Source of the DNA: Dehalococcoidia bacterium
GTDB taxonomy: Bacteria; Chloroflexota; Dehalococcoidia; Tepidiformales; Tepidiformaceae
Direction: 5' to 3'
DNA length: 48,574 nucleotides
Assembly: GCA_007118095.1 (NCBI GenBank)
Contig: SKSF01000016.1
Location: forward strand, 1 to 48,574
In this document: one piece after another, positions 1-48,574 of the stretch
Numbering within the stretch: position 1 is the stretch's first letter
Layout: each line of letters starts with the position of its first letter
The notes under the pieces: generated by a model
Seen by the model: the letters and a program-made list of their open reading frames with translations, nothing else
Databases searched by the model: none
Told to the model about the DNA's origin: nothing
Program-made: the position numbers and the translations under genes

Positions 1-321
1 CAATCATCACTACCGGCCGCGACCTTCACTGACCCAAAGCTCCGGTAAAGCCATGCGAAAAGTTCCGGTGGGTGCCGATTGAACTTCTTGATGTGGGCGG
101 CATTGCGTGTCCGCGCCCCGTGGTTCTTGTCGTCTGCTGCTATCGACGTTGCCCGCGGCCACGCCGCCCTCTGGCTCCCCTTCGCTCCGGCTTTCTGGCC
201 TCATAGTGGCCATCCTTCGCGTCTGGTGCCGCTTTTCTCGGCCCCGCGTGTGGACGATGCGTGTTTGCTTTCGCGTGGCTTTTCACTGCCTCTCATCATT
301 TTCTCGCCGCGAAATGGCACG
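1..321. other. Upstream stretch with no recognisable gene
   Basis: I see no supported gene in the first ~320 bases. Short open frames exist on both strands, but none has a Shine-Dalgarno, a recognisable domain or the C-ending codon pattern of the real genes here. The frame of the binding-protein gene stays open far upstream of its true start, which is not evidence of coding. The stretch may be spacer after a gene to the left of the window. Confidence 0.5.
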
Positions 322-351
322 TTTACAGTCCCGCGGTATCGCTCCTATAGT
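322..351 (+). promoter_or_regulatory. Promoter of the peptide ABC operon
   Basis: TTTACA (322-327, 5/6 match to the -35 consensus) is followed after 18 bases by TATAGT (346-351, 5/6 match to -10). Transcription would start near 358, giving a leader of about 97 nt before the GTG start at 455. This is one of the best sigma-70-type matches in the window. Confidence 0.65.
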
Positions 352-359
352 CCCAATCC

Positions 360-446
360 ACGTCCAGCCACCTGGACGTATCGATGACGGGAATAGCAGA
401 GCAAGTCAGGGAAACCTTGGAGCCACTGAAGGCTCACCCTGGAGGT
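360..446 (+). promoter_or_regulatory. Structured 5' leader ahead of the binding-protein gene
   Basis: Two stem elements are visible in the predicted leader. The first is ACGTCCAG (360-367) pairing with CTGGACGT (372-379) around a CCAC loop. The second is CAGGG (407-411) pairing with CCCTG (437-441), enclosing an inner hairpin GAGCC (420-424)/GGCTC (431-435). The outer helix ends on the first base of the Shine-Dalgarno GGAGGT (441-446), so folding could affect ribosome access. It matches no riboswitch class that I recognise. Confidence 0.4.
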
Positions 447-454
447 ATCTCTAC

Positions 455-2242
455 GTGAGAAGTTCATACTGGGAGCGGTTTGGGAAGACCCGCTCAACAC
501 GCCGGCGCTTCATGGGCGCCGGTGCATCGCTCAGTGCCGGTGCCGCCGGCCTCGCACTCGTGGGCTGCGGCAACGACGACGACAGCGGTGATACCCCGGC
601 CAACGGAAACGGCGATGCGCCGGCCAACGGCAACGGGAACGGCAATGGCGAAAATGGCGACCGCTATGGCGGCACCATCCGCTATCCCTTCATGGGCACG
701 AACAGCGGCGACCCGCCCACCCTCTTCCCCTACGAAAACCTCACCTACCTCGCACAGCATCCGGCCTCGATGCACTACAGCCGCCTGCTGACCGAGGTTT
801 CGGGCGCGGACGTCGACCCCGACGACTACACCGCGCTCGAAGGTGACCTCGCCGAAGGCATGCCCGAGCAGCCCGACGAGCGCACCTACATCTTCCGCCT
901 TCGCGAGAACGCGCACTTCCACAATAAGCCCCCGCTCGACGGGCGGCCCGTCACGGCGGACGACATCGCACAGGCCTACCAGGCCTTCATCAGCATGTCG
1001 CAGAACGCCGCCGCCTACGAGGAAGTCATCGAAAGCGTGGAGCCGACCGACGACCGGACCGTCCAGGTCACGCTCCGCGAGCCTTTTGCACCCTTCCTTA
1101 CGGTGCATGCTTCCACCCCCGAAGGTTTCTGGATCATCCCCGTCGAAAGCATCGACGGCGGCCAGGCACAGGAAGATCCCGTCGGTACCGGCCCCTGGAT
1201 CTTCGACAGTTGGGATAGCGGCGTTTCCATGAGCTGGAACCGCAACCCCGACTATTTCATCCCCGAGCTTCCCTACTTCGACCGCGTTGAAGGGTCGCTC
1301 ATCGCCGAACCACAGCGGCTCATCGCCGGCCTTCGCGCTGGCGACTTCGACTACTCGCTGCTCGGCGGCAACCTCTACGAAGAAGCCCAGGACCAGCTCG
1401 ATCCCGATGGCCGTGACCACTTCTACGGCAATCCCTCGTACGGCGCGTTCTACTTCAACTTCGACATCGAAGACGGCCGCTGGCGCGATATCCGCGTCCG
1501 GCAGGCCCTCTCCATGTCCCTCGATCGCGAAGCCGTCAACGACGTCCTCGACCAGACAGGGCAGGGTGACTGGTTCTCGCCTTTCTGCGCGACAAATCTC
1601 GTCCCCTTCCACCTTTCGCCCCGCGACGACGACTATGGCGAGACCGGCCGCTTCTTCCAGTATGACCCCGAAGAAGCGCGCGCCCTCCTCGACGCCGCCC
1701 TGGGCGATACCAGCCCGCAAATCCGCGTCACAGCCAACATCGACCGTTACGGCCGCGGCGCCGAACAGCTCTGGGAGCTTCTTGTCGCCAGCCTCCAGGA
1801 AGTCGGCTGGGACGTGGAGCTCACGTTCCAGGAATACGGCTCCTATATCCAGTCAACGTTCCTCGGCGAGATCGACGAAGGCGTCGGTCTTGGCCCCCTC
1901 GTTGGTTCGCCCCGCGATCCCGACGACATCCTTTCCCGAAACCTCGCCTCATCCTCCGCTCGCCGGAACTGGGGCGGCCAACCCATCGACCAACAGGACC
2001 GGATCGACGAGATGATCCGCGAACAGCGCGTCATCCTCGACCCGGATGAACGTCTCGAATACATCCATGAGATGCAGCGCGAACTCGCAGAGTATATGCT
2101 CGTTGTTCCCTACTCCGCTGCGGCAGGGTATGCCTGGAGCGCGCCGTGGGTACAGGACTTCTACTGGAAGAACAGCTTCGCCGTCCACCGGGCTGCGATG
2201 ACCTATTCGTACTTCACCCCCGAGCGTATTGCCGAGGACTAA
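455..2242 (+). CDS. ABC transporter substrate-binding lipoprotein, peptide/nickel family (SBP_bac_5), Tat-exported
   Basis: Extracytoplasmic solute receptor of the DppA/OppA type (595 aa), expected to capture oligopeptides or similar solutes for the two permeases downstream. The GTG at 455 was chosen because GGAGGT lies nine bases upstream and because it places a complete Tat lipoprotein signal at the N-terminus: STRRRFMG (residues 14-21), a hydrophobic core, and lipobox LVGC with Cys38. A low-complexity Asp/Asn/Gly linker follows. The rest has the family 5 layout, including an early segment on the placement of the solute-binding lobe and the FDIEDGRWRDIRVRQALSMS-type motif typical of the family (around residues 340-370). 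The reading frame is open back to position 107, but nothing upstream looks coding. The substrate cannot be told from sequence. Confidence 0.92.
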   Translation: MRSSYWERFGKTRSTRRRFMGAGASLSAGAAGLALVGCGNDDDSGDTPANGNGDAPANGNGNGNGENGDRYGGTIRYPFMGTNSGDPPTLFPYENLTYLAQHPASMHYSRLLTEVSGADVDPDDYTALEGDLAEGMPEQPDERTYIFRLRENAHFHNKPPLDGRPVTADDIAQAYQAFISMSQNAAAYEEVIESVEPTDDRTVQVTLREPFAPFLTVHASTPEGFWIIPVESIDGGQAQEDPVGTGPWIFDSWDSGVSMSWNRNPDYFIPELPYFDRVEGSLIAEPQRLIAGLRAGDFDYSLLGGNLYEEAQDQLDPDGRDHFYGNPSYGAFYFNFDIEDGRWRDIRVRQALSMSLDREAVNDVLDQTGQGDWFSPFCATNLVPFHLSPRDDDYGETGRFFQYDPEEARALLDAALGDTSPQIRVTANIDRYGRGAEQLWELLVASLQEVGWDVELTFQEYGSYIQSTFLGEIDEGVGLGPLVGSPRDPDDILSRNLASSSARRNWGGQPIDQQDRIDEMIREQRVILDPDERLEYIHEMQRELAEYMLVVPYSAAAGYAWSAPWVQDFYWKNSFAVHRAAMTYSYFTPERIAED

Positions 2243-2261
2243 CCCTCCCATCGACGTAAGC

Positions 2262-2292
2262 GGGGCGCCGGGGCTACAATCCTCGGCGCCCC
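2262..2292 (+). promoter_or_regulatory. Intra-operon stem-loop between binding protein and permease
   Basis: Twelve-base-pair stem, GGGGCGCCGGGG (2262-2273) against CCTCGGCGCCCC (2281-2292) with one G-U pair and a 7-nt loop. No U-tract follows. Such hairpins between a binding-protein gene and its permeases commonly attenuate transcription or protect the upstream mRNA, giving more receptor than channel. That role here is inferred. Confidence 0.6.
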
Positions 2293-2329
2293 ACAGTAGT
2301 TATCTCATCCCGCCTCACGAGGGACAGCC

Positions 2330-3541
2330 GTGACCCAGTACATCATCCGCCGCATACTTTTGATGATCCCCACTCTCCTGGGCGTGTCATTGCTCGTGAC
2401 GGGCATGATTCGCCTCCTCCCCGGGGACGCCGTCGACATTCTTGTCACAGAAAACGCTGTTGGCGGCGGAAGCATGGCCTTCGACCAGCTCGTCGACGAA
2501 GAACTGGTCGAACCCTTCTGGGAAGACGCACCCTCGTTCGATAGTGCCGACGACGCCTCATTCGCAGACCGCCAGGACGCCGAACTCGACGTCCTCGCGC
2601 GGACAGCAATAGTCCGCGACAGGGCTTCCGAAGAAGGCATCAACCTCGAAGACTCCGAAACCCGCCGCGAATACGTCGGCGCCATCCCCTCCCGCGAACG
2701 CCAGGAGATCCGCAACTCCCTTGCGCTCGCTGCCTACAAAGACTCCATCCGCGCCGAGCTTGGCCTCGACAAAGGGTTCGTCGGCCAGTGGTGGAGCTGG
2801 CTCTCCAATGCCGCCCGCGGCGACCTCGGCCAATCCATTGTCGGGAGTCAGCGCGTCAGCGATGAGCTTGGACGCCGCCTCCCCGTTACCTTCCAGCTTG
2901 GCGCGCTTGCCATGTTCTTTGGCGCAATCATCGCCATTCCCACTGGCATCATCTCCGCCGTGAGACAGGACTCCATGATCGACTATGCGGTCCGCAGTTC
3001 CGCCGTCGCGATGATCGCCCTGCCCTCCTTCTTCCTCGCTACGCTCGTCATCGCGCTCCTGTCCCGCATGCTCGACTACTCCTTCCCCCTCTATTACGCG
3101 CAGCTCTGGGACAGTCCCGGCGCGAACCTTGAGCAAATGGTCATGCCCGCGCTCATCCTCGGGCTCTCACTCTCCGGCGTTCTCATGCGCCTTACCCGCG
3201 CCCAGATGCTCGAAGTCATGCGCCAGGACTACATCCGCACCGCCCGCTCAAAGGGCCTCGCGAGTAATGCCGTGGTCACCGGGCACGCCATCCGGAACGC
3301 CATGCTTCCCATCATTACCATCCTCGGTATCCAGATTCCCGTGCTGATCGGCGGCTCCGTCGTCATCGAGGTCATCTTTGGCCTCCCCGGCGTTGCCGTG
3401 TACCTCTACCGGGCGATTAACGAACGGGACTTCCCCCCGATCATCGCCATCAACATGGTCATCGCCCTGATCGTCGTGATCGCAAACCTCGTGACCGACG
3501 TCGCCTACGCCTACCTTGACCCACGCGTCAAACTGTCCTGA
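2330..3541 (+). CDS. ABC transporter permease, DppB/OppB-like, with long extracytoplasmic insertion
   Basis: First inner-membrane channel subunit of the importer (403 aa, against roughly 305-335 usual). The start RRILLMIPTLLGVSLLV and the LPGD motif (residues 30-33) are typical of DppB. So are the LGLD...RGDLGQS segment (144-168) and the EAA-type cytoplasmic loop near RTARSKGLASNAVVTGHAIRN. What is unusual is about 80-90 extra residues between LPGD and LGLD, rich in Asp/Glu and predicted to be outside the membrane. GTG start with GAGGGA upstream. It lies 87 bases after the binding-protein gene and 14 before the second permease, clearly one operon. Confidence 0.92.
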   Translation: MTQYIIRRILLMIPTLLGVSLLVTGMIRLLPGDAVDILVTENAVGGGSMAFDQLVDEELVEPFWEDAPSFDSADDASFADRQDAELDVLARTAIVRDRASEEGINLEDSETRREYVGAIPSRERQEIRNSLALAAYKDSIRAELGLDKGFVGQWWSWLSNAARGDLGQSIVGSQRVSDELGRRLPVTFQLGALAMFFGAIIAIPTGIISAVRQDSMIDYAVRSSAVAMIALPSFFLATLVIALLSRMLDYSFPLYYAQLWDSPGANLEQMVMPALILGLSLSGVLMRLTRAQMLEVMRQDYIRTARSKGLASNAVVTGHAIRNAMLPIITILGIQIPVLIGGSVVIEVIFGLPGVAVYLYRAINERDFPPIIAINMVIALIVVIANLVTDVAYAYLDPRVKLS

Positions 3542-3555
3542 GTGAGGAGCCGTTC

Positions 3556-4557
3556 GTGAGCGCTGCAAGCGATACCCCAATTACCGGTGACACCTTCGTG
3601 CGGCCCCAGCCCTCCGCACCAGTCCGTGCGTGGCGTGCCACCATTGACTTCATCAAGCGCAAGCCACTCGGCGCGTTCGGCGCCTTCATCCTCATCTTGG
3701 TCGTGGTCGTTGCCATCTTCTCCCCATGGATCGCCCGCGATGCTATCGGCCAGACGCACTCCGGCGACCATCTCCTCCCGCCCAGTTCCACCTATTGGTT
3801 CGGCACCGACCACAATGGCCGCGACATCTACTCCCGCATCATCTATGGGGCACAGGTGACCGCACTTGTCGGTGCCGGCACCGTCATCCTCGTCGGTCTG
3901 CTCTCCGTGACCATCGGCCTTATCAGCGGCTACTTCATGGGCACAATCGACTTCATCGTGCAGCGCGTTGTTGACGTATGGATCGCCTTCCCGGCCATCT
4001 TCCTCATCCTCACCATGGTCGCCGTCCTCCAGACCACCGGGAATCTCGGCATCCTTGGCCTGGGCCGCGGCCCCGACTGGGGCCCCGACCCGCGCGGTGG
4101 CCCATGGATATGGAACACCTTCCCCAGGACGACCATCGTCATCCTTGTCCTCGGGATCGTGCTTGCTGGCGGAGCCGTCCGCGTTGTCCGCAGCGCCGTC
4201 CTCTCCGTAAAGGCCAACCCGTATATCGAAGCCGCACAGGTCATCGGCGCCACCAACAATCGCATTATCTGGCGCCACATCCTCCCGAACATCATGCCCA
4301 CCGTCATCGTCCTCGCCACGGTCCAGCTCGGAGTGGCGGTCCTCGCGGAAGCAACCCTCAGCTTCCTCGGTGTCGGCGTCACTAACTTCCCAACGTGGGG
4401 ACAGATGCTTTCCGGTCGCACACAGGACCTCATGGCGAGCAACATGCACCTCGGCCTCTTCCCCGGCTTCGCCATCTTCACAGCCGTCTTTGGATTCAAC
4501 ATGCTCGGCGACGCCCTTCGCGACGTCCTCGACCCCCGTTTGAGGGGCTCACGCTAA
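3556..4557 (+). CDS. ABC transporter permease, DppC/OppC-like
   Basis: Second channel subunit (333 aa), partner of the preceding permease. The N-terminal helix (KRKPLGAFGAFILILVVVVAIFSPWIA) and the FGTDHNGRDIYSRIIYGAQ motif are characteristic of the DppC family. So are the EAA loop around YIEAAQVIGATNNRIIWRHILPN and the C-terminal LGDALRDVLDPRLRG signature. GTG start with GGAG at 3545-3548, 14 bases after the first permease stops. The operon ends at the terminator at 4594 with no ATPase gene (DppD/F type), so energising subunits must be encoded elsewhere. Confidence 0.95.
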   Translation: MSAASDTPITGDTFVRPQPSAPVRAWRATIDFIKRKPLGAFGAFILILVVVVAIFSPWIARDAIGQTHSGDHLLPPSSTYWFGTDHNGRDIYSRIIYGAQVTALVGAGTVILVGLLSVTIGLISGYFMGTIDFIVQRVVDVWIAFPAIFLILTMVAVLQTTGNLGILGLGRGPDWGPDPRGGPWIWNTFPRTTIVILVLGIVLAGGAVRVVRSAVLSVKANPYIEAAQVIGATNNRIIWRHILPNIMPTVIVLATVQLGVAVLAEATLSFLGVGVTNFPTWGQMLSGRTQDLMASNMHLGLFPGFAIFTAVFGFNMLGDALRDVLDPRLRGSR

Positions 4558-4593
4558 CCACTGCTAGCTTCGGCGCGGAGCATTGCAAGAAGG

Positions 4594-4624
4594 AAAGGGG
4601 GAGCAGCGACGCTGCTCCCCCTTT
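4594..4624. terminator. Bidirectional intrinsic terminator
   Basis: Fourteen-base-pair perfect stem AAAGGGGGAGCAGC (4594-4607) / GCTGCTCCCCCTTT (4611-4624) with a GAC loop. The A/T ends give a U-run on either strand. It sits between the converging permease and flavin-reductase genes and can serve both. Confidence 0.85.
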
Positions 4625-4661
4625 CACGTCACCCGGCAGACCGGTGGCCGTTAGCCCACCC

Positions 4662-5312
4662 CTACCCCGGCGACCCCTTCTGTGCTTCCCATTGCGCCTT
4701 CAGCCCTGCATAGGTCGGGCGCGGCATCGAAAAGAACTCCCGTGTCCAGGCGTAGCCCGCACCCGCGAGCCGCCCCACCGGCCGGATGGCGCTCACGTCG
4801 ATCCGGCCTTCCCGCATTACACGGTTGGCCACATGCAATGCCACCACCCGGCCGAACACGACCGTGTTCGGTTTGTCCCCCACATCGACTTCCTGCTCAA
4901 CCACGCACTCCATGCTCACCGGCGACTCCAGCAGCCGTGGCGCATGCACCCGGCTCGAAGGCTCCGGCGTCAGCCCCGCGGCAGCGAACTCGCTCTCGCC
5001 CGGGGGAAAGTCTGCCGAAGTCAGGTTCATAGCCTCCGCCAGCTCCTCCGGGACCACGTTCACCACAAAATCGCGCGTGTGCCGCAGGTTCCGGAGCGTG
5101 TCCTTCTCACCCCCGCTCGAAAAACACACGATCGGCGGCTCCGGCGATACCGCCGTGAAATAGCTATGCGGGGCGAGATTCGGCACACCCGCCGCACTCA
5201 CCGTCGAAACCCAGGCAATAGGCCGTGGGACCACCGCCGCGTTCAGCAAGTGATACATCTCTTCGCCCGTCAGCGAGCCCGGGTCGAACTCTTGCCAACC
5301 CTCGTGCGACAT
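4662..5312 (-). CDS. Flavin reductase-like, FMN-binding split-barrel protein
   Basis: Predicted FMN-binding protein of the flavin reductase-like/DIM6-NTAB family (216 aa), which uses NAD(P)H to reduce flavin or carries FMN in an oxidoreductase. The N-terminal VVPRPIAWVSTVSAAGVPNL and the HSYFTAVSPEPPIVCFSS segment are hallmark FMN-site sequences, followed by the TRDFVVNVV strand. The ATG at 5312 is preferred over an in-frame codon further out because a clean AGGAGG lies just upstream. It begins 10 bases after the SDR gene at 5323-6123 stops, so the two are probably co-transcribed. The physiological substrate is unknown. Confidence 0.85.
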   Translation of the reverse strand: MSHEGWQEFDPGSLTGEEMYHLLNAAVVPRPIAWVSTVSAAGVPNLAPHSYFTAVSPEPPIVCFSSGGEKDTLRNLRHTRDFVVNVVPEELAEAMNLTSADFPPGESEFAAAGLTPEPSSRVHAPRLLESPVSMECVVEQEVDVGDKPNTVVFGRVVALHVANRVMREGRIDVSAIRPVGRLAGAGYAWTREFFSMPRPTYAGLKAQWEAQKGSPG

Positions 5313-5322
5313 CTTGCCCCTC

Positions 5323-6123
5323 CTAATAGTGAATGGCGCGCGGCACACCGCCGCCCGCCGCCACCGCATCGCCATTGATTGCGATCGAACGCGGCGAAGC
5401 CAGGAATGCGACTACCGCTGCGATATCTCGCGCTTCGATCATGCGGTTGGCAAGCGTCCCCGACGTCAACTGTTGTTCCGCCTCTTCCACGCTGATGCCC
5501 CGTTGCTCCGCGATGCGCGGGAGCACGGTGGCCGTCTGCTCCGTACGAGTCAGCCCGGGATGGACCACGGTCACCGCGATGTTGTGCGGTGCCAGCTCTT
5601 CCGCCAGGTTCTTCGTCAATGCCGAGACCGAGACGTTGCGGATGCTCCCGACGATGCTTCCGGCCTGCCGCGCCGCAAGACCGCTGATGTTGATAATGCG
5701 CCCCCACTCGCGCTGTTTCATGTGCGGGACCGACTCCCGGGCGCACCGCAGATAGCCCATCACCTTCACATTTACGTCCTCCCAGAACACCTCATCCGTG
5801 ACGTCTCCCAGGCGCGGCACCGGTCCCTGGCCGCCCGGCTTCGCCGCATTATTCACCAGGATGTCAACGCCTCCCAGCTCGCTGGTAGCGCCCGAAACCA
5901 TCGCCCGCACCGAATCATCGCTCGCCGTGTCCACCTCGAGCGGCACAATGCGCTGTCCGGTCTCCTCCACGATCTCCTTCGCGGCCGCCTCAAGCTGACT
6001 GCGGTCTCGCGCCGCGATGGCCACTGCAACCCCTTCCCGTGCGAGCTCCGTCGCAATCGCCTTGCCAATGCCTCGGCTTCCGCCGGTCACAATAGCTGTC
6101 TTCCCGGCCAGTTCCAGGTCCAT
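5323..6123 (-). CDS. Short-chain dehydrogenase/reductase-like protein lacking the YxxxK motif
   Basis: SDR-fold protein (266 aa) with a clear NAD(P)-binding Rossmann motif TGGSRGIGKA (13-22), the NNAA motif (91-94) and the conserved Ser147 in INISG. At the usual active-site position the classical Tyr-x-x-x-Lys is replaced: aligning on LTKNLAEEL puts Gly159 and Asn163 where Tyr and Lys belong, in the segment VGSIRNVSVSALT. The fold and cofactor site look intact, so it may be a non-catalytic or mechanistically different SDR; I cannot name a substrate. ATG at 6123 has GGAG upstream. First gene of a two-gene unit with the flavin-reductase-like gene. Confidence 0.85.
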   Translation of the reverse strand: MDLELAGKTAIVTGGSRGIGKAIATELAREGVAVAIAARDRSQLEAAAKEIVEETGQRIVPLEVDTASDDSVRAMVSGATSELGGVDILVNNAAKPGGQGPVPRLGDVTDEVFWEDVNVKVMGYLRCARESVPHMKQREWGRIINISGLAARQAGSIVGSIRNVSVSALTKNLAEELAPHNIAVTVVHPGLTRTEQTATVLPRIAEQRGISVEEAEQQLTSGTLANRMIEARDIAAVVAFLASPRSIAINGDAVAAGGGVPRAIHY

Positions 6124-6214
6124 ACCACTCCAATCAGGTCATTGTTCTCGCCCGCAAATGGTACAGCCCCCGGCGATGATGCGGGTTGAAGATAGCTATG
6201 ACCGAATTTCGAAG

Positions 6215-6231
6215 TAAGGTTGTCCTAATCT
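6215..6231 (+). promoter_or_regulatory. DtxR/IdeR-like iron box
   Basis: TAAGGTTGTCCTAATCT matches 14 of the 19 positions of the DtxR/IdeR consensus TWAGGTTAGSCTAACCTWA when extended by two bases. It overlaps the predicted -35 element of the ferric-iron transporter operon, the ideal location for iron-dependent repression. Basis: motif seen here plus known family consensus; binding is not shown. Confidence 0.6.
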
Positions 6232-6248
6232 CGGCGTCGTGCTATACC
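6220..6248 (+). promoter_or_regulatory. Promoter of the ferric-iron ABC operon
   Basis: TTGTCC (6220-6225) and TATACC (6243-6248) are separated by exactly 17 bases, each 4/6 to consensus. The predicted start near 6255 gives a ~20-nt leader containing the Shine-Dalgarno AGGAG (6263-6267) for the ATG at 6276. Confidence 0.5.
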
Positions 6249-6275
6249 TTAATGAGATTCATAGGAGTGCAGTAC

Positions 6276-7403
6276 ATGCGATTCGGGCCTCGGCTGCTGA
6301 CCTTCCTCGTGGTCGCCATACTTGCCGCCTCCGCGTTGCTCATCGCCGCCTGCGGGAACGACGATGACTCCGGCGCGGATGACCCGGGAACTGGCAACGG
6401 GGACGACACAGCAGCCACAGACACTCCGGCTGACGACACCGATGTGTCCGAAGGTGACCGCGCTGACGCGTCGGGCAGCATCACCGTCTACTCCGGCCGT
6501 TCCGAAGAACTCATCGGTCCCATCATCGACCGCTTCGAAGAGGACACAGGCATCCAGGTCAACGTCCGCTACGGCGACACGCCCGAGCTCGCCGCCACCA
6601 TCCTCGAAGAAGGCTCCAACACCCCTGCGGACGTCTATATCGCACAGGACGCAGGCTCCCTTGGTCTGCTCGCGAACGAAAACATGCTGGCCGCAATCCC
6701 CGGTGACATCCTCGGCCGCGTTGGCACCGAATACCGCGCCGAGAACGACACCTGGGTTGGTCTCTCCGGCCGGGCCCGCGTCGTCGCCTACAACACCGAA
6801 ATGGTCGACCCGGACGAACTCCCGGGCTCTATCCTCGATTTCACCGATCCTGAGTGGGAAGGCCGGATCGGCTGGGCGCCCACCAATGCATCCTTCCAGT
6901 CATTTGTCACGGGCCTCCGGGTTGTGGAAGGCGAAGACACCGCACGCGAATGGCTCGAAGGCATCCGCGCCAACAATCCCCGCGAATACCCCAACAACAC
7001 AAGCACCGTCGAAGCCGTCGCGAGCGGCGAAGTGGAAGTGGGCTTCGTGAACCATTACTATCTCTTCCGCTTCCTCGAAGAGCGCGGCGAAGAGTTCGAA
7101 TCCCGGAACTACTACTTCGAAGATGGCGACATCGGCGGGCTCATGAACGTCGCCGGCACAGCAATCCTGCAGAATACTGATAACCAGCTCGCTGCCGAAC
7201 GCTTCATCGAATACATGCTCGAGGAGGAGGCACAGGACTACTTTGCCACCGAGACGTTCGAATTCCCGCTGGTGACGGGCGTGGAAGTCTCCTTCGATGT
7301 TCCGGCCCTGGGCGACCTCGACCCTGTCGCCATCGACCTCACTGACCTCGAAGACCTGCGAGGCACCATAGAGCTGCTCCAGGAGACAGGAGTACTGCCT
7401 TAA
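6276..7403 (+). CDS. Ferric iron ABC transporter substrate-binding lipoprotein (FbpA/FutA-like)
   Basis: Periplasmic-type ferric-ion receptor (375 aa). The ATG at 6276 gives a short lipoprotein signal with lipobox LIAAC (Cys26), then an Asp/Gly/Thr-rich linker. The mature domain starts SGSITVYSGRSEELIGPII and continues FEEDTGIQVNVRYGDT, the standard FbpA opening. VGFVNHYYLFRF includes the paired tyrosines that bind iron in this family. An earlier in-frame ATG (6186) was rejected because it would bury the signal peptide and lacks a Shine-Dalgarno. First gene of a three-gene importer with an iron-box-like operator upstream. Confidence 0.93.
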   Translation: MRFGPRLLTFLVVAILAASALLIAACGNDDDSGADDPGTGNGDDTAATDTPADDTDVSEGDRADASGSITVYSGRSEELIGPIIDRFEEDTGIQVNVRYGDTPELAATILEEGSNTPADVYIAQDAGSLGLLANENMLAAIPGDILGRVGTEYRAENDTWVGLSGRARVVAYNTEMVDPDELPGSILDFTDPEWEGRIGWAPTNASFQSFVTGLRVVEGEDTAREWLEGIRANNPREYPNNTSTVEAVASGEVEVGFVNHYYLFRFLEERGEEFESRNYYFEDGDIGGLMNVAGTAILQNTDNQLAAERFIEYMLEEEAQDYFATETFEFPLVTGVEVSFDVPALGDLDPVAIDLTDLEDLRGTIELLQETGVLP

Positions 7404-7405
7404 TC

Positions 7406-8995
7406 GTGGCTGTCCTTCGCGGCCGCCCGGTGCAACTCAACGCCCCTGCCATAGCCGTCGGCCTCCTCGCCGCGGCCGTGGCAGGGGCAATGCTGCTTCC
7501 CGCGCTCTATTTGCTCATCCGCGTCTTCGCCGACCTCGGCGCGTCATTCGACGTCATGACTGGCAGCCGCGCCCTCACCTCGCTCCGCGACACGGTCATG
7601 CTGGCGGCCGCGGCAGCGCTCGGCGCCGTCGCAATTGCGGTCCCGGCCGCGTGGCTCACAACACGGACCGACCTCCCCTTCGCACGTACCTGGTTTGTCC
7701 TCCTGTCCCTCCCGCTCGCCATCCCCTCGTACATTGCCGCCATGACCCTCGTCATCTTCCTCGGGCCCCGCGGCATGCTGCAGAGCTGGCTCGAACCACT
7801 CGGCGTCGATCGCCTGCCCGACATCTATGGCTTCTGGGGCGCCTGGCTGGCCCTCACCCTCTTCACCTTCCCCTATGTCCTCCTCCCCGTGCGTGCTGCC
7901 CTGTCCTCCATGGACCGCTCCCTCGAAGAAGCCTCCCAAAGCCTGGGCAAATCCGGCATCGTCACGTTCGTCCGTGTCGTCCTCCCGCAGCTCAGGCCCG
8001 CTGCCGCCGCCGGCGCCCTCCTCGTCGCGCTCTACACCCTCAGCGACTTCGGCGCCGTCTCCATCATGAATTTCCCCTCGCTCAGCCAACAGATCTACGT
8101 CCAGTACCGCGGGACCCTCGACCGCGATGCTGCCGCCGCCCTGGCCATCCTGCTCGTGCTGGTCGCCGTCGTCGTCGTAGTCGCCGAAGGCTTCACGCGC
8201 GGCCGTGCCCGTTATCACCCCGTCTCTGCTTCGCGCCGTCCTGGCCGCATCCGGCTCGGCCGCTGGAAGTGGGCAGCGCTCGCCTATGTCGGAGCGATCG
8301 TCAGCATCGCCCTGGTCCTCCCGCTGGGGGTGCTCGCCTGGTATACCTCTCAGGGCCTCGCCCAGGGCGAATCACTGCAGGCCATACGCGAACCCGGCCT
8401 CAACTCGGCCTACGTCTCCCTCATCGCGGCAATCGTCACCGTGCTTGCCGCCCTGCCCGTCGCCTATCTCGCCGTCCGCCGCCCCGGCATCTTCTCCGTT
8501 GTCGTCGAACGTCTCTCCTATTCCGGCTATGCCCTCCCCGGCATCGTGATCGCACTCACACTCGTCTTCTTCGGAGCCAACTACGCACCCTTCCTGTATC
8601 AGACAATACCCCTGCTGGTGTTCGCCTACATGGTCAGCTTCTTGCCCCAGGCCCTCGGCGCGACCCGCGCCAGCTTCCTGCAAATCAACCCGAAGACCGA
8701 AGAAGCCGGCCGTAGCCTCGGAAAATCACCCCTCCATGTCTTCTTTCGCATCACCCTGCCACAGCTCCTCCCCGGCATGACAGCTGCGGGAGGACTCGTT
8801 TTCCTTACTGTCATGAAAGAATTACCAGCCACCTTACTGCTCAGTCCCATCGGATTCGATACCCTTGCCATACAGGCGTGGGACCTTAGCAGGGAAGGCT
8901 TCTTCACAAGAGCATCATTCGCCGCATCGGTGCTCGTCATCATTTCCGCCGTGCCCATGCTCATCATGGCCATCCGCGAAAGGACGCCTGCATGA
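7406..8995 (+). CDS. Ferric iron ABC transporter permease (FbpB-like, double-module)
   Basis: Inner-membrane permease of 529 aa with two fused halves, each carrying an EAA-type cytoplasmic loop: SLEEASQSLGKSGIVTFVRV in the first half and EEAGRSLGKSPLHVFFRITL in the second. About 12 hydrophobic segments can be counted. This duplicated architecture is normal for ferric-iron (FbpB/SfuB) and thiamine (ThiP) permeases. GTG start two bases after the binding-protein stop, with AGGAG about a dozen bases upstream. It overlaps the ATPase gene by ATGA. Given the FbpA partner, iron is the expected substrate. Confidence 0.93.
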   Translation: MAVLRGRPVQLNAPAIAVGLLAAAVAGAMLLPALYLLIRVFADLGASFDVMTGSRALTSLRDTVMLAAAAALGAVAIAVPAAWLTTRTDLPFARTWFVLLSLPLAIPSYIAAMTLVIFLGPRGMLQSWLEPLGVDRLPDIYGFWGAWLALTLFTFPYVLLPVRAALSSMDRSLEEASQSLGKSGIVTFVRVVLPQLRPAAAAGALLVALYTLSDFGAVSIMNFPSLSQQIYVQYRGTLDRDAAAALAILLVLVAVVVVVAEGFTRGRARYHPVSASRRPGRIRLGRWKWAALAYVGAIVSIALVLPLGVLAWYTSQGLAQGESLQAIREPGLNSAYVSLIAAIVTVLAALPVAYLAVRRPGIFSVVVERLSYSGYALPGIVIALTLVFFGANYAPFLYQTIPLLVFAYMVSFLPQALGATRASFLQINPKTEEAGRSLGKSPLHVFFRITLPQLLPGMTAAGGLVFLTVMKELPATLLLSPIGFDTLAIQAWDLSREGFFTRASFAASVLVIISAVPMLIMAIRERTPA

Positions 8996-10020
8996 CAGAG
9001 CCCTTTATCAAGTGCGCCGGTGTCACCAAGGCCTTCGGCAGTACCATCGCCGTAGACCACACCGACCTCCAGCTCGACCGCGGCACCATCCTCGCTCTGC
9101 TCGGCCCCAGTGGTTGTGGCAAAACCACGCTCCTCCGCCTCATCGCCGGATTCGAACGCGTCGACGAAGGCACGATCGAACTCGGTGGCCGCTTGCTCAG
9201 CTCACCTCGCAACTCCCTCCCGCCCGAAAAGCGCCGTGTTGGGCTCGTCTTCCAGGACTACGCCCTCTTCCCGCACCTCAATGTCGAAGCAAACGTCGCA
9301 TTCGGCGTCCCGCGCGGCGTGGACAAGAAAGCCCGCATCGCCGAAATGCTCGAGCTGGTTGGGCTTGGTCGGCTGGGCAAGCGCATGCCGCACGAACTCT
9401 CCGGAGGCCAGCAGCAGCGCGTCGCCCTCGCACGCACCCTTGCCGCCGAACCCGACCTCGTCCTCCTGGACGAACCCTTCTCAAACCTCGACCCCTCCCT
9501 ACGCACACGCGTTCGCAACGACGTCTGGCGCATCCTTCGCGAATGCAACCAGACCGCCATCGTCGTGACACATGACCAGGAAGAAGCATTCGGCCTCCCC
9601 GGCCTCGTCGGAGTCATGCTCGACGGCCGAATCCTTCAGGTTGGGACCGCGCCCGAACTCTACCTTCGCCCGGCCGACCGGCGGGTCGCCGAGTTCATCG
9701 GCGACGCCAACTTCATCCGGGGAGACAAACAGGGGAGCGCCGCCGCGTGCGCCCTCGGGACCATTCCCGTCACCGGCGAACGCGAAGGCGCCGTCGATCT
9801 CATGGTGCGTCCCGAAGACATTCGCCTCGATCCTGATGCACCTCTTCAGGCGGAAGTGGTGCGCACTGAGTACTACGGGCACGACCAGGTCGTCTTCCTC
9901 CGGCTCCCCGATGGCGAGATCGTCCGTGTGCGCGTCCTCCAGGGCGCGTCGTATGCACCCGGTGAGGTCTATGGGCTCCGGCTGGCAGGCGAAGCAATTG
10001 CCTACCCCGTCGAAGCCTGA
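8992..10020 (+). CDS. Ferric iron ABC transporter ATP-binding protein (FbpC-like)
   Basis: Energising subunit of the iron importer (342 aa), acting at the cytoplasmic face of the permease. All ATPase motifs are intact: Walker A GPSGCGKTT (near residue 40), signature LSGGQQQRVALAR, Walker B LVLLDEPFSNLD and H-loop VVTHDQEEA. The C-terminal ~110 residues form a TOBE-like regulatory domain. ATG overlaps the permease stop (ATGA), indicating coupled translation. The next gene follows after 37 bases. Confidence 0.95.
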   Translation: MTEPFIKCAGVTKAFGSTIAVDHTDLQLDRGTILALLGPSGCGKTTLLRLIAGFERVDEGTIELGGRLLSSPRNSLPPEKRRVGLVFQDYALFPHLNVEANVAFGVPRGVDKKARIAEMLELVGLGRLGKRMPHELSGGQQQRVALARTLAAEPDLVLLDEPFSNLDPSLRTRVRNDVWRILRECNQTAIVVTHDQEEAFGLPGLVGVMLDGRILQVGTAPELYLRPADRRVAEFIGDANFIRGDKQGSAAACALGTIPVTGEREGAVDLMVRPEDIRLDPDAPLQAEVVRTEYYGHDQVVFLRLPDGEIVRVRVLQGASYAPGEVYGLRLAGEAIAYPVEA

Positions 10021-10057
10021 ACGGCCCGCCGCATCGCAGCATCAAGGAGTGGTTACC

Positions 10058-10435
10058 GTGAATGGACACGGGCCGCTGGGCCCCCGGATCGTCGCCGCAC
10101 TGCTCCAGCGGTGCTCCCGCTGTTATCGTGGCCCCGCATACGAGGGCTTCATCACCATGCATGAGCACTGCCCCGCATGCGGCTGGCGCTATGAACGCGA
10201 ACCTGGCTACTTCGTCGGCGCGATGTATGCCAGCTACACGCTTGGATTCGCCATCGTCATGCCCATCTGGTTCATCCTCATGGCCTCCGGAGCATCGTTC
10301 GGTACCATCATGGCCGTGGTGCTGGGCACCCTTGCGGTCACCTCCCCAATCATGTTCCGGTATTCTCGCGTCCTCTGGATGCACTTCGACGCCTATTTCA
10401 ACGGCACGTCCGAAGATGCAGAAACGGCGGGGTAG
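10058..10435 (+). CDS. DUF983 family zinc-ribbon membrane protein
   Basis: Small membrane protein of 125 aa. An N-terminal Cys-pair ribbon, CSRC...CPAC, is followed by WRYEREPGYFVGAMYASY, the core DUF983 motif, and two transmembrane segments. The function of the family is not established. GTG at 10058 was chosen for the AAGGAG eight bases upstream. It lies 37 bases after the iron ATPase and probably shares its transcript. Its stop codon lies inside the terminator hairpin that ends the operon. Confidence 0.8.
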   Translation: MNGHGPLGPRIVAALLQRCSRCYRGPAYEGFITMHEHCPACGWRYEREPGYFVGAMYASYTLGFAIVMPIWFILMASGASFGTIMAVVLGTLAVTSPIMFRYSRVLWMHFDAYFNGTSEDAETAG

Positions 10436-10453
10436 CCCCCGCCGTTTCTGCAT
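10416..10453. terminator. Terminator hairpin enclosing a stop codon
   Basis: Seventeen-base-pair perfect stem, 10416-10432 against 10437-10453, with the DUF983 stop codon TAG in the four-base loop; GGTTTTC follows. It lies between converging genes and ends the iron operon, and on the other strand the FBPase gene. Confidence 0.85.
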
Positions 10454-10471
10454 GGTTTTCGTGAGGCCAGC

Positions 10472-11479
10472 TTACTCGCGTTCGTCAACCGCGTAACGGT
10501 CTCCGCTGATGCTCTGCAGCTTCCGCCACCGGTGATCCGTCGTGATGCGCCGCATCGTACCTGAACGCGACCGCATCACCAGCGATTCGCTCTGGGCGCC
10601 GCCCGGCACATATTCCACGCCTCGCAGCATGTCGCCCGTCGTGATCCCTGTGGCCGCGAAGAACACATCGTCACTCCCCACAAGGTCGTCGATAGTCAAC
10701 ACCTGGTCGAACGAGATCCCCTGCTCCGCCGCCACCTTGCGGTCGTTGTCATCGCGAGCCCACATCCGGGCCTGGATATCTCCGCCCATCGACTTTAACG
10801 CGCACGCAGTGATAACCCCCTCCGGCGAACCGCCAATGCCCAGCAGCATATCTACGCCCCGGCCAGGGAGTGCCGCGCTTATCGCGCCCTCGACATCGCC
10901 GTCGCTGATGAACCGGATGCGAGAGCCCGCCGCGCGGACCTGGTCCGCCAGCGCCGTATTCCGGTCACGGTCCAGCATCACCACCGTCACCTCTTCCACG
11001 GCAAGGTCGTTCGCACGCGCCACCTGCTGGATGTTCCATACCACCGGTGCCGACAGGTCAATCATTCCCCTCGCCGCGGGCCCCACGGCGATCTTCTCCA
11101 TGTAGAACACATCGCCCGGGTTATACATCGTCCCCCGCGGAGACACCGCCACCACCGCAAGAGCCCCCGGCCGTCCCAACGCCAGCAGCCGCGTCCCATC
11201 GATGGGGTCCACAGCGACGTCCACCTGCGGGCCGTCCTGGCTCCCGACACGCTCACCGTTGTAGAGCATCGGCGCCTCGTCCTTCTCGCCTTCGCCGATG
11301 ACGATCACGCCGTCCATCGAGACCGTATCCAGCATTAACCGCATCGCGTCCACAGCCGCCTGGTCCGATGCATTCTTGTCGCCACGCCCCATCCAGCGGG
11401 CGGCCGCCAGCGCTGCCGCCTCCGTGGTGCGCACCAGTTCCATCGCGATGTTACGGTCGGGGACCTGTTCGTTTCTCAA
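10472..11479 (-). CDS. glpX: Fructose-1,6-bisphosphatase class II (GlpX)
   Basis: Hydrolyses fructose-1,6-bisphosphate to fructose-6-phosphate in gluconeogenesis (335 aa). Family motifs are clear: AARWMGRGDKNASDQAAVDAMR, GEGEKDEAPML and VAVDPIDGT (metal and substrate binding), then GDVEGAISAALPG and IGGSPEGVI. I chose a TTG start at 11479 because GGGAGA lies just upstream and the resulting N-terminus (RNEQVPDRN...ELVRTTEAAAL) aligns with E. coli GlpX; the longer frame adds unsupported residues. A TACAAT hexamer on the minus strand at 11606-11611 could be its -10. Confidence 0.92.
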   Translation of the reverse strand: MRNEQVPDRNIAMELVRTTEAAALAAARWMGRGDKNASDQAAVDAMRLMLDTVSMDGVIVIGEGEKDEAPMLYNGERVGSQDGPQVDVAVDPIDGTRLLALGRPGALAVVAVSPRGTMYNPGDVFYMEKIAVGPAARGMIDLSAPVVWNIQQVARANDLAVEEVTVVMLDRDRNTALADQVRAAGSRIRFISDGDVEGAISAALPGRGVDMLLGIGGSPEGVITACALKSMGGDIQARMWARDDNDRKVAAEQGISFDQVLTIDDLVGSDDVFFAATGITTGDMLRGVEYVPGGAQSESLVMRSRSGTMRRITTDHRWRKLQSISGDRYAVDERE

Positions 11480-11663
11480 GCGCTTCTCCCTGTCTCGTAC
11501 GTGGCGTCCAGGCGACTCGGAGCTAATGGACAGGCGCACTGCCAGCCTTCAGCCGCGCTTCGCCCGGCAGAGCCCCGGCCCGTCGTCCGCACTCGCCCGC
11601 GGGCGATTGTACCTGAGCCAGCCGCCCCGCGGGGAAGCAGCAACGACCATCCGCGATCGTTGG

Positions 11664-12497
11664 CTAGATCGGCTTACCGGTAACGAACATCAGGCCCTTG
11701 CTCAACACCTCACCCGCGAACACCGCGCCCATGGCGATATACAACAGGCCCGTTGCGCTCTGCATTGCCCGCGTGCGAGTGGTCGCGTAGGCAAGCACCG
11801 CAAGGATGACCGGGAAGACCAGCCCCACCGCCACGCGCAGGTAAAACGCCGGGTTGCCCAGGATGCCCGTGTCGATTGGGTTCGCTGGTGTCGGCGTCTC
11901 GCGTACCGGGATAGCCAGGTTAAGTGCCACCACGACTGCCTGGAACAACAGCACACCGATGGTGATCACCGCGAGTTCCCGCATGGGCCATGAGGGCAGC
12001 GTCCCCTCCGTCAGATACCAGTGTCCCCACGTCATCGCCACCGAGACCGCGCCCATCGCAAGCGTCCCGGCCCCGAGTGCGAGCAGCGTCGCGGGCAGCC
12101 CCCACGTCGGCGGCGCGAACATCCCCGCGTACGCCACGATGACGACGATGCCCGCAATGGAACCGGCGATGCCGGCGATCCGGCCGACAGGATCCCAGCC
12201 CATGAACACGCCGAACATGTAGATGACGCTCGCAATGAGCACCACGAGCATCGCGTCCTGCGAAAGCCCGAACCAGCTCCCGTCAATCGGATAGCCGTCG
12301 ACGTTTGAGCCGATACTCAGCGTTGCCCCCGTCCAGTACGCGAGCCCCGCTGTCACGGCGATACATAGCGCCATCGTCAGTACGAAACCCCGCGTCACTC
12401 CGCCCCGGAGGTCCGCCACCAGGGTGATCCACAGGCTGCCAATGGCAAGTTCGGCAAGGATGAGAAGCAGCGTATACGGCAGTGCCTCGACGTTCAC
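11664..12497 (-). CDS. Uncharacterised polytopic membrane protein
   Basis: Integral membrane protein of 277 aa with about eight hydrophobic helices. There is a GHWYL motif midway, and the last helices (FYLRVAVGLVFPVILAVLAY...VFAGEVLSKGLMF) faintly recall DmsC/NrfD-type quinol-interacting anchors, but I cannot assign a family with confidence. The start is GTG at 12497. There is no Shine-Dalgarno, but TACACT lies exactly six bases upstream, so the transcript is predicted to be leaderless. It stands downstream of, and on the same strand as, the cysteine desulfurase gene (74-base gap). Confidence 0.75.
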   Translation of the reverse strand: MNVEALPYTLLLILAELAIGSLWITLVADLRGGVTRGFVLTMALCIAVTAGLAYWTGATLSIGSNVDGYPIDGSWFGLSQDAMLVVLIASVIYMFGVFMGWDPVGRIAGIAGSIAGIVVIVAYAGMFAPPTWGLPATLLALGAGTLAMGAVSVAMTWGHWYLTEGTLPSWPMRELAVITIGVLLFQAVVVALNLAIPVRETPTPANPIDTGILGNPAFYLRVAVGLVFPVILAVLAYATTRTRAMQSATGLLYIAMGAVFAGEVLSKGLMFVTGKPI

Positions 12498-12503
12498 AGT
12501 CCG

Positions 12504-12509
12504 AGTGTA
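12504..12509 (-). promoter_or_regulatory. -10 element of a leaderless gene
   Basis: TACACT (minus strand) ends six bases before the GTG start at 12497 of the membrane-protein gene. No Shine-Dalgarno is present. Confidence 0.55.
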
Positions 12510-12571
12510 GGCGTTTCGTTCCTACCGGTCAGTCCATATACGGGGTCGAATACCGATCTTTTCCAATCGAT

Positions 12572-13753
12572 CTAGGCGCTTCGCCGCTCACCTTCCATGT
12601 GGCGGAGCGCCGCAACCTCCGCGGGCAGCACCGACAGCACCTGCGACACGTCTTCCGAGGTCGTCTGCTCGCCGAGGCTGAAGCGCACACTCCCCACCGC
12701 CTGTCGGATTGGCACACCCATCGCCAGCAGCACATGCGAAGGCTCCCAGGTCGAGTTCGAACACGCACTTCCCGAGCTCGCCGCTATCCCATGCTTGTCG
12801 AGCTGCTCGAGCAACGCGTCACTCTCAATTCCATCGAACGACACATTCAGGTTGTTCGGCAGGCAGTTCGCCTGGCATCCGTTCACCCGCGCCCCGGGGA
12901 TAGACTCGAGGATTCCGTCTCGCAAGAGGTTCCGCAGCTTCCAGACCCGTTCGCTTCGTTCTCGTATATCGCGTCTTGCCTGCTCAAGCGCAACCGCGGT
13001 TCCAACCGCGCCCGCAACGTTCTCTGTCCCCGCCCGCTTCTGCATCTCCTGGCCCCCGCCGCTGATGAGTGGCCGGAACGGCGTTGCCCGCCGCAGGTAG
13101 AGAATGCCCGAACCCTTCGGGCCGCCGAACTTGTGCCCCGAAAGGCTCAGCGCGTCCACCCCCAGCGCCCCCACATCAATATCCAGCCACCCCGGCGCCT
13201 GCACCGCGTCCGTATGCAACATCACCCGGTGCCCCTGCTCCGCGGCGAACTCCCGGATAATCCCCGCAAGTTCGGCCACCGGTTGGACAGTCCCGACCTC
13301 ATTGTTCGCCAGCATCACGCTCGCCAGCACCGTCTCCCGTCGCAAGGCTCCACGAAACTCATCCAGCGAAACCCGACCGTGCGCATCGCAGCCCAGGTAG
13401 GTCACCTCGAACCCCTGCTCCTCAAGCGATTGCGCCGCATGAAGTCCCGCGTGGTGCTCGATGGCGGTCGTGAGCACGTGCGCGCCAGCGCCCGCGCGCC
13501 GCATCGCATAGCCGATGCCGCACAACGCCGCGTTGATGCTCTCCGTCCCCCCGCTCGTGAACAGGATCTCCGAAGGCCGTGCGCCCAGCTCACCCGCAAT
13601 CCGCGCCCGCGCATCGTCGATAGCCGCCTGCGCTACCCGTCCCGCACGGTAGAGCCCGCTCGGGTTCCCATACTCGTTGCGCAGGTAGGGCAGCATCGTC
13701 TCGAGCGCCTCCGGCCGCAGGGGCGTCGTCGCCGCATGGTCCAGGTACGTCAT
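12572..13753 (-). CDS. Cysteine desulfurase, NifS/IscS family
   Basis: PLP enzyme that removes sulfur from cysteine for Fe-S cluster and thio-cofactor assembly (393 aa). The N-terminal TYLDHAATTPL, TEHH-like AIEHHAG, DAVQAPG and the PLP-lysine motif SLSGHKFGGPKG are intact. So is the catalytic-cysteine loop ASSGSACSN. The ATG at 13753 is favoured because it matches the family N-terminus and because TATCCT lies eight bases upstream; an ATG at 13771 is an alternative. No scaffold (IscU/SufU) gene is adjacent. LarE, another sulfur-handling enzyme, is elsewhere in the window (39851-40678). Confidence 0.93.
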   Translation of the reverse strand: MTYLDHAATTPLRPEALETMLPYLRNEYGNPSGLYRAGRVAQAAIDDARARIAGELGARPSEILFTSGGTESINAALCGIGYAMRRAGAGAHVLTTAIEHHAGLHAAQSLEEQGFEVTYLGCDAHGRVSLDEFRGALRRETVLASVMLANNEVGTVQPVAELAGIIREFAAEQGHRVMLHTDAVQAPGWLDIDVGALGVDALSLSGHKFGGPKGSGILYLRRATPFRPLISGGGQEMQKRAGTENVAGAVGTAVALEQARRDIRERSERVWKLRNLLRDGILESIPGARVNGCQANCLPNNLNVSFDGIESDALLEQLDKHGIAASSGSACSNSTWEPSHVLLAMGVPIRQAVGSVRFSLGEQTTSEDVSQVLSVLPAEVAALRHMEGERRSA

Positions 13754-13761
13754 GTTCACCG

Positions 13762-13767
13762 AGGATA
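13762..13767 (-). promoter_or_regulatory. -10 element of cysteine desulfurase
   Basis: TATCCT on the minus strand, eight bases before the ATG at 13753, which would give an essentially leaderless mRNA. It faces the leaderless promoter of the MaoC-like gene at 13812-13817. Confidence 0.4.
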
Positions 13768-13811
13768 GCATCGAAGCCCGCCTCGCCGTTGAGGCAACCC
13801 GTACGGGCGCG

Positions 13812-13817
13812 TAGGCT
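13812..13817 (+). promoter_or_regulatory. -10 element of a leaderless gene
   Basis: TAGGCT seven bases before the GTG at 13825, with no Shine-Dalgarno. Confidence 0.55.
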
Positions 13818-13824
13818 CCGCAAC

Positions 13825-14292
13825 GTGGTTGATCAAAGCCTTCTCACCGACGACGTCCGTGCCCACATCGGACGGACCGCGCCGCGCGGGATCACTCGCG
13901 TGACACCCCAGGCCCTCCTCAGGTCGTCCGACACCTACTTCGGCAAACCCTGGGAACCAGTCCCCGGAAACGGCGAACCGGTCCCCGGTATCGTCATCGC
14001 CGCGCTCGAAACCGAGAGCGCCGGGCTCGACTTGCCAACCGTCATGCCCAACAGCCTGCTCATCTCCAACGAATGGCAGTTCGAGCGACGGCTCCGCATG
14101 GGTGAAGACCTCGAAGTGCAGTCCCGCCTCGCCGACATCTCCGAACGCTTCGGCGGCCGTTTCGGCCAGAGCCTCTACTTCCGCACCGAAGTCGAATTCA
14201 CTGAGCCCGGTAGCGGCGCCGTCGTCGCACGCACCGTCCAGACCATGATGCAGTACGACGCCGCCAACGAAAGCCGGGGTGATGACGAATGA
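13825..14292 (+). CDS. MaoC-like N-terminal hot-dog protein (FAS1_DH region)
   Basis: Protein of 155 aa resembling the N-terminal, usually non-catalytic half of heteromeric acyl dehydratases (HadA/ChsH1 type). Visible matches are the ITRVTPQALLRSSDTYF opening, LISNEWQFERRLRMGEDL and the SRLADISERFG...FRTEVEFT strands. It overlaps the next MaoC-like gene by ATGA, as expected for a heterodimer. GTG at 13825 starts the conserved region and has a -10-like TAGGCT seven bases upstream; a longer reading to 13789 has no support. Its paralogue in the window is at 42198-42701. Confidence 0.78.
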   Translation: MVDQSLLTDDVRAHIGRTAPRGITRVTPQALLRSSDTYFGKPWEPVPGNGEPVPGIVIAALETESAGLDLPTVMPNSLLISNEWQFERRLRMGEDLEVQSRLADISERFGGRFGQSLYFRTEVEFTEPGSGAVVARTVQTMMQYDAANESRGDDE

Positions 14293-14705
14293 GCCTGGAT
14301 GTCGCCCAGCTCAAAGAAGGTGACGAGCTCCCCCCGCTTGAACTCGCCCCCGACCTCGGCCAGGTCATCCGCTATTGCGGCATGGCGTGGGCCTTCCCGC
14401 CGTTCTTCTATGACATCGAAGCGGCCCGCGCACAGGGAATGCCCGGCACCATCGTCCCCGGCCCCCTCAAGCTCGGCCTCGTCTACCGCGCCATCCATGA
14501 ATGGCTCGGTGACGCCGGCTGGGTTCGCCAGGTGCGCGCTGCCCACAGGCGCCCCGACATCACCGGGCGGCCCATCGTCGTCGTTGGAAATATCGCGCGC
14601 CTCTACGAAGAAGACGGCGCCGATCGCGCGGACCTTGAGCTTCTGGTCATCAATGAGGACAATCAGCCCTCTGTCCGCGCCTTCGCCATCGTCGAATTCA
14701 GCTGA
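14289..14705 (+). CDS. MaoC-like hot-dog protein without the catalytic Asp/His dyad
   Basis: Second hot-dog subunit (138 aa), partner of the preceding protein. Aligned with the MaoC-like protein at 41771-42187, which has Asp35 and His40, this one has Ala35 and Phe40 (segment WAFPPFFYD), and HG of the hydratase motif is replaced by PG (VPGPLK). Hydratase activity of the usual kind is therefore doubtful; a different reaction or a ligand-binding role is possible. Translation is coupled to the upstream gene (ATGA overlap), and an esterase follows after 20 bases. Confidence 0.8.
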   Translation: MSLDVAQLKEGDELPPLELAPDLGQVIRYCGMAWAFPPFFYDIEAARAQGMPGTIVPGPLKLGLVYRAIHEWLGDAGWVRQVRAAHRRPDITGRPIVVVGNIARLYEEDGADRADLELLVINEDNQPSVRAFAIVEFS

Positions 14706-14725
14706 ACACCAGCAGGGAGTGAACC

Positions 14726-15670
14726 GTGGATCCACAGGTCCAGGCCATACTCGACTCGATGGCGCAACGTGCCCAGGCCGCCGGCGCCCCACCCATGTGG
14801 GAGCTGCCCCCGGCCGAGGCGCGCGCAAATGCCGAGACAAACTTCCAGGCGTTCAACGACCCCATGCCCGCCGGTGTCGTGATCGACGATCGCAAGATCC
14901 CCGGCCCGGAGGGCGACATCCCCGTCAAGGTCTTCACCCCGTCCGATGACGGGCCGTGGCCCCTGCTCGTCTACTTCCACGGCGGCGGGTGGGTCATCGG
15001 CAGCCCGGCGACCCATGCGAAGCTCTGCGCCGAGCTCGCGGCTGGTGCCGGGGCCGTCGTCGTCAGCGTTGATTACCGCCTCGCACCCGAACACCCCGCC
15101 CCGGCTCCGCTCGACGACTGCGTAGCCGCGGCGAAGTGGGCGGTCGAAAACGCCGGCGAACTGAATGCCACCGCCGGCCGGTGGGCAATCGCCGGGGACT
15201 CGGCTGGCGCGAACCTTGCCGCCGCATCGTGCATCCGCCTGCGCGACGAAGGCGGCCCGTTGCCCGTCTTCCAGCTCCTCCTCTACGGGGTATTCCAGCG
15301 CGACCTCGAAACCGAATCCATGCAGGCAAACGGCGAAGGGATGATCCTGGAGCGGCGCACCATGGAATGGTTCTGGGAACAGTACCTCTCGGGCGGTGCC
15401 AGCGCCGGAGACCCCCTCCTCTCCCCCGTAAACGCCTCGCTCGAAGGCGTCCCCCCGGCACGACTCATCGTCGGTACCCTCGACCCGCTGTTGGACGACA
15501 GTCATCGGTTCGCGGAGGCCCTGGAAAAGGCCGGCGTGCCCGTCGTCCTCAGCGAATATCCCGACCAACCCCACCTCTTCCTCCAGCTCTCGGAAATGCT
15601 CGACGCCGGGAAGCAGGGTGTCGCCGAAGCGGTGATGGCCCTCCGCCAGGCGCTCCGTCAGCCCGCGTAA
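14726..15670 (+). CDS. Alpha/beta hydrolase, hormone-sensitive-lipase-like esterase
   Basis: Cytoplasmic carboxylesterase of 314 aa. It has the HSL-family oxyanion motif HGGGW (VYFHGGGWVIGS), nucleophile elbow GDSAGA, the catalytic Asp in VGTLDPLLDD and His in YPDQPHLFL, all in the right order. Likely substrates are short-chain acyl esters. GTG start with AGGGAG six bases upstream. It closes a three-gene unit after the two MaoC-like proteins, hinting at an acyl-CoA or ester breakdown pathway. Confidence 0.9.
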   Translation: MDPQVQAILDSMAQRAQAAGAPPMWELPPAEARANAETNFQAFNDPMPAGVVIDDRKIPGPEGDIPVKVFTPSDDGPWPLLVYFHGGGWVIGSPATHAKLCAELAAGAGAVVVSVDYRLAPEHPAPAPLDDCVAAAKWAVENAGELNATAGRWAIAGDSAGANLAAASCIRLRDEGGPLPVFQLLLYGVFQRDLETESMQANGEGMILERRTMEWFWEQYLSGGASAGDPLLSPVNASLEGVPPARLIVGTLDPLLDDSHRFAEALEKAGVPVVLSEYPDQPHLFLQLSEMLDAGKQGVAEAVMALRQALRQPA

Positions 15671-15697
15671 CGAGGCCTTCGCAGCCCGTCACAAGAA

Positions 15698-15722
15698 AAG
15701 GGGCACCCGCAGGGTGCCCCTT
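15698..15722. terminator. Intrinsic terminator
   Basis: Perfect 11-bp stem AAGGGGCACCC (15698-15708) / GGGTGCCCCTT (15712-15722), loop GCA, between the esterase and the converging membrane-protein gene. Confidence 0.85.
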
Positions 15723-15745
15723 CGCATTTCCTTGCTGACGTGCCA

Positions 15746-16351
15746 CTACGACCAGTCGAAGAGCACGCCGAAGAACCCGGCCCCGATCGGGTAGTCACCC
15801 GTGCCGTGCTGCAGTGCGATAAGTCCAAGCACGAGCACCATCACGCTGAAACCGATGGTTGATGAAATGACCACCTGCGTAGAGTCCGCATTCGTCGCAG
15901 ACTGCACGGCATAAATCATCATCACGAACAGCAACGCCAGTGGAACGATGGCGAACAGCGGCCACAACACCGGGACGAACATCAACACCGAGGCTGCAAA
16001 CGGGATTGACCCATATCCCATGGTCCGCAGGAGCGATTGCACGTCTGCTGTCACCCGGTACATCTGCGCCATCACCACATACACCACCAGCCCGGCGACA
16101 ACGTACATCACTGCAAAGAAGATGGACCCGAGGATGAAGTTGTTGACCCAGTTGTTATCCAGCCCATCGAGGAACGCACCAGGGACGATCGCCCAGTGGA
16201 GCGCCGCGCCCAGGCCCGCCAGCAGCGCGCTCACGGCAAGCACAATCAAGGCAGGTATCAGCTCCTGCGTGTCGTCGCGTACCTCATCGAACACCGTCGT
16301 ATCGAAGCGTGCGAGCCGAATTACCCGGTTCACAATTGCATTGGGGTCCAT
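15746..16351 (-). CDS. Yip1-family-like membrane protein
   Basis: Membrane protein of 201 aa with five predicted helices after a short cytoplasmic N-terminus (VNRVIRLARFDTTVFDEVRDD). This is the usual Yip1/DUF1282 layout, including an RVTADVQSLLRTMGYGSIPF loop typical of the family. Function unknown. The ATG at 16351 has AGGAG just upstream; the frame extends 50 codons further without support. TATAGT on the minus strand at 16427-16432 could be its promoter -10, giving a ~70-nt leader. Confidence 0.75.
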   Translation of the reverse strand: MDPNAIVNRVIRLARFDTTVFDEVRDDTQELIPALIVLAVSALLAGLGAALHWAIVPGAFLDGLDNNWVNNFILGSIFFAVMYVVAGLVVYVVMAQMYRVTADVQSLLRTMGYGSIPFAASVLMFVPVLWPLFAIVPLALLFVMMIYAVQSATNADSTQVVISSTIGFSVMVLVLGLIALQHGTGDYPIGAGFFGVLFDWS

Positions 16352-16501
16352 AGCTTCTCCTGCCGTTTCTCTTGAACTGCGCCCACAGACTGCGTGGCGG
16401 CAAAGTCGCCCGCTGCCGCTCGCGGAACTATAGCACAGACCCGAATGACTGCGCATATGGGTAGGCGCGTGAGCAATTTGCTTCGCCCGGCACCCATTCA
16501 C

Positions 16502-17245
16502 TCACAAAGGACGCTTGTGTGGTATCCCCGGGCGCCGCGGATAACGCCCGGGCGTCAGCTTTTCCTTCCGAAGCAACAGCGTCCAGGGCGTCGCGCTCGC
16601 CTCCGGGCGGCAGCGCACCTGGTCCATCTGTACGAGCCCCAGCTCATCCATCGCATGCCCCGCCGCCGCCACCTCCTCTGGCAACCGGCTCCCCTTCGGC
16701 AGCGCGATGAGCCCCCCGGGCTCCGCAAAAGGCCCCACGTATTCCACCAGCTCACGCAGCTCCGCCACCGCCCGTGCCGTGACGATCTGCGCCGTGTCGC
16801 GAAGCGGACCCCGGCCCGCTTCTTCCGCACGCGAAGCGATCACCTCCACATTCTCCAGCCCCAGGGCGTTTGCCGCTTCGCCCAGCAGCGATGCTCGTTT
16901 CCGCAGCGATTCGACAAGCGCCACCCGCCACCCTGGCATCACCATCGCGAACACCAGCCCCGGGAACCCGCCGCCGCTCCCAACGTCCACCACCAGTGGC
17001 TCGTCCTGCGCGCCCGCGTATTGCTGCACGATCCGCAGCGTTTCTAGCGATTCCGCGTAGAGCCGCCCCGCCATCGCCAGCGGATCCACAGTCGTCGTTG
17101 AGACCCGCGGCGCCGATTCACGCAGCAGCTCCGCATGCCGCCGGAGGAGGGGGAGCCAGCGTTCCGCGTCACCCAGGCCCGGAAACAGACCCGGCAGCGA
17201 CTCCCAGCCAATCTCTCCTTCGTCGCCCTCGTAAACGTCCCCCAT
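16502..17245 (-). CDS. rsmG: 16S rRNA (guanine527-N7)-methyltransferase RsmG
   Basis: SAM-dependent methyltransferase modifying G527 in the 530 loop of 16S rRNA (247 aa). The SAM site VVDVGSGGGFPGLVFA, the VESLRKRASLLGEAANALGL segment and ITARAVAELRELVEYVGPFA are all characteristic of GidB/RsmG. The ATG at 17245 has GAGG upstream; a GTG at 17257 is possible. It is divergent from the greA-like gene with only 29 bases between the starts. The GTPase MnmE and MnmG, frequent neighbours elsewhere, are absent here. Confidence 0.92.
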   Translation of the reverse strand: MGDVYEGDEGEIGWESLPGLFPGLGDAERWLPLLRRHAELLRESAPRVSTTTVDPLAMAGRLYAESLETLRIVQQYAGAQDEPLVVDVGSGGGFPGLVFAMVMPGWRVALVESLRKRASLLGEAANALGLENVEVIASRAEEAGRGPLRDTAQIVTARAVAELRELVEYVGPFAEPGGLIALPKGSRLPEEVAAAGHAMDELGLVQMDQVRCRPEASATPWTLLLRKEKLTPGRYPRRPGIPHKRPL

Positions 17246-17262
17246 CAAACGCCTCACAATGC

Positions 17263-17268
17263 TACCCT
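17263..17268 (+). promoter_or_regulatory. -10 element of leaderless greA-like gene
   Basis: TACCCT ends six bases before the GTG at 17275. It sits inside the 29-bp divergent gap to rsmG. Confidence 0.5.
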
Positions 17269-17274
17269 AGAAGG

Positions 17275-18111
17275 GTGACAGACCAATCGACTTCCACACA
17301 GAACGGTGCGGTCACGCTCGGACAGGCTTTCCAGGAATACCTCGACTCTCTGAAACCCGAAGCCCGCGTGCGCCACGGTGCCTACGTGCGCAAATACGTG
17401 GAGTTCGCGGGACACGACCTCTGGATATCCTCCCTCACTGGAAGCCACGTCGAGCATTACCGCGAATCCCAGATCCAGGCGACCGACCCGCAGGCGCCCG
17501 AGCGCGTCGCCGCCCTCAAGGACTGGTTCCAGTTCCTGAAGAAACGCAGCTACACTACTGCCAACCTGGGCGTATACGTACGTGTGAAAAAGGGCGGAAA
17601 CAGCAGGTCCTCCGCAAACAGCCACTCCGCGCAGGTACGTGCCTCCGACGAAACCGTCCAAATGACGGCCGAAGGCATCGAAGCCCTCCGGACCGAGCTT
17701 GAAGAGCTCAACGCGCAGCGGCCCCAGATCGTAAAGGCGATTGAAGAAGCCCGCGAGGATAAGGACTTCCGCGAAAACTCTCCCCTCGAAGCCGCGCGGG
17801 AAGCCCTTGCCTTCAACGAACAGCGGCGCCGCGAGATCGAAACCGCCCTCAAGCGTGCTGTCATTGCCGACCAGCAGACCACCGACGTCTCCGCGGTCGG
17901 TTCTACCATCTGCGTAACACGCCTCGACAACGAGAGCACCAACACCTGGAAACTCGTCGGTCCGCGCGAGGCAAATGCCCGCGAGCAGAAAATTTCCGTC
18001 GAATCGCCCGTGGGGAAGGCGCTCTTGGGCCGCCGACCCGGCGATGTCGTCACCGTCGAGGCCCCGTCCGGCGACCTCGAATTCCGGATAGACGACGTAC
18101 AGCAAAGCTAA
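17275..18111 (+). CDS. greA: Transcription elongation factor GreA with N-terminal recombinase-like core-binding domain
   Basis: Two-part protein of 278 aa. Residues ~120-278 are a complete GreA: coiled-coil opening QMTAEGIEALRTELEEL, tip segment DKDFRENSPLEAA keeping the acidic Asp and Glu that reach into the RNA polymerase channel, and an FKBP-like end (SVESPVGKALLGRRPGDVV). Normal GreA is ~158 aa. The first ~105 residues look like the SAM-like core-binding domain of tyrosine recombinases: TLGQAFQEYLDSL, then RHGAYVRKYVEFAG, LTGSHVEHYRESQ and RVAALKDWFQFLKKRSYTTANL. No catalytic recombinase domain is present. GTG start, leaderless. The extra domain could add nucleic-acid contacts; that is inference. 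Confidence 0.88.
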   Translation: MTDQSTSTQNGAVTLGQAFQEYLDSLKPEARVRHGAYVRKYVEFAGHDLWISSLTGSHVEHYRESQIQATDPQAPERVAALKDWFQFLKKRSYTTANLGVYVRVKKGGNSRSSANSHSAQVRASDETVQMTAEGIEALRTELEELNAQRPQIVKAIEEAREDKDFRENSPLEAAREALAFNEQRRREIETALKRAVIADQQTTDVSAVGSTICVTRLDNESTNTWKLVGPREANAREQKISVESPVGKALLGRRPGDVVTVEAPSGDLEFRIDDVQQS

Positions 18112-18120
18112 CCAGTCACC

Positions 18121-18149
18121 GGCCGATGCCCCCTGGAGGGCATCGGGCC
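18121..18149 (+). terminator. Stem-loop after greA-like gene
   Basis: GGCCGATGCCC (18121-18131) pairs with GGGCATC-GGGCC (18138-18149, one bulge) around a 6-nt loop. No U-tract follows, so termination is probable but not certain. The remaining gap to 18312 shows no gene. Confidence 0.55.
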
Positions 18150-18312
18150 GCAGCCCTGGTTAGCACTCGCCGGCTCCCGCGTTCCTGCCTTTTCGTCTCC
18201 TTTACGACGGTCTCCCGTCCGTCTTCGCTACGGCCACGTGCCCACGACACAACGCCTGGGACACGGCAGAATGAGGGTGGACGGGACGGAAGGGTGCCTG
18301 GAGGTTGGACTC

Positions 18313-18669
18313 TTGCGCAATCGTGTCTCCATTTCCTTGTTGGTAGCCCTCATCGGAGCTGCCGCGGTGCTGGCTGCCTGCCGCGACAGCGAAGGGCTCG
18401 ACTTCAGTGACGAAATCCCTGGAGGTGCCCCCCACATCGACCAGCACGGTCTCCAGTTCGATCCCCGGGAGCTCACCGTCGAAGCCGGCGAAACCGTCTA
18501 CTTCACCAGTAGCGAGACCGCGGTCCATGCCATTTATGCCAACGGTGAAGGCTTCTCCGGCGATATGAACCGCGGCGACATTGTCACCTACGTGTTCGAA
18601 GAACCCGGGGAATACGAGATCACCTGCGCCTATCATCCGCAGCAGAGTGCCACCATCACCGTCGAATAG
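18313..18669 (+). CDS. Cupredoxin-like lipoprotein
   Basis: Small extracytoplasmic blue-copper-type protein (118 aa). TTG at 18313 is chosen because GGAGG sits eight bases upstream and it gives a neat lipoprotein signal ending VLAAC (Cys23). The fold resembles plastocyanin/amicyanin. Probable copper ligands are His72 (TAVHAIY) and the C-terminal loop Cys105-Ala-Tyr-His108-Pro-Gln-Gln111, the amicyanin spacing Cys-x-x-His-x-x-ligand. The usual axial Met is replaced by Gln111, as in stellacyanins. A role in electron transfer is likely but the partner is not visible. Confidence 0.8.
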   Translation: MRNRVSISLLVALIGAAAVLAACRDSEGLDFSDEIPGGAPHIDQHGLQFDPRELTVEAGETVYFTSSETAVHAIYANGEGFSGDMNRGDIVTYVFEEPGEYEITCAYHPQQSATITVE

Positions 18670-18695
18670 TCGATGGTGCGGGTGCAGACACCGGG

Positions 18696-18701
18696 TACAG
18701 T
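18696..18701 (+). promoter_or_regulatory. -10 element of leaderless nagA
   Basis: TACAGT six bases before the ATG at 18708. No Shine-Dalgarno. Confidence 0.55.
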
Positions 18702-18707
18702 GACCCA

Positions 18708-19862
18708 ATGCCCGGACAGCTCTTGATCCGTTCGGCTACCAGTGCTCGGACCGGCGATCGCATCGACGTGCATTGTGTCGATGGCACAATCGCCGCTGTC
18801 GGCCCGGACCTCAACCCTGTTGGCGCGACGGTCGTCGACGCGGAAAACTGCATCGTCGGCCCGGGCTTCGTCGACATCCACGTGCACGGTGGTGGCGGTG
18901 CCTCCTTCTTTGCGCGTGACGCAAGCCGCCTTGCTGCATATAGCGCATGGGCGCCCGCACACGGCGTGACCGCGTACCTCGTCAGTACAGCCGGCCGGCA
19001 TCCTTCCGACCTCGCACGCACGCTCGAAGGCCTGGCCCCCGCCATCGGACGCGCGAGCGGCGCCGAGTCCCTTGGCTTCCACCTCGAAGGCCCATTCCTC
19101 AATCCCACACGCCACGGCGCGTTCGACCCTGGAACCCTCCGCACGCCAGCCACCCGCGAACTCCGTCGCTACCTGGACGCCGCCGAGGGCAAGGTCCGCA
19201 TGGTCACTCTCGCTCCCGAACTCGAGGGTGCCAGCGCACTCGTCACCCGGCTCGCGCAAGACGGCATCGTCGCCGCCATGGGGCACAGCGACGCAACTTT
19301 CCAGCAGGCTCGCCAGGCCATCGAGACCGGCGTGCATCACGTAACCCATCTCTTCAATGCCATGCGCCCCATGCATCAGCGCGAAGGTGGCATCATCGCC
19401 GCTGCCGTTCTCGATGGGTCGGTCACCTGCGAGCTCATCTGCGACGGCGTCCACGTCGCCCCGGAGATGCTGCGCCTCGCCTGCCACCTCCTGGGCCCTG
19501 ACCGCATCGTTGCCGTCACCGACAACCTCCACCTGGCCGGCGCGACCACTGGCGACGCCCGCTTCCTCGGCCAGGAGGTCGACCTCTCGAGTGGCCTCGC
19601 GGTCCGTGAGGACGGCACCATCGTCGGGAGCACCCTGCCAATGGATGGCCACTTCCGCACCCTCGTCCGGGAGGTCGGCCTCTCACTCGATGAAGCGTTC
19701 CGCGCCTGCTCCTCGAACCCCGCCCGCGTGCTCGGGCTCGACGCTCGGAAGGGCGAAATCGCCACGGGCTATGACGCCGACATCGTCCTCCTCGACGATG
19801 CCCTCTGGCCCGTGCTTACCGTCTGCCGTGGCGAAATTGCCTACCGGTCGATACCTGCCTGA
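18708..19862 (+). CDS. nagA: N-acetylglucosamine-6-phosphate deacetylase
   Basis: Amidohydrolase that converts GlcNAc-6-phosphate to glucosamine-6-phosphate, feeding amino sugars into glycolysis or cell-wall synthesis (384 aa). The family motifs are GFVDIHVHGGGG, the metal-ligand region FHLEGPFLN, GHSDATFQQA, HVTHLFNAMRPMHQREGG, CDGVHVAPEML and the catalytic Asp in AVTDNLHLAG. A full-length enzyme with predicted leaderless start. Its 3' end overlaps the converging hydrolase gene by 22 bases. No nagB or PTS gene is nearby. Confidence 0.93.
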   Translation: MPGQLLIRSATSARTGDRIDVHCVDGTIAAVGPDLNPVGATVVDAENCIVGPGFVDIHVHGGGGASFFARDASRLAAYSAWAPAHGVTAYLVSTAGRHPSDLARTLEGLAPAIGRASGAESLGFHLEGPFLNPTRHGAFDPGTLRTPATRELRRYLDAAEGKVRMVTLAPELEGASALVTRLAQDGIVAAMGHSDATFQQARQAIETGVHHVTHLFNAMRPMHQREGGIIAAAVLDGSVTCELICDGVHVAPEMLRLACHLLGPDRIVAVTDNLHLAGATTGDARFLGQEVDLSSGLAVREDGTIVGSTLPMDGHFRTLVREVGLSLDEAFRACSSNPARVLGLDARKGEIATGYDADIVLLDDALWPVLTVCRGEIAYRSIPA

Positions 19863-20779
19863 CGCCCCGTGAGCTCCGCCAGGAAGCGGCCGAGCTCGGC
19901 GTTCAACCGCCCCGGCCGCTCGTCCGGCAGCATATGCGCTGTCTCTGGCATTACAACGTGCCGCGCACCGGGGATGCCATGCGCAATGGCCTCGCCCGTT
20001 GAAGGGGGCATCACGCGGTCGGTCTCCCCGCTGATGACCAGCGTAGGCGCCTCGATAGTCCCGAGGTCCACCAGCGGTTCAGCTCGCGCATCATGGGCCA
20101 TCTGCACCATCGAGCGCCCCGTGCCCGGTCGCGCGAGGGGAGTTGCGTACGCCTCCACCATCTCATCGGTCACGGTTGCCGGGTCGTAGACCATCCGCTT
20201 CAGCGCCTGTCGCATGACCCGCCGCACGAACGGCGGGTTCCGCTCAATCGCCAGTCCCCCGAGCTGGACGACCCGAAGCCGTCGGACGGCGCGGTCCCAG
20301 GCCCGTCGCTCGCCCGCGTTCACTGAACAGACCAGGACGAGCCCTGCCACCCGTTCGGGCGACTGCACTGCCATGCGCTGCGCCACGGCGCCACCCATCG
20401 AATGTCCGACGATCATGGCACGGTCGATGCCAAGCTCATCCATGAGGCGGAAAACCCGCCGCGCATGGTCCTCATGGCCGAGTGGCGCCAGTCCCGTGCG
20501 GTCACTGAAGCCAAAGCCCGGCAGGTCCAGCGCCACCACCCGGTGGCCGCCAGCGAACGCATCAATCGTTGACCGCCAGCTATACGTGTTCCCGCCGAAC
20601 CCGTGGATGAGAATCATCGCCGGCCCTTCACCACGGTCGACATAATGCACGACCTCGCCATCGACGATGCGAAGCGTCCCCGGGATTGGCGCCGCCTCCG
20701 GACGCATTCGGAAAGTCCGCGCCATCGCCACCAGCCCCAGCAGCCCGCCTGCCGCAATGGCGACCTGCCGCAGCTTCAC
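19841..20779 (-). CDS. Alpha/beta hydrolase, membrane-anchored at N-terminus
   Basis: Alpha/beta hydrolase of 312 aa. A single N-terminal hydrophobic stretch (QVAIAAGGLLGLVAMA) precedes the catalytic domain. This has the HGFGGNTYSW oxyanion region, nucleophile elbow VGHSMGGAVA, the Asp in ISGETDRVMPP and the His in PETAHMLPDERP. The substrate cannot be deduced. GTG at 20779 forms a GTGA overlap with the upstream BtuF-like gene and is preferred over a further-upstream in-frame ATG that would overlap that gene by 75 bases. The gene's end overlaps nagA by 22 bases. Confidence 0.85.
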   Translation of the reverse strand: MKLRQVAIAAGGLLGLVAMARTFRMRPEAAPIPGTLRIVDGEVVHYVDRGEGPAMILIHGFGGNTYSWRSTIDAFAGGHRVVALDLPGFGFSDRTGLAPLGHEDHARRVFRLMDELGIDRAMIVGHSMGGAVAQRMAVQSPERVAGLVLVCSVNAGERRAWDRAVRRLRVVQLGGLAIERNPPFVRRVMRQALKRMVYDPATVTDEMVEAYATPLARPGTGRSMVQMAHDARAEPLVDLGTIEAPTLVISGETDRVMPPSTGEAIAHGIPGARHVVMPETAHMLPDERPGRLNAELGRFLAELTGRQAGIDR

Positions 20780-21516
20780 GGGCGCCCTCGCCCTTGCAGG
20801 AGCTCCCGGAGCTCCACGATGGAGGAGCCGATCCGTGGCCCGTACCACCACAGGAGCTGCCCCGAAACTACCCGCGTTTGGGCGATGTCCTCGAACTCGG
20901 CGATGTGCTTCTCGCTGAAGTGATAGGGCTCGTCCGGGAGCAAGATCACGTCAGGACGCGCCGCGATAATCGCCTCGCGCGTCACCTCCGGGTAACGTGG
21001 CCGGTCGGCAAAGACGTTCACACCACCTGCTGCGCGCAACACATCGTTCCCGTAGCAATCCCCGCCCATGGCCATCAGCGGCTGACGCCAGATCGGCACA
21101 AACACTCGTGGCCCTTCTGCTTCCGGAAACGTGGTGAGTTCCCGCGAAATATCGCTGTGCATCGTGCGGGCGGCTTCCTCGCAGCCCAGCAACACCCCGA
21201 GTTGCAGGATAGTGTCCAGCGCCCCCCGCACCGTCGATGGATCCGTGACCACCACGCGCAGGCCGAGCGCCCGCAACGTCTCGATGTCTTCCTTACGGTT
21301 TTCTTCCTTGTTTGCGATTATCAGGTCCGGGCGCAGCGCCGAGATCCCCGCAACATCAGGGTTCTTGGTGCCGCCGTACTCCGGCACAAAAAGCCGCATA
21401 TCCGCTGGCTCGGTGCAAAAGCGCGTCCGGCCCACAAGGCGCTCCTGCGCACCAAGCGCCCATACAAGCTCCGTCAGGCTCGGGACGAGCGAAACAACAC
21501 GCGCGGGAACATTCAT
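20776..21516 (-). CDS. BtuF-like helical-backbone metal/cobalamin-binding protein, no signal peptide
   Basis: Protein of 246 aa with the BtuF/FhuD-type two-lobed receptor fold: RVVSLVPSLTELVWALGAQERLVGRTRFC, then PDLIIANKEEN and the rigid-helix region. Family members are normally exported, yet this one has no signal peptide or lipobox, so it is predicted cytoplasmic, and no ABC permease or ATPase is adjacent. A cytosolic cobinamide- or metal-handling role is possible. ATG start with TAGGCT seven bases upstream (leaderless). Overlaps the following hydrolase by GTGA. Confidence 0.8.
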   Translation of the reverse strand: MNVPARVVSLVPSLTELVWALGAQERLVGRTRFCTEPADMRLFVPEYGGTKNPDVAGISALRPDLIIANKEENRKEDIETLRALGLRVVVTDPSTVRGALDTILQLGVLLGCEEAARTMHSDISRELTTFPEAEGPRVFVPIWRQPLMAMGGDCYGNDVLRAAGGVNVFADRPRYPEVTREAIIAARPDVILLPDEPYHFSEKHIAEFEDIAQTRVVSGQLLWWYGPRIGSSIVELRELLQGRGRP

Positions 21517-21523
21517 CGCACAA

Positions 21524-21529
21524 AGCCTA
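21524..21529 (-). promoter_or_regulatory. -10 element of leaderless BtuF-like gene
   Basis: TAGGCT on the minus strand ends seven bases before the ATG at 21516. Confidence 0.5.
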
Positions 21530-21563
21530 CCCGCTCGCTGGTCGCGGCGAAACGGTTACCGCA

Positions 21564-22673
21564 TCAGGGCGTTCCAAGCGTCACCGGTACCGCCTGTTCT
21601 GCGCCGCTGCGGTAGATGGTCAGGTCCACCGTCTCTCCCGGGTTATGGATGATCATGGCCACGGCCAGGTCCGACTCATCCGCCACATCGTGCTCGCCAA
21701 CACGGATGATCACGTCACGGCCCTGCAGGCCCGCCTCGTCGGCCGGGCTTCCAGGGGCCACGCCCCCGTCGCTCAACAGGATACCCGCCGTCTCCCGCGG
21801 GATCCCCAGTGCCTCGGCTTCTGCGGGCCGGATCGACGAAAAATTGCTGATGCCGAGGAACCCCCGGTCCACAGAACCTTTCTCCCGGATCTCCTCGTAT
21901 ACCGCGTTCACCGTATCCGCCCCGACAGCGAAGCCAATGTTCTGTGCGACCCCGCCGGTCTCCTGGTCCGGCGCAAGCGCCGTATTAACCCCCACCACGC
22001 GGCCCGCATAGTTCAGCAACGGCCCGCCACTGTTGCCGTGGTTGATTGCCGTGTCAGTCTGGACTGCGCCCAGGATGCCCCGTGGCTGGATCACCCGGTT
22101 CTTTGCACTCACGATTCCCCGCGTCACAGACGGCGGCCCGCTCCCCTGTGTCAGGTCGAGCGCATAGCCAATCGCGACCACGTCCGCACCAACCGCGACG
22201 TCGCGCAGGTCCGCGAGTTGCAACGCCGGCAACTCTCGCCCGGCATCGATATGAAGCACAGCAATGTCCGAAGCCGGGTCCGTGCCCACCAGCTCGGCTC
22301 CATGCACCGAGCCGTCGCTCAGCATCACATCCACGCTCTGCAGGCTGTTCTCAATGACGTGGTGGTTCGTCACGATGTACCCCTCAGGGTCGATCACGAA
22401 CCCGCTGCCAACGCCGGAAGCAATCGATACGCGGACAACCGAAGACTGCGCCATGGCCACCAGCTCGGCCGTGCTCAGTCCATCATCATTGCCACCCGGT
22501 GCGGGCGCCGATGTCGTTGTCGATGCCGTTTCCGTCGGTTGCGCGGTCGGTTCGGCAGTCGGCGCATTGCCATCGCCCTGCCCCTCCTCGATGGACGAAC
22601 AGGCAGCGGCCAGCAGAAGCACCAGCACACCACCGGCAAACACGGCCGCGCGGCCACCCCGCAGAATACCCAT
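21564..22673 (-). CDS. HtrA/DegP-like serine protease lipoprotein with PDZ domain
   Basis: Extracytoplasmic quality-control protease (369 aa). Starting at ATG 22673 gives lipobox LLAAAC (Cys25) and a Thr/Ala/Pro-rich linker. The trypsin-like domain has its triad in VTNHHVIEN (His), ASDIAVLHI (Asp) and HGNSGGPLL (Ser). A single PDZ domain follows (FLGISN... to ...GLQGRDVIIRVGEHDV), which recognises C-termini of misfolded proteins. TAGAAT on the minus strand (22684-22689) is the probable -10. Divergent from the ECF sigma factor gene, suggesting a joint envelope-stress role (inference). Confidence 0.9.
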   Translation of the reverse strand: MGILRGGRAAVFAGGVLVLLLAAACSSIEEGQGDGNAPTAEPTAQPTETASTTTSAPAPGGNDDGLSTAELVAMAQSSVVRVSIASGVGSGFVIDPEGYIVTNHHVIENSLQSVDVMLSDGSVHGAELVGTDPASDIAVLHIDAGRELPALQLADLRDVAVGADVVAIGYALDLTQGSGPPSVTRGIVSAKNRVIQPRGILGAVQTDTAINHGNSGGPLLNYAGRVVGVNTALAPDQETGGVAQNIGFAVGADTVNAVYEEIREKGSVDRGFLGISNFSSIRPAEAEALGIPRETAGILLSDGGVAPGSPADEAGLQGRDVIIRVGEHDVADESDLAVAMIIHNPGETVDLTIYRSGAEQAVPVTLGTP

Positions 22674-22801
22674 GCAACCCGCCATTCTACCCATTAGCCT
22701 ACCGCTAGCACGCGCCCCTCGGTGACAAGCGCCGGTAAATGGTACCGTGTCCCCGGACCGCCCGGTACATAGACCGGCGTAATCGCCAGTGCGGTACGGT
22801 G

Positions 22802-22807
22802 TATGAT
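22802..22807 (+). promoter_or_regulatory. -10 element of the sigma/anti-sigma operon
   Basis: TATGAT (5/6 to consensus) about 22 bases before the ATG at 22829; GGAG at 22815-22818 is the Shine-Dalgarno. No -35 match is convincing, as expected if an alternative sigma factor reads it. Confidence 0.4.
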
Positions 22808-22828
22808 GCGTCACGGAGATCATGCCAT

Positions 22829-23497
22829 ATGAACGGTGACGGGAATCCGGCAAGGGCGCGGCTGCGTAGCCTTAACGAAACGCATCTTGAACTTGAAGAG
22901 GCCGGCCTCGCACAAGAGCCGGACCCCGCCCAGTGGTCCGACGAAGAGCTCATGGCCGCAATCGCACATCACGATGAGCAGGCATTTGGCGCCCTCTATG
23001 ACCGCTATGCCGACCTGGTCTACTCCACGTCCCTGCGTGTCCTCCACGACCCGCAGCTGGCGGAAGATGCCACGCAGGACATCTTCGTCCGCCTGTGGGA
23101 GCGCCCCGGTGCCTTCGTTTCCGCGCGAGGCCGGTTCATGAGCTGGCTCATGAGCGTCACCCGCAACCGCGCCGTCGACGAGATCCGTGCCCGTGGCCGC
23201 CGCCAGCGGCGCGAAGCCAGCGGCCTCGAAAGCACTGATGAACCCGTCGGCCACGTCGACCGCTTCGAAAACGACCCCCTGCGCGCCGCACAGGCACAGG
23301 AAGACCAGCAAAGCGTCCGCGGAGCCCTCGAAGGCCTCCCGCGCGAACAGCGTGTCGCCCTCGAACTCGCATACTTCCGCGGCCTCACCCAGCAAGAGAT
23401 CGCGGCGAAGCTGCACGAACCGCTGGGCACCGTCAAGACCCGCATCCGCCTCGGCATGCAAAAGCTCCGCTCATCACTCGAGGGACAGCAGCACTGA
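22829..23497 (+). CDS. ECF RNA polymerase sigma factor, SigK/SigL-like
   Basis: Sigma-70-family factor of 222 aa that directs RNA polymerase to a stress regulon. Region 2 is clear: AFGALYDRYADLVYSTSLRVL, AEDATQDIFVRLWERP and GRFMSWLMSVTRNRAVDEIR. Region 4 has LPREQRVALELAYFRGLTQQ then EIAAKLHEPLGTVKTRIRLGMQKLR. The pairing with a zinc-type anti-sigma factor downstream (TGATG overlap) matches SigK/RskA organisation. An N-terminal extension of ~40 residues precedes region 2. Confidence 0.93.
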   Translation: MNGDGNPARARLRSLNETHLELEEAGLAQEPDPAQWSDEELMAAIAHHDEQAFGALYDRYADLVYSTSLRVLHDPQLAEDATQDIFVRLWERPGAFVSARGRFMSWLMSVTRNRAVDEIRARGRRQRREASGLESTDEPVGHVDRFENDPLRAAQAQEDQQSVRGALEGLPREQRVALELAYFRGLTQQEIAAKLHEPLGTVKTRIRLGMQKLRSSLEGQQH

Positions 23498-24372
23498 TGG
23501 CGCGTAACGGCATCGACGGGCACATCACACGGGAACAGGCCGACGAATATGCCGTCGGCTCGCTCGAACCCGAGATGGAGCGGCTGATCACCCTCCATGC
23601 AGCCGACTGCGCCCGCTGCCGCGAGATCCTCTTCGAATCAGAAGACGTCGCCGCCACCATCGCCATGAGCGCGCCCCGGCACCAGGCGCCACCCCGCCTG
23701 AAGAACAAGGTGGCCGTCGAAGCCGGCATCACCCGCCCTGGCCCCATGCAATATTTCGTTCGCTTCGGCCAGGCAGCGGCCATCTTCGCCGCTGTCCTCG
23801 TCTCCGTCGCCGCACTCACCGGCATGGTCTCCATGCGTGGACAGGTCCAGGACCTTCGCGAACAAAACGCCGGCCTGCAAAGCGAAGTGCGAGACCTCTC
23901 CTCACAGGAAGTCCAGATCCTTGACCTCAACATGCGCGTCTCCGAAGCCGAGCAACGCGCTGCCGAGTTCGAAGAATCCGCCGAACGCGACCGCGAGCTC
24001 CTCGCGGCGATGATGAACCCCGAAAGCGAAACCGCCGAAGTCGTCACCATGGAACACGGCGAAGGCGCCCAGGGCCGCCTCATCTGGGAAGAGGACGAAG
24101 GCCGCCTCTGGTTTGTCGCACACAAGCTCCCCGAATTGCCCGGCGACCAGGCCTACCAGCTCTGGGTCGAAGACGGCGGTGACTACATCCCGCTCGGCAC
24201 CCTGCGACCTGACGATTCCGGGACCGCCACCTTTGTCCGCAATCTCGCGAACGGCCTTTCTGGCTACGCCCAGGCAATCGTAACCGTCGAATCCCGCGAA
24301 GCCGGCCACGCCTACGAGCGGCGCGGCGATAGCGTCTTCCTCGTTCCCAGCCTCCCGCGCTCCCGCGAGTGA
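23497..24372 (+). CDS. RskA-like anti-sigma factor (zinc-binding, single-pass membrane)
   Basis: Partner of the ECF sigma factor (291 aa). The N-terminal domain has a ZAS-like zinc motif: His9, then His34-x3-Cys38-x2-Cys41. A single transmembrane helix lies near residues 88-110 (AAAIFAAVLVSVAALTGMV), followed by a Gln/Glu-rich coiled coil and an extracytoplasmic RskA C-terminal domain (RLWFVAHKLPELPGDQAYQLW). It would hold the sigma factor at the membrane until regulated proteolysis. Start codon overlaps the sigma stop (TGATG), giving coupled translation. Confidence 0.92.
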   Translation: MARNGIDGHITREQADEYAVGSLEPEMERLITLHAADCARCREILFESEDVAATIAMSAPRHQAPPRLKNKVAVEAGITRPGPMQYFVRFGQAAAIFAAVLVSVAALTGMVSMRGQVQDLREQNAGLQSEVRDLSSQEVQILDLNMRVSEAEQRAAEFEESAERDRELLAAMMNPESETAEVVTMEHGEGAQGRLIWEEDEGRLWFVAHKLPELPGDQAYQLWVEDGGDYIPLGTLRPDDSGTATFVRNLANGLSGYAQAIVTVESREAGHAYERRGDSVFLVPSLPRSRE

Positions 24373-24410
24373 CCGGCGCCTGCGCTCTTCTACGCGAGCC
24401 CGCGCTCCTG

Positions 24411-24416
24411 TAGTCT
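24411..24416 (+). promoter_or_regulatory. -10 element of leaderless lipid-kinase gene
   Basis: TAGTCT six bases before the GTG at 24423; no Shine-Dalgarno. Confidence 0.55.
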
Positions 24417-24422
24417 CCACCC

Positions 24423-25370
24423 GTGCCACACGTCATGCGCCCGCCCTATCACGTCGTGAACCTCCGTTCCCGCGGCGGCGATACCGCCCGCCGATGGCCC
24501 CGCCTCTTCGATGCCCTTGCCGCCCGCGGCATCATCGGCGACTACGCCCTCACACGTTCCCGCGGACATGGCTACGAACTCGCGAAAAACGCTCTTGAAC
24601 AGGGCCATGACACCATCATCGCCGTCGGCGGCGATGGCACGATCTTCGAAGTAGTCAATGCTGTTATCGATGCTGGCGCTGCCGGCTCCGTCTCCATTGG
24701 GACGATCCCCATGGGCTCGGGCAAAGACGTTGCGCGCTGCCTCAATATGTACCGCCCGCCACAGGCTATGCGCGCCATCCAGGAAGGCCACGTTCGCGAT
24801 ATCGATGTTGGCCGAGTCGAAGCCGTCGATAACCACGGCCGCCCCCTCGTGAAGCATTTCCTGCTCGAAGCCTCCGCCGGCTGGGTGCCCGAGATTTCCG
24901 CCGCCGTCCCGACAGGCCTCAAGCGCTTCGGCGACACCTTCCCTTACCTCCTCTCCGCCGCCATGAAGCTCGCGGGCCCCATGGGGCGCGACTTCATCGT
25001 CCAGGTCGATAACGACTTCTACGACGGCCGGTACAACACCATCAGCGTCCACAACATGGAGTACTGGGGCGGCGACCTGCGCGCCGCACCGGGCGCCCGG
25101 CCGGACGACGGCCTCCTCGATGTCATTCGCTGGGCGGATCTCGGCCGCCGCGCTGTCCTCTCCGCCGTACAGGGCCAGCGCAAGGGCGGCCGCCACCTCT
25201 GCATGGACGGTGTGGACCATCACCAGGCGCGCACCATCAGCCTAGCGTCCGGCAAACGCACCGCGCTCGACCTCGACGGGGAACAGGCCGGGTACCTCCC
25301 CGCCAGGATCAGCGTCGTCCCCGCCGCGATCCGCTTTCTCGCCCCGCCAGAACCTCGGGCATCTGCCTGA
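24423..25370 (+). CDS. Diacylglycerol kinase-like lipid kinase (YegS/LCB5 family)
   Basis: Cytoplasmic enzyme of 315 aa that phosphorylates a lipid or related alcohol. The catalytic domain shows VVNLRSRGGDTARRW, the nucleotide motif IIAVGGDGTIFEVVNAV and the PMGSGKDVARCLNM segment, plus the C-terminal beta-sandwich ending KRTALDLDGEQAGYLPARI. Predicted leaderless GTG start. It follows the anti-sigma factor by 50 bases but has its own promoter signal. Whether it acts on diacylglycerol, ceramide or another lipid cannot be read from the sequence. Confidence 0.88.
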   Translation: MPHVMRPPYHVVNLRSRGGDTARRWPRLFDALAARGIIGDYALTRSRGHGYELAKNALEQGHDTIIAVGGDGTIFEVVNAVIDAGAAGSVSIGTIPMGSGKDVARCLNMYRPPQAMRAIQEGHVRDIDVGRVEAVDNHGRPLVKHFLLEASAGWVPEISAAVPTGLKRFGDTFPYLLSAAMKLAGPMGRDFIVQVDNDFYDGRYNTISVHNMEYWGGDLRAAPGARPDDGLLDVIRWADLGRRAVLSAVQGQRKGGRHLCMDGVDHHQARTISLASGKRTALDLDGEQAGYLPARISVVPAAIRFLAPPEPRASA

Positions 25371-25413
25371 TACACTCCAAACAAACCCAGAGACCGAAAG
25401 GAACACTCACTCC

Positions 25414-26598
25414 ATGCGAGACGTTGTTATTGTCGACGCGGTCCGAACGCCGCTCGGCCGCCGCGGAGGCTCCCTCAGCCAGAACCACCCGGTTGAAACC
25501 TCCAGCCTCCTGCTCAAAGCCCTCCAGGAGCGCAACAACCTCGACCCCGAAGTTGTCGATGATGCGATCTACGGCTGCGTGAGCGAAGTTGGCGCCCAGT
25601 CCACGAACCTCGCGCGCAACATCGTGCTCACTGCCGGTTGGCCCTACCGCATTCCCGGTGTCACCCTCGACCGGCAGTGCAGCTCCGGCCAGCAGGCTGT
25701 CCACTTCGCTGCCAACCAGGTCCAGTCCGGCGCACACGAAATCGTCGTCGCGGGGGGCACCGAGTGGATGTCCCAGATCCCCCTTGGCTCGAACGTCGTG
25801 AAGGAACTCGGCTTCCCCTTCACCCAGGCAATGCGCGACCAGTATGACCTCACCTCCCAGGGCCTCTCCGCGGAGCGCATCGCCGAGAAGTGGGGCATCG
25901 ACCGCGCCGAGGCCGACGAATTCGGCGCCGAGAGCCAGGAAAAGGCCGCACGCGCCCGCGAGGATGGCCGTTTCAAGAACGAAATCGTCGCTGTCCCCGG
26001 GAAGAAGAAGCACAAGAACGACGACGGCACCGAAGAGTGGGAAGACGCCATCATCGACGCCGATGAAGGCATCCGCCCCGGCACTACCCCCGAAGTGCTC
26101 GGCAACCTCAAGCCCTCATTCAAGGAAGACGGCGTCCACACCGCCGGGAACTCCAGCCAGATCACCGATGGCTCCGCCGCCGTCCTCCTCACCTCGCCCG
26201 AAAAAGCCAAAGAGATGGGCTGGAAGCCGCGCGCCCGCATCGTCTCGCAGGCAGTCGTCGGCTCCGACCCCGAGCTCATGCTCACCGGCCCCATCCCGGC
26301 AACACCCCTCGCACTCGAGCGTGCCGGGCTCACCATGCGTGATATCGACCTCGTCGAGATCAACGAAGCCTTCGCCAGCGTCGTCCTCGCCTGGAAGCGC
26401 GAAATGAACGCCGACATGGACAAGGTCAACGTGAACGGCGGCGCCATCGCCCTCGGCCACCCCACCGGCTGCACCGGCGCCCGCCTCTTCGCCACCATGG
26501 TCAACGAGCTCGAGCGCACCGGCGGCCGCTACGGCCTCATCACCATGTGCGTCGGCGGCGGCATCGGCACCGCCTCCGTCGTCGAGCGCCTCGACTAA
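25414..26598 (+). CDS. Acetyl-CoA acetyltransferase (thiolase II family)
   Basis: Thiolase of 394 aa that condenses or cleaves acyl-CoA in fatty-acid or polyhydroxyalkanoate metabolism. The active-site Cys89 lies in LDRQCSSGQQAVH, the catalytic His in NGGAIALGHPTGCTGAR and the second Cys in MCVGGGIGTA. It resembles the FadA/acetoacetyl-CoA thiolase group used with MaoC hydratases and SDRs, several of which occur in this window. AAAGGA Shine-Dalgarno upstream; TACACT at 25371-25376 may be the -10 of a ~30-nt leader. Terminated by the hairpin at 26621. Confidence 0.93.
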   Translation: MRDVVIVDAVRTPLGRRGGSLSQNHPVETSSLLLKALQERNNLDPEVVDDAIYGCVSEVGAQSTNLARNIVLTAGWPYRIPGVTLDRQCSSGQQAVHFAANQVQSGAHEIVVAGGTEWMSQIPLGSNVVKELGFPFTQAMRDQYDLTSQGLSAERIAEKWGIDRAEADEFGAESQEKAARAREDGRFKNEIVAVPGKKKHKNDDGTEEWEDAIIDADEGIRPGTTPEVLGNLKPSFKEDGVHTAGNSSQITDGSAAVLLTSPEKAKEMGWKPRARIVSQAVVGSDPELMLTGPIPATPLALERAGLTMRDIDLVEINEAFASVVLAWKREMNADMDKVNVNGGAIALGHPTGCTGARLFATMVNELERTGGRYGLITMCVGGGIGTASVVERLD

Positions 26599-26620
26599 AC
26601 GTCGCACTGAACTTGCATCA

Positions 26621-26650
26621 GCGAGGGCCGGGGTAGCTCCCGGCCCTCGC
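26621..26650 (+). terminator. Intrinsic terminator after thiolase
   Basis: Twelve-base-pair perfect stem GCGAGGGCCGGG (26621-26632) / CCCGGCCCTCGC (26639-26650), loop GTAGCT. Confidence 0.8.
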
Positions 26651-26737
26651 TCATTGCGCGGCACCGCGCCGCCGTGATGGTGCCCTTTACACTGCTGGCA
26701 GGCATCCTGCGCGTGCCATTCGCCATGCCGGTGATGT

Positions 26738-28105
26738 ATGGACAACAACGTCCCCCTGTCCAGCCGCCTCCTCTACGCCTCCGGCAGCTTCGGCTCCCAC
26801 CTGCTGTTCCAGGTCATCGCGCTCTGGATCTTCTACTTCTATGCCGCCGAAGGCGCCGAAGACCGCGACCCCCTGGCGCCCGTCCTCCTCGTCGGCGCCG
26901 CGATGACCGTCGGCCGCATCATCGATGCCATTACCGACCCTATCATTGGCTACTGGAGCGATATCACACGCTCCCGCTGGGGCCGCCGTTTCCCCTTCAT
27001 CATTCTGGGCGCCCCCTACATGGCCGCCATGTTCATGCTGCTCTGGTTCCCGCCCGTCGATGGGACCCATTGGGCGAACGCGCTCTGGCTCGGCGTCGTC
27101 ATCCAGCTCTATTTCGTCGGCGTGACCATTGTCGGGGCACCCTATACCGGCATCTTCCCCGAACTTGCGATCACCAAGGAAGACCGCGTCAGCATCGCCG
27201 CCTGGCAGATCCTTTTCGGCCTCGCCGGTGCCGGCGTCGCGCTCATCGCCACGGGGCCCATCGTCGAATTCATCGGCTTCCCGGGGATGGCCCTGTTCGC
27301 TGCCATCGCCGGCACACTTCCCCGCTATATCGGCTTGCTTGGCGCCCGCGGGCGCCTCGTCTACGAACCACCCCCGCCAGTCCGCGGCGAATTTTGGAGT
27401 TCACTGCTCGGCGCGCTCCGCATCATGGTGACCAACCGCAGCTTCCTCGTCCTTGTCGGCAGCTTCGTCTGCTTTAGCGCCGGGCAGCTCATGCTCGTCC
27501 AGGCAGTCCCCTTCTTCGTCACCGAGATCGTCGGCCGCTCCGAAGCATGGCAGGCGCCGGTCACCGCGGCTTTCTTCGTCAGCGCACTTGCCATGGTGCC
27601 CCTCATCGTCCAGCTCACCCGCCGCCGCGATAAGCGCCAGGTCTACTCCTGGTGTCTTCTCCTGTCTGCCCTCGCGCTACCCGCGCTGTTCTTCGCCGGA
27701 TTCATCCCCGGCATCCCGCCGCTCGTTCAGATCATCATCATCATCGCCGTTGTCGGACTGCCACTCTCCGGCGTCTTCCTCCTCCCCGATGCCCTCCTCG
27801 CGGACGTCGTCGACGACGACAGCCTCAAGACCGACGCGCGCCGCGAAGCCATGTACTACAGCGGCCGCGCCACCCTCGAAAAGTTCGGCCAGACCGTCGC
27901 GACCGGCCTGTTTGCCATCCTCTTCGCCGTCTTCGGCCAGACCGCCGCCGAGCCCCTCGGCATCCGTCTCATTGGCCCTGTGGCAGGGCTGCTCGTTTTC
28001 GCTGGCTGGTTGGCCTTCTGGTACGGGTATCGCATCCGCGAAGCCGAGCTTGAAACGCCGCCCCACATCGCCCGAGGGCGCCTGAACGACGAAGGCCGGG
28101 GATGA
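26738..28105 (+). CDS. GPH-family (glycoside-pentoside-hexuronide:cation) MFS transporter
   Basis: Twelve-helix secondary transporter (455 aa) in the cytoplasmic membrane. The MFS_2 signatures are present: VGRIIDAITDPIIGYWSDITRS-type motif (near residues 60-80), followed by RWGRRFPFIILGAPY, the family's cytoplasmic loop. These carriers import sugars or related solutes with Na+ or H+. Substrate unknown. ATG at 26738 gives the standard N-terminus; no good Shine-Dalgarno. TACACT at 26688-26693 may be the -10 of a ~38-nt leader. Confidence 0.88.
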   Translation: MDNNVPLSSRLLYASGSFGSHLLFQVIALWIFYFYAAEGAEDRDPLAPVLLVGAAMTVGRIIDAITDPIIGYWSDITRSRWGRRFPFIILGAPYMAAMFMLLWFPPVDGTHWANALWLGVVIQLYFVGVTIVGAPYTGIFPELAITKEDRVSIAAWQILFGLAGAGVALIATGPIVEFIGFPGMALFAAIAGTLPRYIGLLGARGRLVYEPPPPVRGEFWSSLLGALRIMVTNRSFLVLVGSFVCFSAGQLMLVQAVPFFVTEIVGRSEAWQAPVTAAFFVSALAMVPLIVQLTRRRDKRQVYSWCLLLSALALPALFFAGFIPGIPPLVQIIIIIAVVGLPLSGVFLLPDALLADVVDDDSLKTDARREAMYYSGRATLEKFGQTVATGLFAILFAVFGQTAAEPLGIRLIGPVAGLLVFAGWLAFWYGYRIREAELETPPHIARGRLNDEGRG

Positions 28106-28116
28106 CCCCGGCCTTC
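28091..28116. terminator. Terminator enclosing a stop codon
   Basis: Eleven-base-pair stem GAAGGCCGGGG (28091-28101) / CCCCGGCCTTC (28106-28116), with the transporter's TGA stop in the ATGA loop. It lies between converging genes. Confidence 0.8.
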
Positions 28117-28130
28117 TGATTGCGTCGCGG

Positions 28131-29087
28131 CTACTGAGCCTGGCCGTTCTCGGGCGGCCGCGGGTTCACCAGGCCAGCGCCCAGCGTTCCGGGGAATACC
28201 TCCGCCAGCGCGTCGACCGTCCAGCCACCTTCACGGTAGATGGTCCGCTCCCGTGTCGGCAGCGACATGAGGCTCACCTCGTTCCCTCCGACCAGGAAGT
28301 CGCGGCCGTTCACATTCGCCGCGTCATCGGTGCACAGGTAGGTGACCAGCGGCGCCACCAGTTCCGGCTTCATCTCGTCGATCCGCGAGATCGCATCTTC
28401 AGCCGAAGACTGCTGCTCTTCGGCCTGTCCGGAAGCCGCCATCTCCTGGCGCCTCTTCCTCGCCGCTTCCATTTCCGGGCTGAGCGTCAGCCGCGTCGCC
28501 GCCCGCGGGCGGATCGCGTTGGCCGTCACACCGTACTTCCCGAGGTCAAGTGCGAGCGTCCGCGTCAGGCCGATGATGCCCTCCTTCGCCGCCGCGTAGT
28601 TGCCCTGGCCGAGGTTACCCAGTCCCGACTCCGACGACGTGTTCACAATGCGCCCGCCGCGCTGCTGCCGGAACAACATCGCCGCATGCCGCGTGATCGT
28701 GAAGTGCCCCTTGAGGTGCACCGCGATCACCGCGTCCCATTCCTCTTCCGTCATGTTGAAGATGATGCGGTCACGCAAGATGCCCGCATTGTTCACCAGG
28801 ATGTCCAGTCGGCCCCACGTGTCCAGCGCCTGCTTCACAACCTTCTCGCCGTCGTCCATCGAAGCGACGTTGCCGTAGTTCGGGACGGCCTCGCCGCCCA
28901 TCTTCTTGATTTCCTCGGCAACTTCCTCCGCGGGCGTCGCATCGCCACCCTCGCCACTGGCACTGCCACCGAAGTCGTTCACGATCACCCGCGCACCTTC
29001 CTGCGCGAGCAACAGGGCCTCGCCGCGGCCAATCCCGCGGCCAGCGCCGGTCACAATCGCGACGCGGCCTTCCAGCCTTCCAGCCAT
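28131..29087 (-). CDS. SDR-family 3-hydroxyacyl-CoA dehydrogenase-like protein (MFE-2/HSD17B4-like)
   Basis: Classical SDR of 318 aa with the Rossmann motif TGAGRGIGRGEA, LVNNAGILRD and the active site Ser-Ser...Tyr-x-x-x-Lys in TSSESGLGNLGQGNYAAAKE. Its NDFGGS...AEEVAEEIKKMGGEAVPNYG segment and length beyond the catalytic core match the dehydrogenase half of peroxisomal multifunctional enzyme type 2, i.e. oxidation of 3-hydroxyacyl-CoA. ATG at 29087 has GGAGG upstream. It is a paralogue of the SDR at 40771-41754. Its gene neighbours do not include a hydratase. Confidence 0.88.
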   Translation of the reverse strand: MAGRLEGRVAIVTGAGRGIGRGEALLLAQEGARVIVNDFGGSASGEGGDATPAEEVAEEIKKMGGEAVPNYGNVASMDDGEKVVKQALDTWGRLDILVNNAGILRDRIIFNMTEEEWDAVIAVHLKGHFTITRHAAMLFRQQRGGRIVNTSSESGLGNLGQGNYAAAKEGIIGLTRTLALDLGKYGVTANAIRPRAATRLTLSPEMEAARKRRQEMAASGQAEEQQSSAEDAISRIDEMKPELVAPLVTYLCTDDAANVNGRDFLVGGNEVSLMSLPTRERTIYREGGWTVDALAEVFPGTLGAGLVNPRPPENGQAQ

Positions 29088-29188
29088 AACGTTTCCTCCA
29101 TCGAATCTCGTGTCCCGGTCCGTCCGGGTGAAAGCGCCAAAAATGTAGCACACCCGAACCATGCGGCCACCCTCCTCGTCCCTTTCGC

Positions 29189-29194
29189 TACGAT
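29189..29194 (+). promoter_or_regulatory. -10 element of leaderless LmbE-like gene
   Basis: TACGAT six bases before the GTG at 29201; no Shine-Dalgarno. Confidence 0.55.
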
Positions 29195-29200
29195 CCTCCC

Positions 29201-29947
29201 GTGAACACCATCCTCGCTTTCATCGCCCACCCCGACGACGAATCCTATAGCTTCGCCGGGACCCTCGCCCTCGCTGCACGCCAGGGCTGGCGCTGCCTCG
29301 TCCATTGCGTCACCCACGGCGAGCGCGGCGAGCGTCACGATGGCCAGCCTGCTCTGCCCTCCCGGCTCGCAGATACCCGCGAAGAAGAGCTCACCGCCTC
29401 TTGCGAAGCCCTGCGCATCGAGCCGCCTCGCTTCTGGGGTCTTCCCGACGGCCAGCTCCACGCACACCGTGGCGAACAGCATCACATTCAACAGCTCATC
29501 CAGCGCGAAGCCCCCGACCTGCTCCTCTCGCTCGGGCCCGATGGGGCCTACGGTCACCCCGACCACCTTGCCCTCCACCGCTGGGTGACTGAGGCCTGGG
29601 CAGCGCTCGGCGACCCGCCACCCCTGCTCTATGTCGCATTCCCGCCGGGCCTCTTCCTGCCCCAGTACGAAAAGTGCCGCCAGAGCGGCATCATGGGCGA
29701 CCCGCCCCTCGTCGCGCCCGGCGATATTGGCACGCCCGCCCACCACTACCAGGTGGACATCACCCGCCGGCAAAGAGCCAAGCTTCGCGCGATTGAAAGT
29801 CACGTCAGTCAGCTCCCCGGCGGCGATCCCCGCGCCCTCTTTCCTCCGGGTATCGTTGACTCCCTGCTCGAAACCGAGCGCTTTCACGACGCCGCTGGCG
29901 TGTACCAGGAAGACGTCGACCGATTGCTCGCAGAGCTGACTGGCTGA
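29201..29947 (+). CDS. LmbE/PIG-L-like zinc N-deacetylase
   Basis: Protein of 248 aa of the GlcNAc-PI de-N-acetylase family. The zinc motif AHPDDES (His, Asp-Asp) at residues ~9-15 and the third ligand region GAYGHPDHLALHRWV are intact, so deacetylation of an amino-sugar or thiol conjugate is likely. MshB/Mca and BshB belong to this family, but nothing here identifies the substrate. Predicted leaderless GTG start. It is divergent from the SDR gene at 28131-29087. Confidence 0.87.
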   Translation: MNTILAFIAHPDDESYSFAGTLALAARQGWRCLVHCVTHGERGERHDGQPALPSRLADTREEELTASCEALRIEPPRFWGLPDGQLHAHRGEQHHIQQLIQREAPDLLLSLGPDGAYGHPDHLALHRWVTEAWAALGDPPPLLYVAFPPGLFLPQYEKCRQSGIMGDPPLVAPGDIGTPAHHYQVDITRRQRAKLRAIESHVSQLPGGDPRALFPPGIVDSLLETERFHDAAGVYQEDVDRLLAELTG

Positions 29948-29976
29948 TGCCTCCTCCGTGACCAAACGGAGCCACG

Positions 29977-30405
29977 CTAACCCGCGCCGCCTGCTCCGTC
30001 AGTAATCGATTCGAGGTGCGCACGCGGATGATCCACCGTGTCATCACGCGCGATGCGGTCGACAGTCTCAGTCCACTCGCCCGTTGGAACCACCTCGAGC
30101 AAGGTAAAAAGTGCTGTGCGCGCCGCATCGCACCGTGCCCGCGCCTCCTCAGGCGAAAGCGCCGCATCCTCGGCTGCCCACCGGTCGTTTAGCGCGTCCT
30201 CGTCCTCGTCCTCCTCGGACTCCGGTAGCCCTTGGCGGTGTCGCGTTAGCTTCGCCGCGCTCACGGCGAGCCAGCGCGCAAGGTGTCCATACACTTGTGC
30301 AGGCGCCCATGTCCCATCCCCGCGTCTGCTCCGCAGCGCGCGATCAAGGGCCACATATACGGCATCAGATTCTTTCCGCAGCACGGCGAGCTCGTCCGGG
30401 TCCAT
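29977..30405 (-). CDS. DinB-fold-like protein
   Basis: Protein of 142 aa, mainly helical. The HLARWLAVSAAKLTRHRQGL helix and the DDTVDHPRAHLESI segment look like the His-containing four-helix DinB/maleylpyruvate isomerase fold, whose members bind a metal and act on thiols. A glutamate/aspartate-rich loop (ESEEDEDEDAL) is inserted in the middle. The assignment is by helix pattern only. ATG at 30405 with GAGGAG upstream. Confidence 0.6.
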   Translation of the reverse strand: MDPDELAVLRKESDAVYVALDRALRSRRGDGTWAPAQVYGHLARWLAVSAAKLTRHRQGLPESEEDEDEDALNDRWAAEDAALSPEEARARCDAARTALFTLLEVVPTGEWTETVDRIARDDTVDHPRAHLESITDGAGGAG

Positions 30406-30486
30406 CTTGCAGGGCTCCTCACGACTGGCGCATCACTCTCTCATCGCAGGATAAGCCAGTCGGGGCGGTGGTGTGCCCCCGCGGCG

Positions 30487-31119
30487 TCATTTCCGATTGT
30501 GGCGGCTTCCCGCAGCGTCTGCCCCCTCGCGGATGATCGTTTCCACCGCGTCAGCGGCTTCCGCTACGGTCTCCAGCAGCGCCTGCCGCTCGTCGTCCCC
30601 CGGGTCCGCAAGCACGTACGCGGCCACATGCTCCGGCTCCCGCGAAGGCTTCCCGTCCACCATTGGCCGGCCAATGCCCACCCGGATGCGCACGAAATCC
30701 AGCCCCGCGAGCTCGGCAATGCTCTTCAGCCCGTTGTGTCCGCCGTGTCCGCCACCCTCCCGGATGCGCAGTGCCCCGGTACCAAGATCCAGCTCGTCAT
30801 AAATAACGACCGTGCGTGAAAGGTCGCACCCGCTCGCACGCAGCGCCTCCGCTACCGCCTTCCCGCTCCGGTTCATGAACGTCAGGGGCTTCACCACCGC
30901 GACCCGATGTCCGCTCAGCTCCCCAACCCCGGCCGCCATCGAAGCGCCCGCCTTTTTCGGCTGCACGCCTGCCCGTTTGGCTACCTCGTTCGCCACCCAG
31001 AACCCCACGTTGTGCCGGTTGTTCGCATAGTCGGGGCCCGGATTCCCCAGCCCTACCACCAGCCAGTCCGCTTCGAGCGATGGCTTCTTCTTCCGTCCAA
31101 ACAAGCGTCGCAGCGCCAC
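30487..31119 (-). CDS. pth: Peptidyl-tRNA hydrolase
   Basis: Releases tRNA from peptidyl-tRNAs that drop off the ribosome (210 aa). The characteristic motifs are VVGLGNPGPDYANNRHNVGF (catalytic His), LTFMNRSG, VIYDELDLGTG (catalytic Asp), the GGGHGGHNGLKS stretch and FVRIRVGIGRP. GTG at 31119 has GGAGG seven bases upstream; it adds a short basic N-terminal stretch (RRLFGRKKKP) before the fold. In many genomes pth follows the bL25 gene, which here lies 2 kb away in the other orientation. Confidence 0.93.
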   Translation of the reverse strand: MALRRLFGRKKKPSLEADWLVVGLGNPGPDYANNRHNVGFWVANEVAKRAGVQPKKAGASMAAGVGELSGHRVAVVKPLTFMNRSGKAVAEALRASGCDLSRTVVIYDELDLGTGALRIREGGGHGGHNGLKSIAELAGLDFVRIRVGIGRPMVDGKPSREPEHVAAYVLADPGDDERQALLETVAEAADAVETIIREGADAAGSRHNRK

Positions 31120-31198
31120 GAGTCGCCTCCCACGGCCGGCAGGCCATGTCGATCGTGTGCCCCCCGTGCGCCAACAGGCAAAGCCTCCCCCTCGTGCG

Positions 31199-31226
31199 TA
31201 CAATACTGTCCACACTGTTGCGGAGG
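31199..31226 (+). promoter_or_regulatory. -10 and Shine-Dalgarno of the DinB-family gene
   Basis: TACAAT (31199-31204) and GGAGG (31222-31226) seven bases before the ATG at 31234: a short, ordinary leader. Confidence 0.5.
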
Positions 31227-31233
31227 CTCCCCA

Positions 31234-31800
31234 ATGGCGACACAGGAGCAGGTCGACGAACTCAAGTCCAAGATGGCCGAGGAGCGCGCGAACCTCATTG
31301 CCGCCGCCAGGGCGCTAAGTCATGAAGACGCCCTGCGCGTACCCGTCGATGCCGAGGGAGAAGAACAGTGGACCGCGCTCGAACAGCTTTCCCACCTCTG
31401 GGAGATGGAGCGCAACTACGACACCTGGGTGCTCAAAGCGCTGCGCGAGGACAGCCCGGACCTCACTGGCATAACCGGTGCCCCGGTCAGCATTCCGGTC
31501 GAAAAAGCCAACGAATCATCCGTCGACGAATTACTTGCCCGCCTCGAGGTCGAACGCGCCTACACGTTCGGCATTATCGACGCCATGTCCCTCGACGCCT
31601 TCGACCGTACCGCACGTAGCCCCATTTTTGGCGAGCTCACCGTGCTCCAGTGGCTTCGGTCCTTCTATCGCCACGACCGCCAGCACGCCGCCCAGGTCGA
31701 AGGGCGGAAAAGCGAATACCAGCCCACGTTTCTTGGCGGACAGGAACCGAACCAGCGCAAGGCGCGGCTCGCAGCCGTCCGCCAGCAGGAAACCCCCTAG
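31234..31800 (+). CDS. DinB superfamily protein
   Basis: Four-helix-bundle protein of 188 aa with the DinB-2 pattern: ALEQLSHLWEMERNYDTWVL (His in helix 2) and LQWLRSFYRHDRQHAAQV (paired His near the end), which would form a three-histidine metal site. Relatives include bacillithiol/mycothiol-dependent transferases and damage-inducible proteins; the true role here is unknown. It is divergent from pth. Its stop codon overlaps that of the zinc-ribbon peptide on the other strand by the shared CTAG. Confidence 0.8.
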   Translation: MATQEQVDELKSKMAEERANLIAAARALSHEDALRVPVDAEGEEQWTALEQLSHLWEMERNYDTWVLKALREDSPDLTGITGAPVSIPVEKANESSVDELLARLEVERAYTFGIIDAMSLDAFDRTARSPIFGELTVLQWLRSFYRHDRQHAAQVEGRKSEYQPTFLGGQEPNQRKARLAAVRQQETP

Positions 31801-31967
31801 GCCGACGGCCGGAGCGTTTCCGCCTTTTTCGCCTCCTGGCGCGCAGCCACCTCTTCCCGTTCGCCGCAGTTGTTACACCGCTTCACACCGATCGCGCGAG
31901 TCTCGACGTTCACGTAGTACGTCCAGTCGTGCCTGCAGGGTCCGTTCATCTGTTCGTTCTGTTCCAT
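31797..31967 (-). CDS. Small zinc-ribbon-like protein
   Basis: Peptide of 56 aa with Cys11-x-His13 and Cys31-x2-Cys34, enough for a single zinc site, between a hydrophilic N-terminus and a basic/Glu-rich tail. I recognise no family. ATG at 31967 is preferred because GAGGAG lies nine bases upstream; an in-frame ATG at 31991 adds eight residues. The gene ends on the same CTAG as the converging DinB gene. Confidence 0.6.
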   Translation of the reverse strand: MEQNEQMNGPCRHDWTYYVNVETRAIGVKRCNNCGEREEVAARQEAKKAETLRPSA

Positions 31968-32106
31968 GGCTCCATTCTCCTCGGGCTCCATTAACGCAAC
32001 GTTGCAGGGGCACGGTGAATGGTTACAAAGCCCCGAAACGGAGGGCCGTATGGCCCCTGCGTTGCTTCCGGGCCGCTCTCGTGCCTATAGTTGTCCCGGC
32101 TTTCCT

Positions 32107-32781
32107 ATGCTCATCGACCTCCACTCCCACACATGGCCCCGTTCGCACGACAGCGTCCTCAACCCCGACGACCTCGTCGTGCGGGCGAAGCAATCCGGAC
32201 TCGATGCCATCGTGTTCTCCGAACATGACACCATCTGGGACTACAAGTCCCTCGAAGAATTGCGCGCGAAGCACAACTTCCTGATCCTTGCCGGCGTCGA
32301 AATCAGTACCGACGACGGTCACATCCTCGTCTACGGCATCGACAAGTACGTTTTCGGTATGCACCGCTCGAAAGAGCTCGCGAAATACGTCGAAAAAGTC
32401 GACGGAGTCATGGTCGCCGCACATCCCTACCGGCGCCAGATGCCCTGGTTCAGCCGGAACGACGAAGAGTACGAAAACGCCCTCCAGAAGGCCGCGCGAA
32501 ATCCTGCGTACGAGTACATCTCCGCACTCGAAGTCCAAAACGGCCGGGGAAGCGACAAGGAGAACGAGTTCTCCCATCGGCTCGCCGGCATCATGGAGCT
32601 GCCCGGCACAGCAGGCACCGATTCCCACGCCATCAGCGACATCGGCAAATGTGCCACCTACTTCGAGCGCGATATCCGTGACGAACGCGAACTCATCGCC
32701 GAGCTCAAAGCCGGCCGCTATCATCCCGTCGACCTCCGGTCCGGCGAACCTGTTCGCACCGGGCCCGTCATCAATGGCTAG
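32107..32781 (+). CDS. PHP-domain phosphoesterase
   Basis: Metal-dependent phosphoesterase of the PHP fold (224 aa). Metal-binding motifs occur in order: LIDLHSHTWPRSHDS, VFSEHDTIWDY, GVEISTDDGHILVYG, AAHPYRR and GTDSHAISD. It resembles stand-alone PHP proteins that hydrolyse nucleotides or polyphosphates; no polymerase or histidinol domain is attached. The ATG at 32107 gives the canonical N-terminus. TATAGT at 32086-32091 predicts a start only ~9 bases before it, so the leader is very short and lacks a Shine-Dalgarno. Confidence 0.88.
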   Translation: MLIDLHSHTWPRSHDSVLNPDDLVVRAKQSGLDAIVFSEHDTIWDYKSLEELRAKHNFLILAGVEISTDDGHILVYGIDKYVFGMHRSKELAKYVEKVDGVMVAAHPYRRQMPWFSRNDEEYENALQKAARNPAYEYISALEVQNGRGSDKENEFSHRLAGIMELPGTAGTDSHAISDIGKCATYFERDIRDERELIAELKAGRYHPVDLRSGEPVRTGPVING

Positions 32782-32803
32782 TATCACGACCCCCGCCTGC
32801 CGC

Positions 32804-32832
32804 TTCACACTCCCACTAGCGGCCTGTAGTAT
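32804..32832 (+). promoter_or_regulatory. Promoter of the ferredoxin leader-peptide unit
   Basis: TTCACA (32804-32809) and TAGTAT (32827-32832) are separated by 17 bases, both near consensus. The start site is predicted at the ATG at 32840, seven bases after the -10. Confidence 0.55.
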
Positions 32833-32839
32833 CGCCACC

Positions 32840-32893
32840 ATGGGTTCGGCAGGTAACGCGGCCGAAGCGAAACCACTCAGGAGTACTCCATGA
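32840..32893 (+). CDS. Predicted 17-aa leader peptide upstream of ferredoxin
   Basis: A short open frame, [17 protein letters not shown], begins at the predicted transcription start. Its TGA stop overlaps the ferredoxin ATG as ATGA. With a promoter at the right distance, this suggests that the first codon on a leaderless mRNA is this peptide, and that ribosomes terminating at ATGA reinitiate on the ferredoxin. A Shine-Dalgarno CAGGAG inside it would assist. It is too short for homology tests; alternatively it is a chance frame in an ordinary leader. Confidence 0.45.
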
Positions 32894-33177
32894 CCTACGT
32901 CATTACCTCGCCCTGCATCGATGTCCAGGATCAAGCCTGCGTTGAGGTCTGCCCCGTCGACTGCATCCACTTTGATGAAGGCGAAGACCGCATGCTCTAC
33001 ATCAGCCCCGATGAGTGCATCGACTGCGGCGCCTGTGAGCCTGCATGCCCCGTCTCCGCAATCTTTGCCGAAGACGACGTTCCCGGCGAAGAATCTGCGT
33101 TCACCCAGGTGAACTCCCTCTGGTTCGAAGACAAGGCCGCCGCACGAGCAAAGGTCGAAGAGCTGAAACCAGCCTGA
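32890..33177 (+). CDS. Seven-iron ferredoxin (FdxA-like)
   Basis: Electron carrier of 95 aa with one [3Fe-4S] and one [4Fe-4S] site. Starts [25 protein letters not shown], in which the first Cys is separated by seven residues from the second, as in mycobacterial FdxA, and [12 protein letters not shown] follows. The C-terminal extension ([17 protein letters not shown]) is normal. Its ATG overlaps the stop of the leader peptide. Followed by the hairpin at 33200. Confidence 0.92.
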
Positions 33178-33199
33178 CCTTTCCACCGCAAAACCGTAC

Positions 33200-33231
33200 C
33201 GGCCGTGCCCATCACCCATCGGGCACGGCCG
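33200..33231 (+). terminator. Terminator after ferredoxin
   Basis: CGGCCGTGCCC (33200-33210) pairs perfectly with GGGCACGGCCG (33221-33231) around a ten-base loop; no strong U-tract. Confidence 0.65.
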
Positions 33232-33256
33232 TCTGCTGCCCGCGCACATGCCACCG

Positions 33257-33284
33257 TTGACCATGTGACGCCAGCCGATACGCT
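33257..33284 (+). promoter_or_regulatory. Promoter of the bL25 gene
   Basis: TTGACC (33257-33262, 5/6) and TACGCT (33279-33284) with a 16-bp spacer. Predicted start near 33291; GAGGAG Shine-Dalgarno precedes the ATG at 33334. Confidence 0.5.
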
Positions 33285-33333
33285 CATTGAAGAATAGGTC
33301 ACGTATCAAGCGTGGCCAGAGGAGTGTGTTTCC

Positions 33334-34026
33334 ATGGCAGAGCGTGCCACCATCCCTGCACAGCCCCGGGATATCCTCGGCAAGAAAGTGAAGCGGCTCC
33401 GCCAGCAAGGCATCCTGCCCGCTAACATCTACGGTCGCCACCTCGACTCAACCGCCGTCCAGGTCGATGAGCGCGAATTCATCCGCATCATCAAGCGCTC
33501 CGGCGTGCGCAGCATGTTCGAACTCGCTGTCGAAGGCGAACCCGAACCCCGGTACGTCCTTGTCCGCCGGCTCGACCGTGAGGGCGGGACCGGCGACTTC
33601 ATTCACATCGACTTCTACCAGGTCGACCTCAGCCGCCCCATCCAGACCAACGTCTCCCTGGTCCTCGAAGGCGAATCCCCGGCCGTGCGCGACTGGAACG
33701 GAACCCTCCTCCAGATGATGGATACCGTCTCCGTCCGCTGCCTCCCCCTCGACATCCCCGGGCCCATCCCGGTTGACCTCTCCGTCCTCACCGACTTCGA
33801 TATCAGCATCACCGTTGGCGACCTCCATGTGCCCGAAAGCGTCGAGATCCAGAACGACCCCTCGATTCCGATCGCCACCGTCAACGCCCCGCGTATCCGC
33901 CTCAAGGCCGTCGAAGAACTCGAAGACGAAGTTGAGGGTGAGGAAGGCGAAGGCGAGGACGGTGAAGCTGGCGAAGGTGAAGACGGCGACGAGGCCTCCG
34001 GCGACGGCGCGGAGGGTGAGGAGTAG
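33334..34026 (+). CDS. rplY: Ribosomal protein bL25, CTC family, with acidic tail
   Basis: 5S-rRNA-binding ribosomal protein of 230 aa. The N-terminal L25 domain opens PAQPRDILGKKVKRLRQQG, then ILPANIYGRHLDSTAVQVDE and DFIHIDFYQVDLS; a CTC beta domain follows to about residue 190. The last ~37 residues are almost only Glu/Asp/Gly (EELEDEVEGEEGEG... tail), a common but here conspicuous acidic extension. ATG with GAGGAG upstream. The next gene starts nine bases after its stop, so they are co-transcribed. Confidence 0.92.
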   Translation: MAERATIPAQPRDILGKKVKRLRQQGILPANIYGRHLDSTAVQVDEREFIRIIKRSGVRSMFELAVEGEPEPRYVLVRRLDREGGTGDFIHIDFYQVDLSRPIQTNVSLVLEGESPAVRDWNGTLLQMMDTVSVRCLPLDIPGPIPVDLSVLTDFDISITVGDLHVPESVEIQNDPSIPIATVNAPRIRLKAVEELEDEVEGEEGEGEDGEAGEGEDGDEASGDGAEGEE

Positions 34027-34035
34027 CACCCCCGC

Positions 34036-34998
34036 GTGGCGGAGACGGACCGAACCTACCCATCCGACCCCGCCGCACTCGCCCGTGAACTCTTCGCGCG
34101 GTGGGCCGGTGCCCACTATGCGCGAAGCTTCGCACAAGACACCGGTGAGCTCATCGATGGCGTCACGAGAGGCGCCTTCACGGTGGGCCGCCGGTGGCAG
34201 CTCGCCTACGCTGTCATTGATACCATCAGCCCCGCCGCCGAGATGCGCTACGAAGCCGCGCGGGCCGCGCTCGAGCAGCGCCTCGACCAGTCCGGCCACA
34301 GCGTCGCCGTCTGGGTCCCGCGCGAAGCGCCGATCCCTGCCGAAGAGCCCGCGCTCAGCGAGTTCACCATCGCTGTCGAACAGGCACAGCCCATCGAAGA
34401 CGGCCGCCTCGAAGTGCGGCGCCCGGTAACCCTCCACCTCCGCCGCACCTCCACCTCCGGCTCCGTCGTCACCGCGCTCGGGGGCCTGCAACCTCACTGG
34501 GCCCAGTTCACGAACAAAGTCCCCGGCAGTTTCCAGCTCAACTCCAGGGACCTCTACCGGCTGCCCAATTCCGAGGACGACCGCCTCGAGCTCGCAAACC
34601 GGATTGTCCAGGCCGCCGCACAGCCCGATGTCGATGAAGGCGTCCAACTCACCGCCGAGGACGTCTGGACCGCAAACGACCTCGGCGAAGGCCGCTCCTA
34701 CGTCATCGGCAGCGCCGCACACGATGACGACGAATCCAGCGCCGCCGTGCGCCGCAACACACGCCGCATGCTCAAAGCCGCCGAACCCGTCGTGCGCGCT
34801 GATGCCGATGCCCGCGCGCTCATCGTCATTGGTGCCTCAACCTACGCCGATGAAGAGAAACTTTCCTGGGTTCTGCGTGGTATGGACCCGCGCCTCTACT
34901 CTGGCTTCGATATCATCACCGTCATCACCGATGGCCTCGTCAAAGTGGTGCTCGAACCCCCGCGACAAACCCTCCCCTGGGACGCACCCCTGGGCTAG
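34036..34998 (+). CDS. Conserved-looking protein of unknown function
   Basis: Soluble protein of 320 aa that I do not recognise. It starts with a Pro/Ala-rich helix (PSDPAALARELFARWAGAHY), has no signal peptide or membrane helix, and the middle is a mixture of short strands (RLEVRRPVTLHLRRTSTSGS). Strong hydrophobic strands close the end: ARALIVIGAS and FDIITVITDGLVKVVLEPP. No motif of catalysis is evident. GTG start nine bases after bL25, so it shares the ribosomal-protein transcript; the gene after it is also on the same strand, 20 bases on. Confidence 0.7.
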   Translation: MAETDRTYPSDPAALARELFARWAGAHYARSFAQDTGELIDGVTRGAFTVGRRWQLAYAVIDTISPAAEMRYEAARAALEQRLDQSGHSVAVWVPREAPIPAEEPALSEFTIAVEQAQPIEDGRLEVRRPVTLHLRRTSTSGSVVTALGGLQPHWAQFTNKVPGSFQLNSRDLYRLPNSEDDRLELANRIVQAAAQPDVDEGVQLTAEDVWTANDLGEGRSYVIGSAAHDDDESSAAVRRNTRRMLKAAEPVVRADADARALIVIGASTYADEEKLSWVLRGMDPRLYSGFDIITVITDGLVKVVLEPPRQTLPWDAPLG

Positions 34999-35018
34999 GC
35001 CCGGCACGGAGGATCCGC

Positions 35019-35927
35019 ATGGCGATACAGAACGTCGGCTTCGTAGGCCTCGGCATCATGGGCGAGCCCATGGCCCAGAACCTGCTCACGACTGGCTACA
35101 CCCTTACAGTTTGGAACCGCAGCCCGGAGAAGGCTGATGCCCTCGTCTCGAACGGTGCCACGCTTGCCGGCTCACCCGCCGAAGTCGCCGCTGCGAGCGA
35201 CGTCACCATCTCCTGCGTGAGCGACTCCCCCGATGTCCAGGCCGTTGCCCTCGGCCCCGGGGGCATCCTTGAAGGTGCCAGCGCCGGCAGCGTCTACATC
35301 GACTGCTCCACCATCGCGCCGACGGTCGCACGCGAAGTCGCCGGCGCATTCGCCGGTCGCAACGTCGAAATGCTTGACGCGCCGATTAGCGGCGGAGATG
35401 TCGGTGCCCGCGCAGGGACCCTCGCCATCATGGTTGGCGGCGGCCACGAAGCGTACACGCGCTGTGAGCCCATCTTTCAGGCGATGGGGAAGACCATCGT
35501 CCACGTTGGCCCGTCCGGCGCTGGCCAGGTCGTGAAGCTCTGTAACCAGGTCGCCGGCGGCCTCAACCTGCTCGCCATGGCCGAAGCCATCACCCTCGCC
35601 CGCCGCGCCGGTGTCGAACCTGCAAAGATGCTCGAAGTCGTCGGCGCCGGCGCCGCAAGCTCCTGGATGCTCAGCAACCTGGGGCCGCGTGCCGTCAACG
35701 GGGACTTCGAACCGGGCTTCATGGTCGAACTCATGCAAAAGGACCTGCGTTTGGTCGCCGAATCCGCAACCGAGACGCAAACCCCGCTCCCCGGCTCGGC
35801 GCTCGTTCAGCAGCTCTTTCGCGCGCTCGAAGCCCGCGGCCGCGGCCGGGATGGTACACAGGCTATCGTCGATGCACTCGCAATCCTTGCGGGCGACGAA
35901 AGGGGCGAGAATGAAGCGCGGTCGTAG
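35019..35927 (+). CDS. NAD(P)-dependent beta-hydroxyacid dehydrogenase (3-hydroxyisobutyrate dehydrogenase-like)
   Basis: Dehydrogenase of 302 aa in the MmsB/GarR/GLYR family. The Rossmann motif is GFVGLGIMGEPMAQNL, followed by DAPISGGDVGARAGTLAIMVGG, the substrate-site signature. The catalytic Lys lies in GAGQVVKLCNQV. Typical substrates are 3-hydroxyisobutyrate, tartronate semialdehyde or succinic semialdehyde; they cannot be distinguished here. ATG at 35019 has GGAGG upstream. Five bases separate it from the converging GGDEF-like gene. Confidence 0.9.
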   Translation: MAIQNVGFVGLGIMGEPMAQNLLTTGYTLTVWNRSPEKADALVSNGATLAGSPAEVAAASDVTISCVSDSPDVQAVALGPGGILEGASAGSVYIDCSTIAPTVAREVAGAFAGRNVEMLDAPISGGDVGARAGTLAIMVGGGHEAYTRCEPIFQAMGKTIVHVGPSGAGQVVKLCNQVAGGLNLLAMAEAITLARRAGVEPAKMLEVVGAGAASSWMLSNLGPRAVNGDFEPGFMVELMQKDLRLVAESATETQTPLPGSALVQQLFRALEARGRGRDGTQAIVDALAILAGDERGENEARS

Positions 35928-35932
35928 CGCTC

Positions 35933-36685
35933 TCAGCTAGCTTCGCGCAGCTCATCGCCCCGGTACTTCGCGTATTCCGAATCATACGCGGCACGCTGTT
36001 CCTCAAGTTGCGCAAGTGCCGCGCCAAGGTAATGCGCCGGTCGCCGCATTTCCGGCTCCCAGCGTGCCCATCCGGGCCACGCGCGCACCCGGATGCCGGT
36101 CCCGTCCGCGTTCTCCGCAAACGGTTCCGCGCTCAACCTGCTCCGTACTCGCTCGGCGAACTGCTCCGCGCCCCGCTCGGTCGCCTCGGCCAGGAACACC
36201 GCAAACCGCGTCATGTCCAGCCGGCAGACGATGTCGGTCGCCCGCGCTTCCGTATTCAGGACGTTCGCAATGTGCGTGGCCGGGGAAGGAGGCTCCGCCT
36301 GCTCGTCGGATGGGCGAAAATTCACAATCCGCGTATCTACCACCAGGAGCGCCCCGCCCGTCCCGTGCCGCGCGTGACGTGCTATTTCACGCCGCAGGAG
36401 CTCGGCAAAGGCGCCGGCGCCCGCCAGCCGCGTTTCCGGATCCCGTTCCAGCGCGTCCAGGTCCGGTTCGTTGGTTGCGGCAGATTCCCTGGCTCGCTGG
36501 CGCCGCATCTCCAGGATGCGCGCGACGGCATACACGCCCCAGACGAGCGCCACCAATCCGAGCCCCGCGATCGCATTGAGGGGGACGAAGATCGCCACTA
36601 TCGCCACGGTCGCGACCGCCGCCAGTACCAGGATCGTCAGCCTGCTGAACCGTTGATCGTCTTCGTTACGCAATCGAAGGGCCAT
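35933..36685 (-). CDS. Membrane-bound degenerate GGDEF protein with intact I-site
   Basis: Protein of 250 aa: two hydrophobic helices (about residues 15-33 and 38-58), a short linker, and a GGDEF-fold domain (DPETRLAGAGAFAELLRREI onward). The signature GG(D/E)EF is replaced by DMTRF (157-161), so diguanylate cyclase activity is not expected. Five residues upstream, however, RATD (148-151) preserves the RxxD inhibitory-site motif that binds c-di-GMP. The likely role is a c-di-GMP receptor at the membrane (PelD-like idea; inference). ATG at 36685 overlaps the end of the upstream GGDEF gene by 20 bases. Confidence 0.7.
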   Translation of the reverse strand: MALRLRNEDDQRFSRLTILVLAAVATVAIVAIFVPLNAIAGLGLVALVWGVYAVARILEMRRQRARESAATNEPDLDALERDPETRLAGAGAFAELLRREIARHARHGTGGALLVVDTRIVNFRPSDEQAEPPSPATHIANVLNTEARATDIVCRLDMTRFAVFLAEATERGAEQFAERVRSRLSAEPFAENADGTGIRVRAWPGWARWEPEMRRPAHYLGAALAQLEEQRAAYDSEYAKYRGDELREAS

Positions 36686-37634
36686 TACTACTCGAACTCC
36701 CGTGGCTCGAAGCGAACGCCGGCGCCCGGCGCCTCTGCTCCGTAAGTTGTCGGCGTGCTTGTTCGTAGAGCTCCCGGCTTGAATATCCAAGGCCGCTTGC
36801 CGCGCCAAAGGTCAGCGTGACGGGCACTTCTCCTGGCCACTCCTGCTCGTTCGCGTGCTCCAGCTCCTGCGCAATCCGGCGCGCGACCCGGCGGCACGTG
36901 TTGATGTCCGCGCCCCGCAACACAACCCCGAAGGTGTCCCCGGCGAGCCGCGCGGCCACATCCTCAGACCGCAGAACACGAGTTATCGCTATCGCGGCCC
37001 GCTGAAGAAGCTGGTCGCCCGCGGCCCGCCCGTAGTTCTGGTTGACCGCGTCGGTCCCCACCACATTCATCAAGATGAGCCCTGTGCGCTCCTCCGCGGA
37101 CTCGGCACAGGCCGCATCCAGCGCGAGGTCGAAACTGCTGCGGTTATGCAGCCCGGTAAGCATGTCGGTCGTTGCCTCGCGCGCCAGCCAGCGCGTCATC
37201 GTCTCCCGCCGACGCATCGCCATCGCCATGGCAAAGGCCTCGCGCACCGTGTTGCCCAGGCCTCCCGAATCGTAGAGGCTCCCGTGGGTCACCACGTACG
37301 TCGATGTCAGGTCAGCGCTGGTGCAGTCCGCCTCCCCGCATCCAGGGCCCACGATCACGACAGCTGCTGTGCGCGACTCCGCGACCGCATCCTGCAGGTC
37401 CGGGCCACTTTCCGTCGAGCCACACCAGCACCTGTGGTCCACCACCAGCACATCGAAGTGGTGCTCGAAGAGGTCCTCGATCGCGCCCCCCGGGTCGCGC
37501 GCGCCATGGACATGGAACCGCTGCCAGTCCTTGAGTCCCCGGTATGCCTCCCGCACCGCCGCCATGTCCTCCGCCACGACGAGCACGCGCGCCGTGTGCA
37601 GCAGCGTGGCATCCGGGGAGACCTGCATCGGCAT
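36666..37634 (-). CDS. Receiver-like plus degenerate GGDEF protein with intact I-site
   Basis: Protein of 322 aa. Residues ~15-140 resemble a response-regulator receiver (acceptor-like Asp66 in DVLVVDHRC; the conserved Lys is not apparent), with an unusual run of cysteines (CWCGST, GCGEADC). The C-terminal GGDEF domain begins DMLTGLHNRSSFD. The active motif reads AGDTF (231-235) instead of GGDEF, but the I-site RSED (222-225) is present. Likely a c-di-GMP-binding regulator rather than a cyclase. ATG at 37634; its Shine-Dalgarno lies in a hairpin. It is co-transcribed with the membrane-bound GGDEF protein. Confidence 0.75.
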   Translation of the reverse strand: MPMQVSPDATLLHTARVLVVAEDMAAVREAYRGLKDWQRFHVHGARDPGGAIEDLFEHHFDVLVVDHRCWCGSTESGPDLQDAVAESRTAAVVIVGPGCGEADCTSADLTSTYVVTHGSLYDSGGLGNTVREAFAMAMAMRRRETMTRWLAREATTDMLTGLHNRSSFDLALDAACAESAEERTGLILMNVVGTDAVNQNYGRAAGDQLLQRAAIAITRVLRSEDVAARLAGDTFGVVLRGADINTCRRVARRIAQELEHANEQEWPGEVPVTLTFGAASGLGYSSRELYEQARRQLTEQRRRAPAFASSHGSSSSNGPSIA

Positions 37635-37640
37635 AACAAT

Positions 37641-37658
37641 CCCACCTCTCAAGGTGGG
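37641..37658 (-). promoter_or_regulatory. Hairpin covering the Shine-Dalgarno of the GGDEF gene
   Basis: On the mRNA (minus strand) CCCACC and GGTGGG pair around TTGAGA. The 3' arm includes the purine-rich ribosome-binding segment of the ATG at 37634, so the stem could keep the site closed. Six base pairs only. Confidence 0.4.
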
Positions 37659-37726
37659 TATCGGCCCGATGAGGCGATCTCCGAAGGGGGCTCGAATTTT
37701 TACAGTAGGGTTTCGTTCTGCTTACG

Positions 37727-37948
37727 TTATTCGAAGAGCGGCCCGCCCGGGTCCAGCACGGTCCCGTCGGTCTTCACCACTGCAGGCCGTTCTTCGCAGT
37801 ACCCATCGTTTTCACACTTGTCGAAGATGAACGCGTCCCGGGCCTTGTCGAAGTGAATATGCCAGCTTCCAAGTGCCAGGCTGTCCGTCCCCTTCTCCAG
37901 CTGCTCTTGCAGGAGGGCGATAAGCGCCGCGATCTGTTCTCGTCCCAT
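37727..37948 (-). CDS. Small protein of unknown function
   Basis: Protein of 73 aa with an amphipathic N-terminal helix (REQIAALIALLQEQLEKG), then a strand-like WHIHFDKARDAFIFDKC, two cysteines (DKCENDGYC) and an acidic end. No family recognised. ATG with a strong GAGGAG upstream and coding-like codon use support it as real. It lies on the same strand as, and 92 bases ahead of, the degenerate GGDEF genes. Confidence 0.6.
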   Translation of the reverse strand: MGREQIAALIALLQEQLEKGTDSLALGSWHIHFDKARDAFIFDKCENDGYCEERPAVVKTDGTVLDPGGPLFE

Positions 37949-38112
37949 GAAAGCTCCTCTTCGTCAGTGTCCATGCTCACGGTCAGGGCAGCGGCGTGCT
38001 CCGCCATGGCCGGTCGCCCACCCCGCCGCAATCCGCAGCGTAGACGGTGCGACCCGCCCCCGCGACCGCCACTCATGGTACCGGGGGTGGCGCAACGTCT
38101 ATCCACAAGACA

Positions 38113-38118
38113 CACTAT
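38113..38118 (+). promoter_or_regulatory. Weak -10 of a possibly leaderless gene
   Basis: CACTAT, a poorer TANNNT variant, ends six bases before the ATG at 38125. No Shine-Dalgarno is visible. The rest of the 176-bp divergent gap (37949-38124) shows no gene. Confidence 0.3.
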
Positions 38119-38124
38119 GACACC

Positions 38125-39120
38125 ATGGCGCGGGTTTTTGTAACACGGACAGTCCCCGGGCGGACGCTCGACATCCTTCACGAGGCAGGGCACGAAACCA
38201 TCGTCTGGCCCGGCGAGTTACCACCACCTCCCGATGATCTCGCCGCTGCACTGCGTGACGCCGATGCTGCCCTCACAATGGTCACCGACAGGGTCACCGG
38301 CGAAATGCTCGAAGACAGCCCGTCGCTTCGCATCATTGCCAACATGGCTGTCGGCTACGACAATGCATCGCCCGAAGCTGCAGCTCGCCACGGCGTCTGG
38401 GTCACCAATACCCCCGGCGTCCTGGCCGAAACCACTGCCGACTTCGCCTGGAGCATCATGCTTGCCGCCGCGCGCAATGTCGCCCTCAGTGACCGCGACA
38501 CCCGGGCCGGCGGTTGGAAGACCTGGTCTCCTACTGGCTTCTTGGGCGTTGACCTCTACCGGGCGACCCTTGGCGTCATAGGGCTCGGCGAAATCGGCGA
38601 AGCCTTCGCCCGCAGGGCACGCGGTTTCGATATGCACGTCCTCTATGCTAGCCGCACGCGCAAAACCGAAGCCGAGCGCGACTACGGCTTCGAATGGACC
38701 TCCCTGGCCGACCTTCTCCATCGGTCCGACTTCATCTCGCTTCATGTCCCGCTCAACGACGAAACGCACCACCTCATGGGCCCGGAACAGTTCGCCCGGG
38801 TGAAGCCCGGCAGCGTCCTCGTGAACACCGCCCGCGGCCAGGTCGTTGACCAGGACGCACTCGTCGAAGCGCTCCGCGAAGGCCGGCTCGGCGGCGCCGC
38901 CCTCGACGTCACCGACCCCGAGCCACTCCCGCTGGAGCACCCGCTCTTCAGCTTCCCCCAGGTCGTTATCACCCCGCACATCGCCAGCGCCAGTCTCGCC
39001 ACGCGGTCTCGCATGGGCGAAATGGCCGCCGAAAACATCGTCGACGCCCTCGCCGGCAAGGAACCTCCCCACGCCGTCAACCGGCCAGTATCCCCGCGCC
39101 CCAGCTCCAGCACACCATAA
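38125..39120 (+). CDS. D-2-hydroxyacid dehydrogenase (glyoxylate/hydroxypyruvate reductase-like)
   Basis: NAD(P)-dependent D-2-hydroxyacid dehydrogenase of 331 aa, typically reducing glyoxylate or hydroxypyruvate. Recognisable are the N-terminal VFVTRTVPGRTLDIL, the cofactor motif GVIGLGEIGEAFARRARGFDM, the catalytic Arg region VLVNTARGQVVDQDALVEAL, Glu in VTDPEPLPLEHPL and His in VITPHIASASLATR. All catalytic residues are present. ATG at 38125 starts the family N-terminus; the upstream frame is unsupported. Confidence 0.9.
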   Translation: MARVFVTRTVPGRTLDILHEAGHETIVWPGELPPPPDDLAAALRDADAALTMVTDRVTGEMLEDSPSLRIIANMAVGYDNASPEAAARHGVWVTNTPGVLAETTADFAWSIMLAAARNVALSDRDTRAGGWKTWSPTGFLGVDLYRATLGVIGLGEIGEAFARRARGFDMHVLYASRTRKTEAERDYGFEWTSLADLLHRSDFISLHVPLNDETHHLMGPEQFARVKPGSVLVNTARGQVVDQDALVEALREGRLGGAALDVTDPEPLPLEHPLFSFPQVVITPHIASASLATRSRMGEMAAENIVDALAGKEPPHAVNRPVSPRPSSSTP

Positions 39121-39121
39121 C

Positions 39122-39127
39122 TTGACA
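39122..39127 (+). promoter_or_regulatory. Perfect -35 hexamer upstream of pyrE-like gene
   Basis: TTGACA matches consensus exactly, two bases after the dehydrogenase stop. A -10 at the proper distance is poor, so this is only a candidate. Confidence 0.3.
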
Positions 39128-39175
39128 CAGGGCGCGCCACATTCGACAAAGTCGGGAGCGTCCCCGCGACAGTAG

Positions 39176-39190
39176 CGGACCGCCGGTCCG
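39176..39190 (+). promoter_or_regulatory. Leader hairpin before the pyrE-like gene
   Basis: CGGACC (39176-39181) and GGTCCG (39185-39190) form a six-base-pair stem just upstream of AAGGAAG. Pyrimidine genes are often controlled by such leaders; here it is only a structural observation. Confidence 0.35.
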
Positions 39191-39206
39191 GCCAAGGAAG
39201 AAGCGA

Positions 39207-39854
39207 TTGACCAAGAAAGCATCGACAACGGGCAACCTCTGGCTTGCTGAAGAGCTCTGGCAGCTCGACGCCATTCAGTTTGGCGACTTCACCCTCGGCC
39301 GCACGGCCGTCAACTCACCCGTGTACATCAACGTCCGGCGCGTCATTAGCAACCCAAAGGTGCTGAACCGCTGCGCACGCATCATCCGCCAGGAGCTCGA
39401 AACGCTCCTCTCAATGAGGAACCCGCACGTCCACCCCTTCACCCTCGTCTGCGGGGTGCCCTTCGGCGGACTGCACGTCTCCACCGCCTTCTCGCTCGAC
39501 TCGAACACGCCCATGATCTACATCCATCCCCCGGCGATGGACAAGTCCGACGTCATCGAAGGCGCCTACGTCCGTGGGCAAACCTGCCTCATCATTGATG
39601 ACCTCATCACCGGCGGTGGGAGCATCCTGGAGACAGCATCCACGCTCAACGACGCCGGGCTCGTTGTCCGCGATGCGGTCACCCTCATCGACCGGCAGGA
39701 AGGTGGGCGCGAAGCCCTCAAAGCCGCCGGCATCAACCTCATCAGCATCCTCACCCTCGAGCAGATCGCCAACTACCTCATGTCGGCCGGGCACATCGAG
39801 GAGCAATGGTATCGGCGGACCATGGACTACCTGGAGCGCACCGGGCAGCGTTAG
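39207..39854 (+). CDS. pyrE: Orotate phosphoribosyltransferase-like protein
   Basis: PRPP-dependent transferase of 215 aa, probably making OMP from orotate in pyrimidine synthesis. The signature PRPP motif reads CLIIDDLITGGGSILETAS. The SPVYINVRRVISNPKVLN segment and VCGVPFGGLHVSTAFSL match OPRTase. The start is TTG at 39207, with AAGGAAG upstream. It ends TTAG, sharing the last bases with the converging larE gene. Other pyr genes are absent from the window, so orotate is likely but not certain as substrate. Confidence 0.85.
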   Translation: MTKKASTTGNLWLAEELWQLDAIQFGDFTLGRTAVNSPVYINVRRVISNPKVLNRCARIIRQELETLLSMRNPHVHPFTLVCGVPFGGLHVSTAFSLDSNTPMIYIHPPAMDKSDVIEGAYVRGQTCLIIDDLITGGGSILETASTLNDAGLVVRDAVTLIDRQEGGREALKAAGINLISILTLEQIANYLMSAGHIEEQWYRRTMDYLERTGQR

Positions 39855-40678
39855 ACCTGCTGCCCGCGCCCCGGGGATCCGATGTTCATACTCCCGCTCC
39901 GGTATCCCGCCAGGTCCAGCGCCACGTGCTTGAAGCCCAGGGCCTGGAGCCGTGACACGACCTTTCCCCGGTTCCGCGGGTCGAACGCGATCGCCATCCC
40001 ATCCTCGTCCGTTTCAATCCGGGCCACTTCACCATGGTGCCGTACGCGCACCTGCCGGATACCGAGCGCCCGGAGCACCGCCTCCGCCGCGCCAACTTCG
40101 TCCAACGCTTCCACCGTTACGGGTGTCCCGTGCGGGATACGACTCGCGAGGCATGCCATAGCCGGCTTGTCCCATGTCGGCAGCCCCATCTCCCTCGAAA
40201 ACGCGCGGACGTCGTCCTTGGTGAACCCCAGCTCCAGCAGCGGGCTGCGGACGCCATGCAATTGCGCCGCCTGCTGTCCCGGCCGCCAGTCCCCCGCGTC
40301 ATCCGCATTCGTCCCATCCAGCACCACCGCCCCGCCAGCTTCCGCCCCAATCGCAGCCAGGATGCTGTAGAGCTCATCCTTGCAGTGGAAACAGCGCATC
40401 TCGCTGTTTGCCACGTAGTCCGGGTTCTCCATCTCGTGCGTCTCAACCGTGCTGTGCGTGATGCCAATCCGCTGCGCCAGCGCGATGGCCTCCTCCAGCT
40501 CCGCCGGTGCGACCGAAGGAGACACCCCCGTAATCGCATGTGCTCGTTCGCCGAGCGCTTCGTAGGCCGCAGCGGCAACGAACGTCGAATCCACCCCGCC
40601 GCTATACGCCACCACCACCCGTTCGAACGACGCCAATTCCGCCTGCAATGCTGCACGTTTCTCAGCCGGGGATGCCAT
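39851..40678 (-). CDS. larE: ATP-dependent sacrificial sulfur transferase LarE
   Basis: Enzyme of 275 aa that installs sulfur on pyridinium nucleotide in making the nickel-pincer cofactor of lactate racemase. The PP-loop VVAYSGGVDSTFVAAAAYEAL, MRCFHCKDELYS and the GTNADDAGDWRPGQQAA segment are typical. The sacrificial-cysteine region PAMACLASRIPHG is intact. LarB, LarC and LarA are not in the window. Predicted leaderless: TACGAT six bases before the ATG. Ends on the TTAG shared with the pyrE-like gene. Confidence 0.9.
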   Translation of the reverse strand: MASPAEKRAALQAELASFERVVVAYSGGVDSTFVAAAAYEALGERAHAITGVSPSVAPAELEEAIALAQRIGITHSTVETHEMENPDYVANSEMRCFHCKDELYSILAAIGAEAGGAVVLDGTNADDAGDWRPGQQAAQLHGVRSPLLELGFTKDDVRAFSREMGLPTWDKPAMACLASRIPHGTPVTVEALDEVGAAEAVLRALGIRQVRVRHHGEVARIETDEDGMAIAFDPRNRGKVVSRLQALGFKHVALDLAGYRSGSMNIGSPGRGQQV

Positions 40679-40684
40679 GCCCTC

Positions 40685-40690
40685 ATCGTA
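40685..40690 (-). promoter_or_regulatory. -10 element of leaderless larE
   Basis: TACGAT (minus strand) ends six bases before the ATG at 40678. Confidence 0.55.
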
Positions 40691-40720
40691 GAGCCGCCAG
40701 GCCGCACGCGGAAAGCACGC

Positions 40721-40748
40721 AAAACGGGGAGGCCGGAGCCTCCCCGTT
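40721..40748 (-). terminator. Terminator of the SDR/MaoC operon
   Basis: AACGGGGAGGC (40738-40748, minus strand) pairs with GCCTCCCCGTT (40723-40733) around a 4-base loop, and the minus strand continues TTTT. It lies downstream of the SDR gene. Confidence 0.8.
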
Positions 40749-40770
40749 CGTACTGCCTTGTGATTCCCTG

Positions 40771-41754
40771 TTAGGAATCCCGCCCTGGCACCTGGATCTC
40801 GTCCGGTGGGGGCGCCGGGTTGGGGATGCCCTGCATGAGCTGCGTCGGCACAAGCATGCGCAGCTCATCGAGCGACCACTTCCCGAACTTGTAGATGTTC
40901 CGGAACGGCGGGTACATATCCTGCAGCAGGCCGACATGGCCTCCCGCCACCTGGAAGATCCGGCCGTTGATGTTCCAGCACTCGTCCAGCAGCAGGTACA
41001 CCGTCATCGGTGCGACCATGTCCGGGCCACGCAGGCCTTCGCTCTCCTCGAGCTCACGCAGCCGCGTGGCCGGGTCTGTCGGGTTCCCGCCACCGCCGGC
41101 GATACCGCGCGAAGCACGGAGCTGCCGTGCCGAATCCGGCACCGTCGCCGTAAGGCGCGTCGCAGCGCCCGGGGCGATGCAGTTCACCGTGACGCCATAG
41201 CGGCCCAGGTCCCGGGCGGCTACGCGGGTCAGGCCAGCAACGCCAGCTTTGGCGGCGCCGTAGTTCGCCTGTCCCGAATTCCCGTTCAGGCCCGAAACCG
41301 AAGAGTAGTTCACGATCCGGCCATACCGCTGCTGGCGCATCAGCACCGCCGCCGGCTTCAGCGTCGTGAAATGCCCCTTCAGGTCGACCCGGATGACGTC
41401 GTCCCATTCCTCTTCCGTCAGGTTGAACACCATTCGGTCACGGAGGATAGCAGCAAGGTTGATCAGCCCGTCGAGCTTCCCGTAGGTGTCCACCGCCGTC
41501 TGGATGACGCTCTCGCCGCCGTCCATCGTCGACACATCCGCATAGTTCCCGACGGCCTCGCCGCCGGCCTTCTTGATTTCCTCGACGACCTGCGCCGCCG
41601 GGCCTTCGTCCACACCGCCACCATCGGGGTTCACACCCGGGTCGTTCACCACCACCCGGGCGCCTTCCGAAGCAGCCAGCAGCGCACATTCACGCCCGAT
41701 GCCGCGGCCGGCGCCCGTCATCGCTACAACTTTGCCTTCCAGCAGGTTTCCCAT
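40771..41754 (-). CDS. SDR-family 3-hydroxyacyl-CoA dehydrogenase-like protein
   Basis: SDR of 327 aa with TGAGRGIGRECALLA, the active-site region NYSSVSGLNGNSGQANYGAAKAG (Ser, Tyr-x3-Lys) and an MFE-2-type C-terminal extension to residue 327, like the SDR at 28131-29087. Here it is the last gene of an operon with two MaoC-like proteins (42198 and 41771), which together could hydrate an enoyl-CoA and oxidise the 3-hydroxyacyl product. ATG 16 bases after the preceding stop. The motif LINLAAILRD replaces the usual NNAG by NLAA. Confidence 0.88.
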   Translation of the reverse strand: MGNLLEGKVVAMTGAGRGIGRECALLAASEGARVVVNDPGVNPDGGGVDEGPAAQVVEEIKKAGGEAVGNYADVSTMDGGESVIQTAVDTYGKLDGLINLAAILRDRMVFNLTEEEWDDVIRVDLKGHFTTLKPAAVLMRQQRYGRIVNYSSVSGLNGNSGQANYGAAKAGVAGLTRVAARDLGRYGVTVNCIAPGAATRLTATVPDSARQLRASRGIAGGGGNPTDPATRLRELEESEGLRGPDMVAPMTVYLLLDECWNINGRIFQVAGGHVGLLQDMYPPFRNIYKFGKWSLDELRMLVPTQLMQGIPNPAPPPDEIQVPGRDS

Positions 41755-41770
41755 AATCGTGTCCGTCCGC

Positions 41771-42187
41771 CTAGGGGAGCCGCACCGTCGCGGTACCAGG
41801 CGTCGTTTTCTTACCCTCCGGGTTCTCTGTCCAGACTTCGAGGTCGACCAGCTTCTCGCCGCCCTCCTCGTATTTCTTCACGACCTTCCCGCGGCAAATG
41901 ATGTCCTGGTTCGGATAATCCATACCGCGGTAGCTGCAGCCGAACTTCTTGATGCGGCCTTCGTTGCCAATCCAGTCATGGACGAGCTGGCCAAGGAACG
42001 CGTGCTTCAGCGCCCCGTGCACGATGATCCCGTCGAGTCCCGTGCTCTTCGCAAAATCGGGGTCGTAGTGGATCTGGTAGAAGTCACCCGAGCCCGCAGC
42101 CCACTGCACCAGCTGCTGTGTCGAGCAGTTCTTCTTGAGTTCAGGGATGTCCATCCCCTCGGTCACCTGGTCCCAGGTAACACCCAT
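41771..42187 (-). CDS. MaoC-like enoyl-CoA hydratase, catalytic subunit
   Basis: Hot-dog hydratase subunit of 138 aa with the catalytic pair intact: Asp35 in AGSGDFYQIHYDP and His40, then IIVHGALKHAFL (His-Gly). It should hydrate trans-2-enoyl-CoA, paired with the non-catalytic subunit from 42198 as in HadB/ChsH complexes. It follows that gene by 10 bases and precedes the SDR gene. Contrast the paralogue at 14289, which has lost both residues. Confidence 0.85.
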   Translation of the reverse strand: MGVTWDQVTEGMDIPELKKNCSTQQLVQWAAGSGDFYQIHYDPDFAKSTGLDGIIVHGALKHAFLGQLVHDWIGNEGRIKKFGCSYRGMDYPNQDIICRGKVVKKYEEGGEKLVDLEVWTENPEGKKTTPGTATVRLP

Positions 42188-42197
42188 TGTCTGCCTC

Positions 42198-42701
42198 CTA
42201 ATAGCGAATGCCGGTGCCCGTCATCACGGCCACCACTTTGCCGTCCTGGTTCGTATACGTCGTCTTCGTCGTCGTGATCAGCATCTCGCCGATGCTGCCC
42301 GTCCGTTCCTCATACGACGCGATGTGCGACTTCGCCGTCAGCACGTCCCCGGCGCAGATGTCATCGAAATGTTCGATCTCGGTCCCGCCGTTCAGGATGC
42401 GCTTCAGCGGACGGCTTGGCTGTGGCCCCGGGCCGCTTCCGCGCCGGCCACCAAATGTCGGGTCGCTCGTCCGCGGGTCGAAGACCGGCGTCCCCAGGTA
42501 CCCGGGAGGTGCCGGGAGGCTCCGGTAGCCTGCCTTCTTTGCTTCGGCTTCGTCGTAAAATACAGGGTCAGTGTGCCCGACCGCCCGCGCGAACATCCGC
42601 ACCGCCGTCTTGTCGACTTCACAGGTCCAGGGTTCTGATTCCTTACCTATTTCGGCGCGCATTTCGTCGGTGATCAGGGATTCCGTGGCCGCGTCACTCA
42701 T
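42198..42701 (-). CDS. MaoC-like N-terminal subunit (FAS1_DH region)
   Basis: Hot-dog protein of 167 aa with SEPWTCEVDKTAVRMFARAV, DPVFYDEAEAKKAGY, LNGGTEIEHFDDICAGDVL and TTKTTYTNQDGKVVAV, which match the N-terminal, non-catalytic subunit of heteromeric acyl dehydratases. It would form a complex with the catalytic subunit encoded next. ATG at 42701 has AAGGAGAG upstream; the longer reading frame to 42869 is unsupported. First gene of the SDR/MaoC operon. Confidence 0.82.
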   Translation of the reverse strand: MSDAATESLITDEMRAEIGKESEPWTCEVDKTAVRMFARAVGHTDPVFYDEAEAKKAGYRSLPAPPGYLGTPVFDPRTSDPTFGGRRGSGPGPQPSRPLKRILNGGTEIEHFDDICAGDVLTAKSHIASYEERTGSIGEMLITTTKTTYTNQDGKVVAVMTGTGIRY

Positions 42702-42869
42702 TTGGCCTCTCTCCTTTGATCGGTAATGCGAGCGCAACGATATCGGAAGGGGTGCCCCGCGTAAATCTCCCGGCCCCGCGCGAACCCCTCCATCCCGGCC
42801 CGTGCGCCCCGATTGACCCCGTATGAGCATCGGCTCAGGATGGGACAGGAGGAGGTATGCAACGCGCAT

Positions 42870-43280
42870 ATGGCCAACACTGAATGCCAGGTCGGTGGGC
42901 GCTTCCGTCGTTGCCGTGCCACCCCGTCACATGTTTGCCAGTATTGCGCTCGCGACTTCTGCGACCATCACAGCTACCACGTCAAAGGCTACGAGGCCGT
43001 TTGCACCCGCAAGCGTTGTGCCCTCAAGCACGACGACCTGCAACGCCACATGGAGTACAAAGCCGAAGTACAGGGACGAAACAAGAGCGGCCAGTGTGGC
43101 GAACCCGGCTGCGAGTCCCTCCACCCCCCGGGACAGTGCTCACTCTGCCGCGGCTTCTTCTGCAACGCACACCTGCAAGACCGCAGCTATCCCATGCACG
43201 ACGGCTGGGTGAAGGTCGACAAGCACGTGAGCATCTGCGCCTGGTGTTGGGACCGTCGAAAAATCTGGCAGCGGCGTTAG
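42870..43280 (+). CDS. Cysteine-rich zinc-finger-like protein
   Basis: Basic protein of 136 aa rich in Cys and His. Two similar fingers stand out: CQYCARDFCDHH and CSLCRGFFCNAH, both Cys-x2-Cys-x4-Cys-x2-His, with further cysteines at regular positions between them, and CAWCWDRR at the end. The pattern recalls AN1 or B-box fingers of eukaryotes, but no family is certain. The ATG at 42870 has GGAGGAGG upstream, though 14 bases away; an in-frame ATG at 42840 is possible. It ends on the TTAG shared with the small membrane protein on the other strand. Confidence 0.65.
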   Translation: MANTECQVGGRFRRCRATPSHVCQYCARDFCDHHSYHVKGYEAVCTRKRCALKHDDLQRHMEYKAEVQGRNKSGQCGEPGCESLHPPGQCSLCRGFFCNAHLQDRSYPMHDGWVKVDKHVSICAWCWDRRKIWQRR

Positions 43281-43438
43281 CGCTCCCGCTCCCGCTTCAC
43301 GTCCCGCAGCAACGCCGCGTCCAGCACGAAAAGCAGCGAAAGCAGCGCGGCTACCCCCGCGACCGCCATCGCAGCCAGCTTCAGCCCACGCACCACGCCG
43401 CGTTTGAGCGCGCCTGACCAGGCCCGGATGCGTCTCAT
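43277..43438 (-). CDS. Small single-pass membrane protein
   Basis: Predicted protein of 53 aa: a basic N-terminus (RRIRAWSGALKRGVVRGL), one hydrophobic helix (LAAMAVAGVAALLSLLFVL) and a charged tail (RDVKRERER). No family recognised. ATG at 43438 has GAGG five bases upstream; an adjacent ATG at 43441 is equally possible. The stop overlaps that of the Cys-rich gene through TTAG. Its 200-base upstream region (43439-43641) shows no gene. Confidence 0.5.
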   Translation of the reverse strand: MRRIRAWSGALKRGVVRGLKLAAMAVAGVAALLSLLFVLDAALLRDVKRERER

Positions 43439-43641
43439 CATCACCTCACACCATACGCACGACATGCGCCTTCCGCTTGACGCTCGGGCGCGTACACAAA
43501 AGTACCCGCCAGGCCGGTACTACGCGAAACGCCGCAGATGCGTAATACCGGCCCCGGCGGGTTGCTAGAATGTTCGCATTGTCCGGCCCGGGATCCCATG
43601 GCCTTTTGGTCGGACTATCTGGGCCAGCCGGTCGAACCGGT

Positions 43642-44919
43642 TCAGCGGTTCCCGTCCGGGCTAAGCCACTCCTGGAACCAGCGAGTCGTCCGCGACAACG
43701 CCTCGTCGAGCGCCCCCGGCGCTTCGAAGAGGTGCCCTGCCCCGGGCACAACCGAGACGGCCGCGGCATCCGTCCGCGCCGCCGCATACTCGATGTCCGT
43801 CCGCAGCGGGTCCAGCTCGCCAACGATCACCAGCACCGTCATCGGCAGCCCCTCGAACGCGTCGGGCTCCACTGGCGGCGCACGTAACACCATCGTCCGG
43901 GGCTTCAGCTTCCCGTCGTGCACCGCCTCCAGCGCTACGGTCCCGCCGATGCTCGAGCCCGAAACCCCCACCGCGTGATGGTCGATCGAAGGCTCAGTCA
44001 CCGTCCACGCATATGCAGCAGCCAGGTCGATCGGGTACGCCGCCCGCCCCCTGGCGTCCTCCGGCGACTCCCCGTGCCCGTTCAGGTCGAAGCGTAGCGT
44101 CGCGATGCCCAGGTCGAGCAGGCGCTCCGCGATTGGGACGTTCCGCGGCGAGTCCTTGTCGCTCCCGAGGCCGTGGACGAAGATCACGCACGGGTAGGGC
44201 CCATCACCTGCCGGCCGGGCAAACCGCGCTGCCAGGTCAATCTCACCGCGCCGGATGCGCACATCCGAACGCTCGATGCCGCCGACCTCTGCGATGTTCC
44301 CCAGCGCCGCCCGCACTTCGTCATCAGTAACCGGCCGGAAGTCAACGTAAAACTGCCCGATGGCATAGAAGTCACTGTCGATCGTCGCCGCGATCACCTC
44401 GTCTGCTTCCGATTCCATCTCGCGGGCGGTATGTGGCGGCGCCACCGGCACGGCAAGCACCGCGCGAGCGGCCCCCGCTTGTTTGACTGACCGCAACGCA
44501 GCCCGGGCTGTAGCCCCCGTCGCGAGCCCGTCGTCCACAACGAGCACCGTTCGGCCGCGCAGATCGCGGTTTCTCTCCGCGCCGAACGCTTCCTCGCGCC
44601 GTTGCGCCTCCCGCGTTTGCTCTGCGATCTCACGGTCCAGGTACGCCTGGTCGGCGTCACACAGCCGCGCAAGCCCTTCGTCCACCCATGCGGTCCCGTC
44701 CGCCGTCACCGCACCAATCGCAAGTTCCGGCTGTGCGGGCGCCCCCAGCTTGCGCGCCACCACGACGCCCAGCTCACCCCCGAGCTCACGCGCAATCTCC
44801 TCCCCTACGATCACCCCGCCGCGCGGGATCCCCAGCACAAGCGGCCGTTCGATCCCGTGTTGCCTGAGCATCCCCGCAAGCACCCGCCCTGCATCCGCCC
44901 GGTCCCGGTAGACAGTCAT
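43642..44919 (-). CDS. Phosphoribosyltransferase fused to alpha/beta hydrolase
   Basis: Two-domain protein of 425 aa. Residues ~1-210 are a type I PRTase with the PRPP motif VLVVDDGLATGATARAAL and the start MTVYRDRADAGRVLAGMLRQH. Residues ~235-425 form an alpha/beta hydrolase: IFVHGLGSDKDSPRN, nucleophile elbow GVSGSSIGGTVAL, Asp in VGELDPLRTD and His in GAGHLFEAP. Similar fusions occur in actinobacteria; the substrate is unknown. The ATG at 44919 has GGGAGG upstream. It stands alone, divergent from the BsuPI lipoprotein gene. Confidence 0.87.
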   Translation of the reverse strand: MTVYRDRADAGRVLAGMLRQHGIERPLVLGIPRGGVIVGEEIARELGGELGVVVARKLGAPAQPELAIGAVTADGTAWVDEGLARLCDADQAYLDREIAEQTREAQRREEAFGAERNRDLRGRTVLVVDDGLATGATARAALRSVKQAGAARAVLAVPVAPPHTAREMESEADEVIAATIDSDFYAIGQFYVDFRPVTDDEVRAALGNIAEVGGIERSDVRIRRGEIDLAARFARPAGDGPYPCVIFVHGLGSDKDSPRNVPIAERLLDLGIATLRFDLNGHGESPEDARGRAAYPIDLAAAYAWTVTEPSIDHHAVGVSGSSIGGTVALEAVHDGKLKPRTMVLRAPPVEPDAFEGLPMTVLVIVGELDPLRTDIEYAAARTDAAAVSVVPGAGHLFEAPGALDEALSRTTRWFQEWLSPDGNR

Positions 44920-45041
44920 CGTGGTCCTCCCTGCTCCGCCTGCTGTATCAGCATGACAACATCCTATCGCGTTCGTATGTCCCTGTTGCACTTCTCGCAG
45001 CCGGCATAGCCGTGGCGTCTGCGGCCCGGCACCATGGTCAC

Positions 45042-45545
45042 ATGAACCCGCGTATCCTCGTCCACGGTCTTTCAGGCATCACACTTGCCGCCATCCTGCC
45101 GTTTGGCCTCGCTGCCTGCGGAAATGGCGACGACGAGGCCACGGCGACACCCACTCAGCCTGGGCCCACAGCCAATGACATTGCCATCGAGCTGACCACA
45201 GGCCAGGCGCTATACACCGAGTCGGAGGCAGTCGAATTCCGCGCGGTCGCAACGAACACAGCGGACGAGATACGTGAATTGGAGTTCGCCACCGGTCAGC
45301 GGTTCGAACTCGACGTCGAGCACGATGGAGAGCTCACCTGGCGGTGGTCAGACGGCCGAGTCTTCACCCAGGCTATCGAGGAAGTCGAGCTTGGCCCGGG
45401 TGAGTCCATCGAATTTATTGCGGAGTGGGATCAGGAAGATCGCGATGGCGAACCCGCGTCCGCCGGCCAGTACACAGCCGTAGCCACTTTGCTCGCCGGC
45501 GACGAGCCAGCCGCCACGGTCGAGTTCGAGATCGCGGAAGGTTAG
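45042..45545 (+). CDS. Lipoprotein with BsuPI-like proteinase-inhibitor domain
   Basis: Lipoprotein of 167 aa. The lipobox GLAAC (Cys26) follows a hydrophobic signal, then a Thr/Pro-rich linker. The mature domain has the BsuPI pattern: LEFATGQRFELDV...TWRWSDGRVFTQAIEEVELGPGES and a closing strand GQYTAVATLLA. The name comes from a Bacillus intracellular protease inhibitor, but in lipoproteins the role is unclear. ATG at 45042 gives the compact signal; an in-frame GTG at 45012 is possible. Ends on TTAG shared with the 40-aa peptide on the other strand. Confidence 0.78.
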   Translation: MNPRILVHGLSGITLAAILPFGLAACGNGDDEATATPTQPGPTANDIAIELTTGQALYTESEAVEFRAVATNTADEIRELEFATGQRFELDVEHDGELTWRWSDGRVFTQAIEEVELGPGESIEFIAEWDQEDRDGEPASAGQYTAVATLLAGDEPAATVEFEIAEG

Positions 45546-45664
45546 CTCTGTTCGTCGGGCTGGTCGCGACGCAGGAAACCCGGCATCGGCGCAACAAGCA
45601 GTGCTGCCGCACCCACCCAGCTCGCTGCCGCAAGACACACCCCGGGACACAAACCAAATGGCAT
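45542..45664 (-). CDS. Predicted 40-aa membrane peptide, leaderless
   Basis: Short frame of 40 codons beginning MPFGLCPGVCLAAASW, continuing through a hydrophobic helix (VGAAALLVAPMPGF) and ending in a charged tail (LRRDQPDEQS). Three facts support it: TAGTCT lies exactly six bases upstream of the ATG, its TAA stop forms TTAG with the converging lipoprotein stop, and it fills the gap ahead of the nucleoside phosphorylase. No homologue is known to me. It would sit in the membrane, with one pair of cysteines (C6, C10). Confidence 0.5.
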   Translation of the reverse strand: MPFGLCPGVCLAAASWVGAAALLVAPMPGFLRRDQPDEQS

Positions 45665-45670
45665 GACGCC

Positions 45671-45676
45671 AGACTA
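45671..45676 (-). promoter_or_regulatory. -10 element of the 40-aa peptide
   Basis: TAGTCT on the minus strand ends six bases before the ATG at 45664. Confidence 0.45.
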
Positions 45677-45710
45677 GCCGCACCACGCGTCATGCCGCAA
45701 CCGCACGCGG

Positions 45711-46424
45711 TCACGGCGCCTTTGCCAGCGCCTGTCCCGCCTCTAGCCCCAGCCGCACAAGGTCCTCCGTCCCGGCCGCAATCTGCTCGTCGCTTGCCCA
45801 CGTATCCCGGTCCGCGACACGGTCCACCACGAGGCAGACGGCGCCAGCGCGCATCCCGCGTAGCAGCGCGACGGTGAAGATGATCGAAGCCTCCATCTCC
45901 ACCGCAACCACGCCGCGGTCCCGCCACCGCTCCCAGTCCTCTCCCTGCTGGTAAAAGACGTCGTGCGTCATGAACAGGCCGGTGTGCGTCGTGCGCCCCA
46001 CCGCCCCGCTCGCATCCACGAGCGTTCGCGTCACCCTGTGGTCGGCCACCGGCGCGAACGGTGCTCCATCGACATATTGCGGCGTCGTCCCCTCCACCGG
46101 GACGGATGCGGTAGCGATCGCTAGGTCGACCACCCCGACCCCGTCACCGATGCCCCCGCACGTTCCCAGCCGGATCAGCGTCTTCGCGCCGAGCATCGCC
46201 AGCTCTTCGACCACGATCGCCGCCGAAGGTCCGCCCATCCCCGTGGTCTGCACGCTTATCTCGATACCCCGGTACTCGCCGCTGAACCCCAGGAGCCCCC
46301 GGTGATCGTTGTAACAGCGGGCCCCGTCCAGCTTCTCCGCGATGGCGCGCGCCCGCCCCGGGTCGCCCACCAGCAATACTGTCGGTGCTACGTCAGAAGG
46401 CTCGCAACGCAGGTGTATCGGCAT
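45711..46424 (-). CDS. Nucleoside phosphorylase (purine/uridine phosphorylase family)
   Basis: Phosphorylase of 237 aa in the PNP/UDP family, cleaving nucleosides to base and ribose-1-phosphate. The N-terminal VLLVGDPGRARAIAEKLDGA (phosphate site), GFSGEYRGIEISVQTTGMGGPSAAIVVEEL, LIRLGTCGGIGDGV and the purine-site VVAVEMEASIIF are typical. The base preference is not clear. The ATG at 46424 gives the family N-terminus and has TACGCT six bases upstream. It is one of the best leaderless examples. Confidence 0.9.
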   Translation of the reverse strand: MPIHLRCEPSDVAPTVLLVGDPGRARAIAEKLDGARCYNDHRGLLGFSGEYRGIEISVQTTGMGGPSAAIVVEELAMLGAKTLIRLGTCGGIGDGVGVVDLAIATASVPVEGTTPQYVDGAPFAPVADHRVTRTLVDASGAVGRTTHTGLFMTHDVFYQQGEDWERWRDRGVVAVEMEASIIFTVALLRGMRAGAVCLVVDRVADRDTWASDEQIAAGTEDLVRLGLEAGQALAKAP

Positions 46425-46430
46425 GCCCGC

Positions 46431-46436
46431 AGCGTA
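46431..46436 (-). promoter_or_regulatory. -10 element of the nucleoside phosphorylase
   Basis: TACGCT (minus strand) ends six bases before the ATG at 46424. Confidence 0.55.
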
Positions 46437-46456
46437 GGCGGCAGCGACGAAACATG

Positions 46457-47236
46457 CTACGAGAGCGTTGCCTGGCCCATCTCTCCGGGCACGCGCGACG
46501 GCGTACCCCCGGCCTCCTCCATCAGCTCCGCGAACCGGGCAGCGTCCCGGAGCGCGCACCCGTGGCCGTCGTTGTTGAAGTACACGAACACATCACGCGC
46601 CCCGTCCAGCTTGTCCACCAGCTCGCGCGCACGCGCCCGCAGTCCATCGCGCGTGTAACAGCTCTCCGGCGTGTCGTGACCGCCATGGAATCGCACGTAA
46701 CTCCAGTCGGCGGTGCGTACCACCGGTACAGCGAACTCCTCGCCCTGGTCGGCCGCACAGAGTGCTGCATTATGCTCCCGCAGGAGCTGGTACAGCTCGT
46801 CCGTGTACCAGGAGGAATGCCGCGGCTCCACCGCCACCCGGACATCCTTCCCGAATGCTGCAAGCGTTTCCCGCAGCCGGTCCGGTGCATATTTCATGTT
46901 TGGGTGGAGCTGGAGCAGGATCGGCCCCATCCGCTTACCCAGCCCCCCGGCGCGGTCCATCAGCCGCGACACCGGCTCCGCAGGCTCCCGCAGACGTTTC
47001 ATGTGGGTCAGGTAGCGGCTCCCCTTCACCGCAAACAGAAAGTCGCCGGGGACCGCCTCCGCCCAATCCTCGAAGACGTCCCGCTCCTGGAGCCGGTAGA
47101 ACGACGCGTTGATCTCAACCGTCGCGAAGCGTTCCGCGTAGTACTCGAGATGTTCTCGCTGCGGCACGTCGCCCGGGTAGAACACGTCCCGCCAGTGCCG
47201 GTACATCCATCCCGAAGTCCCGATGTGGAAGCGCAT
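46457..47236 (-). CDS. DUF72 family protein (YecE-like TIM barrel)
   Basis: Protein of 259 aa. The N-terminus HIGTSGWMYRHWRDVFYPGD, VEINASFYRLQ, FLFAVKGSRYLTHMKRL, the PILLQLHPN segment, VAVEPRHSSWYTDELYQLL and YFNNDGHGCALRDA are hallmarks of the DUF72/YecE family, a TIM-barrel fold of unknown biochemical role. The ATG at 47236 has TAAGCT six bases upstream, and no Shine-Dalgarno. It is followed 32 bases on by the phosphorylase promoter. Confidence 0.92.
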   Translation of the reverse strand: MRFHIGTSGWMYRHWRDVFYPGDVPQREHLEYYAERFATVEINASFYRLQERDVFEDWAEAVPGDFLFAVKGSRYLTHMKRLREPAEPVSRLMDRAGGLGKRMGPILLQLHPNMKYAPDRLRETLAAFGKDVRVAVEPRHSSWYTDELYQLLREHNAALCAADQGEEFAVPVVRTADWSYVRFHGGHDTPESCYTRDGLRARARELVDKLDGARDVFVYFNNDGHGCALRDAARFAELMEEAGGTPSRVPGEMGQATLS

Positions 47237-47242
47237 GCTCCC

Positions 47243-47248
47243 AGCTTA
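47243..47248 (-). promoter_or_regulatory. -10 element of the DUF72 gene
   Basis: TAAGCT (minus strand) ends six bases before the ATG at 47236. Confidence 0.55.
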
Positions 47249-47273
47249 CGGACCCGCGGGGCACGGCTGTCAG

Positions 47274-47660
47274 TCAGTCGTCGACGTCCGTCTCCGTCGA
47301 CGGCATCCGCATGTCAGGTGCTTCTTTCTCGCCCAGCGAAGGCGACTGGTCGTCCGCCCGGAGCGGCGGGACGGAGATATTCATCACCACGGCCGGGCCG
47401 TCCACAGCCCGTGCGGCATGCAACGATCGCACCGGGATAGAAACGATATCGTACGGGTTGACGATGTGCTCCACCCCATCGCACGTGATCGCTGCCTTGC
47501 CTGAAAGTCCGATGTAGACCTGCGACGACCGGTAATGGACGTGCGGTCCGACCGCGTTGTCGTCACCGTCCATCTGCAGCACACGGATGCTCATGTTGTT
47601 GTTCACGAAGTCCTGGACAAGGTCGTATTCACCGACGAGTTTCGGCCGTTCGTCTGTCAT
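47274..47660 (-). CDS. Cupin-domain protein
   Basis: Single cupin barrel of 128 aa. Metal-ligand pattern GPHVHYRSSQVYIGLSG (two His and a Gln where Glu is usual), ITCDGVEHIVNPYDIVSIP and RSLHAARAV (third His) are in order. Such proteins bind metals and small ligands or catalyse isomerisation; the specific role is unknown. ATG with GAAGGGAG upstream. Acidic tail (PSTETDVDD). Confidence 0.82.
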   Translation of the reverse strand: MTDERPKLVGEYDLVQDFVNNNMSIRVLQMDGDDNAVGPHVHYRSSQVYIGLSGKAAITCDGVEHIVNPYDIVSIPVRSLHAARAVDGPAVVMNISVPPLRADDQSPSLGEKEAPDMRMPSTETDVDD

Positions 47661-47753
47661 CGCGCTCCCTTCGGACTGTTACGGATCTGCAATCCCAAAC
47701 TGATGGTCCGACCCGAGCATATCCCCCACATGCTGTTTCGAGCTATGTGCGGT

Positions 47754-48251
47754 TCAGCCTTCCGGCCCGCCCCCGTCGCCCCATCCGCCAACACGCTCGC
47801 CATAGATCCCCGGGTCGCTTCCCTCAATAACCACTGCGCCCGCAACCCGCTCGTAGAATACCCGCGGGCCGACTCCGCCGATGATCGCATACGCATACCC
47901 CTCCGCCGCCATCGCCTCGAGCGATTGCAGGAGCAGCACACGCCCGATGCCCCGCCCACGGTGGCACTCGACGACCCCGGTCGGGCCGAAGAAGTTCGGC
48001 CGCGCCGCGTGAAAGCACGCAAACCCGATCGCCTCCGTTCCCTCCAAAGCAACAAATAAGGTCGGCGGCAGCCGGCCGAACGCCGCCGTACACTCGTCCA
48101 CCCAGCCCGGCCAGTGCTCCTTCACGAACGCCAGCACCGCCGAGCGCTCGTAACTCTCCGCCCGTCGGCAGACCACTCCGGTGGCGGCCAGCGTCTCACG
48201 TTCCTCCCGGCTGTCCGGGAGCTCGTACAGCCGCACAAGCATGTCAGTCAT
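47754..48251 (-). CDS. GNAT-family N-acetyltransferase
   Basis: Predicted acetyltransferase of 165 aa. The acetyl-CoA site reads GVVECHRGRGIGRVLLLQSLEAM (Arg/Gln-x-x-Gly-x-Gly/Ala pattern), preceded by a strand with FVALEGTEAIGFACFHAA and followed by GYAYAIIGGVGPRVFYERV. The substrate is not evident. ATG at 48251 is poorly supported by upstream signals; an in-frame ATG at 48242 (third residue later) is possible. It lies 93 bases ahead of the cupin gene. Confidence 0.82.
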   Translation of the reverse strand: MTDMLVRLYELPDSREERETLAATGVVCRRAESYERSAVLAFVKEHWPGWVDECTAAFGRLPPTLFVALEGTEAIGFACFHAARPNFFGPTGVVECHRGRGIGRVLLLQSLEAMAAEGYAYAIIGGVGPRVFYERVAGAVVIEGSDPGIYGERVGGWGDGGGPEG

Positions 48252-48300
48252 AGGGGGCGAACCCGACCAGGCACGCTGACCCCGCGAGCGGGCGCTTCAT

Positions 48301-48574
48301 TCAGACGCTCGCTTGCCAGGGCCCGGTGACCGCGAAGGCTTCATCTTCGCCCGGCCACGGCGGCACCGTGAATCCGACAGCCTGCAGGGGCTCGTCACCC
48401 GTCGCTCGGAACTGGAAATGCGTCCCCAGCGGGATCGTGAGCGCCACTCCCGATGTGAGCTTCACCACCTCCTCCTGGTCACCCAGCTTCCGCCACATCT
48501 CCCCTTCGCCGCCGACCACAAACCACGCCTCTTCGACGGTGCGGTGCGCCACCGCCCGCGAGGTATTCCCTGGC
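48301..48574 (-). CDS. Cupin-domain protein, 5' truncated by the window end
   Basis: The frame is open through the window edge, so the N-terminus is missing; at least 90 residues are visible. SRAVAHRTVEEAWFVVGGEGEMWR, then TIPLGTHFQFRATGDEPLQA, is the cupin motif set of small double-stranded beta-helix proteins (His, Glu, His). The GTG at 48552 is probably an internal valine rather than a start, since upstream residues (PGNTSRA) fit the family. A homologous function is not defined. Confidence 0.75.
   Translation of the reverse strand, partial: PGNTSRAVAHRTVEEAWFVVGGEGEMWRKLGDQEEVVKLTSGVALTIPLGTHFQFRATGDEPLQAVGFTVPPWPGEDEAFAVTGPWQASV

Follow-up and report, generated by a model that had tools for sequence, protein, structure and literature searches.

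The DNA analysed here (the window, 48,574 nucleotides) comes from a member of the Tepidiformaceae (Dehalococcoidia, Chloroflexota) whose genome (G000) is assembled to 3.2 Mb in 227 contigs and is 98% complete. Two adjacent genes on its minus strand, named here A and B, overlap by 20 bp, an arrangement that suggests translational coupling. Both encode GGDEF-domain proteins, with the following features (PleD numbering where indicated):

36666-37634, minus strand: gene A, a pseudo-receiver, a signalling helix and a GGDEF domain (ORF, Pfam, AlphaFold, Foldseek, 23 further places)
37065-37067, minus strand: Asn196 of A, replacing the metal-binding Asp (PleD D327); Asp in 21/24 orthologues, Asn in no sequences but those of the window and congener G001
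36960-36971, minus strand: I-site RSED of A (PleD R359 to D362); R and D invariant in orthologues
36930-36944, minus strand: degenerate active-site motif AGDTF of A; aligned with GGDDF in most orthologues and with GADEF in the sister species
36876-36878, minus strand: Arg259 of A (PleD R390), the third I-site residue, in all orthologues
36669-36683, minus strand: C-terminal tail GPSIA of A; GPSVA in most orthologues, with G324, P325 and A328 invariant
36666-36685, minus strand: 20 bp common to the end of A and the start of B, read from the sequence
35933-36685, minus strand: gene B, 250 residues, a degenerate GGDEF domain preceded by two predicted membrane helices at the N-terminus (ORF, Pfam, model)
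36512-36643, minus strand: hydrophobic segment of B, two helices, about residues 15-58 (Kyte-Doolittle peak 2.96 over 19 residues)
36233-36244, minus strand: I-site RATD of B; R148 and D151 invariant in orthologues
36203-36217, minus strand: DMTRF at the former GGDEF position of B; GG[DE]EF in no orthologue, Phe alone retained
36149-36151, minus strand: Arg179 of B (PleD R390), in all orthologues

Both proteins match the Pfam GGDEF family above its gathering score (E=3e-25 for A and 4e-10 for B), and in both an RxxD motif lies five residues upstream of the altered active-site motif, the canonical I-site spacing. RSED and AGDTF occupy residues 228-231 and 237-241 of A when counted from the TTG at 37652 (328 residues; from the ATG the protein has 322, and AGDTF falls at 231-235), whereas RATD and DMTRF occupy residues 148-151 and 157-161 of B. 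A preliminary description of this DNA had reported the two ORFs, their altered motifs and the upstream RxxD, and on all of these it was correct. It had also called one protein membrane-bound and the other receiver-like. The former agrees with the two hydrophobic N-terminal helices predicted for B, which the structural model (mean pLDDT 89.9) places at residues 7-33 and 38-71; the hydrophobic segment is found in 9 of the 14 B orthologues and is missing from the other five. The latter holds in a weaker form: the N-terminal domain of A is receiver-like, but its match to Response_reg (E=0.037) is under the Pfam cut-off and only 10 of 24 orthologues retain the phosphoacceptor Asp, for which reasons it is termed a pseudo-receiver. 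Results of a Foldseek search with the AlphaFold model of A (mean pLDDT 81.8) give WspR, DgcR and PleD as its nearest solved structures. The model of B superposes on the c-di-GMP-bound GGDEF domain 3ign with a Z-score of 19.8 and an r.m.s.d. value of 2.3 calculated over 155 residues (VIA-align).

Full-length A occurs at 24 places in Tepidiformaceae, the window included, and a search of 119 genomes revealed none outside this family. B depends on A in its distribution, being located solely and directly downstream of A at 14 of these places (13 beyond the window); the other A loci are without B. The C-terminal tail of A is kept in genomes that have no B and is thus not an artefact of the overlap. 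At 18 loci the nearby genes are the same, the pair being convergent with a run that encodes ribosomal protein L25, a 320-aa protein and a 3-hydroxyisobutyrate-dehydrogenase-like protein. The 320-aa protein (34036-34998, plus strand) has no Pfam match and is conserved beside L25 at 18 of the 24 loci. The upstream MFS gene and the downstream L25 and dehydrogenase genes were considered as partners and rejected, as gene order is conserved and nothing more. The ORF of 73 aa immediately upstream of A (37727-37948, minus strand) was likewise discarded as a third partner and regarded as a neighbour, because it also occurs in GGDEF-free Tepidiformaceae genomes and outside the family within the class; its product has no Pfam match and is encoded, mostly in single copy, in all Tepidiformaceae genomes searched. 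No exopolysaccharide operon, pel included, was found in a Pfam scan of 40 ORFs of the window, consistent with the initial remark that no polysaccharide genes lie beside the pair. That the output may be new, as was then proposed, does not follow from this observation, and the output of A and B cannot be read from their neighbours.

Active diguanylate cyclases carry [G/A/S]G[D/E]E[F/Y] together with the metal-binding Asp D327; A of the window has AGDTF and Asn196 at these positions, and B has DMTRF in place of the motif. In all 14 B orthologues both GGDEF and the substrate-binding loop D327/N335/D344 are lost, whereas most of the 24 A orthologues retain GGDDF with D327, N335 and D344 intact, a degenerate motif being confined to the two members of the window's genus and two other single cases. 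Judged from these alignments, the catalytic loss of B is therefore ancient and predates the diversification of the family, while that of A is recent and took place in the window's genus. The claim of independent catalytic loss in both genes thus stands for the window itself, with the reservation that the losses belong to different times.

It is conceivable that A has remained a diguanylate cyclase despite its odd motif, served by B as a product-feedback or localisation partner. VCA0965 is active with AGDEF (PMC3974145), GGDDF enzymes may be active (GSU1937) or inactive (PA3258; PMC8835794), and most A orthologues carry GGDDF alongside D327, N335 and D344. However, A of the window is changed at the fourth motif residue (T) as well as at the metal ligand, A of the congener reads GADEF with the same Asn in place of D327, and mutants of VCA0965 to AGDAF and of GSU1937 to GADDF are inactive (PMC3974145, PMC8835794). 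The combination of AGDTF with a lost metal ligand is very probably incompatible with cyclase activity, and residual catalysis by A in the window is quite unlikely. For relatives outside the window's genus such an activity is plausible, and the orthologues with GGDDF may be weak cyclases.

Retention of RxxD was rejected as evidence when taken alone, since RxxD is the default of the GGDEF domain: it was found in 108 of 125 (86%) unrelated intact domains sampled from the loci examined, a sample biased towards relatives, and in 44-57% of GGDEF domains according to the literature (PMC3974145). The full I-site triad R359, D362 and R390 (PleD numbering) is nevertheless invariant in 24/24 A and in 14/14 B sequences, the B lineages not being fully independent of one another, so that the orthologue comparison put forward in the preliminary description does not refute its reading. 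Per-site rates calculated on the tree rank R359, D362 and R390 of B as 5th, 11th and 9th slowest of 177 sites; in a sample of 30 intact cyclases the same residues rank 37th, 32nd and 60th of 159, behind the GGDEF residues.

GGDEF domains were then listed for the window's own genome and 26 other GGDEF-bearing Tepidiformaceae genomes, including a classification of low-scoring matches over the Pfam cut-off; a small group of EAL-linked domains (seven proteins) resisted alignment to the model and is absent from the clade analysis. Besides A, six clades of degenerate domains (B, B2, C, D, E and F) are present in the family. Across clades B, B2, C, D and E (74 distinct sequences) R390 is conserved at 100% and R359 and D362 at 98.6% each, which makes them three of the four most conserved among 144 columns, while the GGDE positions show 26-59% conservation. 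An earlier pooled alignment of B, B2 and C, from which L008-like proteins had been left out, gave R359, D362 and R390 as its three invariant columns and was superseded once clade F had been added. Clade F (GEGDF...QGPIF) comprises 24 proteins, one of them (L008) from the window's genome:

Clade F members: L008, L247, L250, L251, L253, L262, L265, L268, L270-L272, L274, L288, L293-L302, L305

R359 is lost throughout this clade and R390 in all except its basal member, whereas D362 is kept; over 99 sequences the two arginines are concordant in 97. These observations bear on the possibility that A and B are structural pseudoenzymes, in which RxxD and R390 serve the fold or dimer packing of scaffolds that do not bind c-di-GMP. 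The persistence of D362 in the arginine-less clade F indicates that this residue, at least, is probably structural, in agreement with such a role and with RxxD as a family default. The same clade demonstrates that the fold has no need of either arginine, and dispensable residues that are lost nearly together bear the signature of a ligand site; moreover, the arginines are more conserved in all other degenerate clades than in working enzymes. A purely structural role is accordingly rather improbable. PelD of B. cereus requires every one of the three equivalent residues to bind c-di-GMP (PMC7112168), and clade F is predicted to be a natural control that does not bind the ligand. Selection for c-di-GMP binding, which the preliminary description had postulated for both genes, is well supported by these comparisons for the I-site of B, taking into account that its remaining catalytic machinery is gone and that a sister clade shows the arginines to be dispensable for the fold. 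The case for A is weaker: with GGDDF and the residues that bind metal and guanine retained in most orthologues, RxxD might serve there as a feedback site, and its conservation may reflect feedback inhibition.

The window's genome encodes three intact GGDEF proteins (GAF-like-GGEEF, receiver-GGDEF-HD-GYP and receiver-GGEEF, the GAF-like domain being a reading from sequence), five degenerate ones and two HD-GYP domains. EAL, PilZ and MshEN were not detected in this 98% complete assembly; PilZ and EAL are present in congener G001. Such an inventory could indicate that this genome is losing its c-di-GMP network and that A and B are relics of it, a reading with which the near-restriction of A's motif loss to the window's genus also agrees. 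Relics would hardly be expected to display two intact reading frames and a conserved triad in a genome with intact GGDEF proteins and HD-GYP domains remaining, and decay is highly improbable. Neither A nor B is found in any of the Tepidiformaceae genomes searched that are without an intact GGDEF protein, including those having no GGDEF protein at all. This dependence, together with retention of the triad of PleD and PelD, argues against another I-site ligand, such as (p)ppGpp or a different cyclic dinucleotide, which was considered because PDB entries of PleD with c-di-GMP plus ppGpp or pppGpp, present among the Foldseek matches, indicate that such ligands can reach GGDEF domains, and which is very unlikely. 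As a separate observation, GGDEF, PilZ, EAL and HD-GYP were all missing from those checked among the genomes of genus g12 and genomes G008 and G015, and c-di-GMP signalling appears to have been lost in their lineages.

Comparison with characterized proteins places the pair between several known systems. B shows the GGDEF fold with motif loss and triad retention in every orthologue, and A in the window's genus combines AGDTF and D327N with the invariant triad; these are sequence features of degenerate-GGDEF I-site receptors. Like B, PelD is a membrane-anchored degenerate GGDEF protein, and it recognizes c-di-GMP through RxxD and a third arginine, the triad kept in A and B. However, PelD includes a GAF domain and belongs to a pel operon, whereas B has neither and follows a pseudo-receiver GGDEF gene. 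No GAF domain was detected in B by Pfam, and in its model no more than a short linker joins the second helix to the GGDEF domain. No PelD entry is among the matches listed by VIA-align and Foldseek, which is uninformative on membership. Lacking both GAF domain and pel operon, B is not a PelD, although its conserved residues make it PelD-like in predicted mode of action; the initial assignment to PelD-type receptors is retained in this restricted sense. The best Foldseek match of B is SiaD of P. aeruginosa, an active cyclase with a GGDEF motif, in contrast to B with its missing catalytic residues. A resembles WspR, PleD and DgcR in overall fold, domain order and I-site triad, but its phosphoacceptor is not conserved and, in the window's genus, its metal ligand and motif are changed. 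When compared by description, PopA of Caulobacter has a dead GGDEF domain with an intact RxxD behind its receiver domain(s), an arrangement that A in the window's genus may share; it differs in that A has a single weak pseudo-receiver and most of its orthologues have a near-intact GGDDF domain.

Predicted to be unable to make c-di-GMP but retaining, under strong selection, its I-site residues, A and B probably belong to a known class of sensors, and the best reading of the alignments is that B, and A in the window's genus, are c-di-GMP I-site receptors that would work like PelD or PopA. More specifically, A and B are proposed, with a probability of roughly two in three, to form a two-gene Tepidiformaceae c-di-GMP sensing unit in which a dead I-site receptor, B, and a recently dead partner, A, are bridged at the membrane. 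B would be a non-catalytic, usually membrane-anchored GGDEF protein that binds c-di-GMP at R148, D151 and R179; having no output domain, it would have to act through protein contact. A would be its soluble pseudo-receiver-GGDEF counterpart, ancestrally a (probably weak) cyclase and in the window's genus a non-catalytic protein with its I-site kept. The ligand would be produced elsewhere in the cell by the three intact GGDEF proteins and, as in PleD-type cross-linking, would bridge RxxD of one GGDEF domain to R390 of another, so that high c-di-GMP levels would assemble A on B at the membrane. Sequence, conservation, gene order, the dependence of B on A and the predicted fold are the observed part of this account; we infer the steps of ligand binding, A-B contact and membrane recruitment as the most economical model, given that B lacks an output domain and is found solely with A. 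The membrane and contact steps cannot be universal, as 5 of the 14 B proteins are without helices and A also exists without an adjacent B. A broader proposal, that c-di-GMP is largely read in this lineage through a radiation of degenerate GGDEF I-site receptors in five or more clades, with A-B as a c-di-GMP-bridged hetero-complex and such proteins as the main receptors in the window's genome, is tentative and on balance doubtful.

Roughly one GGDEF domain in four is degenerate (PMC3974145), and it is usually guesswork whether such a domain still binds c-di-GMP. The Tepidiformaceae offer a clean comparison within one family, between several dead clades with the full triad and a sister clade without both arginines, thereby making the idea of a dead enzyme turned receptor directly testable on sister proteins. 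They also point to uncharacterised candidate c-di-GMP receptors in Chloroflexota, a phylum for which little literature on such receptors was found in the library searched.

Two further observations concern GGDEF proteins of the family at large. Among intact Tepidiformaceae GGDEF proteins at the sampled loci, 14 of 25 end in -AA or -VA, compared with 5/269 conserved neighbouring genes and 5/94 GGDEF proteins outside the family, sequences within clades not being independent in these counts. All 24 A proteins have GPSVA or a close variant as their C-terminus, and clade D proteins commonly have -LAA; besides A of the window and loci of the family, the tails concern L001, L002, L003, L005 and L008. 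The tails resemble ssrA-type degrons, which hints at regulated proteolysis. Finally, members of clade D (about 252 aa, TRSSDFLAHLGG) are recurrently located ~1.3 kb from an intact GGDEF gene of 330-450 aa, for instance at 60789 and 62415 of G007:C36, 186105 and 187911 of G014:C3, and 1226306 and 1228132 of G018:C1; judged from gene positions, this is a second conserved neighbourhood of a cyclase and a dead GGDEF protein.
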